Source of the DNA: Oscillospiraceae bacterium
GTDB lineage: Bacteria > Bacillota > Clostridia > Oscillospirales > Acutalibacteraceae
Direction of reading: 5' to 3'
Length of the DNA: 42,716 nt
Assembly: GCA_015066095.1 (NCBI GenBank)
Contig: SVPC01000015.1
Span: 1-42,716 of the forward strand
In this document: in pieces, positions 1-42,716 of the stretch
Layout: each line of letters opens with the position of its first letter
Numbering within the stretch: position 1 is the stretch's first letter
Program-made: the position numbers and the translations under genes
Notes under the pieces: model-generated
What the model was told of the DNA's origin: nothing
Databases searched by the model: none
Seen by the model: only the letters and a program-made list of their open reading frames with translations

Positions 1-18
1 AGAAACGTACAAACCAAT

Positions 19-140
19 GCCTTCTCCTGCGGGAGAAGGTGGCACGGCGTAAGCCGTGACGGATGAGGAGTCAATGAAAATTGATTTAAAACACCTCATC
101 CACCGCTAACGCGGTCCCCCTTCCCCCCACTGGGGAAGGC
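19..140. repeat. Palindromic intergenic repeat element (MITE-like)
   Basis: The two ends are imperfect inverted repeats. The left end runs GCCTTCTCC...GGATGAGG (19-68) and the right end runs CCTCATCC...GGGGAAGGC (94-140), so the unit folds into one long stem. Smaller hairpins sit inside each arm: CTCCTGCGGGAG, CACGGCGTAAGCCGTG, ACCGCTAACGCGGT and CCCCACTGGGG. It has no coding capacity. From memory, elements with such CCTTCTCC/GGATGAGG ends are dispersed between genes in gut Clostridia; I cannot verify copy number from one window. Confidence 0.75.
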
Positions 141-163
141 TTCCTGGCGATACAATCAACTCC

Positions 164-183
164 CCGATAAACTATAATTTACA
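164..183 (+). repeat. Half copy of the pfp-flanking palindrome
   Basis: The 20-mer beginning CCGATAAACT recurs exactly at 1572-1591, where it forms the right arm of a perfect palindrome. The pfp gene therefore lies between one half copy and one full copy of the same element. This copy lies just right of the 19-140 repeat. Confidence 0.6.
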
Positions 184-282
184 CCTCACAACAAACTATC
201 TTTTTAAAATTTAAAAAATATGTAGATTTTTAGAGTAATAAATGGTATTATATCTTAAAGACCATTTTTAAGGAGAACTTTT

Positions 283-1488
283 ATGAATATCGCAGTTGCC
301 CAATCGGGCGGACCTACCGTTGCTATTAACGCATCTCTTATGGGTGTTTTTGAGCAGGCGCTAAAAAGCGTGGAAATTGATAAGGTTTATGGTTCTTTAA
401 ACGGTATTGAGGGCATTATAAATCAAAATCTTGTGGTGCTTAATGACCTTGTTAAAGGCGAAGAAGATATTGAACTTATAAAGACCACCCCGTCAACTGT
501 TTTAGGCTCGTGCCGTTATAAAATGCCGTCCCCCGACGACAAGCCGGAAGTATATGAAAAGATTGTGGAATGTTTTAAAAAACACAATATCGGTGCTTTT
601 TTCTACATAGGCGGAAACGATTCAATGGACACCACCGACAAACTTTCAAAATACACTATGCAAAACGGTATTGATGTTAAAGTAATAGGCATACCCAAGA
701 CCATTGATAACGATTTATGCTATACCGACCACACCCCCGGTTTTGGCTCGGCGGCTAAATACTTGGCCACCACTATGCAAGAGATTGTCCGCGATAGCGC
801 GGTGTATGACCTTAAATCTGTAACAGTTGTGGAAATTATGGGTCGCCACGCGGGTTGGCTTACTGCTTCAAGCGGTGTGCTTCACGCAAATGGCGAAACC
901 GCGCCTCACCTTATATATCTTCCCGAAAGCGAATTTTCGGCAGAAAAATTCTTAAATGATGTCAGAGCGCAACTCGAAATTCGCAATTCGGTTATAGTTG
1001 CCGTATCCGAGGGCATAAAACTCGATGATGCAAGTTATCGTTCAGGTAAAGTGGACAACTTTGGTCACGAATATCTTTCAGGCATAGGCAAGTTACTTGA
1101 AAATCTTATTACCGAAAAAATCGGTTGTAAGGTGCGTTCTATTGAACTTAATGTTATGCAGCGTTGCTCATCACATTTAAGTTCAAAAACAGATATTGAA
1201 GAAGCCACACTTATAGGTAGCGAAGGTGTTAAAGCCGCCCTTTCGGGTGAAACAGGCAAAATGATGACATTTGAGCGTGTTTCAAACAACCCTTATAAAA
1301 TTGAAATCGGTATGGTTGACGCAAAACTCGTAGCCAACGCCGAAAAAGTTTTCCCATGTGACTGGATAACCGATGATGGTACAAACATTACACACGAGGC
1401 TATTCAATATTTCCTACCACTTATAAACGGCGAGATTAATATCAAAACCAAAAACGGTATGCCTGTTCATTTTATAATTAAAAAATAA
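283..1488 (+). CDS. pfp: 6-phosphofructokinase, pyrophosphate-dependent type
   Basis: This enzyme phosphorylates fructose 6-phosphate to fructose 1,6-bisphosphate, reversibly when PPi is the donor, and sits in the cytoplasm in glycolysis. The protein has 401 residues, typical of the PPi-type long clade and longer than the roughly 320 of bacterial ATP-PfkA. The donor site reads GGNDS at 110-114. Asp113 replaces the Gly of the ATP-type GGDGS, and Lys139 in PKTIDND replaces the Gly of PGTIDND. In this family both changes block ATP and mark PPi use. Asp142 in TIDND is the catalytic base, and MGRHAGW follows. The start ATG has AAGGAG 7 nt upstream. The gene is monocistronic, with its own terminator. 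I see no well-formed promoter, only a weak TATTAT at 246-251. Donor specificity is inferred from the two residues. Confidence 0.95.
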   Translation: MNIAVAQSGGPTVAINASLMGVFEQALKSVEIDKVYGSLNGIEGIINQNLVVLNDLVKGEEDIELIKTTPSTVLGSCRYKMPSPDDKPEVYEKIVECFKKHNIGAFFYIGGNDSMDTTDKLSKYTMQNGIDVKVIGIPKTIDNDLCYTDHTPGFGSAAKYLATTMQEIVRDSAVYDLKSVTVVEIMGRHAGWLTASSGVLHANGETAPHLIYLPESEFSAEKFLNDVRAQLEIRNSVIVAVSEGIKLDDASYRSGKVDNFGHEYLSGIGKLLENLITEKIGCKVRSIELNVMQRCSSHLSSKTDIEEATLIGSEGVKAALSGETGKMMTFERVSNNPYKIEIGMVDAKLVANAEKVFPCDWITDDGTNITHEAIQYFLPLINGEINIKTKNGMPVHFIIKK

Positions 1489-1494
1489 ACGTTT

Positions 1495-1518
1495 AGCCCC
1501 CTGAAAAGGGGGCTTTTT
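1495..1518 (+). terminator. Rho-independent terminator of pfp
   Basis: Stem AGCCCCC / GGGGGCT with loop TGAAAA, followed by TTTTT, 6 nt after the pfp stop codon. Confidence 0.93.
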
Positions 1519-1545
1519 CATTATGTTATTATAACATTTAGATAC

Positions 1546-1588
1546 AAATTATAGTTTATCGGTTTGAAAAACCGATAAACTATAATTT
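1546..1588. repeat. Perfect 20-bp palindrome
   Basis: The arms at 1546-1565 and 1569-1588 are perfectly complementary (AAATTATAGT...GGTTT, loop GAA, AAACC...ACTATAATTT). There is no T-tract of terminator type, and the pfp terminator already lies upstream. The right arm is duplicated at 164-183. It looks like a small mobile palindrome or its footprint rather than a terminator. Confidence 0.7.
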
Positions 1589-1667
1589 ACATGTGTTTAT
1601 ACGGTCGGAGTAAATTGTTGCAAAATCGCAAAATGAAAAGGCGTGACTGCCCGTCGAGGCACTCGAC

Positions 1668-1699
1668 AAAAAACTCCCGATGGAATCCATCGGGAGTTT
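1668..1699 (-). terminator. Terminator of the rpsB-tsf operon
   Basis: On the minus strand, AAACTCCCGATGG pairs with CCATCGGGAGTTT around a 3-nt loop and is followed by TTTTTTG. It lies 14 nt after the tsf stop. A second short hairpin (GTCGAG-GCA-CTCGAC, 1653-1667) follows directly. Confidence 0.9.
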
Positions 1700-1712
1700 A
1701 GTTTTAAAATTA

Positions 1713-2627
1713 TTAGTTACCTGCCATTGCAGCAACTTCAGCAGCGAAATCGTCTACGCGCTTTTCAATGCCTTCGCCCTTTTCAAAGCGAACAAAGTTT
1801 GCAATCTTAATTTCAGCGCCAAGTTCTTTAGCAACATTTGCAAGGTACTTACCAACGGTAATGTCACCGTCAATGATGAATGCCTGTTCAACAAGGCAGT
1901 TTTCCTTGTAGAACTTGCCAATCTTACCTTCAACAATCTTGCCGAGAACCGCATCGGGCTTGTTAGCCATTTTGGGGTCTTCCTTCATCTGAGCGATGAG
2001 GATAGACTTTTCTTTTTCAAGAACTTCGGGAGATACCGAAGCAATGTCTAAGAAGCCGGGGTTCATTGCAGCGATTTGCATTGCAATATTCTTACCAGCT
2101 TCCATAAGCTTTTCGTTATCGCCTGCAAGCTCGGTTTCAAAGTTAACGAGAACACCAATCTTACCGCCCATATGAACATAAGAAGCATTTTTGCCTTCAA
2201 AACGAGCAAAACGACGAACCTTAATGTTTTCGCGAATAGCAAGGAACAATTCCTGAACCTTTGCTTCAACGGTCATACCATCCTTCTCACAAGCGAGAAG
2301 TGCTTCTACATCTGCGGGGTTTTGTTCAGCAACAACCTGAGCAATTTCAGCAGCGAGAGCCTTAAAGCCGTCACCATTAGCAACGAAGTCAGTTTCACTG
2401 TTAACTTCAACAACAGCGGCAACGCCATTTGCATTATATACAGCAACTGTACCTTCAGCAGCGATACGGGTCGATTTCTTTGCTTGGGAAGCGAGACCCT
2501 TTTCACGCAAATAGTCTACAGCGGCATCCATATCACCGTCGCACTCAACAAGAGCCTTTTTGCAGTCCATCATACCGCAACCGGTTTTTTCTCTTAAAGC
2601 CTGTACGTCTTTAGCAGTAAAAGCCAT
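1713..2627 (-). CDS. tsf: Translation elongation factor Ts
   Basis: EF-Ts catalyses GDP release from EF-Tu in the cytoplasm during translation elongation. The protein has 304 residues, normal for bacterial EF-Ts. The N-terminus, MAFTAKDVQALREKTGCGMM, is the conserved UBA-like EF-Tu-binding segment. The family motif TDFVA, whose Asp-Phe intrudes near the EF-Tu Mg site, appears in the core, followed by the two-subdomain dimerisation core. I chose ATG 2627 because GGAGG lies 8 nt upstream. The in-frame TTG at 2642 overlaps that ribosome binding site and would add five non-conserved residues. It is 24 bp downstream of rpsB in the near-universal rpsB-tsf operon and shares its promoter and leader. 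Confidence 0.97.
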   Translation of the reverse strand: MAFTAKDVQALREKTGCGMMDCKKALVECDGDMDAAVDYLREKGLASQAKKSTRIAAEGTVAVYNANGVAAVVEVNSETDFVANGDGFKALAAEIAQVVAEQNPADVEALLACEKDGMTVEAKVQELFLAIRENIKVRRFARFEGKNASYVHMGGKIGVLVNFETELAGDNEKLMEAGKNIAMQIAAMNPGFLDIASVSPEVLEKEKSILIAQMKEDPKMANKPDAVLGKIVEGKIGKFYKENCLVEQAFIIDGDITVGKYLANVAKELGAEIKIANFVRFEKGEGIEKRVDDFAAEVAAMAGN

Positions 2628-2651
2628 TGTATTTTCCTCCAAATATAATAA

Positions 2652-3413
2652 TTATTCAGCGTCAGCAGTTTCTTCTGCTACTACTTCTTCTGCTTCTTCG
2701 GTTTCTTCAACAGCAGCGGTGCCCATTTCGGTACCCTGTCTGCCTTCGATAACTGCAGCAGCGATAGTTTCAGAAATAAGTTTTACTGCGCGGATAGCGT
2801 CGTCGTTACCGGGGATAACAGCGTCAATTTCATCAGGATCGCAGTTGGTGTCTACGATAGCAATAATCGGAAGACCGAGTTTCTTAGCTTCTGCAACTGC
2901 AATTCTTTCCTTGCGTGGGTCTACAATAAAGAGAGCCGCAGGAATTTTCTTCATTTCTTGGATACCACCAAGGAACTTTTCTAACTTTTCGATTTCAAGG
3001 TTAAGTTTTACAACTTCCTTCTTGGGGAGAAGCTCGAAAGTGCCGTCATCACGCATAGTGCGGAGTTGGTTAAGACGAGCAATTCTGGTACGGATAGTAG
3101 AGAAGTTTGTGAGCATACCGCCGAGCCAACGAGCGTTGACATAAGGCATACCGCAATGTTCTGCTTCTTCCTTAACAGAATCTTGAGCCTGTTTCTTGGT
3201 ACCTACGAAAAGGATGTCGCCACCTTCAGCTGCGATGTCGCGAACGAACATGTAAGCCTCGTTAAGTTTCTTAACGGTCTTCTGAAGGTCGATGATATAG
3301 ATACCGTTTCTTTCTGTGAAAATGTACTCAGCCATTTTCGGGTTCCAGCGTCTTGTCTGATGTCCAAAGTGAACACCTGCTTCAAGCAACTGTTTCATTG
3401 ATACTACTGCCAT
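2652..3413 (-). CDS. rpsB: 30S ribosomal protein S2
   Basis: S2 binds 16S rRNA late in 30S assembly, at the head-body junction. The 253 residues match the family. Conserved blocks include [19 protein letters not shown] at the N-terminus, FVGTKKQAQ and WLGGMLTNF in the middle, and [13 protein letters not shown] followed by [10 protein letters not shown] near residue 200. The acidic alanine/glutamate-rich tail (about residues 230-253) is common in Firmicutes S2. The ATG has GGAGG 8 nt upstream. First gene of rpsB-tsf; a 130-nt leader separates it from a consensus promoter. Confidence 0.98.
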
Positions 3414-3544
3414 TTGTTTTTCCTCCTAAGAATTTTCCTCCACCCCGCCGATTGGAAATCACCCGACAGTATTGGATGACACCTGCGAAAACTCGCCGTT
3501 ATTAAACGAAGTGTGTGTTATATTTTCGCTACTTTTCCAGTAGC
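3414..3544 (-). promoter_or_regulatory. Structured 5' leader of rpsB (candidate S2 autoregulatory RNA)
   Basis: About 130 nt lie between the predicted transcription start and the rpsB ATG. On the minus strand it can form GCTACT-GGAAA-AGTAGC near its 5' end, CGTT-TAAT-AACG and GCGA-GTT-TTCGC in the middle, and TCATCC-(9 nt)-GGGTGA followed by GATT-TCC-AATC near the ribosome binding site. Two GGAGG motifs occur, the second being the real binding site. Ribosomal protein leaders often bind their own protein. A role for S2 here is inference. Confidence 0.4.
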
Positions 3545-3550
3545 CGATAA

Positions 3551-3579
3551 ATTATACCACACAAGTTCTCAAAAATCAA
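3551..3579 (-). promoter_or_regulatory. Promoter of rpsB-tsf
   Basis: Sigma-A-type promoter on the minus strand: -35 TTGATT (3574-3579), 17-bp spacer, -10 TATAAT (3551-3556). Predicted start near 3544. Confidence 0.85.
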
Positions 3580-3613
3580 GTATTTTTTAACATTTATTGT
3601 AAAATAATTCTAC

Positions 3614-3642
3614 TTGACTTTTCTATAAATATATTATATATT
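3614..3642 (+). promoter_or_regulatory. Promoter of the structured RNA / potABCD
   Basis: Plus-strand TTGACT (3614-3619), 17-bp spacer, TATATT (3637-3642), back to back with the rpsB promoter. The predicted start is near 3649. The next coding start, potA, is about 270 nt away. Confidence 0.65.
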
Positions 3643-3649
3643 TGTAATG

Positions 3650-3860
3650 TTATCTAATAACAACTAAATATGTCGATTACGGTCGACAAAGCATCTTGTG
3701 TAGAGTGCTGTTTCAGATTTTATGCCGTAGTTTCCGTTTAAAGACTTTACTTTTGCGAGAAGACTATGAAAAACCCTTTGTTCAGGGCATATTACGAGGA
3801 AGCGGCGGGTATCGAGCAAGATTGGCAAGTAAAAAATGTAGCTCTATCATTTTCTTACTG
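3650..3860 (+). ncRNA. Candidate structured RNA, possibly 6S RNA (ssrS) or a long potA leader
   Basis: This roughly 210-nt segment follows a good promoter and lacks a credible ORF. Visible pairings are TGTCGA-TTACGG-TCGACA near the 5' end, a long-range stem of ATCTTG (about 3692) with CAAGAT (about 3817), then GCCG/CGGC and TTCC/GGAA inside it. At the apex TATG and CCCT pair with AGGG and CATA. Near the 3' end AGTAA-AAAATG (3828-3838) pairs with CATTTT-C-TTACT (3848-3859). Length and a rod with a central bubble fit 6S RNA, but I cannot align it to the family. It could instead be a regulatory leader of potA. There is no strong intrinsic terminator before potA. Confidence 0.4.
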
Positions 3861-3874
3861 CCGCGATTAAATTC

Positions 3875-3901
3875 TTGTTTCGACACTTATGTGTTGAACA
3901 A
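3875..3901 (+). promoter_or_regulatory. Hairpin directly upstream of the potA ribosome binding site
   Basis: TTGTT (3875-3879) and CGACAC (3881-3886) pair with GTGTTG (3891-3896) and AACAA (3897-3901) around loop TTAT, with one bulged T. The GGGGG ribosome binding site starts 2 nt later. No T-tract follows, so it is not a normal terminator. It could tune potA translation or mark an RNA 3' boundary. Confidence 0.45.
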
Positions 3902-3916
3902 AGGGGGATGCTTTTT

Positions 3917-5038
3917 ATGCAAACAGAAAATATTGTACAACTTAAAGACATTTCGGTGGCATTCGACGGCGAAAAGGTGCTTGATAACCTTAGTCTTGAC
4001 ATTAAAGATAAAGAGTTTATCACACTTTTAGGACCTTCGGGTTGTGGCAAAACCACCACACTTCGTTTAATAGCAGGATTTTTAGAACCTGACACAGGCG
4101 ATATTGTCTTTGAGGGTAAAAAAATCAATGGTGTTCCTGCTTACAAACGACAGGTTAACACCATTTTTCAACGTTATGCCCTTTTCCCACACCTTAATGT
4201 GTATGAGAATGTGGCTTTTGGCCTTAGGGTTAAAAAGATGCCCGAAAAACAGATAAAAGAAAAGGTTACCGAAATGTTAAAACTTGTTAACCTTTCGGGT
4301 CTTGAAAAGCGCCATATTGACACCCTTTCGGGGGGACAGCAACAACGTGTCGCAATAGCGCGCGCCATTGCAAATCACCCAAAGGTATTACTCCTTGACG
4401 AGCCACTTGCCGCTTTGGACCTTAAACTTCGCAAGGATATGCAAAAAGAACTTAAGAAAATACAGCAACAGCTTGAAATTACCTTTATTTTCGTAACCCA
4501 CGACCAAGAGGAAGCTCTTACTATGTCTGATAGGGTTGTGGTAATGGACGGTGGTAAAATTCAGCAAGTGGGCACTCCGCAGGATATTTATAACGAGCCC
4601 CAAAACGCATTCGTTGCCGATTTTATAGGTGAATCAAACATCGTAGACGGCATTATGCTTAAAGACTATTTTGTAGAGTTTTCGGGCTCTAAATTTGACT
4701 GTTTAGACAAAGGTTTTGAGCCAAATGAAGCTGTGGATGTTGTAGTACGCCCCGAAGATGTTGACATAGTTCCCGTTGATAAAGGTATGCTTACAGGTGT
4801 TGTAACATCTGTTTCTTTCCTTGGCGTTCACTATGAAATAATTGTAGACATTGGCGGTTTTAAATGGATGATACAAACCACCGACGAGCATTTTGTCGAT
4901 GATAAGGTAGGTCTTTACATCGAACCTGATGCAATACATATTATGAAAAAGAGTGAATATTCAGGTCTTTACGGCGACTATTCTTCTTTTAGTGAGGAAA
5001 TGGACCTTCTGAATGAAAATCAGGAGGTGGAAGAGTGA
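3917..5038 (+). CDS. potA: Spermidine/putrescine ABC transporter ATPase PotA
   Basis: PotA is the cytoplasmic ATPase that drives polyamine import through PotBC. With the chosen start the protein has 373 residues, typical of PotA. Walker A GPSGCGKT lies at about 39-46, the Q-loop Gln at about 84, signature LSGGQ at about 136-140, and Walker B VLLLDEP followed by the D-loop at about 156-167. The TOBE-type regulatory domain follows from about 230. I chose ATG 3917 because GGGGG lies 9 nt upstream. ATG 3908 is too close to it, and the in-frame ATG 3875 lies inside a hairpin and adds non-conserved residues. First gene of potABCD; its TGA overlaps the potB GTG. Confidence 0.94.
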
Positions 5039-5862
5039 ACAAAAAATCTTTCGGCAACAAACTTATAGCCTGCCCTTACATTGTTTGGTCTGCAATCTTT
5101 ATCATAGTACCGCTTGTAATAATGGTTTATTTCGCTTTGACCGATGCAAACGGCACCTTTACCCTTGCTAACTTGGCTTCACTTGGCAGATATAAAAAAG
5201 CCTTTGCGATTTCTATCGTTTATGCTCTTATTGCCACGGTTATAACCTTGCTTATTGCCTACCCTATGGCGTATTTTATGACAAAACTTAAAATCCGCTC
5301 CCAAAAGATGATAATGCTCATAGTTATGCTTCCTATGTGGATGAACTTTCTTATTCGCACATATTCTTGGATAACTATTCTTGCAAACACTGGTATCATA
5401 AATTCATTTTTACAAAAGTTGGGGTTAGGTCCCGTAAAACTTATAAACACCCCCGGAGCTGTAATTTTGGGTATGGTTTATGATTTTTTACCATATATGA
5501 TTTTGCCGATTTATTCGGTTATGAGTAAGATTGACAACTCACTTTTAGAAGCGAGTGACGACCTTGGCGCAAATGCTTTTAATAAATTCAAAAGGGTTAT
5601 CTTCCCATTAAGCCGTCCGGGTGTAATTTCAGGTATAACTATGGTATTTGTACCTAGTGTAAGCACCTTTTACATCTCCCAAAAATTGGGCGGTAACAAG
5701 ACAATGCTCGTGGGCGATACTATTGAATATTTCTTCAATTTAGGTCCAGATTATTACAATGTTGCTTCCGCAATTTCACTTATACTTATGGTGCTTATTA
5801 TGGTAAGCCTATTTGTTATGAACAAGTTTTCAGACAGTGATGATGGAGGTGTGATAATATGA
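5035..5862 (+). CDS. potB: Spermidine/putrescine ABC transporter permease PotB
   Basis: PotB is one of two membrane subunits forming the polyamine channel. The protein has 275 residues and about six membrane helices, the first at about 13-33. The cytoplasmic EAA loop, [20 protein letters not shown], docks on PotA. The start is GTG in a GTGA overlap with the potA stop, with AGGAGG upstream, which implies translational coupling. It in turn overlaps potC by 4 nt. The substrate class is supported by the complete ABCD order and PotD. Confidence 0.93.
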
Positions 5863-6665
5863 AAACATTATCCCGCCTTTACATAGGTCTCATTTTGTTT
5901 TTCCTTTACGCACCTGTGCTTGTTATGATTGTTTTTTCTTTCAATTCTTCTTCTAGTGTATGGGTGTTTGAAGGTTTTTCTACCGAGTGGTATACAGGTC
6001 TTTTATCTGACGATGTAATGATTACCGCTTTGGGACACACCCTTATAATAGCCGCCCTTTCGGCAGTTATTTCAACCGTTTTGGGCACCGCTGCCGCAGT
6101 TGGCATTATGGCTATTCGCAATAAATTCGCCAAGAAAGCAATTATGGGTACTACCAACATTCCTATGATGAATGCCGATATTGTAACAGGTATCTCACTT
6201 ATGCTTTTGTTTATTTTTATAGGCAAACTTATCGGTCTTTCTGAATCTTTGGGTTTTGTCACCGTACTTATAGCCCATATTACATTTAATTTACCTTATG
6301 TAATTCTTTCGGTTATGCCCAAACTCAAGCAAACCGATGCCAATTTGCACGAAGCAGCGCTTGACCTTGGTTGTACCCCTGTAAAGGCATTTTTCAAGGT
6401 TATTCTCCCCTCCATTTCCACAGGTATTGTAACCGGTCTTATAATGTCATTCACATTATCACTTGATGACTTTGTTATCAGTTATTTCACCTGTGGACAC
6501 TATCAGACCTTACCGATTATCATTTATAATATGACCAAAAAATCGGTAACACCTGATACTTATGCACTTTCGACTATAATTTTCATTGTTATTTTTGCTT
6601 TGCTTATTCTTTACAATATGTTAAGCAGTAAAAACGAATCAAAAGCGCTTAAAAGGAGGGTTTGA
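5859..6665 (+). CDS. potC: Spermidine/putrescine ABC transporter permease PotC
   Basis: The second membrane subunit of the importer has 268 residues and about six helices. The EAA loop, EAALDLGCTPVKAFFKVILP, contacts PotA. The LSLDDFVISYFTCG segment near residue 205 is typical of PotC. The ATG overlaps the potB TGA (ATGA). The stop is one base before the potD ATG, so all four genes are translated as a tight unit. Confidence 0.93.
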   Translation: MKTLSRLYIGLILFFLYAPVLVMIVFSFNSSSSVWVFEGFSTEWYTGLLSDDVMITALGHTLIIAALSAVISTVLGTAAAVGIMAIRNKFAKKAIMGTTNIPMMNADIVTGISLMLLFIFIGKLIGLSESLGFVTVLIAHITFNLPYVILSVMPKLKQTDANLHEAALDLGCTPVKAFFKVILPSISTGIVTGLIMSFTLSLDDFVISYFTCGHYQTLPIIIYNMTKKSVTPDTYALSTIIFIVIFALLILYNMLSSKNESKALKRRV

Positions 6666-6666
6666 T

Positions 6667-7776
6667 ATGAAAAAGATATTGACATTCCTATTATGTTTGA
6701 CTTTATTGTTTTCTTTTAGCGGTTGCAGTTATTATTCTTACCAGTATTTCGACCTTGATTTAAAAGGCAAATATACAAAGGACCTTGCAGGCACATCGCT
6801 TACTGTTTACAATTGGGGCGAATATATTTCCGACGGCAGTTATGATATGTTAAATGTCAATGCCGAATTTGAAAAGTTGACGGGCATTAAAGTTAACTAC
6901 CTTACTTTTGAAAGTAATGAAACTATGTACTCCCAAATCAAAAGTGGCGGCGTTTCGTATGATATTATAATCCCGTCGGATTATATGATTGAACGCCTTA
7001 TCAAAGAAAAAGAACTTTTAGAAATTGATACTGCTAAAATTTCCAACTATTCTTTAATTGAAGAAAAATACAAAAATGTATTTTTTGACCCTAAAAATAA
7101 GTACAGTGTTCCCTACAGTGTGGGCATGGTAGGTATTATCTACAACACCGCGCAAGTAGGAAACGATATTGACCATTCGTGGGGTGTTTTGTGGGATAAA
7201 AAATATAAGGATATGACCCTTAATTTTAATAATCCACGTGACGCATTTATGACCGCGCAGATGTATTTGGGTCAAGACCTTAATTCTACCAATAAAAAAG
7301 ATTGGGATAAAGCCGCAGACCTACTTAAAAAAGGCAAAAACAATTTGCAGTCTTATGTGATGGATGAAGTTTACGGCAAAATGGAAACCGGCGAAGCCGC
7401 TATCGCCCCTTACTATGCAGGGGACTATCTTACAATGTATGAAGTTAATGAAGATTTGGCATTCTTCTACCCGCAAGAAGGCACTAATATTTTCATAGAC
7501 TCTATTTGTATCCCCCGTTCTTGCAAAAACTATGACGCGGCACTTATGTACATCAATTTCCTTTTAGAACCACAAATTGCCACCGCAAATGCAGAATATA
7601 TCGGCTATGCTTCACCGAATACCGCGGTAATAAACAACCCCGATTATTATTACTATAAAAATGAAATTTTGTATCCCGACGAAAAGGATATACCAAAAGT
7701 TCAGTATTACCACGATATAGCTGATGAAATTCGTATGCATTATGAAATGCTTTGGTGTGATGTGAAATTATATTAA
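6667..7776 (+). CDS. potD: Polyamine-binding lipoprotein PotD
   Basis: This extracellular substrate-binding protein delivers spermidine or putrescine to PotBC. The 369 residues begin with a lipoprotein signal, a positive start (MKK), a hydrophobic core, and lipobox FSGC with Cys20 as the lipidated residue, so it is anchored to the outer membrane face as expected in a monoderm. LTVYNWGEYI at about 45-54 is the hallmark N-terminus of PotD/PotF proteins. The two-lobed periplasmic-binding fold spans the rest. AGGAGG lies 6 nt before the ATG. Last gene of the operon, followed by a bidirectional terminator. Which polyamine is preferred cannot be read from the sequence. Confidence 0.94.
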   Translation: MKKILTFLLCLTLLFSFSGCSYYSYQYFDLDLKGKYTKDLAGTSLTVYNWGEYISDGSYDMLNVNAEFEKLTGIKVNYLTFESNETMYSQIKSGGVSYDIIIPSDYMIERLIKEKELLEIDTAKISNYSLIEEKYKNVFFDPKNKYSVPYSVGMVGIIYNTAQVGNDIDHSWGVLWDKKYKDMTLNFNNPRDAFMTAQMYLGQDLNSTNKKDWDKAADLLKKGKNNLQSYVMDEVYGKMETGEAAIAPYYAGDYLTMYEVNEDLAFFYPQEGTNIFIDSICIPRSCKNYDAALMYINFLLEPQIATANAEYIGYASPNTAVINNPDYYYYKNEILYPDEKDIPKVQYYHDIADEIRMHYEMLWCDVKLY

Positions 7777-7781
7777 ATAAT

Positions 7782-7814
7782 AAAAATCTCCTTGACTGGT
7801 CAAGGAGATTTTTT
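7782..7814. terminator. Bidirectional terminator between potD and the GH3 gene
   Basis: AAAAATCTCCTTGAC pairs with GTCAAGGAGATTTTT and carries a T-tract in both directions. It serves convergent potD (plus) and the GH3 gene (minus), which stop 5 and 2 bp away. Confidence 0.93.
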
Positions 7815-7816
7815 AA

Positions 7817-10045
7817 TTATACAAGTTTAAAGTCTATATGTTCTTTAATGGTACTGTTAGGACCGATAAACACTTGAATTTCACCCGGTTCCCAAATATA
7901 TTCAAGTTCCACATTATAGAACTTCATATCTTCGGTAGTAAGCTGGAACTCAACAGTAACAGTTTCGCCTTTCTTTATAGCCACCTTCTTAAAACCTTTA
8001 AGTTCTTTAAGCGGGCGGGATACAGCGGCATACGGGTCACGTATATAAAGTTGTACGGTTTCAACACCGTCGCGGTCGCCGATGTTCTTAACATCTACAC
8101 TAGCGATAAGTGTTTCGCCTTCGGATAAAGTATCCTTAGAAAGTTTAATATTGCTGTACTCGAATTCAGTATATGTAAGACCCTCACCAAAACTATATAA
8201 AGGAGTAAGCGGACAGTCAATAAAGCCTGTTACATAGTAATCTTCTGTTACGGGTGAATGGTCGGTAGGCAACTGCGCATAGTAAATCGGGCATTGACCA
8301 ACCGTGTGTGGGAAGCACATTGTAAGACGGCCTGTGGGTGCCTTATCGCCAAATAGCACATCAGTAATACCATCTGCTGCCATAATACCGGGGAACCAAG
8401 CGACAATTACTGCCTTTGCTTTTTCTGCAATATCACTTATATCAAGCGGACGGTGATTGAATAGTACCACAATTATATTGTCGTTAACTTCTGCCACCGC
8501 ATCAAAAAGTTCCTTTTGAATTTTAGGAATTACTATATTGGCTCTTGAAGAAAGTTCACCACCGATTTTAGTGTGTTCACCTATGCACATAACAACAGTG
8601 TCGGCATTCTTTGCATCCTCAACCGCTTTAGCAATTCTTTCTTTACGAGATTTATGGTCGGTTTCTATATATTCCTTATAAAGTTGCGCTCTTTTCGGGG
8701 AGAACTTAACCATTTCTTCATCATCACCCAAAAGCATACAACCATCGTTAAATACAAAGTCGCCGTCGGGGTATCTTTCACTAACCGCGGTGTGAATATT
8801 CTTAACATCAATTTTATGCTGGTTGCGGATAGACCAACCGCCATACATATCCCATTCTTCAACATACGGACCAATAAAGGCAATCTTCTTATTATCGTTA
8901 GCGTTAAGCGGGAGAATCTTTTCTTCGTTTTTAAGAAGAACGACGGTACGACTAACCGATTCACGTGCCAAAGCCAAAGCCTCTGGGTTATTTTTAAGTT
9001 CGTAAGCCTTTTGTTCATCGGTATAACGATAGGGATTTTCAAAAAGGCCAAGTTTGTTTTTAAGTTGTAATACCCTATATACTGCGCGGTCGATTTGTTC
9101 CATTGTGATTTCGCCCTTTTCTAAAAGTTCGGGCAAACCGTTATGATAACAATAAAGGCACATTTCAATATCAATCTGTGCTTCCAAAGCGAGTTTAGCA
9201 ACCTGGGCATCAGTTTCGGGTACGCCGTGGCTTTTCATAGTACGGGTTGAACCATAGTCGGTAATAACTGCGCCGTCAAAGCCCCATTCGTCACGCAAAA
9301 TATCAACCATAACGTGTTTGTCAGCGGTTGCGGGAACACCACCATTAGCAGTAAATGCCGACATTAAAAGCGCACTACCTGCATCACAAGCTTCCTTATA
9401 AGCCGGTAAATAATACTGGCGCAAAAAGCGTTCAGAAGTGTCTACTGTGCCATATTCTCTACCAGCCTCAACCATACCGTAAGCGGCTAAGTGCTTAACA
9501 CAAGCGGCAATAGTGCCTTCTTTTGAAAGGTCGTCACCTTGGTATCCTTTAACAGCGGCAGCACCCATTTTCGAAGTCAAATACGGGTCTTCGCCATAAG
9601 ACTCCATAACACGTCCCCAACGCGCATCTCGGCAAATATCAACCATAGGGGAAAATGTTACATGCTGACCCGAAACACTGGCTTCCCTTGCGGTTTCATG
9701 GGCAATAGCTTCTACAAGTTCAGGCTCAAAAGAGCAAGACTGCGCCAAAGGTGTGGGAAAACTGGTGGCAAAACCGTGAATTATATCAAGCATAAATACC
9801 ATAGGTATATGATGCGGATGATTTTTAATGTGTTCTTCTTGTACTTCTCTAATTTTAGCAGCACCAACCACGTTAATAACCGAACCCGACATATTAACCT
9901 CGTCTTCATTTAATATGTGGTCTTCGTCTGTGCCGGTAACAATACCGCTGTCACCAAAATATGCCCCTGTAATCTGCTGTATTTCACCCAATTTTTCTTG
10001 GAAGGATAAATCAGCCAACAGCTCTTTTAATTGCTTTTCGGTCAT
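7817..10045 (-). CDS. Glycoside hydrolase family 3 beta-glycosidase, cytoplasmic
   Basis: A retaining exo-beta-glycosidase of family GH3, most likely a beta-glucosidase acting on imported oligosaccharides. The chosen form has 742 residues. The (beta/alpha)8 domain spans about 12-330, with RWGRVMESYGEDP and KHLAAYG substrate-binding motifs. The nucleophile is Asp263 in VITDYGS. The alpha/beta sandwich GH3-C domain spans about 370-600 and a fibronectin-III-like domain about 655-730. There is no signal peptide, so it acts inside the cell. I chose ATG 10045, since GAGG lies 8 nt upstream; the in-frame GTG 10054 overlaps that site. It is monocistronic with its own promoter and a possible paired operator. 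Beta-xylosidase activity is an alternative. Confidence 0.92.
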   Translation of the reverse strand: MTEKQLKELLADLSFQEKLGEIQQITGAYFGDSGIVTGTDEDHILNEDEVNMSGSVINVVGAAKIREVQEEHIKNHPHHIPMVFMLDIIHGFATSFPTPLAQSCSFEPELVEAIAHETAREASVSGQHVTFSPMVDICRDARWGRVMESYGEDPYLTSKMGAAAVKGYQGDDLSKEGTIAACVKHLAAYGMVEAGREYGTVDTSERFLRQYYLPAYKEACDAGSALLMSAFTANGGVPATADKHVMVDILRDEWGFDGAVITDYGSTRTMKSHGVPETDAQVAKLALEAQIDIEMCLYCYHNGLPELLEKGEITMEQIDRAVYRVLQLKNKLGLFENPYRYTDEQKAYELKNNPEALALARESVSRTVVLLKNEEKILPLNANDNKKIAFIGPYVEEWDMYGGWSIRNQHKIDVKNIHTAVSERYPDGDFVFNDGCMLLGDDEEMVKFSPKRAQLYKEYIETDHKSRKERIAKAVEDAKNADTVVMCIGEHTKIGGELSSRANIVIPKIQKELFDAVAEVNDNIIVVLFNHRPLDISDIAEKAKAVIVAWFPGIMAADGITDVLFGDKAPTGRLTMCFPHTVGQCPIYYAQLPTDHSPVTEDYYVTGFIDCPLTPLYSFGEGLTYTEFEYSNIKLSKDTLSEGETLIASVDVKNIGDRDGVETVQLYIRDPYAAVSRPLKELKGFKKVAIKKGETVTVEFQLTTEDMKFYNVELEYIWEPGEIQVFIGPNSTIKEHIDFKLV

Positions 10046-10097
10046 GATATGCACCTCTTTAATTTGCTTTTGGGCGATACTTTACACCCACACGTTA

Positions 10098-10126
10098 ATT
10101 ATAACATCACAGCATTAAAAAGTAAA
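10098..10126 (-). promoter_or_regulatory. Promoter of the GH3 gene
   Basis: Minus strand -35 TTTACT (10121-10126), 17-bp spacer, -10 TATAAT (10098-10103). The weak -35 next to phased repeats suggests dependence on an activator. Confidence 0.8.
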
Positions 10127-10127
10127 C

Positions 10128-10164
10128 CTCAAAAATCGTACTATTTTTCTCAAAAATCGAACTA
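10128..10164 (-). promoter_or_regulatory. Two direct repeats at 21-bp spacing upstream of the GH3 -35
   Basis: On the minus strand TAGTTCGATTTTTGAG (10149-10164) and TAGTACGATTTTTGAG (10128-10143) differ at one of 16 positions and start exactly 21 bp apart, two helical turns. The downstream copy ends 1 bp from the -35 box. This is the geometry of AraC/XylS-family activator sites. No such regulator is encoded nearby, so the identity of the factor is open. Confidence 0.6.
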
Positions 10165-10185
10165 AATTCATAACTTTTATTATAT

Positions 10186-10231
10186 AAAAATTCCTGTCAG
10201 GTTTTTATACTAAAAGCCCCGACAGATTTTT
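10186..10231 (-). terminator. Terminator of the arg-pro operon
   Basis: On the minus strand AAAAAT-CTGTC pairs with GACAG-(GA)-ATTTTT across a loop of about 22 nt, then ATAT. It lies 10 nt after the SdpI-like gene. The two-base bulge and long loop make it weaker than the others here. Confidence 0.6.
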
Positions 10232-10240
10232 AAAAAAATA

Positions 10241-10618
10241 TCACTTTTTAGTTCCGTCATCATTAAAGTTTTTCTTTAACGCACATTCCACAGGAATTAT
10301 AGAAACCAATATCATTACCACTTGCAAAACACATATAACCGTTCCGCAATTAGCAACCACTTTTTCGTCTTTACCCAACACTAAAAGCATTAGTATTATC
10401 GATAAAACCAATATAATAATACCTGAAAATTTAAAAACTTTACCTGTATATTTTTGCGCGAAAGCCCATGTTTGCTCGTTTTTCATAGAACGAGCTGTAC
10501 GGTAACCCAAAAGATGGTTGATATTTTCAGGTGGCTTTTTAGAAAACCAAAAACCTATAATTAATATTATAATTGGAATTAACAAAACAGATACACTTAC
10601 ACTAATCCAGATTTCCAT
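10241..10618 (-). CDS. SdpI-family membrane protein
   Basis: Small integral membrane protein of 125 residues with about three helices (about 3-24, 60-81, 88-109). The motif GYRTARSMKNEQTWAFAQKY after the first helix is the signature of the SdpI/YhfL family (PF13630-like). In Bacillus subtilis, SdpI gives immunity to the SdpC toxin and sequesters the repressor SdpR. Most family members, including this one, have no known partner, and neither an sdpC- nor an sdpR-like gene is here. ATG 10618 lies 1 nt after the proC stop; an in-frame TTG at 10630 is possible but has its AAGGA only 2 nt away. It is the last gene of the arginine-proline run, a metabolically odd passenger. Confidence 0.8.
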   Translation of the reverse strand: MEIWISVSVSVLLIPIIILIIGFWFSKKPPENINHLLGYRTARSMKNEQTWAFAQKYTGKVFKFSGIIILVLSIILMLLVLGKDEKVVANCGTVICVLQVVMILVSIIPVECALKKNFNDDGTKK

Positions 10619-10619
10619 A

Positions 10620-11426
10620 TTATTTACCAAGTTCCTTTGTGCGCTTATATGAAGCCTTTAAAGCATGGTTTACATTTTTATCAAAATCGCTATTTTGAAG
10701 CGACATTACACCCTCAATTGTAGAACCTTTAGGACTGCAAACCTCTACCCTTAAGGTTTCGGGAGTTTTACCGCTTGTAAGCATTAATTTCGCTGCACCG
10801 AGTAAGGTTTGCGCGGCATATTCTATCGCCTTTTCACCCGAAAGCCCTAATTCTTCACCCGCTTTTGCCATACTTTCGGCAAACATATACACAAACGCAG
10901 GACCGCAACCCGAAATAGAACAACCTGCGTCTATAAGTTCTTCTGCGAGTTTATCGAGTCTACCTGCAAACTTTAAAATATCTGCAAATTCTATTTCGTC
11001 TTCTTTTGTAATTGCTCTGCAAGGCGCATATAAAATCATACCCTCACCTACCGCAACGGGAGTGTTGGGCATAATGCGTATCATAGGTAATTTTGCATCT
11101 AACATATCGTTAAACGAAGCAATTTTAATACCTGCCGCCATAGTCACTAAAATAAACTTATCTTCACGGCTTTTAAGCAAATCTTTTATACTGTTTATTA
11201 AATCGGCCATCATTTGCGGTTTCACACCTAAAAAGATGTATTTAGCCGTAAATGCGATTTTCTCTAAAGAAACTGTTTTACCGCCTGTAGATACTGCCAA
11301 TGCATTTGCTTTGTCGGTATCTACATCGGTGAGCAAAATTTCACAAATTCCAGATTTAGAAACCGCTTTTGCCAAAGCACCGCCCATATTACCGCAACCG
11401 ATAAAACCTACTTTAATCTTTTCCAT
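10620..11426 (-). CDS. proC: Pyrroline-5-carboxylate reductase
   Basis: Catalyses the last proline step, NAD(P)H reduction of 1-pyrroline-5-carboxylate, in the cytoplasm. The 268 residues match the family. The N-terminal Rossmann motif is GFIGCGNMGGAL (8-19). GVKPQ lies at about 72-76, MPNTPVAVGEGM at about 118-129, and the C-terminal dimerisation block, with the characteristic GSTIEGV, at about 234-240. The ATG shares one base with the proA stop (TAATG), so translation is coupled. Third of three proline genes fused to the arg cluster. Confidence 0.96.
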   Translation of the reverse strand: MEKIKVGFIGCGNMGGALAKAVSKSGICEILLTDVDTDKANALAVSTGGKTVSLEKIAFTAKYIFLGVKPQMMADLINSIKDLLKSREDKFILVTMAAGIKIASFNDMLDAKLPMIRIMPNTPVAVGEGMILYAPCRAITKEDEIEFADILKFAGRLDKLAEELIDAGCSISGCGPAFVYMFAESMAKAGEELGLSGEKAIEYAAQTLLGAAKLMLTSGKTPETLRVEVCSPKGSTIEGVMSLQNSDFDKNVNHALKASYKRTKELGK

Positions 11427-12655
11427 TATCTCACCTGTCCGTTGCCTTTAATAATATATTTATAAGTATTAAGTTCCATAAGACCCATCGGTCCACGCGC
11501 GTGGAGTTTTTGGGTACTGATACCCATTTCACAGCCAAGACCAAACTCACCACCATCAGTGAAACGAGTTGAAGCATTTACATATACCGCAGCCGAGTCA
11601 ACAAGTAATGTGAAAGTATCTACCGCTTGTTGGTCGCGGGTTATAATACTCTCACTATGATGCGTAGAATGAGCGGATATATGTTCTACTGCACCATCTA
11701 CCCCATCTACAACCTTTATAGCCATAATGTAATCTAAAAATTCGGTATCATAATCGGAATCAGCGGCCGGTACGGCATCTATAATTTCACAAACTGCACT
11801 ATCACCGCGAAGTTCTACCCTATCTTTAAACATATCATAGAGTTTGGGTAAAAATTCGTTTGCTATTTCTTTGTCAACAAGGCAAACCTCCATCGCATTA
11901 CACACAGACGGACGGCTTGTTTTAGCATTATTTATAATATTAAGCGCCATATCTATATCGGCAGTTTTTTCCACGAAAATATGACATATTCCCGTGCCTG
12001 TTTCAATACAAGGCACGGTTGCATTTTCGGTACAAGCCTTTATAAGACCTTTACCACCGCGCGGAATAAGTAAATCAACATACCCAACAGCGGTCATAAG
12101 CTCATTAGCGCTTTGTCTTGTAGTGTCTTCCACCAAATTAACATAATCTTCATTAAGACCGCTTTCTATTAGACCTTGCTTTAAAGCATCAACAATGGCT
12201 TTGGAAGAATTATAAGCCTCTTTACCGCCGCGAAGCACACAAACATTACCGCTTTTAAAGCTAAGTGCCGCCGCGTCGGATGTTACATTAGGTCGGCTTT
12301 CGTAAATAATAGCCACCACGCCAAAAGGCACCGAAACTTTATTAACGACAAGACCATTATCCAAAGTGTTGCTAGATAGAACCGAGCCTACACCGTCGGG
12401 TAAATTTGCAACATCGGTAATACCCTTTGCCATACCCTCTATTCTTTGGTGATTCAGGGTTAAGCGGTCGAGCATAACATCGCTGATTTTACCCTTTGCG
12501 TTTTCGATATCTATCTTGTTAGCATTTAAAATATTGTCACTATTATATAACAAAGCCTTCGCCATATTGCGAAGTGCTTTATTTTTTTGTTCAGTTGTAA
12601 GAGCACCTTTTCGTGAAAGCGCTTTTGCTCTCTCTAAAATTTCAAAGGTAGTCAT
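11426..12655 (-). CDS. proA: Glutamate-5-semialdehyde dehydrogenase (gamma-glutamyl phosphate reductase)
   Basis: Reduces gamma-glutamyl phosphate with NADPH to glutamate 5-semialdehyde, which cyclises to pyrroline-5-carboxylate. The protein has 409 residues of the aldehyde dehydrogenase superfamily. IYESRPNVTSDAAAL (about 117-131) and LRGGKEAYNSS are ProA signatures. The catalytic Cys is Cys252 in SRPSVCNAMEV. It starts 1 nt after the proB stop and overlaps proC by 1 nt. ProA works in complex with ProB to protect the labile phosphate, consistent with the tight spacing. Confidence 0.97.
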   Translation of the reverse strand: MTTFEILERAKALSRKGALTTEQKNKALRNMAKALLYNSDNILNANKIDIENAKGKISDVMLDRLTLNHQRIEGMAKGITDVANLPDGVGSVLSSNTLDNGLVVNKVSVPFGVVAIIYESRPNVTSDAAALSFKSGNVCVLRGGKEAYNSSKAIVDALKQGLIESGLNEDYVNLVEDTTRQSANELMTAVGYVDLLIPRGGKGLIKACTENATVPCIETGTGICHIFVEKTADIDMALNIINNAKTSRPSVCNAMEVCLVDKEIANEFLPKLYDMFKDRVELRGDSAVCEIIDAVPAADSDYDTEFLDYIMAIKVVDGVDGAVEHISAHSTHHSESIITRDQQAVDTFTLLVDSAAVYVNASTRFTDGGEFGLGCEMGISTQKLHARGPMGLMELNTYKYIIKGNGQVR

Positions 12656-12656
12656 A

Positions 12657-13427
12657 TTATTTACCCTTTCCTAAAAAGCGTGTGCCAACCTCTTTGCCCG
12701 ATATAATATCGTAAAGCAAAAGCGGATTTTCACCGTTGGCAATTACCATATCAATACCTTTTTCTGTAACCATTTTTGCCGCTTTAAGTTTGGTAAACAT
12801 ACCGCCCGTACCAAGACTGCTTCCGGCACCGCCAACCATACTCTCAATTTCGGGAGTAATGTCGCTTACTGTATGTAAAAGTTTGGCATTAGGGTCTTTT
12901 TTGGGGTCTGCGGTATAAAGACCATCAATGTCCGATAAAATAACAAGCAAATCGGCATCCACAGCGGTTGCCACAATAGCGCCCAAAGTATCGTTATCGC
13001 CAATTTCAATTTCATTAGTAGAAATAGTATCATTTTCATTGATAATCGGTATAGCCGAAAGTTCTAAAAGACGTTGCATAGTATTGACAAAATTTTGTTT
13101 GCGGTCTTGGTGTTCAATATCATCCCCTGTCAGCAGTATTTGTGCCACGGTATGATTATATTCAGAGAATAAACGGTCGTATGTATACATAAGTTCACAC
13201 TGACCGACAGACGCCGCCGCCTGTTTTGTAGGGATATCGGTTGGCTTTTTTGAAAGGCCCAATTTGCCCACACCCATACCGATAGCACCCGAAGACACCA
13301 ATATAACTTCGTTACCTGCATTTTTAAGGTCACTCATAATTTTGCAAAGTTCTTCCACACGCAAAATATTTAAAAGACCCGTTTTATGCGCCAAAGTAGA
13401 TGTTCCAATTTTAATTACAACACGCAT
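12657..13427 (-). CDS. proB: Glutamate 5-kinase, short form without PUA domain
   Basis: Phosphorylates glutamate at the gamma carboxyl, the committed proline step. The amino-acid kinase fold is visible: VVIKIGTSTL at 3-12, SSGAIGMGVGKLGL at about 45-58, INENDTIS and IGDNDTLGA in the substrate/nucleotide region at about 134-150, and SDIDGLYTADP at about 164-174. At 256 residues it ends where the C-terminal PUA domain of the roughly 370-residue E. coli enzyme would begin. Such short forms are known and functional in some bacteria. Feedback by proline maps to the kinase domain in E. coli, so it may be retained. GGAAG precedes the ATG, 13 nt after argF. Confidence 0.95.
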   Translation of the reverse strand: MRVVIKIGTSTLAHKTGLLNILRVEELCKIMSDLKNAGNEVILVSSGAIGMGVGKLGLSKKPTDIPTKQAAASVGQCELMYTYDRLFSEYNHTVAQILLTGDDIEHQDRKQNFVNTMQRLLELSAIPIINENDTISTNEIEIGDNDTLGAIVATAVDADLLVILSDIDGLYTADPKKDPNAKLLHTVSDITPEIESMVGGAGSSLGTGGMFTKLKAAKMVTEKGIDMVIANGENPLLLYDIISGKEVGTRFLGKGK

Positions 13428-13440
13428 TTTTTATACTTCC

Positions 13441-14427
13441 TTATACTAATGTAGCCGCCATAACCGCCTTTATTGTATGCATACGGTTTTCGGCTTCCCT
13501 AAATACAATGGACTGTTCGCTTTCAAAAACCTCGTCGGTAACTTCCATTTCACTTATACCGAACTTTTCGCCGATTTCTTTACCTATTTCGGTTTTAAGG
13601 TCGTGATAAGAGGGTAAGCAGTGCATAAATACCGCGTTGCTACCCGCATTTTCCATAATTTTTTTATTAACCTGATAAGGCATTAAATCTTTAATTCTTT
13701 CTTCCCAAACCGCTTCGGGCTCACCCATTGAAACCCAAACATCAGTAGCAATAACATCGGCACCCTTTGTTGCCTTTATGGGGTCAGTTTCAAATTTAAG
13801 GGTTGCACCATTTTCTATGGCTATCTTTTCACATTCTTCTATAAGCGACTTGTCGGGGAAATACTTTTGGGGTGCACAGGCAGTAAAGTTTACACCCAGT
13901 TTTGCACAAGCCACCATATAAGAATTACCCATATTGTAACGCGCATCACCCATATAAACAAAGTTTATACCCTCGATTTTCCCAAAATGCTCTTTAACGG
14001 TCAAAAAATCTGCCAACATCTGTGTTGGATGAAACTCATTAGTAAGGCCGTTCCACACAGGAACACCTGCATATTTTGAAAGTTCTTCCACAATTTCTTG
14101 ACCAAAACCGCGATACTCAATACCGTCATACATACTGCCGAGCACTCTTGCGGTATCGGCAATACTCTCTTTTTTGCCGATTTGCGAACCTTTGGGGTCT
14201 AAATATGTAACCCCCATACCAAGGTCGTACGCCGCAACCTCAAAACTGCATCGTGTTCGGGTACTTGTTTTTTCGAAAATAAGCGCAATATTTTTGCCTT
14301 CGCATAATCTGTGAGGAATGCCTGCTTTTTTCTTATATTTAAGTTCTGCCGCTAAATCTATAAGACATTCAATCTCTGCCTTAGAAAAATCAAGCAGTTT
14401 TAAAAAACTCTTACCTTTAAAATCCAT
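13441..14427 (-). CDS. argF: Ornithine carbamoyltransferase
   Basis: Joins ornithine and carbamoyl phosphate to form citrulline. The 328-residue protein shows the carbamoyl phosphate loop [11 protein letters not shown] (about 52-62), [10 protein letters not shown] (about 136-145) and the ornithine/catalytic loop HCLPSYHD (about 266-273). Context within an argJBD cluster points to the anabolic enzyme, though a degradative role (arcB) cannot be excluded by sequence alone. I chose ATG 14427, which overlaps the argD stop (TAATG). The in-frame TTG at 14439 lies inside argD and lacks a ribosome binding site. Confidence 0.95.
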
Positions 14428-15590
14428 TATAAAGCGCAACCTTTCTTGATAACATCTACCGCTTTTTCCAAAAGTTCTTGCGGTATATTAAGCGCGGGTA
14501 AAAGCCTTACCTTGTTTTTGGCTTTTATTACTAAAACACCGTTATCCATACAGTATTTTATAACCTCACTAGCATCCTTTTCGGTTTCGATACCGAGCAT
14601 CAATCCCATACCGCTTACCGATTTAACACCACTTGCGTTTTTAAGTGAATCAACAATAAATTGAGATTTTTTATTAACCTGCAAGAGCAAATTCTCATCT
14701 ATTCTTTTAAGTATATCAACTGCCCCTGCACAAGCCACAGGATTACCGCCGAATGTTGAGCCGTGTGAAGACGGGGTTAAAACATCCTTAACCTTTTCGC
14801 CCAACATTGTAGCGCCAAGCGGAAGACCTCCGCCCAAACCTTTTGCGGTAGACACAATATCAGGCAAAACGCCGTATTTCATAAAGCCGTAAAGCGCACC
14901 TGTTCTACCGTTACCTGTTTGAACTTCGTCGCAAATTGTTAAAATATCATTTTTATTTGCAATATCGAAAATCGCATTTACAAATTCTTTTGATAGCGGT
15001 AGCACACCGCCCTCACCCTGTACACACTCAAACATAATAGCGCAAACTTTGTTATTGGCTACTAAACTTTCAAGTTCTTTAATATTCCCTGCTTCACAGT
15101 AAACAAAGCCATCGGTAAGCGGTAAAAAATCGTTATGGAAAACATCCTGTCCTGTTGCCGCAAGAGTAGTAATTGTTCTGCCGTGAAAACTGTTTTTAAG
15201 GGTGATAATCACATTATAATCTTTACCCTTTTTATCACACGCATATTTACGCGCAGTTTTTATAGCACATTCGTTTGCCTCTGCACCCGAATTAGAAAAG
15301 AAGACCTTTTTAAGACCCGTTCTCTCGCATAAAAGTTCTGCCAACTCGGTACAAGGCTCGGTATAATAAAGATTTGATGCGTGTTGAATAGCACCAAGTT
15401 GTTTTGTTATTGCCTTAATCCAACTTTCATCCGCTATACCAAAGGTATTAACTGCAATACCTGTTGACAAATCTATATATTCTTTGCCATTTTCATCGTA
15501 AACAAGTGAGCCTTTGCCTGATACCAATGCTAACGGGAAACGCGCATAGGTATTTGCTATAAACTCGCTGTCCTTTTCGAAAATATTCAT
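14427..15590 (-). CDS. argD: Acetylornithine aminotransferase
   Basis: PLP enzyme converting N-acetylglutamate semialdehyde to N-acetylornithine with glutamate as donor. The 387 residues carry [11 protein letters not shown] (about 97-107, PLP phosphate binding), [12 protein letters not shown] (about 220-231, Asp contacting the pyridine nitrogen) and [14 protein letters not shown] with the Schiff-base lysine at about Lys250. [10 protein letters not shown] near residue 75 is typical of ArgD. ATG 15590 has AGGTGA 5 nt upstream and lies 1 nt after the argB stop. The in-frame GTG 15599 lies within that ribosome binding site. Confidence 0.95.
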
Positions 15591-15591
15591 C

Positions 15592-16455
15592 CTAGTCACC
15601 TACAACCATTGTACCCGCACCTTCATCGGTAAGAGTTTCAATAAGAAGTGAATGCGGTACTCTGCCATCCATAATAAATACCTTTTTAACACCTTTTTCA
15701 ATCGCTTCTAAGCAACATTCAATTTTAGGTATCATGCCACCCGAAATTGTGCCGTCTTCAAAAAGTTTTTGCGCCTGGCTTACGGTAATTTTAGAAATTA
15801 ATGTATCGGGGTCGTCTTTATTTGCCAAAAGACCCGCTATATCGGTCATAGAAATAAGACATTCGGCATTCAAAGCACCTGCTATGTAAGCCGCCGCAGT
15901 ATCGGCATTTATGTTATAAACATTACCCTCGTTATCACAACCAACAGTTGAAACAACCGGAATATAATGGTGCTCTAAAAGGTCGGTAATAGGTTCAACA
16001 TTAACATCGGTAATTTTACCTACAAAGCCCAAACGCTCGTCCTTTACTTCGGCGGTTATAAGATGACCGTCAAGACCTGATATACCCATAGCCTTACCAC
16101 CGCGGATTTGTAGCATATTAACGAGTGTTTTATTTATTTTACCTGCCAAAACCATCTGTACAACTTCGGCAGTTTCCTTATCAGTAACACGAAGACCATC
16201 CACAAAAACCGATTCTTTACCGATTTTCTTTAAAGTATCGGTAATTTCAGGACCGCCACCGTGAACTAACACCACCTTTACACCGATAAGATGCAAAAGC
16301 ACGGTGTCCTGCATAACCTGTTGCTTCAATTCTTCGTTAATCATAGCATTACCGCCGTATTTAATAACAACAGTTTTGCCGTAATATTTTTGAATGTACG
16401 GAAGCGCTTGGGTAAGCACTTCTGCTCTTTGTGCGTTGGTAATATTTAAAGACAT
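15592..16455 (-). CDS. argB: N-acetylglutamate kinase
   Basis: Phosphorylates N-acetylglutamate, usually the controlled step of cyclic arginine synthesis. The protein has 287 residues. KYGGNAM (about 33-39) and VHGGGPEI (about 64-71) are the nucleotide and acetylglutamate motifs, and NINADTAAAYIAGAL (about 178-192) follows. The N-terminal segment of about 25 residues before the kinase core resembles the extra helix of hexameric, arginine-inhibited enzymes, so feedback inhibition is likely (inference). The 153 bp upstream to argJ hold no ORF and no convincing promoter or terminator. Confidence 0.96.
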   Translation of the reverse strand: MSLNITNAQRAEVLTQALPYIQKYYGKTVVIKYGGNAMINEELKQQVMQDTVLLHLIGVKVVLVHGGGPEITDTLKKIGKESVFVDGLRVTDKETAEVVQMVLAGKINKTLVNMLQIRGGKAMGISGLDGHLITAEVKDERLGFVGKITDVNVEPITDLLEHHYIPVVSTVGCDNEGNVYNINADTAAAYIAGALNAECLISMTDIAGLLANKDDPDTLISKITVSQAQKLFEDGTISGGMIPKIECCLEAIEKGVKKVFIMDGRVPHSLLIETLTDEGAGTMVVGD

Positions 16456-16608
16456 AACTTTTAAAGCCTTTCTTTTTATTTTGCTGTGGGCAATTTTACA
16501 TTATTTTAGTTTGAGAGAAAATCGTTCACAGTGCTGTTTTCTGCGAGCAAAGTCGTATTTTTATACTACTGCGAGCAAGAAACGGTGCGGCGGGCAATTT
16601 AATCCAAA

Positions 16609-17823
16609 CTATGTGCGGTAATCGCCGTTTATTTTCACATATTCGTAAGTTAAATCGCAACCCCAAGCGGTGGAAGAAAATTCGCCATCATTAAGGTCTA
16701 CTAAAATTTCAATTTCGCTTTCAAGCAAGATTTCCTTTGCCTTTTCTTCGGAGAAATCTACACCTGCGCCGTCTTTGCAGACGAGAATTTCGCCTTTCTG
16801 TGAGCGGAACGAAACATCAATTTTTGTTATATCAACCTCGACACCCGAATAACCTATTGCACAAAGCACACGACCCCAGTTAGCATCAGAGCCAAACATA
16901 GCCGCTTTTGTAAGAGACGAGCAAATAACCGATTTTGCAACAGTTTTTGCAATATCGAGTGTTTTAGCGCCTGTAAGTTTGCATTCAAGTAATTTTGTAG
17001 CGCCCTCACCATCGGCAGCGATTTTACGGCAAAGATTTACACAAACGGTGTTAAGTGCTTTCATAAAAGTATTGAAATTATCACCGTCACAAGTAATTTC
17101 GGTATTTTCCGCCTGTCCGTTAGCGAGTACTACCACCATATCGTTAGTAGAGGTGTCACCGTCTACACTTACCATATTAAAAGTGGTTTGTATATCGGTT
17201 GAAAGTGCTTTTTTTAGCATTTCGCTACTGATAGCGCAGTCGGTAGTAATGAAAACAAGCATTGTTGCCATATTGGGGTGAATCATACCAGAGCCCTTAG
17301 CAATACCGCCGATTTTACAGGTCTTTCCGCCGATAGTGAAACTAACCGCAACTTCTTTTAGTTTTGTATCGGTAGTCATAATACCTTCTGCGGCGATGAC
17401 GCTGTTGTCGTCGCCCAAACCTTCAATAAGTTGGGGGATACCATTTTCTATGGGTGTGATATCAAGCGGTTGACCTATAACACCTGTAGACGCTACCACA
17501 ACATCATCTTTTTCAATGCCAAGTTTGTTTGCCAAAATTTCACAGGTAAGTTCAGCAATTTCCACACCGTTTGCATTACAGGTGTTAGCATTACCGCTGT
17601 TGCAAATAATGGCTTTTGCCTTTCCGTTTTCAATATTTTTCTTTGTAACCAAAAGCGGTGCACCTTTTACAAGGTTTGTAGTATAAACTGCGGCGGCATT
17701 AGCCACATTTTCACTTACAATAAGGCTTAAATCTCTTTTACTTTTATTTTTACGGATACCGCAATGTATACCGTTTGCTTTAAATCCCTTTGCGGCACAT
17801 ACGCCGCCAGATATTATTTCCAT
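16609..17823 (-). CDS. argJ: Bifunctional glutamate N-acetyltransferase / N-acetylglutamate synthase
   Basis: Transfers acetyl from N-acetylornithine to glutamate, releasing ornithine and regenerating acetylglutamate; bifunctional forms also use acetyl-CoA. The 404-residue precursor self-cleaves before the nucleophilic threonine, seen here as Thr187 in KGSGMIHPNMATM. STGVIGQPLD (about 112-121) and the C-terminal STAWGCDLTYEYVKINGDYRT are conserved. AAGGAG lies 8 nt before the ATG. No argA or argE is in the window, consistent with the acetyl cycle primed by ArgJ. Confidence 0.97.
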   Translation of the reverse strand: MEIISGGVCAAKGFKANGIHCGIRKNKSKRDLSLIVSENVANAAAVYTTNLVKGAPLLVTKKNIENGKAKAIICNSGNANTCNANGVEIAELTCEILANKLGIEKDDVVVASTGVIGQPLDITPIENGIPQLIEGLGDDNSVIAAEGIMTTDTKLKEVAVSFTIGGKTCKIGGIAKGSGMIHPNMATMLVFITTDCAISSEMLKKALSTDIQTTFNMVSVDGDTSTNDMVVVLANGQAENTEITCDGDNFNTFMKALNTVCVNLCRKIAADGEGATKLLECKLTGAKTLDIAKTVAKSVICSSLTKAAMFGSDANWGRVLCAIGYSGVEVDITKIDVSFRSQKGEILVCKDGAGVDFSEEKAKEILLESEIEILVDLNDGEFSSTAWGCDLTYEYVKINGDYRT

Positions 17824-17832
17824 AGTAACTCC

Positions 17833-18759
17833 TTATAAATCCAATCCTTCGGTTTCGTCGATACCCATTACCAAGTTCATACATTGTATTGCCGCGCCCG
17901 AAGCACCTTTGCCTAAATTGTCATAACGGGCTATAAGTAAAATTCTCTCTTCATTACCCGAAACTGAAATTTCCATGCCGTCATTAAACGAAAGTTTATT
18001 AGCCGATACAAAACCGCTCTCGGCAAAATCTTCTGTATATTTAACAACAGGGCCGTTGTATTTTGTCTTATAAACATTTTTAATATCTTGGGTAGTACCG
18101 TTTATTTGCGACGCAAAAAGCGGAATTGTTACCTCCATACCGCTATAAAAATCACCTACAACAGGGATAAAAACAGGGGCATTATCTATTCCGCAAAGTT
18201 TTACCATTTCGGGTAAATGCTTATGGTTTTGGGTAATGCCGTACTGACGGGGTGCATCGAGTAATTTATCACGCTCTGCCAACTCATAATCGGCAATCAT
18301 TCCCTTACCGCCGCCACTATAACCCGTAAGCGAAAAAGCAGACAAAAGCGCGTCTTTTGGCAAGATACCGCTCTCAACAAGTGGATACACAAGGGCTATA
18401 AAACCACTTGCGTGACATCCCGGTACTGCTATACGCTTGGAATTTACAATTTTCGCTTTTTGTTTTGCCGACAATTCGGGAAAACCGTATGACCAGTCGT
18501 CTAATGTGCGGTGAGCAGTAGAGGTGTCAAGCAAAACTGTGTTTGTGTTTTGGGTAAGTGCTACCGCTTCGCGCGAAGCCACATCGGGCAAACACAAAAA
18601 AGCAATATCTGCCGAATTAAGTGCCTTGCGACGCGCCTCTATATCCTTGCGTTTTTCTTCGGATAAAATTATCAGTTCTATGTCTTTTCTGTTTTTAAGT
18701 CGCTCTACAATGCGAAGACCCGTAGTACCCGCACTGCCATCAATGAATACCTTTTTCAT
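17833..18759 (-). CDS. argC: N-acetyl-gamma-glutamyl-phosphate reductase, type 2
   Basis: Reduces N-acetylglutamyl phosphate to the semialdehyde with NADPH. The short length (308 residues) and N-terminus KVFIDGSAGTTGLRI mark the type 2 ArgC subfamily rather than the roughly 340-residue type 1 form common in Bacillus. The nucleophile is Cys115 in VPGCHASGF. SAFSLTGYSGGGK (about 165-177) and the HKHLPEM block follow. Its first 20 nt overlap the 3' end of argH in another frame, with GGAG inside argH, so translation is coupled. It is 9 nt upstream of argJ. Confidence 0.94.
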   Translation of the reverse strand: MKKVFIDGSAGTTGLRIVERLKNRKDIELIILSEEKRKDIEARRKALNSADIAFLCLPDVASREAVALTQNTNTVLLDTSTAHRTLDDWSYGFPELSAKQKAKIVNSKRIAVPGCHASGFIALVYPLVESGILPKDALLSAFSLTGYSGGGKGMIADYELAERDKLLDAPRQYGITQNHKHLPEMVKLCGIDNAPVFIPVVGDFYSGMEVTIPLFASQINGTTQDIKNVYKTKYNGPVVKYTEDFAESGFVSANKLSFNDGMEISVSGNEERILLIARYDNLGKGASGAAIQCMNLVMGIDETEGLDL

Positions 18760-20131
18760 TCAAAAACTCCGTTAAAAATGCTATTTGTTTGTTTACTGAT
18801 TGGGGTCCTGTGCCTCCTTGCGAAATACGCTTATTAACACAGGTTTCGAGTGAAATTTCATTATACAAATCTTGTTCGAAAGATAAATCAAATTCTTTAT
18901 ATTTTTCAATAGGTAATGTTTCAAGCACCAAATTTTCCTTAATGCAATAAGCCACAATTTCACCAACATGCTTATATGCAGTTCTAAAAGGCATACCTTT
19001 TTTAACAAGATAGTCCGCCAAGTCGGTCGCATTTATAAAGCCTTTTTGTGCGGCTTTGTACATATTATCTTTAAGGGTAGACATAGTAGCAAGCATAGGT
19101 GTAAAAACACCCAAGCACATTTTCACGGTGTCAACCGCATCAAAAATAGACTCTTTATCTTCTTGCATATCCTTGTTGTATGCCAAAGGCAAACCTTTAA
19201 GGGTGGTAAGCAGTGCCATCAAATCACCGTATACCCTACCCGTTTTACCACGAACAAGTTCTGCCATATCGGGATTTTTCTTTTGGGGCATTATACTGGA
19301 GCCTGTGGTGTAACTATCGTCAAGTTCTATAAACTTGAATTCCCAACTTGACCAAAGGATGATTTCTTCCGAAAAACGGGAAAGATGCATCATAAGAATA
19401 GAAAACGCTGACATTAATTCAAGACAAAAATCTCTATCAGATACGCCGTCAATACTGTTAAGCGAAATACCGGTAAAACCCAATCGTTCTGCTTCAAACT
19501 TTCGGTCGGTATTATAAGTAGTACCTGCCAGTGCGCAAGAGCCTATCGGACATTGTGCATTCATTCTGTTGAGTGCATCCTCTATACGCTCATAGTCACG
19601 CTTTAACATAAAAGCATACGCCAACAGATGGTGAGCAAAGGAAATAGGTTGAGCCCTTTGAAGATGAGTATAACCTGGCAAAATAGCATCAGTATTTTCT
19701 TTTGCCTTATCTTTTATAACTTCGATAAGCGACAATACCTGTGCGCCGATTTCTTCACATTCTGCACCCAAATAAAGCCTTACATCAAGCGCCACCTGGT
19801 CGTTACGGCTACGGGCGGTATGAAGTTTTTTACCGTTATCACCTATACGCTTTGTAAGTTCGCTTTCAACAAACATATGTATATCTTCGGCATCCATATC
19901 AATTTGGAGGTTTCCGCTTTCAATATCTTCAAGTATTGAACTCAAGCCATTTAAAATATCTTCATATTCGGCTTTGGATATGATACCTTGGTTAGAAAGC
20001 ATCAAAGCGTGTACCATCGAGCCTTCAATATCCTGTTTATACATTCTGTGGTCAAAATGTATCGACGAATTAAAATCGTCTGCTTGCTTATCAAGGGCTT
20101 TTTGGAATCTACCTGCCCACATTTTTTCCAT
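18740..20131 (-). CDS. argH: Argininosuccinate lyase
   Basis: Splits argininosuccinate to arginine and fumarate, the final arginine step. The 463 residues match the fumarase/aspartase-superfamily lyase. LHTARSRNDQVALD lies at about 103-116, GYTHLQRAQP at about 154-163, and the superfamily signature GSSIMPQKKNPD, on the loop with the catalytic serine, at about 278-289. AAAGGA precedes the ATG by about 10 nt. It lies 97 bp downstream of argG across an intercistronic hairpin, and its end overlaps argC by 20 nt. Confidence 0.96.
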   Translation of the reverse strand: MEKMWAGRFQKALDKQADDFNSSIHFDHRMYKQDIEGSMVHALMLSNQGIISKAEYEDILNGLSSILEDIESGNLQIDMDAEDIHMFVESELTKRIGDNGKKLHTARSRNDQVALDVRLYLGAECEEIGAQVLSLIEVIKDKAKENTDAILPGYTHLQRAQPISFAHHLLAYAFMLKRDYERIEDALNRMNAQCPIGSCALAGTTYNTDRKFEAERLGFTGISLNSIDGVSDRDFCLELMSAFSILMMHLSRFSEEIILWSSWEFKFIELDDSYTTGSSIMPQKKNPDMAELVRGKTGRVYGDLMALLTTLKGLPLAYNKDMQEDKESIFDAVDTVKMCLGVFTPMLATMSTLKDNMYKAAQKGFINATDLADYLVKKGMPFRTAYKHVGEIVAYCIKENLVLETLPIEKYKEFDLSFEQDLYNEISLETCVNKRISQGGTGPQSVNKQIAFLTEFLNEKGIH

Positions 20132-20178
20132 TAAAGAAACATCCTTTCAGCAAAATAAGAGTGCTGTTATTTAGCGAC

Positions 20179-20219
20179 AAAATCGTCCACGGCATCAAGG
20201 GATACCGTGAGCGATTTTT
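20179..20219 (-). terminator. Intercistronic hairpin between argG and argH (possible leaky terminator)
   Basis: AAAATCG and CACGG on one arm pair with CCGTG and CGATTTT on the other, with a TC/AG internal loop and a 12-nt apical loop. The minus-strand 3' side has only TTTT-G-T, a weak tract. No promoter is evident before argH, so partial read-through or RNA processing is more likely than full termination. Confidence 0.5.
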
Positions 20220-20228
20220 AAATTAAAA

Positions 20229-21458
20229 TTATTTCAAGCCGTTTTTAGCTTTCATTTTAGCATTAACTTCGGTAGCAAGACCATAAAGATTGATAAAACC
20301 TGTAGCATCGCTTTGGTCGTATACATCATCTTCATCAAAGGTTGCGATTTCAGGGTCATAGAGTGAGTAAGGTGAAGATACACCTGCATTAATCATATTA
20401 CCCTTATAAAGTTTCAATGTAACATCACCCGTAACGGTCTTCTGGGTTTCCTTAACAAATGCCAAGATAGCCTCGGTTAAAGGAGTAAACCAAAGAGCGT
20501 TATAAACATTTTCTGCCAACTTTTGTGCTACCAATGCCTTATAATGAGCGGTATCCTTATCAAGGGTAATGGTTTCAAGCACATTGTGAGCCTTATAAAG
20601 GATAGCACCGCCGGGAGTTTCGTAAACACCGCGGCACTTCATACCAACAAGACGGTTTTCTACAATATCAAGAAGACCGATACCGTTTTCGCCACCAAGT
20701 TTATTAAGAGTGGTAACTATGCCTACCGAATCCATTTCCTTGCCGTCTACTGCGGTGGGGATACCCTTTTCAAAGTGAATGGTAACATAGGTGGGCTTAT
20801 CGGGTGCCATTTCGGGAGAAACACCCATTTCAAGGAAGCCGGGTTTATTATATTGCGGCTCGTTCTTGGGGTCTTCAAGGTCAAGACCTTCGTGTGACAA
20901 GTGCCAAATATTCTTATCCTTGGAGTAGTTGGTTTCGCGGTTAATCTTAAGCGGTATATTGTGAGATTCTGCATAATCGATTTCTTCTTCTCTCGACTTA
21001 ATATCCCACTCACGCCAAGGAGCAATAATCTTCATACCGGGAGCAAAAGCCTTAATAGCAAGTTCGAAACGAACTTGGTCATTACCCTTACCTGTACAGC
21101 CGTGGCAGATGGCATCTGCGCCTTCGGCTATTGCAATTTCAGCAATTCTCTTAGCAATAGGAGGACGGGCAAAAGCAGTACCTAAAAGATAATCTTCATA
21201 AAGTGCACCTGCCTGCAAACACGGGAACACATAATCGTCCAAAAATTCTTTTGTAAGGTCTTCTATGTAAAGTTTGGAAGCACCTGTCTTAAGTGCCTTC
21301 TCTTCAAGACCTTCAAGTTCGTCTGCCTGACCAACATTACCCGATACAGCAATAATTTCGGGATTGTTGTAGTTTTCTTTAAGCCAAGGGATAATGATAG
21401 AAGTATCAAGACCGCCTGAATAGGCAAGTACAACCTTCTTGATTTCATTTTTATTCAT
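20229..21458 (-). CDS. argG: Argininosuccinate synthase
   Basis: Condenses citrulline and aspartate with ATP to argininosuccinate. The 409 residues begin [20 protein letters not shown], with the PP-loop SGGLDTS binding [17 protein letters not shown] (about 113-126) and the APWREWD block are conserved. ATG 21458 has GGAGGT 7 nt upstream. An upstream in-frame TTG/ATG extension to 21509 would run through the promoter's ARG boxes and is not real. First gene of the arginine-proline run and the only one with ARG boxes in front. Confidence 0.97.
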
Positions 21459-21474
21459 AATTTTTACCTCCGTA

Positions 21475-21603
21475 TGCATAATATGCATTTGTTTTTTGAA
21501 TTTATGCATAAATCATACCATATTTTGAATATTTATGCAAGTCTTTTCCAACAATTCTCGCATTTTACCATATATTCACAGAATGTTTATGCGTTTTTAT
21601 GCA
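21475..21603 (-). promoter_or_regulatory. ArgR operator array (four ARG-box-like palindromes) at argG
   Basis: Four sites resemble the ARG box TGAAT-N4-ATTCA with C in place of A. TGCATAATATGCA (21475-21487) sits in a perfect 15-bp palindrome next to the ribosome binding site. TGAATTTATGCA (21497-21508) lies at the predicted start. TGAATATTTATGCA (21526-21539) overlaps the -35. TGCGTTTTTATGCA (21590-21603) lies about 60 bp upstream. A hexamer spanning neighbouring boxes would occlude RNA polymerase when arginine is bound. The factor is inferred; no argR is in the window. Confidence 0.75.
21512..21540 (-). promoter_or_regulatory. Promoter of argG
   Basis: Minus-strand -35 TTGCAT (21535-21540), 17-bp spacer, -10 TATGAT (21512-21517). 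The -35 is part of an ARG box. Confidence 0.8.
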
Positions 21604-21621
21604 ATTTCGACAATAAAAATA

Positions 21622-23154
21622 TTATTGTTCTTCTTTAAGACCTTTTTTAGCCTTGATTTTCTTATAGACAGCATTGATAACAAAGCCGCTTATCATACAA
21701 AGACCAAACACTACCCAACCGGCAAGGATGTTTGAAGCCAAGTTGTAACCGTCACTTTGTCCGTAAATGCCGCCCTTATTTTTAAATAGGTCCACGATAT
21801 TCCACACAAACAAAATAGCAAGTGAAATCGGGGCTACAAACTTTACGGCAATATCAAACCAAATTTTAGGCATTTTAATTTTTTTAGTGTTGCGGTTAAT
21901 TTCTCCCACTATAAACTTAGATTTACAGAACCAACCAATAGCAATCGTTTCAATAACACCTATCAAAATGAGTGTAAAGCTATTGCACCAATTATCTACA
22001 ATATCAAGGATTGCAAGTCCACCGCCAGTAGCATAAATTATAGAAATGATTCCTGCGATAATGCATATTGTAATGGTAGTTTTCTTCTTGTTTGTTCCAA
22101 ACTTATCAGAAAAAGCTGTCGATATACCCTCCACAAGCGAGAATGCAGAGTCAATTGCCAGAGTGCAAAGGCAGAAATAGAACACAAAAGCAAATATGGC
22201 GTTAAATATTCCACTTGACGAAAGATTGACAATAGCCGTGGGATAAACCCCAAAAGCAAGGCCTACACCCGATTTTTGGGCGAGCATATCTTGAAGATTA
22301 GTGCCGTACATTGTAGTAAACATAACAATACCCGACAAAAGGCTTACCGCCAAATCGCTGAATGCTATAATAAAACCGTCGCGTGCAATATTGCTGCTGT
22401 CATCAAGGAAGGAGCCATAGGCTATCATTATAGCCATCATAACCGACATCGAATAAAATACCTGTCCTACGGCATCAACCCAAAGCATCGGGTCTTTGAG
22501 TGCCGAAAAATCCGGAATAAAGAAAGCGCTTAATCCTTCCAAGGCCCCAGGCATAGTAATTCCCTTTATTGCCATAAAGCCCAAGCAAATAACCGGCAAG
22601 AAAACCAAATACTTAATTATTTTACCAACACTTTTTGTACCGTTGCGGATACAGTAATAAATAAGTCCCCAAGCGACTAATAGACACATTATAACAGGAA
22701 TAGAGATAGTATCAAACCCTTTTATCGTACCTGTTGTCTTTATGAGATTTGACCATAACCCGCTTGCGGCTACGCTATCACCTGTCATATCAAAGAACTT
22801 AAAAGAAAAGACAGCCATCATAATAACCCAAGCAAAAACCACCGCATAATATGTAACAATTACAAATGCGTTAGAGGTTGCCGCCCAGCCGATAGGCTCG
22901 AACCTTTTATTTAACTTTTTCAAAGCACCGGGGGCACCCGAGCGCATTTTTCTACCGATTGAGATTTCCATCATCAAAAGCGGTATGCCGATTATTAGCA
23001 TTGCCGCAAGATACACAAGTAAGAATGCACCGCCGCCGTGTTTAGCCGCAAGATTTGGAAAACGCCAAGCGTTTCCAAGACCTACCGCCGAGCCAACCGC
23101 CGCCAAAATGAATGTGGCACTCGAACCCCAAGTTGAACGTTTTGTATCTGACAT
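21622..23154 (-). CDS. Neurotransmitter:sodium symporter (NSS/SNF) family transporter
   Basis: Predicted Na+-coupled amino acid or amine importer of the LeuT/TnaT family, in the cytoplasmic membrane. The protein has 510 residues and about 11-12 helices. The first helix carries the family signature AAVGSAVGLGNAWRFPNLA (about 18-36), including the unwound substrate/Na+ site and the gating Trp-Arg. GGGAFLLVYL follows. Bacterial members transport tryptophan, tyrosine, leucine, alanine or taurine; the sequence alone does not decide. It is 3 nt downstream of the exonuclease gene in the typA operon. Only a weak AT-rich hairpin (about 21614-21632) follows, so transcription may run into the argG promoter region. 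Confidence 0.93.
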   Translation of the reverse strand: MSDTKRSTWGSSATFILAAVGSAVGLGNAWRFPNLAAKHGGGAFLLVYLAAMLIIGIPLLMMEISIGRKMRSGAPGALKKLNKRFEPIGWAATSNAFVIVTYYAVVFAWVIMMAVFSFKFFDMTGDSVAASGLWSNLIKTTGTIKGFDTISIPVIMCLLVAWGLIYYCIRNGTKSVGKIIKYLVFLPVICLGFMAIKGITMPGALEGLSAFFIPDFSALKDPMLWVDAVGQVFYSMSVMMAIMIAYGSFLDDSSNIARDGFIIAFSDLAVSLLSGIVMFTTMYGTNLQDMLAQKSGVGLAFGVYPTAIVNLSSSGIFNAIFAFVFYFCLCTLAIDSAFSLVEGISTAFSDKFGTNKKKTTITICIIAGIISIIYATGGGLAILDIVDNWCNSFTLILIGVIETIAIGWFCKSKFIVGEINRNTKKIKMPKIWFDIAVKFVAPISLAILFVWNIVDLFKNKGGIYGQSDGYNLASNILAGWVVFGLCMISGFVINAVYKKIKAKKGLKEEQ

Positions 23155-23157
23155 AAT

Positions 23158-24033
23158 TTACACCGTCACTTCTTTATTTTCTTTTTTCTTTTCTTTAAAT
23201 TCGCAGATTTTCTGCCTTACGATTAAGTCATCATAAGTCTTTTTAAAAGTTACCCTGCCGTTAAATTTTTCACCGCAGTCACATATAAAGTTAGCCGAGA
23301 ACCAACGGTTGGAATATTTCCATTTAGTAACCTTTTTGGCTTTTTGTTTACATTTAGGACAAGAAAACTCCAGATATTCTTTATCCACATTTTCGTCCTT
23401 TAAATTTGAAATGGCATAACTTTTAAACCGAAGTTTTTTAAAAAATTCAGGATTAGCAGTATCTTTTATAAGCGGTACAAACCGCTCGGCATTGTAGCAC
23501 TTTTTTAAAAGATATGCCGCCACAAGACTATCATCCTTTGCGGTATGAAAATCTATATCATCGGTCTTAACATCCAAAAACTCTGCCGCAAGTGCTAATG
23601 ACACCTGATTTTTATCTTCATAGCCTTTAAGTTTCATTTCATTTTGGATAAACTTTTGCAAATCCATATACTTTTCGATTTTAAACTTAACTCCGTCTAA
23701 AAGATTTTCTTCGTTTTCAAGGATGGTATAAAGGTCGGAATTACTCCAAGTCATAGTAACAGTGTCATCCCCTACCCAAGCGTTGTATTTTTCAACCGCC
23801 TGTGCAAACGGTACACCCGTACGCATAACATCAGATGTAATACCCGTAAGACGGGCAAATCTGCCCGTCACCCTTTTGGAAATTGCCGATTTTACGGTTA
23901 TTTCAAATGTATCTATTATTTGAAAATTTTGGTCGAGTTTAACAGCGCCTATCTGCAAAATTTGGTTTATAAACCGCTTTTGCTTTACAAAAAAGGTGCT
24001 GTCCCACTCTAAATCAAGAATAACATAATTCAT
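23158..24033 (-). CDS. DEDDh-type 3'-5' exonuclease with C-terminal zinc ribbon
   Basis: Predicted RNase T/DNA Q-like exonuclease. The fold spans about 1-185: Asp7 and Glu9 in LDLEW (motif I), Asp100 in SNSD (motif II), and His163 with Asp168 in HTAKDD (motif III), the full DEDDh metal set. The segment TGRFARLTGIT (about 56-66) matches the substrate loop of this family. A tail follows with CPKC (225-228) and CDCG (251-254), a likely zinc ribbon for nucleic acid binding. KapD/Eri1-like proteins are the nearest relatives I can name; the true substrate is unknown. The ATG overlaps the typA stop by one base (TAATG). That coupling to a ribosome-associated GTPase hints at an RNA role, which is inference. 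Confidence 0.85.
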   Translation of the reverse strand: MNYVILDLEWDSTFFVKQKRFINQILQIGAVKLDQNFQIIDTFEITVKSAISKRVTGRFARLTGITSDVMRTGVPFAQAVEKYNAWVGDDTVTMTWSNSDLYTILENEENLLDGVKFKIEKYMDLQKFIQNEMKLKGYEDKNQVSLALAAEFLDVKTDDIDFHTAKDDSLVAAYLLKKCYNAERFVPLIKDTANPEFFKKLRFKSYAISNLKDENVDKEYLEFSCPKCKQKAKKVTKWKYSNRWFSANFICDCGEKFNGRVTFKKTYDDLIVRQKICEFKEKKKENKEVTV

Positions 24034-25856
24034 TATTTTCTCTTCGATTCGTATTTCATTCTTTCTTCTTTTCCTAGAATTTTCTTGCGAAGTCTTATAT
24101 TGTTGGGAGTAATCTCAACAAGTTCATCATTCTTTATAAATTCAAGTGACTGTTCAAGGCTTAAAACGCTATGCGGTACAAGACGCAAAGCATCATCTGA
24201 CCCCGAAGCACGGGTATTTGTAAGTTGCTTTTTCTTGCACACATTACAAACAATATCCTCATTCTTGGGGTTTTCGCCTACAATCATACCTTCGTAAACC
24301 TCGGTCGAAGGACCTATAAAAAGTCTACCTCGGCTTTGAGTATTAAAAAGACCGTAGCCTGTAGATTCTCCTGTTTCGTGAGCGATAATAGACCCAGTAG
24401 TGCGTTGCTGAATGTCGCCCTTGTACTCCTCATAACTATTAAACACATGGTTCATAATGCCGTTACCGTTAGTATCGGTCAAAAACTGTGAACGGTAGCC
24501 GAGCAGTCCGCGCGCAGGAATCAAAAATTCCAAATGCGATGTACCGCCGTCACGCGTACCCATATTCTTAATTTCTGCCTTGCGGGTACCTAGTCTTTCC
24601 ATAACTGCGCCCACATATTCTTCGGGAACTTCAATCATCAAAAGTTCAATCGGCTCTAAAAGTTTGCCGTCAGCATCTTTTTTATAAATAACTTCGGGCG
24701 GAGACACCTGAAATTCATAACCCTGACGGCGCATAGTCTCAATTAAGATAGAAAGGTGGAGTTCACCTCTACCTGAAACCTTGAAAGTATCTGCCGAGTC
24801 GGTTTCTTCAACACGCAAACTAACATTGGTCATAACCTCTTTGAAAAGACGGTCGCGAAGATTACGTGATGTTACAAACTTACCGTCACGACCCGCAAAG
24901 GGAGAATTATTAACCATAAAGTTCATAGAAAGAGTAGGCTCGTCTATCTTCACAAAAGGTAATGCTTCTATATTTTCGGTATCACAGGCAGTTTCGCCTA
25001 TTTCCAAATCGGCAAGGCCTGCCACCTGTATTATATCACCAACGGTTGCTGTTTCCACCTCAACCCTTTTTAGTCCCTTATACATAAAGAGTTTTGCAAT
25101 TTTTAAGTTATGGTGACTGCCGTCTTTATGGCAAAGGGTTACGGTTTGTCCGCTTTTAAGTGAACCGCGTATAACCCTGCCCACACCTATTCTGCCAAGG
25201 TACTCATCATATTCAATATTAGTAAACAAAACCTGAAGAGGTGCTTTTGTGTCACCTGCAGGCGGTTCTATTTCTTTCACTATAGCATCAAATAAAGGAC
25301 GCATATCTTCGCCCTTAATATCAGGTGAAAGACTGGCATATCCATCACGACCCGAAGCAAATACAACAGGAAACTCAATTTGTTCTTCATCCGCGCCGAG
25401 TTCTATAAACAAATCAAGCACCTCATCTACAACCTCGTAAGGTCTTGCCATAGGTCGGTCAATTTTATTAACCACAACCACCGCTTTTTTACCAAGCGCC
25501 AACGCTTTCTTTAAAACAAAACGGGTTTGTGGCATACAACCCTCAAATGCGTCAACAAGCAAAAGCACACCGTCAACCATTTGTAAAATACGCTCAACCT
25601 CACCGCCAAAATCAGCGTGGCCTGGAGTATCAACAATATTTATCTTTATATTGCCGTACATAACACTTGTGTTTTTTGACAAAATGGTTATGCCGCGTTC
25701 TCTTTCCAAGTCATTAGAGTCCATAACACGCTCGTCCACAGATTCATTCTCACGGAAGGTGCCACTTTGTTTTAAAAGTTGGTCTACAAGAGTGGTTTTG
25801 CCGTGGTCTACGTGCGCTATTATAGCTACATTGCGCAAATTTTCAATTCTTGTCAT
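24033..25856 (-). CDS. typA: Ribosome-associated translational GTPase TypA/BipA
   Basis: Translational GTPase related to EF-G that binds the 70S ribosome and aids 50S assembly and stress growth. The 607 residues match the family. G1 AHVDHGKTT lies at about 14-22, switch-I/G2 in ERGITI at about 53-58, G3 [14 protein letters not shown] at about 76-89, and G4 NKID at about 130-133. Domains II, III and V follow, with the TypA-specific C-terminal domain containing [14 protein letters not shown] (about 445-458) and [17 protein letters not shown]. Own promoter; first gene of typA-exonuclease-NSS. Confidence 0.96.
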
Positions 25857-25892
25857 CTAGAAAAACTTCCCCATAATATAATTAACTTATAT

Positions 25893-25921
25893 ATTATATT
25901 ATACAATACACTCGTTGTCAA
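25893..25921 (-). promoter_or_regulatory. Promoter of the typA operon
   Basis: Minus strand consensus TTGACA (25916-25921), 17-bp spacer, TATAAT (25893-25898). The strongest-looking promoter in the window. Confidence 0.9.
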
Positions 25922-25934
25922 ATAAAAATACAAG

Positions 25935-25968
25935 AAAACACCCGTATTTTAAGCAAATACAGGTGTTT
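25935..25968 (-). terminator. Terminator of the PBP1A gene
   Basis: Minus-strand ACACC-T-GTATTT pairs with AAATAC-G-GGTGT around a short loop and is followed by TTTTCTTG. It lies between the PBP gene end and the typA -35. Confidence 0.85.
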
Positions 25969-25987
25969 ATTAACTGTTTATTGTATT

Positions 25988-28357
25988 TTATGGCGTAGGC
26001 GCTTCGGTAGATGTGTTTTGAGAAGAATCTCCCGAACTGCCACCCGAAGGATTATCAGTCCCCGAATCTCCCGAATTTTCACCCGAACTGTCACTTGCCG
26101 CACCGCCACTCGATTCACCCGAACCTGTAGAATCTGTAGATTCGGTCGAGGTTGCATCAGACGGATTAGACGGTAGTGATGATAAAGTTGATTCGGTTGA
26201 ACTGGTTCCCGACGAAAGTTCGTCTTCGGGCAGATAATCTTCTTCCTTTAAGATTTTTCCGGGTTTGGTTCCGTTTTTATAGTAACCTTCACCTTTTTTA
26301 TAAACATCGTCGCTGTCTTCGAACACACGTTTTTCCAAATCATCATGAATTTTACGCATAATATCACGCCATATTGTTTTGGCGGCGTTTGTATTATAAA
26401 CGCGGTAGTTATGGTCAAAACCGTACCATACAGAACCGACATAATAAGGCGTACCGCCCACTAACCAAGAGTCTTTGGTGTCACTGGAAGTACCTGTTTT
26501 AGCATAGGCTTTCATCCTATAACTGAAACTGCTTACAAGATTACCTGTACCGCCTTTTTTATACACTACTTCTCTTAGCATATGATTCATAATAGTAGCG
26601 GTATCTTCGCCGATTGCACGCTGACCCTTGCCCTGTTCAAGTATGATTTCACCGTTTATATCTGCGACTTTATAATAAGTCGTTGGCTCATAATAAACAC
26701 CGCCGTTACCAAATATGGCAAAAGCCGCCGCCGACTCAGTAGGTGTTATACCGTAAGTACAACCGCCAAGTGCCAATGAAGCCGCCGATTTATCGGTCTT
26801 TGTAAGGTGCTTAAAGTTGAGTTTTTTGGTAAGAAAATCATAAGATTCTTCTACGCCAACCTTCTTAAGCAATCTAACAGGCACTGCATTCATCGAATGG
26901 CGCAACGCATAATTTAGCGGCACTTCACCCATATAATCGCCAAACCACTCTTTAGGACCGGGCTTTCCATAGGAATAATAATTTTTAACAGGCTCATCAA
27001 GTACGGTTGAAGTATAATCTACAATATCGTTTTCAATAGCTAAGGCATACACACCTAAAGGCTTCATAGTAGAGCCCGGTTGACGCGGAACATTGTATGC
27101 GCGGTTAAGTCCGCGGTTAACGGTTTTTTCACCTGTACCGCCGACAATACCCACAATATGACCGCTGTAATCCATTATGGTCATCGCCGACTGTACGCGT
27201 TCGCGTTTGCCCTCTTCGTTACGTCTTGTTTCATAGAAATAACGGCTTTCTTTACGGTAAGTTTCTTCCATTATAGACTGAATTTCAGGATTCATAGTAG
27301 AATAAATCTTGAAACCGCCGTTATAAAACATCTGTGAAGCAATATCCTTTTCACAGTCATATTTTTCTGCTAAATCTTCAATAACCTCTTCAATAAGTGT
27401 ATCTACAAAATAGTCGTTAATTTCAGCATCAAGGTCTTCTTTTTGTGAAAAATCAAGTTTTACCTCTTCAAAATATGCTTCTTGAAACTCTTTTTGTGTG
27501 ATATATCCCAACTCGTACATTTTTTTAAGTACAACACGCCTACGCGCAGTATTTTCTTCCATACTTCTTATGGGGTTATATTTAGACGGATTTTTAGTAA
27601 TAGCGGCAATAGCGGCACATTCTGCCAAAGAAAGTTCATCCACTTCTTTACTAAAGTAGTTATTAGCCGCAACCTGCACGCCGTTAATGCCGTTACCAAG
27701 CGCAATAGTATTGAGATATGCCTCTAAAATTTCGTCCTTTGAAAGTTCGTTTTCAACTGAAAGAGCACGTACAATTTCACGCACTTTTCTTTTATAATCA
27801 CGCGCTTTGTCAGATGTGATATTTTTAATTAACTGTTGTGTAATGGTAGAGCCACCGAATTCGGTAGTATTAAACTCAAAAATCTGATTTGCAAGTGCCA
27901 TAAATGTTCTCTGCCAATCGACACCGCCGTGGTTTCTAAAATCCTCGTCTTCAATAGCGATAAAGGCATTTTGCAAATTTTCGGGAATCTTTTTAAGCGA
28001 AATCCATATACGATTTTCATCCCCATGTACGCGCTTATATTCCTGCCACTTACCCTTGCTATTTTTAACATAAATAACCGAGGTCATATTAAGTTCAAGA
28101 TTGCGGATATTTTCAGCAATTTCGTGCGAATCAAACAAATCAAATTTTTCGCTTTTTGTATAGCCACCTGTAAAAGCGGTTATATAAAATATTGTTACAA
28201 TTAAAAGGCAAGATAAAATGTTTTTACCATATCTTTTAGCATCGTTTACAGTCAAAGCCTTAAACCAGTCAAAAACAATAAAGAAATACTTTTTGGCATA
28301 TTTCCAAGCAATTTTCGCATATTCTACTGCTTTTGAAATGATGGTTTTAAAATTCAT
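25988..28357 (-). CDS. Class A penicillin-binding protein, PBP1A type
   Basis: Bifunctional peptidoglycan synthase: polymerises lipid II (GT51) and cross-links stems (DD-transpeptidase) outside the membrane. The protein has 789 residues. A cytoplasmic start of about 45 residues is followed by one helix (about 47-66). GT51 carries AIEDEDFRNHGG with catalytic Glu136, and GGSTITQQLIKN (168-179). The transpeptidase has STMK (Ser429, Lys432), SMN (488-490) and KTGTSSDTKDSW (KTG 620-622). A disordered Ser/Gly/Thr/Asp tail covers about 700-789. All catalytic residues are present. Monocistronic, divergent from the ABC gene, with its own promoter and terminator. Confidence 0.96.
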   Translation of the reverse strand: MNFKTIISKAVEYAKIAWKYAKKYFFIVFDWFKALTVNDAKRYGKNILSCLLIVTIFYITAFTGGYTKSEKFDLFDSHEIAENIRNLELNMTSVIYVKNSKGKWQEYKRVHGDENRIWISLKKIPENLQNAFIAIEDEDFRNHGGVDWQRTFMALANQIFEFNTTEFGGSTITQQLIKNITSDKARDYKRKVREIVRALSVENELSKDEILEAYLNTIALGNGINGVQVAANNYFSKEVDELSLAECAAIAAITKNPSKYNPIRSMEENTARRRVVLKKMYELGYITQKEFQEAYFEEVKLDFSQKEDLDAEINDYFVDTLIEEVIEDLAEKYDCEKDIASQMFYNGGFKIYSTMNPEIQSIMEETYRKESRYFYETRRNEEGKRERVQSAMTIMDYSGHIVGIVGGTGEKTVNRGLNRAYNVPRQPGSTMKPLGVYALAIENDIVDYTSTVLDEPVKNYYSYGKPGPKEWFGDYMGEVPLNYALRHSMNAVPVRLLKKVGVEESYDFLTKKLNFKHLTKTDKSAASLALGGCTYGITPTESAAAFAIFGNGGVYYEPTTYYKVADINGEIILEQGKGQRAIGEDTATIMNHMLREVVYKKGGTGNLVSSFSYRMKAYAKTGTSSDTKDSWLVGGTPYYVGSVWYGFDHNYRVYNTNAAKTIWRDIMRKIHDDLEKRVFEDSDDVYKKGEGYYKNGTKPGKILKEEDYLPEDELSSGTSSTESTLSSLPSNPSDATSTESTDSTGSGESSGGAASDSSGENSGDSGTDNPSGGSSGDSSQNTSTEAPTP

Positions 28358-28387
28358 TTTATCCCTTCCTTTCTACAAATTTATTTC

Positions 28388-28416
28388 ATTATAGCACCTT
28401 TATCACAAATAGGCAA
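28388..28416 (-). promoter_or_regulatory. Promoter of the PBP1A gene
   Basis: Minus-strand TTGCCT (28411-28416), 17-bp spacer, TATAAT (28388-28393), about 30 nt before the start codon. Confidence 0.75.
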
Positions 28417-28469
28417 ATATTTTTTATTATTATAATTGTAAATTTTTTCTTAAAAATTATTCCAATAAC

Positions 28470-28497
28470 TTGAAAAACATCATTTTATTGATATAAT
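28470..28497 (+). promoter_or_regulatory. Promoter of the fused ABC transporter gene
   Basis: Plus-strand TTGAAA (28470-28475), 16-bp spacer, TATAAT (28492-28497), about 40 nt before the ATG. Confidence 0.8.
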
Positions 28498-28537
28498 AAA
28501 AATAGAATAATCATAAGTTTATGAAAGGAAATGACAG

Positions 28538-31537
28538 ATGCTACAACTTAAAGGCATTAAAAAAGATTACGTGACCGGCGGCGAAACCGTAAAGGCGCTT
28601 AAAGGTATAAATCTTTGCTTCCGCAAAAGCGAATTTGTTTCGGTGTTGGGACAATCAGGCTGCGGAAAAACCACACTGCTTAACATTATAGGCGGTCTTG
28701 ACAAATACACCGAAGGTGACCTGTTTATAAATGGCATTTCCACCAAAAATTTTAAAGACCGACATTGGGACAACTACCGCAACCATTCGGTAGGTTTTGT
28801 TTTCCAAAGTTATAACCTTATACCCCACCAAACAGTTTTACAAAATGTAGAGATTGCACTTTCGCTTTCAGGTGTTTCCAAGCGTGAGCGTAGAAAACGC
28901 GCTAAAGAAGCGCTAGAAATGGTAGGTCTTTCGGACCAGTTAAAGAAAAAACCGAGCGAAATGTCGGGCGGTCAGATGCAACGCGTTGCTATTGCACGTG
29001 CCATCGTAAACAACCCCGATATTATACTTGCTGACGAACCTACTGGTGCGCTTGATACCGAAACCAGCGTTCAGGTTATGGAAATTTTAAAAGAAATCTC
29101 CAAAGACCGCCTTGTTATAATGGTTACCCACAACCCTGAACTTGCCCAAAAATACTCTACCCGTATTATCAAAATGCTCGACGGACTTGTAACTAACGAC
29201 AGTAACCCATTAAGCGAACAGGAACTCGCGGAATCTCTGCCCAAACCCCAAAAAGAAACAAAAAAGAAAAAACAGAAAATGCCTTCTATGTCGCTTGGCA
29301 CTTCTTTTTCTTTGTCGCTTAAAAACCTGTTTACAAAAAAAGGTCGAACAGTGCTCACCTCATTTGCAGGAAGTATCGGCATTATAGGTATCGCACTTAT
29401 TTTTGCCGTTTCGCAAGGTATGACCACATATATTGATGTTTTACAAGAAGATACACTTTCTTCTTATCCGATAACACTTGAAAACCAATCTATGGATATT
29501 TCTTCCTTGCTTGAAACCTTTATAGGCGCCGCCAAATCTTCCAAAGAGCACAAAAAAGATGCTGTATACCAAAAATCTATGGTTTACGATATGGTCAACG
29601 CGCTAAATTCTACCAAAACAAATAAAAACGACCTTAAATCTTTTAAAACTTTCCTTGAAAATGAACTTGACAGCAACAACAATAACGAACAACTGAAAAA
29701 CGCTATAAACGGTATTTCATACACATACGATTTTGACCTGCTTGTTTACACCGAAAATATAGATGGCAAAATCATTCGTTCCGATTCTGAAGAACTTATG
29801 CAAGAAGTTCTTCTTGAACACTTTGGTATGGATATGTCTACGATGGTTGATATGTCCCAAAGTTCAGGTATGGGCGGTATGATGGGTATGTCGGGCGGTA
29901 TGAAACTCTGGCAACAGATGCTTTCGGGCGAAAACGGTGACCCTATAAACCCACTTCTTAAAAAGCAGTATGATGTCATTTACGGCTCGTGGCCCAATAG
30001 TTATAACGAAATTGTTTTGGTGCTTGACGAAAATAACGAACTTGACGATATGGCTCTTTACTCCTTAGGCCTTAAAACCAAGGAAGAAATCGACGCTATG
30101 ACCAAAGCCGCTATTACTCAAGATACTATTGAATACGAAGACAAAAAATGGTCTTACAAAGAAATTTGCGACCGTGAATTTAAGGTTATTCTAAACTCTG
30201 ATTGTTATACACTTGATAAAGCAAATGGTATTTATACCGACCTGCGCGAAACCGATGCGGGTCTTAAGTACCTTTATGATAACGGCATAACACTCAAAGT
30301 AACAGGTATTATCCGTCCCAACGAAGATGCAGTTTCTACTATGCTTAAGGGCTCTATAGGATATACCAGTATGCTAACGGAACACGTTATTAAAAAGGCT
30401 GAAAAATCATCAGCAATTAAAGCGCAACTTGAAAATAAAGATATTGATATTTTCACAAATCTGCCTTTCAGCGAAAACAGTACCAACCTTACCGACAAAG
30501 AAAAGCAGACCGAATTTAAAAAGTATTTAGGCACACTTACAGATAAAGAAAAAGCAGAAACCTATGTAAAAATCAAGTGTGTGCCCGCTACAGAAGATGT
30601 AAATGATTTTGTAAAATCGCAACTTAAAAATATGGAGCGTGAAGATATCGAAAAAACCCTTACTCCCGCGCTTTCAGCACAAACAGGTATGTCCGAAAAG
30701 GAAATGCAAGATTATCTTTCATCTATGAATGATGAAGATATAAAAGAAATCTTTACCACCATTCTTAAAGAGCAATACAAGGCAGAATATGCCAAAAATG
30801 TTATGGCACAATTAAGTATGATGCCAAAAGAACAACTGATTATGGCATTAGAAACCGAACAAAAGAAATACACTACCGAACAATGCGCACTCTATTATGA
30901 CGAGGTTTTGGAATTTTCCGATTCGACATACGACAAAAATATGCGTGAACTCGGTTTTGTTGACCTCGAATCCCCTGCTACTATCAATATTTACGCCACC
31001 ACTTTTGAAGATAAAGATGTTATAGAAGCAACCATAAACGACTATAACAAAGACGTTGAAGAACTTTCAAAAATCACCTATACCGATTACGTTGGTATAA
31101 TGATGTCTTCCATCACCACCATTATAAACGCTATAACCTATGTTCTTATTGCTTTCGTTGCGGTATCATTGGTTGTTTCTTCAATAATGATTGGTGTAAT
31201 AACCCTTATATCAGTACAAGAACGTACAAAAGAAATCGGTATTTTACGAGCGCTCGGCGCCTCAAAACGAAATGTCTCTACAATGTTCAATGCCGAAACA
31301 GTTATAATAGGCTTCACCGCAGGTGCTTTGGGTGTGCTTATAACCTATCTGTTATGTATCCCCATAAACCTTATTTTACACGCTGTTACAGGTATAAATA
31401 ACCTTAACGCCATACTCCCCTTACCTGTTGCGGTAATTTTGGTTGCAATAAGCGTACTGCTTACTATGATTTCAGGTCTAATTCCATCAAGAAGCGCCGC
31501 TAAAAAAGACCCTGTAATAGCACTAAGAACTGAATAA
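28538..31537 (+). CDS. Fused ABC transporter ATPase-permease with large extracytoplasmic domain (MacB/FtsX class)
   Basis: One 999-residue chain joins an ABC ATPase (about 1-225) and an FtsX-type permease. Walker A is GQSGCGKT (38-45), Q-loop Gln90, signature MSGGQ (142-146), Walker B IILADEPTGALD (162-173). A Lys-rich linker (about 236-250) leads to helix 1 (about 272-294). About 560 residues outside the membrane follow, then three helices near 865-895, 918-945 and 955-978, with QERTKEIGILRALGAS between them as in MacB. The external domain holds a Met-rich stretch (10 Met in 431-461). The class works by mechanotransmission (peptide or lipoprotein release, antibiotic or wall functions); the substrate is unknown. 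RBS AAAGGAA lies 7 nt upstream. Monocistronic. Confidence 0.9.
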   Translation: MLQLKGIKKDYVTGGETVKALKGINLCFRKSEFVSVLGQSGCGKTTLLNIIGGLDKYTEGDLFINGISTKNFKDRHWDNYRNHSVGFVFQSYNLIPHQTVLQNVEIALSLSGVSKRERRKRAKEALEMVGLSDQLKKKPSEMSGGQMQRVAIARAIVNNPDIILADEPTGALDTETSVQVMEILKEISKDRLVIMVTHNPELAQKYSTRIIKMLDGLVTNDSNPLSEQELAESLPKPQKETKKKKQKMPSMSLGTSFSLSLKNLFTKKGRTVLTSFAGSIGIIGIALIFAVSQGMTTYIDVLQEDTLSSYPITLENQSMDISSLLETFIGAAKSSKEHKKDAVYQKSMVYDMVNALNSTKTNKNDLKSFKTFLENELDSNNNNEQLKNAINGISYTYDFDLLVYTENIDGKIIRSDSEELMQEVLLEHFGMDMSTMVDMSQSSGMGGMMGMSGGMKLWQQMLSGENGDPINPLLKKQYDVIYGSWPNSYNEIVLVLDENNELDDMALYSLGLKTKEEIDAMTKAAITQDTIEYEDKKWSYKEICDREFKVILNSDCYTLDKANGIYTDLRETDAGLKYLYDNGITLKVTGIIRPNEDAVSTMLKGSIGYTSMLTEHVIKKAEKSSAIKAQLENKDIDIFTNLPFSENSTNLTDKEKQTEFKKYLGTLTDKEKAETYVKIKCVPATEDVNDFVKSQLKNMEREDIEKTLTPALSAQTGMSEKEMQDYLSSMNDEDIKEIFTTILKEQYKAEYAKNVMAQLSMMPKEQLIMALETEQKKYTTEQCALYYDEVLEFSDSTYDKNMRELGFVDLESPATINIYATTFEDKDVIEATINDYNKDVEELSKITYTDYVGIMMSSITTIINAITYVLIAFVAVSLVVSSIMIGVITLISVQERTKEIGILRALGASKRNVSTMFNAETVIIGFTAGALGVLITYLLCIPINLILHAVTGINNLNAILPLPVAVILVAISVLLTMISGLIPSRSAAKKDPVIALRTE

Positions 31538-31544
31538 AAATAGT

Positions 31545-31575
31545 AAAATGCTACGCTTTTGGGTGTAGCATTTTT
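31545..31575 (+). terminator. Terminator of the fused ABC transporter gene
   Basis: AAAATGCTAC pairs with GTAGCATTTT, followed by a short T-run, 8 nt after the stop. Confidence 0.88.
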
Positions 31576-31648
31576 CTGTTCTGTTTTTTATTTAAATAAT
31601 TATTTGTAAAATATTTGAAAAAACTCTTCTATTTTTCTTTATAATTTG

Positions 31649-31711
31649 TTATAATGGAAGAGGTTAGGCGAAACGCCTTTTAGGCGTTTCAACTAACTAC
31701 AATCATTATAA
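31649..31711. repeat. Short hairpin element, minimal copy of the family near the 23S gene
   Basis: Ends TTATAATG...GTTAG and, reverse-complemented, TTATAATG...GTTAG enclose the hairpin GAAACGCC-TTTTA-GGCGTTTC. The same flanks (CTAACTACAATCATTA and TTATAATGGAA) bound the hairpin array at 42210-42414 in reverse orientation. It contains TATAAT (31650-31655) just 5' of an operon, so it may contribute a -10 element. A TTGAAA/TATAAT pair with a poor 19-bp spacer (31615-31645) lies immediately upstream. Confidence 0.7.
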
Positions 31712-31742
31712 TAATTATAATCATATTATAAGGGGTATTTTG

Positions 31743-32501
31743 ATGTTTTTAAAAGTAGACAATCTTAATATAGAATACCTTGACGAGGGTGAGGGTTATC
31801 CCGTACTTTTACTGCACGGTTGGGGTGCTTCGTATGATACCTACCGCGGTGTAATAAACACCCTTAAAGACCGACACAGGGTGATTGCGCTTAACTTCCC
31901 CGGTTGCGGAAATTCGGACACTATGGAAAACCCATGGACGCTTGACGATTACTGCAATTTGGTTTTAAAGTTTATAAAGGCTTTAAATATAGAAAATCCC
32001 ATTATGTTCGGCCATTCCCACGGTGGCAGAGTTACTATGAAAATGGTAGCCGACGGTATGGTTTCTCCCCCTAAAATCGTATTACTTGACTCGGCAGGGC
32101 TTATACCTAAAAAGACTTTCCGCCAAAAATGGCGCGCTAAAAGTTTTAAAATTATAAAACGCGTACTCACTTTACCCGTTATCAAAAGTTTTTCGGGCGG
32201 TCTTTTAGAAAAGGCAAGACGGCACTACGGCTCGGCAGATTATAATGCCGCTCCCTTGGTATTAAGACAAACTATGGTTTCGCTTGTTAATACCGACCTT
32301 AGGGATATTATCCATAAGATTTCCTGCCCGACTTTACTTATTTGGGGCGAGAACGATACCGCAACCCCGCTTGCAGACGCCAAAATTATAGAAAGCCTTA
32401 TCCCCGACTGCGGCCTTTGTGTTATAAAAGGTACAGGTCACTTCTCATTTTGTGAGCGCCCGTTTGAAGCCCACGCTATTATAAACAGTTTTATAAAATA
32501 A
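31743..32501 (+). CDS. Alpha/beta hydrolase
   Basis: Cytoplasmic alpha/beta-hydrolase of 252 residues. The oxyanion region is LLHGWGAS (23-30), nucleophile Ser92 in GHSHGG, acid Asp205 in WGENDTATP and catalytic His233 in GTGHFSF. A cap domain with a basic helix covers about 122-165. The triad is complete, so a hydrolase or esterase is likely, but no substrate can be named. ATG 31743 has AAGGGG 7 nt upstream; a TTG one codon earlier is out-competed. It is 13 nt before the MurF-like gene and is first in a four-gene operon. Confidence 0.88.
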   Translation: MFLKVDNLNIEYLDEGEGYPVLLLHGWGASYDTYRGVINTLKDRHRVIALNFPGCGNSDTMENPWTLDDYCNLVLKFIKALNIENPIMFGHSHGGRVTMKMVADGMVSPPKIVLLDSAGLIPKKTFRQKWRAKSFKIIKRVLTLPVIKSFSGGLLEKARRHYGSADYNAAPLVLRQTMVSLVNTDLRDIIHKISCPTLLIWGENDTATPLADAKIIESLIPDCGLCVIKGTGHFSFCERPFEAHAIINSFIK

Positions 32502-32514
32502 AAGAGGTTATTTG

Positions 32515-34089
32515 ATGAACATTTACTTAATGCTATCTCTGGTTTTTTCAAGTATAGGCGCACTTTTTGCCCTTACCCGTCAATTCCAGATGTTTCAACA
32601 AAATTCTTACTACCCGTCCCGTTATTTTGGATGGCTTAAAACCAGTTTTAATGACGGCTTTTTAGGGTGCGCCCTTGTCTACTTACTTGTATCAGTTTTT
32701 TACTTTTTCAAACTGAACCTTGTTTTATGTATAGTAACCTTTTTCATTTTGTGCTACAACATAAAAACTGCAATAACTCTTCAAAAACGCTCGGTCAAAG
32801 GTCTTGTATTTACCGACAGGGTTAAAAGGCTTTACCTTGCCACCGCAATTCTCTATGTAATACTTATTTTAATTTATGTTTTCTTTTCAAAAAGTCTTGC
32901 GGGTCGAATTTCTACCGCGGTACTTCTCTTACTTTGCTACATTACACCAATCACCACATTTGCTTTGTGGGGCATCACTTTGCCGATAGAAAAGCGCATC
33001 AACAAATATTATATCGACGATGCCAAAAAAATCTTGGCTTTCCGCCCCGACCTTACGGTTATTGGTGTTACGGGCAGTTACGGTAAAACCACTACAAAGT
33101 TTATTTTAACCCGTATTTTAAGTGAAAAGTTTAATGTTGTTTGCACACCACACAGTTACAACACACCTATGGGTATTGTTAAAACCATTCGCTCATTGCT
33201 CAAACCCCAAACCGAAATATTTGTTTGTGAAATGGGTGCTAAAGAGGTTGGCAATATTAAAGAAGACTGCGATATTGCAAGTCCCAAATACGGTATTATC
33301 ACTTCGGTAGGGCCTCAGCACCTTGAAACCTTTAAGTCAATTGAAAATGTGTTTTCTACAAAGTTTGAATTAGCAGACGCTGTTAAAGAAAACAACGGCA
33401 TCACCTTTGTAAACGGTGACAGTAAAGAAATTATAAACCGCATAAACGGTGAATATAAAATTTACGGTACAGATAAAAACTTTGATTTTTACGGTGAAAA
33501 CCTTTCCTACGGCAGAAACGGCTCACAGTTCACAGTTACCCTTGATGGCCAAAAGGTCGAGTTTTCCACCCGTCTTTTAGGGTTACACAGTATTATCGAT
33601 ATTATCGGCGCGGTGGCATTAGCGCATACATTAGGCGTTTCTATCCCCGATTTACAGTATGCGGTATCAACACTTAAACCTGCCGAACACCGCCTCCAGA
33701 TGAAGCCTTTTACAAACGGCTCTTTGCTTATTGACGATGCTTATAACTCCAACCCCGAAGGTTGCCTTGAAGCAGTAAGAGTGCTCGGTTCTTTCGACGG
33801 TATGAAAAAGGTTATCGTAACCCCAGGTCTTGTAGAGCTTGGTGAAAAGGAATATGAATGCAACTACGCTTTAGGTCACGAAGCCGCAAAGAATTGCGAT
33901 ATAATTATTCTTGTGGGTACAAATCGTTCTAAACCTATGGCAGACGCTGTGCGCGACAGCGATTTTAACCAAAATAATCTTTATATTGCGGCAAGTTTCA
34001 AGGAAGCGATGGATATTTACTCGCGTTTTGCAGATAGCGATACCGCCGTTCTTTTTGAAAACGACCTACCCGATAACTACTTATACTAA
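32515..34089 (+). CDS. Membrane-anchored Mur ligase family protein (MurF-like)
   Basis: Predicted ATP-dependent ligase of the MurF type, which adds D-Ala-D-Ala to the UDP-MurNAc-tripeptide. Of 524 residues, the first 160 hold about four membrane helices (about 3-20, 55-85, 107-126, 134-155), absent from canonical MurF. The Mur core follows: P-loop TGSYGKTTT at 186-194, FVCEMGAKEVGNI with the conserved Glu, VGPQHLETF, then the C-terminal domain with AEHRLQM and IDDAYNSNPEG, both MurF signatures. Canonical MurF is about 450 residues. ddl directly downstream supplies its dipeptide, strongly supporting the role. ATG 32515 has GAGG upstream. Confidence 0.88.
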   Translation: MNIYLMLSLVFSSIGALFALTRQFQMFQQNSYYPSRYFGWLKTSFNDGFLGCALVYLLVSVFYFFKLNLVLCIVTFFILCYNIKTAITLQKRSVKGLVFTDRVKRLYLATAILYVILILIYVFFSKSLAGRISTAVLLLLCYITPITTFALWGITLPIEKRINKYYIDDAKKILAFRPDLTVIGVTGSYGKTTTKFILTRILSEKFNVVCTPHSYNTPMGIVKTIRSLLKPQTEIFVCEMGAKEVGNIKEDCDIASPKYGIITSVGPQHLETFKSIENVFSTKFELADAVKENNGITFVNGDSKEIINRINGEYKIYGTDKNFDFYGENLSYGRNGSQFTVTLDGQKVEFSTRLLGLHSIIDIIGAVALAHTLGVSIPDLQYAVSTLKPAEHRLQMKPFTNGSLLIDDAYNSNPEGCLEAVRVLGSFDGMKKVIVTPGLVELGEKEYECNYALGHEAAKNCDIIILVGTNRSKPMADAVRDSDFNQNNLYIAASFKEAMDIYSRFADSDTAVLFENDLPDNYLY

Positions 34090-34100
34090 GGAGAATTGTT

Positions 34101-35294
34101 ATGAAAATAAATGTTGCAGTTTTTTACGGTTGCCGTTCGGTAGAACACGAGGTTTCTATAATTTCGGCTGTTCAGGCTATGCGCTCTATCAACCGCCAAA
34201 AATATGATATTACCCCCGTTTATGTTGATAAAAACGGCGAAATGTTTACAGGCGAAAAGCTTTTTGATATAGAAAACTACCGCAATCTTCCCGAACTTAT
34301 AAAAACCTGTCGTAAGGTTTATTTTGCGCGTCAGGGCGACAAAGTTTTGATGAAATCGGCAGAACAAAAACTCTTCGGCAAACAAAAAGATGTATCAATT
34401 GATGTGGCTTTCCCCGTTGTACACGGCACAAACTGTGAAGACGGTACCATTCAAGGTCTTTTTGAGTTTTTGAATCTCCCCTATGTTGGTTGCGATATCG
34501 TGTCTTCTGCCGTTGGTATGGATAAGGCAGTTTTTAAAGATGTGCTTAAAAACGCAGGTCTTCCCGTGCTTGACTGTATGAGTTTCGGCGCTAAAGAATA
34601 TATGGCAAACAAACAAGATTATGCAAAGCAAATAAGCGAAAAAATCGGTTTTCCGCTTATTGTAAAACCCATAAATTTAGGCTCAAGCGTAGGTATTACC
34701 AAGGTTAATTCCGAAAAAGAACTTGATAGCGCCATAAGCCTTGCCTTTTCTTTTACCGACCGCATTTTGGTTGAACACGCAATCACAAAGCTTCGCGAAA
34801 TAAACTGCTCAGTTGTGGGCGACTATGACTCACAGGAAGCCAGTGTTTGCGAAGAACCTATTGCCAATGACGAAATTTTATCTTATAAAGATAAATATAT
34901 GGGCGGCGGTAAAAATTCGGGCGGCAGTAAGGGTATGGCTTCTTTGGGCAGAAAAATCCCTGCTGATTTGACTAAGGATAAGGAAAAAGAAATCCGTGAA
35001 CTCGCTTGTAAAATATTTAAAGCAATAGGGGCTAACGGCGTTGTTCGTATCGACTTTATGATTGACGAAGCTACAGACACCGTGTATGCAAATGAAATTA
35101 ACACCATCCCCGGTTCACTCGCTTTCTATTTGTGGGAAGCCACAGGTGTTAAATACACCGCACTTATCGATAAACTTATTGACCTTGCTTTCAAAAGAGC
35201 GCGTGTACGCGAAAACATAACCTATACAATCAAAACAAACATCCTTGCAGGTGTTTCTTTTGGCTCAAAGGGTACTAAAGGAGCAAAAATATAA
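34101..35294 (+). CDS. ddl: D-alanine--D-alanine ligase
   Basis: ATP-grasp ligase making the D-Ala-D-Ala dipeptide for MurF. VAVFYGCRSVEHEVSIISA (about 5-23) is the N-terminal substrate motif (normally GGxSxEHEVS; here GCRS). VGCDIVSSAVGMDK, PLIVKPINLGSSVGI and RIDFMIDE...NEINTIPG are the ATP-grasp and metal motifs. At 397 residues it exceeds the usual 310-370: there is a Gly/Ser/Lys-rich insertion (about 269-281) and a C-terminal extension of about 30 residues. Which second substrate is used (D-Ala, D-Ser, D-Lac) cannot be settled by eye; D-Ala is the default. AAGGAG precedes the ATG, 11 nt after the MurF-like gene. Confidence 0.92.
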   Translation: MKINVAVFYGCRSVEHEVSIISAVQAMRSINRQKYDITPVYVDKNGEMFTGEKLFDIENYRNLPELIKTCRKVYFARQGDKVLMKSAEQKLFGKQKDVSIDVAFPVVHGTNCEDGTIQGLFEFLNLPYVGCDIVSSAVGMDKAVFKDVLKNAGLPVLDCMSFGAKEYMANKQDYAKQISEKIGFPLIVKPINLGSSVGITKVNSEKELDSAISLAFSFTDRILVEHAITKLREINCSVVGDYDSQEASVCEEPIANDEILSYKDKYMGGGKNSGGSKGMASLGRKIPADLTKDKEKEIRELACKIFKAIGANGVVRIDFMIDEATDTVYANEINTIPGSLAFYLWEATGVKYTALIDKLIDLAFKRARVRENITYTIKTNILAGVSFGSKGTKGAKI

Positions 35295-36478
35295 TGACCG
35301 CTCTTTTAGTCCGCCTATTTGTTAAAAACCGCGACAATGTAAAGGATAACTTGGTACGCGCTGCTTACGGTAATTTAGGCAGTTTTGTGGGTATTTTTTG
35401 CAATCTGCTTTTATGCGTACTGAAAATTACCGTAGGTTATATTACAGGCAGTATTTCAATTACGGCAGACGGTCTTAACAATCTTTCGGATATGGGCTCA
35501 TCTGTTGTTACAATGATAGGTTTTAAACTTTCCAATAAACCTGCCGACAGCGACCACCCATTCGGTCACGGCAGAATGGAATATATGTCTGCCTTTATCG
35601 TTTCGGTACTGATACTGCTTGTCGGTTTCGAACTTATGAAATCATCAGTAAGTGCTCTTTGGAACAATTCCCCCTCGCCGACATATTCTATTGCTTCTAT
35701 CGTTATATTGGCAGTATCGGTTATAATCAAATTCTGGTTGTTCCTTTTCAACCGCAAAATAGGTAAGAAAATCGAGTCTGACTCGCTTATTGCCACCGCT
35801 CAAGATTCACTCAACGATATGGTTGCTACAGTTGTAATTCTCATAGCGGCAGTTATCTCTTATTTTGCAACTCTCCCCTTTAATTTAGATGCTATTTTAG
35901 GTATCGCCGTAGCAATATTTATACTGATTTCGGGAATAAGTATTGCAAAAGCAACACTTGATAATATTTTAGGCAAAGCCCCCGAAAAACAACTTATTGA
36001 AGAAATTAAAAATATTGTTTTATCTTTTGACGAATTTGTCGGCATACACGACCTGATAGTGCACGACTATGGTCCGGGCAGACAGTTTGCTTCTGTTCAT
36101 GTAGAGGTGCCGCAGGATATTGATATCGTAAAATGCCACGAGCAAATTGATATTTGCGAAAAACTTGTAAACGAAAGATTAAATATCCAATTAGTAATTC
36201 ATATGGACCCGATTGATGTAGATAATCAAAGTATTGCCGCCGCTAAAACTGATTTGTGCAATATTTTAAATGATATCGACCCAAAACTTTCTTTGCACGA
36301 TTTTCGTATGACACCCGAGTGTGACCAACTCACCAATTTGATTTTTGATGTGGTTGTTCCGTCAAGTTGTAAAATAGGTCATGACGAACTCAACCGCCAA
36401 ATTAACGAACAAGCAAAGCAATACAACCCCACCTATCGTTGTGTAATCACATTTGATAATGATTTTACAGGAATATAA
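35294..36478 (+). CDS. Cation diffusion facilitator (CDF) family metal exporter
   Basis: Predicted proton-coupled exporter of Zn2+, Mn2+, Fe2+ or Co2+. The 394 residues have about six helices in the first 215. The metal site is formed by DGLNNLSD (about 54-61) in helix 2 and the partner DSLNDM near 171-176 in helix 5; HPFGHGRMEYM follows helix 2. The cytoplasmic ferredoxin-like domain (about 220-305) ends with a further domain of about 85 residues. The ATG overlaps the ddl stop by one base. The DxxxD pairing suggests Mn/Fe rather than the HxxxD of Zn-specific members (inference). Why a metal exporter is coupled to wall genes is unclear; Ddl and Mur ligases use Mg2+ or Mn2+. Confidence 0.92.
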   Translation: MTALLVRLFVKNRDNVKDNLVRAAYGNLGSFVGIFCNLLLCVLKITVGYITGSISITADGLNNLSDMGSSVVTMIGFKLSNKPADSDHPFGHGRMEYMSAFIVSVLILLVGFELMKSSVSALWNNSPSPTYSIASIVILAVSVIIKFWLFLFNRKIGKKIESDSLIATAQDSLNDMVATVVILIAAVISYFATLPFNLDAILGIAVAIFILISGISIAKATLDNILGKAPEKQLIEEIKNIVLSFDEFVGIHDLIVHDYGPGRQFASVHVEVPQDIDIVKCHEQIDICEKLVNERLNIQLVIHMDPIDVDNQSIAAAKTDLCNILNDIDPKLSLHDFRMTPECDQLTNLIFDVVVPSSCKIGHDELNRQINEQAKQYNPTYRCVITFDNDFTGI

Positions 36479-36484
36479 ATTATT

Positions 36485-36510
36485 AAAGACCGCCAAAAGG
36501 CGGTCTTTTT
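36485..36510. terminator. Bidirectional terminator between the CDF and TRIC genes
   Basis: AAAGACCGCC-AAAA-GGCGGTCTTT with T-tract on the plus side; the minus side has a shorter one. The genes converge here. Confidence 0.9.
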
Positions 36511-36512
36511 AT

Positions 36513-37160
36513 TTATTCAATATTAACCTTTGGTAATTTCCAACGATAATGTGCCGCGAGCATACGAATTAACACAATAATAACCGTTGCCAAAACTGTG
36601 CCTAAAAGTTTGAATCCTAACACAATATCTAACACATAATAAACTGCACATCCCGTAAGAGAAGCCACCGCATAAATATGTTTAGTCAGTACATACGGCT
36701 TTTCATTTACAAAAACATCACGCATAACTCCGCCGCCAACACCTGTTATAAGGCCTAACACCAACGATAACAGTATGTTTTTAGCAAATCCGGCTTTTGC
36801 CGCTAATTCAACACCTGTTACCGAAAAAACAGCCAAGCCTACTGCGTCAAAAAAGATATTGATTTTATCAATTTTCTGACTTATATCTTTAAACTTTTCG
36901 CGGTTAATATAGGCTGTGGCAAAAACAATCAAAGCGGTGAGTATTGCCAAGAGGAAAATATAGTGATTAGAGAAAATTCTCGGTGGTGTGTCGCCCAAAA
37001 GCAAATCCCTTATAATTCCGCCACCCACAGCGGTTACAGAACCGACTGTTAGAACACCAAACAAATCAAGTTTGTGGCTTATTGCCACCAATGCACCCGA
37101 AATAGCAAACGCTACCGTTCCTAAACATTCGAGCACCAAAACTAAAATATCTCCAAACAT
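36513..37160 (-). CDS. TRIC/YicG family (UPF0126) membrane channel protein
   Basis: Cytoplasmic membrane protein of 215 residues with about seven helices, formed by an inverted duplication. Each half has a glycine-rich motif followed by Arg-Asp: GGGIIRDLLLGDTPP (about 46-60) and GVGGGVMRDVFVNEKP (about 140-155). Prokaryotic TRIC proteins form trimeric monovalent cation channels; genome context in other bacteria has also suggested glycine transport. The function here is undecided. GAAAGGG precedes the ATG. Confidence 0.92.
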   Translation of the reverse strand: MFGDILVLVLECLGTVAFAISGALVAISHKLDLFGVLTVGSVTAVGGGIIRDLLLGDTPPRIFSNHYIFLLAILTALIVFATAYINREKFKDISQKIDKINIFFDAVGLAVFSVTGVELAAKAGFAKNILLSLVLGLITGVGGGVMRDVFVNEKPYVLTKHIYAVASLTGCAVYYVLDIVLGFKLLGTVLATVIIVLIRMLAAHYRWKLPKVNIE

Positions 37161-37341
37161 TTATTATTTTCCCTTTCAAAAAGATGTTTTACTATAAACA
37201 AATTTACAACATTACAAAATTGGCAATGTTTTGACATTCTGGTAAACCACCATTCGCTACATTATGATTATAATGCAAAAGAGTAAACTGCTTTTAATAT
37301 ATAATGCGCAGCATATTTATTCATAATATCAGTATATAATT

Positions 37342-37370
37342 ATTTTAACACACCAAAATTCTATTTTCAA
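37342..37370 (-). promoter_or_regulatory. Candidate promoter of the TRIC gene
   Basis: Minus-strand TTGAAA (37365-37370), 17-bp spacer, TAAAAT (37342-37347). It would give a leader of about 175 nt. The segment 37161-37341 shows no ORF and no clear terminator for the upstream permease gene. Confidence 0.6.
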
Positions 37371-37377
37371 TACTACT

Positions 37378-38484
37378 TTAAACGAAGAAAAGTTTCGAAA
37401 AAATTAACATTACTACTAGGAATAAAATGTTCATAACAGTAAACACAGCCAAATATTTTTTGGTATGTCCGGGATATAAAATGCGGTGTTCGCTAAATGT
37501 GATTAGACTCGCTAACGATGCGATAATCGTACCCGTGCCGCCAATATTTACACCAATAAGCAATGCCTCATAATTAGTTGTAAAACGCGAAAGCAATATA
37601 GCTGATGGCACATTACTTATCCCTTGACACGCCAATGTAGAAACCAAAAGTGTATCTTTTTGTAGAAGGTTTGATAATAAATTATTTACTGCCTCTATTC
37701 TCGATAGATTGCCGGCAAAAATAAAGAAAAAGAAGAATGTACCAAGCAAACCGTAATCTACCATATAAAGCGCTTCCTTATCTACAAAAAACAAAACAAT
37801 AGGAATAACTATAAGCCCCATCCAAAAAGGAATTATTCTAAAAACAATAAGTATGGAAAAAACAAACAGTATACTATAAAGCAACACCCGTTTAAAACGT
37901 AATTTCTCAGGGAATTTTTCACTAACTTTAAGTTTTTTGGGTCTAACAAAAAGGCAACAAATAGACAGTAAAAACACCGCCAATAAAAACGGTCCCAACA
38001 TTATACCGCAAAATTCCAAAGTAGGGATTTTAAAATACGAATAAAGATAAAGGTTTTGTGGATTGCCAAAAGGCGTTAACATTCCACCCAAGTTTGCCGA
38101 AATATTTTGTAAAACAAACAAATAAGGTATATATTTTTCCTGTTTTGCCACGGTAATCGCAAAATATCCAAGCGGTAAAAAGGTTATAAGTGCCATATCA
38201 TTTGCAATAATCATAGACCCAATAAAGGTAATAATAACAAGCATAAAGAAAAGGCTACGTAAATTACCGGCAAACAACACAAGTTTACGCGCTACTATTG
38301 TAAAAAACTTAATGTTGCGAAAAGCACAAATAACCGCCAATGTCAAAAACAAGCACGCTAATGTTGACCAATCAAAATAAGAAAGATACTCCCTATCCGG
38401 CGGTATAAAAAAGCAAGTGACAAGTGCCGCTACAGCTGCCACACAAAACACTGCATTCTTTTTAAGAAATCTCTTTATTACCAC
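37378..38484 (-). CDS. ArsB/NhaD (SLC13/IT superfamily) anion permease
   Basis: Predicted secondary transporter of the ion transporter superfamily, 368 residues with about ten helices. The first hairpin loop reads LTPFGNPQNLYLYS (Gly-Asn-Pro-Gln-Asn is the family signature) and the second NVPSAILLS; together they line the substrate site. Members move arsenite, citrate or dicarboxylates, or exchange Na+/H+. Length is short of the usual 420-430, yet both signature loops are present. I chose GTG 38484 because AAGGGGGG lies 6 nt upstream; the in-frame GTG 38502 lies in front of that site. No ars operon genes accompany it, so arsenite export is not supported. Confidence 0.85.
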   Translation of the reverse strand: MVIKRFLKKNAVFCVAAVAALVTCFFIPPDREYLSYFDWSTLACLFLTLAVICAFRNIKFFTIVARKLVLFAGNLRSLFFMLVIITFIGSMIIANDMALITFLPLGYFAITVAKQEKYIPYLFVLQNISANLGGMLTPFGNPQNLYLYSYFKIPTLEFCGIMLGPFLLAVFLLSICCLFVRPKKLKVSEKFPEKLRFKRVLLYSILFVFSILIVFRIIPFWMGLIVIPIVLFFVDKEALYMVDYGLLGTFFFFFIFAGNLSRIEAVNNLLSNLLQKDTLLVSTLACQGISNVPSAILLSRFTTNYEALLIGVNIGGTGTIIASLASLITFSEHRILYPGHTKKYLAVFTVMNILFLVVMLIFSKLFFV

Positions 38485-38512
38485 ACAAATCCCCCCTTGC
38501 ACAACATTTTAC

Positions 38513-38541
38513 ATAATACACCTTTTTTCGTCATATTTCAA
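38513..38541 (-). promoter_or_regulatory. Promoter of the anion permease gene
   Basis: Minus-strand TTGAAA (38536-38541), 17-bp spacer, TATTAT (38513-38518), directly after the gap terminator. Confidence 0.75.
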
Positions 38542-38545
38542 GCAT

Positions 38546-38575
38546 AAAAAAAGCTATCCCGTAGGATAGCTTTTT
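38546..38575 (-). terminator. Terminator of gap
   Basis: AAAAAGCTATCC-CGTA-GGATAGCTTTTT; on the minus strand a run of T follows. It lies 17 nt after the gap stop. Confidence 0.93.
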
Positions 38576-38591
38576 ATTATCAAATCTATTA

Positions 38592-39623
38592 TTAGATTTC
38601 AGCGAAGTACTTAATTGTACGAACCATCTGGCTTGTGTAGCTGTTTTCATTGTCATACCAAGAAACAACCTGTACTTCATAAAGGTCGTCAGCAACCTTA
38701 GATACCATTGTCTGAGTAGCATCAAAGAGTGAACCGTAACGCATACCAATAACGTCAGAAGAAACGATTTGGTCTTCGTTATAACCGAAAGATTCACAAG
38801 CAGCAGCCTTCATAGCAGCGTTGATGCCTTCCTTAGTAACGTCAGTACCCTTAACAACAGCGGTAAGGATAGTGGTAGAACCGGTCGGAACGGGAACACG
38901 TTGAGCAGAACCGATAAGTTTGCCGTTGAGTTCAGGAATTACAAGACCGATAGCCTTAGCAGCACCTGTGCTGTTAGGAACGATGTTAGCAGCGCCAGCG
39001 CGTGCACGACGAAGGTCACCCTTTCTGTGAGGACCGTCAAGAATCATCTGGTCACCGGTGTAAGCGTGAATAGTGCTCATGATACCGCTCTGAATAGCAG
39101 CATAATCGTTAAGAGCCTTAGCCATAGGAGCCAAGCAGTTAGTGGTGCAAGAAGCAGCAGAAATAATGTTGTCTTCTTTAGTAAGAGTATTTTCATTTAC
39201 GCTGTATACGATGGTGGGAAGGTCGTTACCTGCGGGAGCAGAAATAACAACTTTCTTAGCACCTGCATCAATATGAGCCTGGCTCTTTTCTTTAGAGCAG
39301 TAGAAACCGGTGCATTCGAGAACTACGTCAACACCGAGTTCGCCCCAAGGAAGGTCCTTAGCGTCTTTTTCAGCATAGATTTTGAGAGTTTTGCCATCTA
39401 CAGTGATGGTACCAGCTTCGTCATCAGCAGCAACAGTGTGAAGATTTTCACCAATGTAACCGCAGTAGCCGCCCTGTGCTGTATCATACTTCAAAAGGTT
39501 AGCAAGCATAGAGGGTTTAGTAAGGTCGTTGATAGCTACTACATCGTAACCTTCAGCGCCGAACATCTGACGAAATGCGAGACGACCGATACGGCCGAAT
39601 CCGTTAATTGCAACTTTAACCAT
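38592..39623 (-). CDS. gap: Glyceraldehyde-3-phosphate dehydrogenase
   Basis: Oxidises glyceraldehyde 3-phosphate to 1,3-bisphosphoglycerate with NAD+ in glycolysis. The 343 residues begin [18 protein letters not shown] (Rossmann fold). Asp33 favours NAD+ over NADP+. The catalytic Cys159 lies in [13 protein letters not shown], and the C-terminal [19 protein letters not shown] is conserved. GGAGG lies 9 nt before the ATG. Codon use is strongly biased, as in a highly expressed gene, leaving long open antisense frames. Monocistronic with a promoter and a terminator. Confidence 0.98.
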
Positions 39624-39656
39624 GGGAATATACCTCCAAAAATTTTTTACCTTACT

Positions 39657-39685
39657 ATTTTACTCCATTTTGATGCGTATTTCAA
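39657..39685 (-). promoter_or_regulatory. Promoter of gap
   Basis: Minus-strand TTGAAA (39680-39685), 17-bp spacer, TAAAAT (39657-39662), about 35 nt before the ATG. Confidence 0.8.
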
Positions 39686-39765
39686 GTGCTTTGTTAATTT
39701 TTTATCAATTTTTTTAATTTTTATATAAAATGGCATAATAATATAGTATTTAGGGGGTCAAATAT

Positions 39766-40323
39766 GTGATAGTTTTGCCAAATTCATTTGAGCGATATCT
39801 CGCTTCGCTTCGTATTTTTGTTTCGCTTTCGGTTTTAAAGCACGGCTTAAAGCCAAAGCACCTCAAAATGCTAAAAAAAATCACGATAGCCGAAGCTTTT
39901 TATAATAAAAACACAAGACAAAATGTGGACATTTACAAACTTTGCAAAAATCTTTTAAGCGCCGTAAAATCTGTAAAGCCTACATTTAGTTTTCATATTA
40001 CCGCTTCCAAAACCCACCGAATAAACAAAATGCTTTTTTCAATTGTTTTAATTGTTATGGCAAAGTATTCTGATAACTGTCAAATAAAAGCACAAAACGA
40101 CTGTATTATTATAAGTTCTGACACTCCGCTAAAACCGCTTTGCCCTTTGCTTTCGGCTTTGAATGGATACGGTTTCTTTGACCTCAAGCATAACCGTTCA
40201 TTGTTTGTACTCCCCGCCCACGAAACAAACAAACCGCCCATATATAGCGAAAGCGAATGGGAATATATTTTCGACAAATTTTCGATTGTAAATATATTTT
40301 TTGAAAAGATTGAATTTAATTAG
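39766..40323 (+). CDS. Unrecognised 185-residue protein (possible degenerate kinase-like fold)
   Basis: I do not recognise this protein by sequence. The GTG start has AGGGGGT 8 nt upstream; the ATG two bases earlier is followed at once by TGA. It is basic in the first 60 residues (Lys/Arg-rich helices) and has no signal or membrane helix. The middle (about 75-155) has the rhythm of a histidine-kinase HATPase domain: a helix of NKMLFSIVLIVMAKYSDN type followed by beta strands with polar turns. However, the N-box and G-box glycines are missing, so any relation is weak. Codon use matches the neighbours. It stands alone, divergent from gap and convergent with the MATE gene. Confidence 0.7.
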   Translation: MIVLPNSFERYLASLRIFVSLSVLKHGLKPKHLKMLKKITIAEAFYNKNTRQNVDIYKLCKNLLSAVKSVKPTFSFHITASKTHRINKMLFSIVLIVMAKYSDNCQIKAQNDCIIISSDTPLKPLCPLLSALNGYGFFDLKHNRSLFVLPAHETNKPPIYSESEWEYIFDKFSIVNIFFEKIEFN

Positions 40324-40390
40324 CAGTCTTCTTTTTCTATTACGTCACAAATGAGACGATATATTATCTATGATTTCAATCTTTACAAAA

Positions 40391-41788
40391 TCACCCTTTT
40401 ATTAAATTTCGCACCCATATACCCTTTTTAATAAGCACAAAGCCTACAACACATTTAACAAATTCTAAAGACTGAACAAGTATATATAGCGGTAAAATCG
40501 GCAAATCGGTAAAATTAGCAAGGATATAAGCAAATGGCACTGCTACTACCCAAGTAAACGCACTATCGAAAAGGAAAGTAACGCCTGTTCTGCCACCCGA
40601 GCGAATAGTAAAGTAACAGTTATGCGCAAAGGCATATATGGGCATTAGTGCCGCTACGACGAACAAAAATTCTGTTGCCATAAATTTAACAATACTTTCG
40701 GTATTATAAATTTCAGGAATAAATGGTGCCGAAATAGCCATTGCACCACCCATAACAGCACAAGTAGCCACCGCCAAAGCTATAAGTTTCCATGCAGAAT
40801 CTCTAGCCGACTTTATTTCATTAGCACCTAAGTGTTGACCTACAATTATAGCCACAGCATTACCCATTGTAAGGAAAACAACATTAAACAAGTTATTTAC
40901 AGTATTTGATATATTAAGTGCCGCTACAACATTAAGGTCTCTTACCGAGTAACATTGAAGCATTACAGCCATTCCTGCCGACCATAAAAATTCATTAATA
41001 AGCAATGGTGTACCTTTGGTAAAAATATCTTTACAAAGCGCTTTAGGTACATAAATACTTCTGTATGCGCCCTTTATAAATTCATACTTGTTGCGTTTTA
41101 TTGCAGTTACTATCATAATTATTCCGGTTTCTACAAAACGCGATAAAACCGTAGCAATAGCAGCGCCCACAACCCCCAATTTAGGAAAACCGAACTTACC
41201 AAAAATAAGCAAATAATTAAATACAAGGTTTACCAAAATCGCCGTAACACTCGCAATCATAGGTAATTTGGTTTCACCTATTTCACGAAGTGTACTTGAA
41301 TACACTTGCGAAATCGCGAATGGCAAAAGACCTATAAGCATTACATTAAAATACTCGGTTGCATATTTCATTGTAGCGACAGCCTCAGACTTAGTCGTAC
41401 CATCTGCTAAATACATTGAAATAAGTGAATCTGAAAACGGCAAAAATACGCATAACGACAGTAAAAACATCGCTACCGCTATAATCATTTTAACACGGAA
41501 ACAGTATCTAACGCCATTATTATCTTTAGCGCCTGCATATTGTGTGGAAAAAATACCTGCACCTGCAAGTCCGCCAAATATACAAAGACTAAAGACAAAA
41601 ATCAACTGATTTACAATTGCAACCGCCGACATTTGCAAAGTGCCCACGCGGCCAACCATAACATTGTCCAAAAGAGTTACCACATTAGTTACTAAATTTT
41701 GAATAAGCATTGGTAACATTATAGCAATAACACGATTATAAAAACCACGAGTGCCGATAAGTTTGTTTTTTAATTTAGAAATTTGCAT
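40391..41788 (-). CDS. MATE family multidrug/cation efflux transporter
   Basis: Predicted Na+- or H+-coupled exporter of organic cations or other compounds. The 465 residues form about 12 helices in two homologous halves. MLIQNLVTNVVTLLDNVMVGRVG (about 26-48) is the classic first MATE repeat, and the second half repeats it near 260-290. Its closest appearance is the NorM/DinF branch common in Clostridia; the substrate is unknown. AGGAGAG precedes the ATG. The stretch 40324-40390 to the preceding gene shows no clear terminator. Confidence 0.93.
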   Translation of the reverse strand: MQISKLKNKLIGTRGFYNRVIAIMLPMLIQNLVTNVVTLLDNVMVGRVGTLQMSAVAIVNQLIFVFSLCIFGGLAGAGIFSTQYAGAKDNNGVRYCFRVKMIIAVAMFLLSLCVFLPFSDSLISMYLADGTTKSEAVATMKYATEYFNVMLIGLLPFAISQVYSSTLREIGETKLPMIASVTAILVNLVFNYLLIFGKFGFPKLGVVGAAIATVLSRFVETGIIMIVTAIKRNKYEFIKGAYRSIYVPKALCKDIFTKGTPLLINEFLWSAGMAVMLQCYSVRDLNVVAALNISNTVNNLFNVVFLTMGNAVAIIVGQHLGANEIKSARDSAWKLIALAVATCAVMGGAMAISAPFIPEIYNTESIVKFMATEFLFVVAALMPIYAFAHNCYFTIRSGGRTGVTFLFDSAFTWVVAVPFAYILANFTDLPILPLYILVQSLEFVKCVVGFVLIKKGIWVRNLIKG

Positions 41789-41871
41789 TTTACTCTCCTA
41801 TATATCTAACTTCAAGATATAATAAATTCTTGAAAAAATAATAAAAATTCATAATCCGTTTTTGCCAAACT

Positions 41872-41900
41872 ACTATAACACAATTCTATATATTTGTAAA
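41872..41900 (-). promoter_or_regulatory. Promoter of the MATE gene
   Basis: Minus-strand TTTACA (41895-41900), 17-bp spacer, TATAGT (41872-41877); leader about 80 nt. Confidence 0.65.
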
Positions 41901-41912
41901 CCCTTTTTACAT

Positions 41913-41938
41913 AAAAAAAGACGGGGAAACCCGTCTTT
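41913..41938 (-). terminator. Terminator of the small membrane protein gene
   Basis: AAAGACGGG-TTTC-CCCGTCTTT on the minus strand, followed by TTTTTT. Confidence 0.92.
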
Positions 41939-41950
41939 AAACTTGATATT

Positions 41951-42190
41951 TTACAACACCATAGAATTCATACAGAATAGGTAAACAATTACACCGCCTA
42001 TGCACATGGCAAGTACTATAATAGAAATAATCGTGGCGGCTAAATCAACCTTTTCACTTTTAACATATTCTCGCAACTTTCTAAGGCGTTTCAGCAAAAA
42101 GTATGTAAATAATGCCAAAACAACCAACATTACTGCTAATAATATAATTGAAAAATTGAAAATTGTCTCGCTTTGAGGTAAATATTTCAT
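41951..42190 (-). CDS. Small two-helix membrane protein, function unknown
   Basis: A 79-residue protein with two hydrophobic helices (about 11-33 and 51-73) joined by a positively charged loop (KRLRKLREYVKSEKVDL). The positive-inside rule puts the loop in the cytoplasm and both ends outside. I do not recognise a family. ATG 42190 has AGGTGA 5 nt upstream; the in-frame GTG 42199 lies within that site. A strong terminator follows, which supports it as a real gene. It lies between the hairpin array and the MATE gene. Confidence 0.7.
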   Translation of the reverse strand: MKYLPQSETIFNFSIILLAVMLVVLALFTYFLLKRLRKLREYVKSEKVDLAATIISIIVLAMCIGGVIVYLFCMNSMVL

Positions 42191-42209
42191 TATCTTCACC
42201 TGTTATGTT

Positions 42210-42414
42210 AATAATGATTGTAGTTAGTCGAAACGCCTAAAAAGCGTTTCGGTAAGCCACTTTTTAAGTGGCTTTAGCAAAATTAAATTGTATAATTTAA
42301 TTTTGCACAACACTTATTGCAATGGAAAAGGACAAATTTTTAATAATAATTTGTCACAAAATCAAAGATTTTGTGGCGAAACAACTTTGTTTCGCCTACT
42401 CTATTCCATTATAA
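42210..42414. repeat. Hairpin-array repeat element (six adjacent stem-loops)
   Basis: This stretch has no gene. Between flanks TAATGATTGTAGTTAG (from 42213) and CTATTCCATTATAA (to about 42414) lie six perfect hairpins in near-continuous order: 42229-42251 (CGAAACGC, 8 bp), 42254-42274 (AAGCCACTT, 9 bp), 42277-42306 (GCAAAATTAAATT, 13 bp), 42331-42355 (GACAAATT, 8 bp), 42355-42375 (CACAAAATC, 9 bp) and 42375-42396 (GGCGAAACAA, 10 bp). The flanks match the element at 31649-31711 in reverse orientation, where they enclose a single hairpin. Confidence 0.8.
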
Positions 42415-42440
42415 ATAACCTTATGAAAATATTATAACAT

Positions 42441-42471
42441 AAAAAAACCGAGATAGCAAGTGCTATCTCGG
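42441..42471 (-). terminator. Terminator of the rRNA operon
   Basis: Minus-strand CCGAGATAGCA-CT-TGCTATCTCGG followed by TTTTTTT, about 60 nt after the 23S 3' end. Confidence 0.95.
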
Positions 42472-42532
42472 TAACTTTTATTTTGGGCTCACACCCTGAA
42501 AACTGAACAAGTAACGCGTGAGGATGAAAAAT

Positions 42533-42716
42533 AGGTCAAGCCCTCGGTCTATTAGTACTGCCTAGCACACATGTCGCCATGCTTACACTTGCAGCCTATC
42601 AACCCGGTAGTCTTCCGGGGACCTTACTAGCTTATGCTATGGGAAATCTTATCTTGAGGTTGGCTTCACGCTTAGATGCTTTCAGCGTTTATCCAATCCA
42701 TACTTAGCTGCCCAGC
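42533..42716 (-). rRNA. 23S ribosomal RNA, 3' end (partial, continues beyond the window)
   Basis: The minus strand reads the conserved 23S domain VI 3' segment: GCTGGGCAGCTAAGTATGGA at the window edge, CGCTGAAAGCATCTAAGCG, and GGCAGTACTAATAGACCGAG near the end. The mature 3' end lies at about 42533 (plus or minus 3) by analogy with other 23S genes. Only about 184 nt are present. No 5S gene follows; the spacer runs straight into the terminator at 42441-42471. Confidence 0.95.

Follow-up and report, generated by a model that had tools for sequence, protein, structure and literature searches.

The window, meaning the whole stretch of 42,716 nucleotides from an Oscillospiraceae bacterium that was analysed, ends in the 3′ part of a 23S rRNA gene, and an array of six hairpins lies beside it. 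The features of the array and its surroundings are the following:

42211–42412, + strand: full six-hairpin element, ATAATG...CATTAT, with two mirrored three-hairpin cloverleaves (model match G000:C10:42211-42412).
42211–42231, + strand: left terminal repeat ATAATGATTGTAGTTAGTCGA, with 0 mismatches to the end pattern; boundary in 67 copies.
42213–42318, + strand: cloverleaf 1 of the consensus structure, enclosing hairpins 1–3.
42213–42216 and 42219–42221 with 42310–42312 and 42315–42318, + strand: closing stem of cloverleaf 1.
42229–42251, + strand: hairpin 1, arms 42229–42236/42244–42251, 8 bp.
42254–42274, + strand: hairpin 2, arms 42254–42262/42266–42274, 9 bp.
42277–42306, + strand: hairpin 3, arms 42277–42289/42294–42306, 13 bp.
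42321–42410, + strand: cloverleaf 2 of the consensus structure, enclosing hairpins 4–6.
42321–42325 and 42329–42331 with 42400–42402 and 42406–42410, + strand: closing stem of cloverleaf 2.
42331–42355, + strand: hairpin 4, arms 42331–42342/42344–42355, 12 bp with one mismatch; 8 bp in the fold.
42356–42374, + strand: hairpin 5, core arms 42356–42363/42367–42374, 8 bp.
42375–42396, + strand: hairpin 6, arms 42375–42384/42387–42396, 10 bp.
42392–42412, − strand: right terminal repeat, read inward; here it matches the inverted left repeat only imperfectly.
31651–31709, − strand: one-hairpin derivative with the same ends as the array; orthologous site empty in four relatives.
42447–42472, unstranded: stem-loop, then a T run on the − strand; probable terminator of the rRNA operon, outside the element.
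42532–42716, − strand: 3′ end of the 23S rRNA, an incidental neighbour.

All six stem-loops that the original prediction placed in 42210–42414 were located, and the element proper occupies 42211–42412. Their description as almost gapless holds inside each three-hairpin group, where the gaps are 0–2 bases, and fails between hairpins 3 and 4, where an interval of 24 bases holds arms of the two closing stems. Each stem differs from the others, as had been claimed, and the array is no simple tandem repeat: the sole direct repeat found in it is one 12-base pair. The array and the one-hairpin element do have flanks in common (ATAATGATTGTAGTTAG is exact at 42211 and, on the minus strand, at 31693), and the rRNA operon does adjoin the array, with the 23S 3′ end at 42532 on the minus strand. 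Only 59 bases (42473–42531) lie between this end and the probable terminator; no 5S rRNA was detected there. The + strand of the array folds with −71.4 kcal/mol, against −33.7 ± 3.6 for shuffled sequences (z −10.4), and the − strand gives z −9.7; for either strand, 0 of 200 shuffles were as good. Nearly the whole element takes part in the fold.

The same structure emerges from the alignment of copies. With 65 copies (alignment A1), RNAalifold predicts six hairpins with two closing stems, which together make a mirrored pair of three-hairpin cloverleaves; A1 comprises 65 of the 72 full-length rows and leaves out L049:2194-2394, L058, L084, L149, L065 and both L125 readings. Changes on both sides are seen in 34 of the 62 pairs, compared with 16.4 ± 1.8 in shuffles, and 97.1% of the cells are paired (slid partners: 34–50%). 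By helix, the values are 97.8% for helix 1 of cloverleaf 1, and 96.9% and 88.7% for helices 5 and 6 of cloverleaf 2. Among 35 copies from outside the genus (A3), 43 of 62 pairs are two-sided (21.5 ± 2.4 in shuffles) and 97.4% of the cells are paired, in an alignment fitted to the model structure, which favours that structure. These are 35 of the 45 loci from the family and order samples; the excluded ones are L293, L418 and L421 (own genus), L310 (identical to L291), L304, L305, L306, L412, L422 and L423. Shuffled folds and covariation together rule out chance hairpins. Copies in other families (L409, L415, L416) keep the layout with quite different stems, and one (L414) is shorter, with apparently fewer hairpins. 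Two 252-bp versions from another family (L413 and L420 in G535) have one long imperfect hairpin in the second cloverleaf. As modelled, the double-cloverleaf shape is kept while its letters change. G–U pairs fill 102 of 4028 cells in A1 and A–C combinations 37, and the changes from Watson–Crick pairs mapped on the tree comprise 52 to G–U, 32 to A–C, 63 to other Watson–Crick pairs and 65 to other mismatches. Since G–U exceeds A–C both in cells and in changes, one strand appears mildly favoured, in a comparison where the structure itself was predicted on that strand; we infer that the pairs are maintained chiefly in the DNA, the strand as written being slightly preferred.

Full copies start with ATAATG and finish with CATTAT or a close variant. 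The 72 full-length rows measure 195–214 bp, and versions in other families range from 167 to 252 bp. In 67 near-full copies, picked for reaching both profile ends (a choice that favours conserved ends), the boundary bases are A in 67 and T in 66 on the left, and A in 67 and T in 65 on the right. TT is preferred outside the left boundary (T in 47 and 44 of the 67) and AA outside the right one (A in 52 and 51). Terminal inverted repeats, a trait of miniature inverted-repeat elements (MITEs), are present and imperfect, and the pattern used to find the ends misses right ends of the TTCCATTAT kind. No clear target duplication of 2–12 bp was detected (best z 2.4 among 880 combinations), in a test which a strictly AT duplication would escape; a TA duplication fits badly, the base expected to be T being T in just 44 of 67 left flanks.

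Copies of the flanks elsewhere, on whose existence the original prediction depended, were found both in the genome of the same bacterium and in its relatives. In this 1.32-Mb genome, the exact 17-base left end occurs in three places: the array, the one-hairpin element and contig 26. BLAST with the array gave 22 matches at E ≤ 10, many of them weak, and revealed a diverged six-hairpin copy (contig 7; 78% identity in the aligned portion), the right half of an element (contig 21) and one-hairpin forms (contigs 10 and 26). Across the genus, 28 of 70 genomes match the array at E ≤ 1e-4. With the covariance model (R1), 25 of 300 genomes and 14 of 135 genera of the family sample are positive, as are 11 of 394 genomes of the order sample, which include seven families besides the window's own; only the 8 (family) or 6 (order) best candidates per genome were scored. 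Presence is patchy in all three samples. Scanning named genomes with a pattern gave 59 stretches, 58 titled as Clostridia or Oscillospiraceae bacteria and one as ‘uncultured bacterium’; many of the titles refer to gut samples of sheep, goat, buffalo or deer. Viral contigs contained 0 matches to the exact end pattern and blastn found none in plasmid and phage collections, so these searches give no sign of a phage or plasmid origin. Rfam returned nothing at gathering scores, only sub-threshold matches, and the array was not assigned to any of its curated RNA families. Paper searches in a library of open-licence articles listed nothing that describes this repeat. The repeat is small (~200 bp), dispersed and without a protein of its own, as expected of a MITE.

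Three forms lie between the same ends: six-hairpin (~200 bp), three-hairpin (~100–120 bp) and one-hairpin (~53–64 bp), which bears out the proposal of fixed ends around a variable number of hairpins. The three-hairpin forms are L061 and L100 (flanks match at 93–94%), L079 and L145; one-hairpin forms were read by eye at about 15 loci, with L156 and L157 representing the same site in two genomes and L158 having a decayed right end. A paired-end scan produced 120 rows: 83 at 190–219 bp, 7 below 80, 14 at 90–119 (at least 8 of which are halves of full copies), 8 at 120–189 and 8 above 219. Element lengths cluster but are not strictly discrete. The scan lacks both one-hairpin elements of the bacterium's own genome because its pattern misses TTCCATTAT right ends. 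Folded singly, 61 of the 83 rows of 190–219 bp show six hairpins; 12 show seven, 9 show five and 1 shows four. The six-hairpin form is the most frequent and is found again in other genera and families, where its stems covary as well.

The two own-genome one-hairpin elements match the left end plus the right end of the array at 54 of 59 and 52 of 54 bases, ungapped. Their junctions can slide by 6 bases in the first and 1 base in the second, and the BLAST pieces overlap there by 6 and 8 bases. Because the array ends match with the middle missing and the pieces overlap at the junction, these elements look like deletion products. One-hairpin forms would result from an internal deletion whose endpoints lie in related sequences of hairpins 1 and 6, and three-hairpin forms from the loss of one cloverleaf, the ends being kept in both. 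The original prediction had suggested the reverse course as a possibility, in which the number of hairpins grows by insertion of palindromes into palindromes. The common ends of the one-, three- and six-hairpin forms would suit such growth, as would the centre of the array (CATTGCAATG), which resembles two joined ends; we nevertheless consider it quite improbable, given that the own-genome one-hairpin forms read as the array's two ends and that distant families have six hairpins in common. Deletion accounts for the variable hairpin number better than insertion does. The resemblance of the centre to two joined ends makes it possible that the six-hairpin form was, long ago, a dimer of a three-hairpin one.

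Empty sites, which the original prediction had named as a check, were found for three copies. The element at 31651–31709 is absent from the orthologous site in G034, G009, G031 and G017; the site reads TTTGTTATAATAAATATAATTATA in G034 and TTTGTT[ATAATG...CATT]ATAATAATTATAAT in the window. The array site is empty in G009, with the same small-gene neighbour, a similar rRNA terminator stem and an imperfect flank alignment, and the six-hairpin copy L088 of G016 is absent from the matching place in G000, where the flank is divergent. These three comparisons, made between species and not strains and with flanks that align poorly in two, show a presence/absence difference at orthologous sites, a further trait of MITEs. 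An empty site has one AT and a filled site two, which would look alike in sequence whether 2 bp were duplicated or the element was inserted bluntly between A and T. Three copies in G265, each on a different contig, are 100% identical and a fourth reaches 98% (two were compared letter by letter), which fits recent movement. In G015 a second copy directly follows the first, head to tail, with a single AT common to both at the joint (L051), and in G318 a 26-base fragment is joined head to tail to a copy with one AT shared. Close pairs, 0 to ~1.1 kb apart, are inverted (L049, L085) or direct (L072, L051/L102) and could be composite units. L046 (six hairpins) and L139 (one hairpin) were rejected as one site in two states and are uninformative, because their orientation is opposite and their left flanks differ.

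The empty sites, the identical copies and the AT-sharing joints fit a mobile element which joins at AT. The array is very probably one copy of a MITE-like, non-autonomous mobile family of this bacterial order. A recombinase or transposase supplied in trans would recognise its folded or palindromic ends and join the element at an AT dinucleotide within TTATAA-like sites, so that AT is left at both ends. TTATAA is similar to a −10 box, so TATAAT can be re-formed at the ends upon insertion.

The copies are almost always intergenic: 1 of 101 distinct sites lies inside a predicted ORF. At the 68 sites with predicted genes on both sides, the genes are divergent in 24, in the same direction in 39 and convergent in 5. 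Of the neighbours, 58 of 82 to the left and 49 of 86 to the right point away from the element. Some frames (L046, L053, L270 and others) leave the element into the neighbour gene and have an N-terminal peptide in common (such as KWLVE), so that the annotated starts of genes next to copies could be wrong. Reading inward, TTGACA-like hexamers (5 or 6 of 6 bases) are separated from the end TATAAT by exactly 17 bp in 6 of the 101 left flanks and 7 of the 101 right ones; at other spacings of 0–39 the mean is 0.6–0.7 per flank side. In the four tables no other spacing exceeds a count of 4, and outward reading at spacing 17 gives 2 and 0. This excess places a minority of the copies in or beside promoter-like −10 boxes. 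Some copies may have a host function. A function tied to the rRNA operon was rejected: the orthologous site in G009 lies beside the operon and is empty, so the operon is incidental. Stems similar to the 42447–42472 terminator are found in G009 and G031, in both without the element.

In a separate group of loci (L219 27-3027 in G031:C3, and also L159, L160, L214 and L215), the 3′ part of a sporulation sigma factor gene begins at a junction. Its best models are SigG, from about residue 91, with scores below the cut-off because the gene is partial. Beside the junction 113–118 of 115–120 bases agree in five genomes, and the gene itself is 72–76% identical; a C-terminal piece of a serine recombinase lies upstream of it in G031. 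These loci resemble a skin-type element that interrupts sigG and has a six-hairpin copy close to one of its ends. In four genomes the contigs break inside this copy.

The strong covariation across many genera could also point to a structured RNA, with a host or a selfish function at the RNA level and with its spread as a secondary matter. The inward-reading hexamers (13 in 202 flanks, about 1.3 expected) and the neighbour genes that more often read away from the element are in keeping with it; the rarity of G–U pairs, the lack of an Rfam match at gathering score and the patchy presence speak against it, and we regard it as unlikely.

Regarding the enzyme which would move the family, two families were scanned for, serine recombinases (PF00239) and Y1 transposases. 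PF00239 is present in 55 of 70 genomes and was not found in the element-bearing G005, G009, G013, G022, G026 and G034, of which G013 is 94% complete and most others are incomplete. Y1 genes are present in 42 of 70 and were not found in the high-copy genomes G046, G005 and G028 (67% complete). In these assemblies, neither type of gene tracks the element. By eye, no transposase was seen in the 25 largest clusters of the 1009 predicted ORFs beside copies, which look like housekeeping genes or frames leaving the element. No transposase with these ends was found in G265 and G318, where the ends listed pair at about 130–210 bp apart from one unpaired 3-mismatch match in G265 and the 26-base fragment in G318; in G336, among the matches listed, several ends are without a partner, under a pattern that misses TTCCATTAT right ends. 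At 20 Y1 loci (L342–L361) the best end-like matches have 4–5 mismatches, which excludes a REP-transposase partner at these loci, and the long Y1 gene of the bacterium's own genome, a match just under the NCBIfam cut-off to the REP-associated transposase model, is flanked by other repeats. L361 (G000:C28, near 25154-25489) holds the REP-type tyrosine transposase gene, and the GGGGACGGTTCT-type repeats beside it are a different repeat system in the same genome.

The enzyme could act on one strand. An HUH-type nuclease (IS200/IS605, REP-transposase or Helitron-like) would then cut the folded strand, with the double cloverleaf as its substrate, and insert it between A and T or after TTAT without target duplication. 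In its favour, TTAT followed by AATG...CATTAT is an equally good reading of the empty site, almost all of the element folds, and the excess of G–U over A–C mildly favours one strand. The inverted ends and the symmetric TT...AA preference of the flanks suggest a symmetric reaction instead, and together with the distribution of Y1 genes and the different repeats around the own-genome long Y1 gene they make this route rather doubtful. The other course would be a double-strand one, in which a DDE transposase or a serine recombinase binds the duplex inverted ends and recombines at a 2-bp AT core. It is possible, and we hold it tentatively: the ends are imperfect inverted repeats with AT at both, the preferred target is palindromic, head-to-tail neighbours have one AT in common, and TTATAA with its 2-bp AT core resembles a resolvase crossover site. 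To our knowledge, however, DDE transposases and serine recombinases need no conserved cloverleaf, and PF00239 was not found in the six element-bearing genomes named above. IS607 elements, which are reported to lack inverted ends (PMC6188088), also count against it.

Whichever enzyme moves it, the family is best filed as MITE-like; what is new is the covarying two-cloverleaf fold, the AT junction and the missing parent. The junction of RUP and Correia elements has TA. These and other MITEs are likewise small, AT-rich, inverted at the ends, folded and moved in trans, and Correia elements can make promoters, according to PMC3049150. The same paper ties a number of bacterial MITEs to a parent insertion sequence by likeness of the ends, whereas here no parent was found in the searches made, the junction is AT and covarying changes keep the fold in different bacterial families. 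BOX elements of Streptococcus pneumoniae (also PMC3049150) consist of boxA-(boxB)n-boxC with a varying number of tandem boxB copies. They too are short, interspersed and structured, with fixed end modules, a differing inside and inverted ends, and are presumed to be moved by another element's transposase. In our family, by contrast, the stems all differ, most copies are two-cloverleaf units, and those short forms that were examined look like deletions. BOX elements are over-represented between convergent genes (PMC3049150), the rarest arrangement here (5 of 68 two-sided sites). The array was not placed among them: its stems differ, and one 12-base pair is the sole direct repeat found in it. 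REP repeats with tyrosine transposases are also palindromic and intergenic, but the repeat beside the REP-type transposase gene in this genome is another one, and with 4–5 mismatches in the end-like matches at the 20 Y1 loci we do not assign the array to the REP/RAYT system.

Outside bacteria, ATon of the mosquito Aedes aegypti is likewise non-autonomous, with inverted ends, AT-specific insertion, duplication versus insertion between A and T undecided and no known autonomous partner (PMC3422177). It differs in its host, and as the term ‘secondary structure’ is absent from that text, no comparable fold is described there under this name. Mitochondrial GC clusters and double-hairpin elements are mobile palindromes as well, which merge, split and shuffle; they differ in being GC-rich and organellar, the main one is 42 bases long, and the parts of PMC4478555 at hand contain no two-cloverleaf unit.

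More boldly, and with a good deal less confidence than the MITE-like assignment, the family might be a new class of bacterial element. The folded double cloverleaf, as single-stranded DNA or a cruciform, would be the substrate, joined at AT in promoter-like TTATAA by a type of enzyme so far unlinked to such repeats; shape and not sequence would be inherited across families, and the one- and three-hairpin forms would still be mobile. A fold kept over several families while many stem letters change, with no parent visible, offers a natural test of whether shape drives transposition. The family also offers probable internal-deletion forms at known sites and AT-specific insertion into promoter-like targets, together with a covariance model able to find it.
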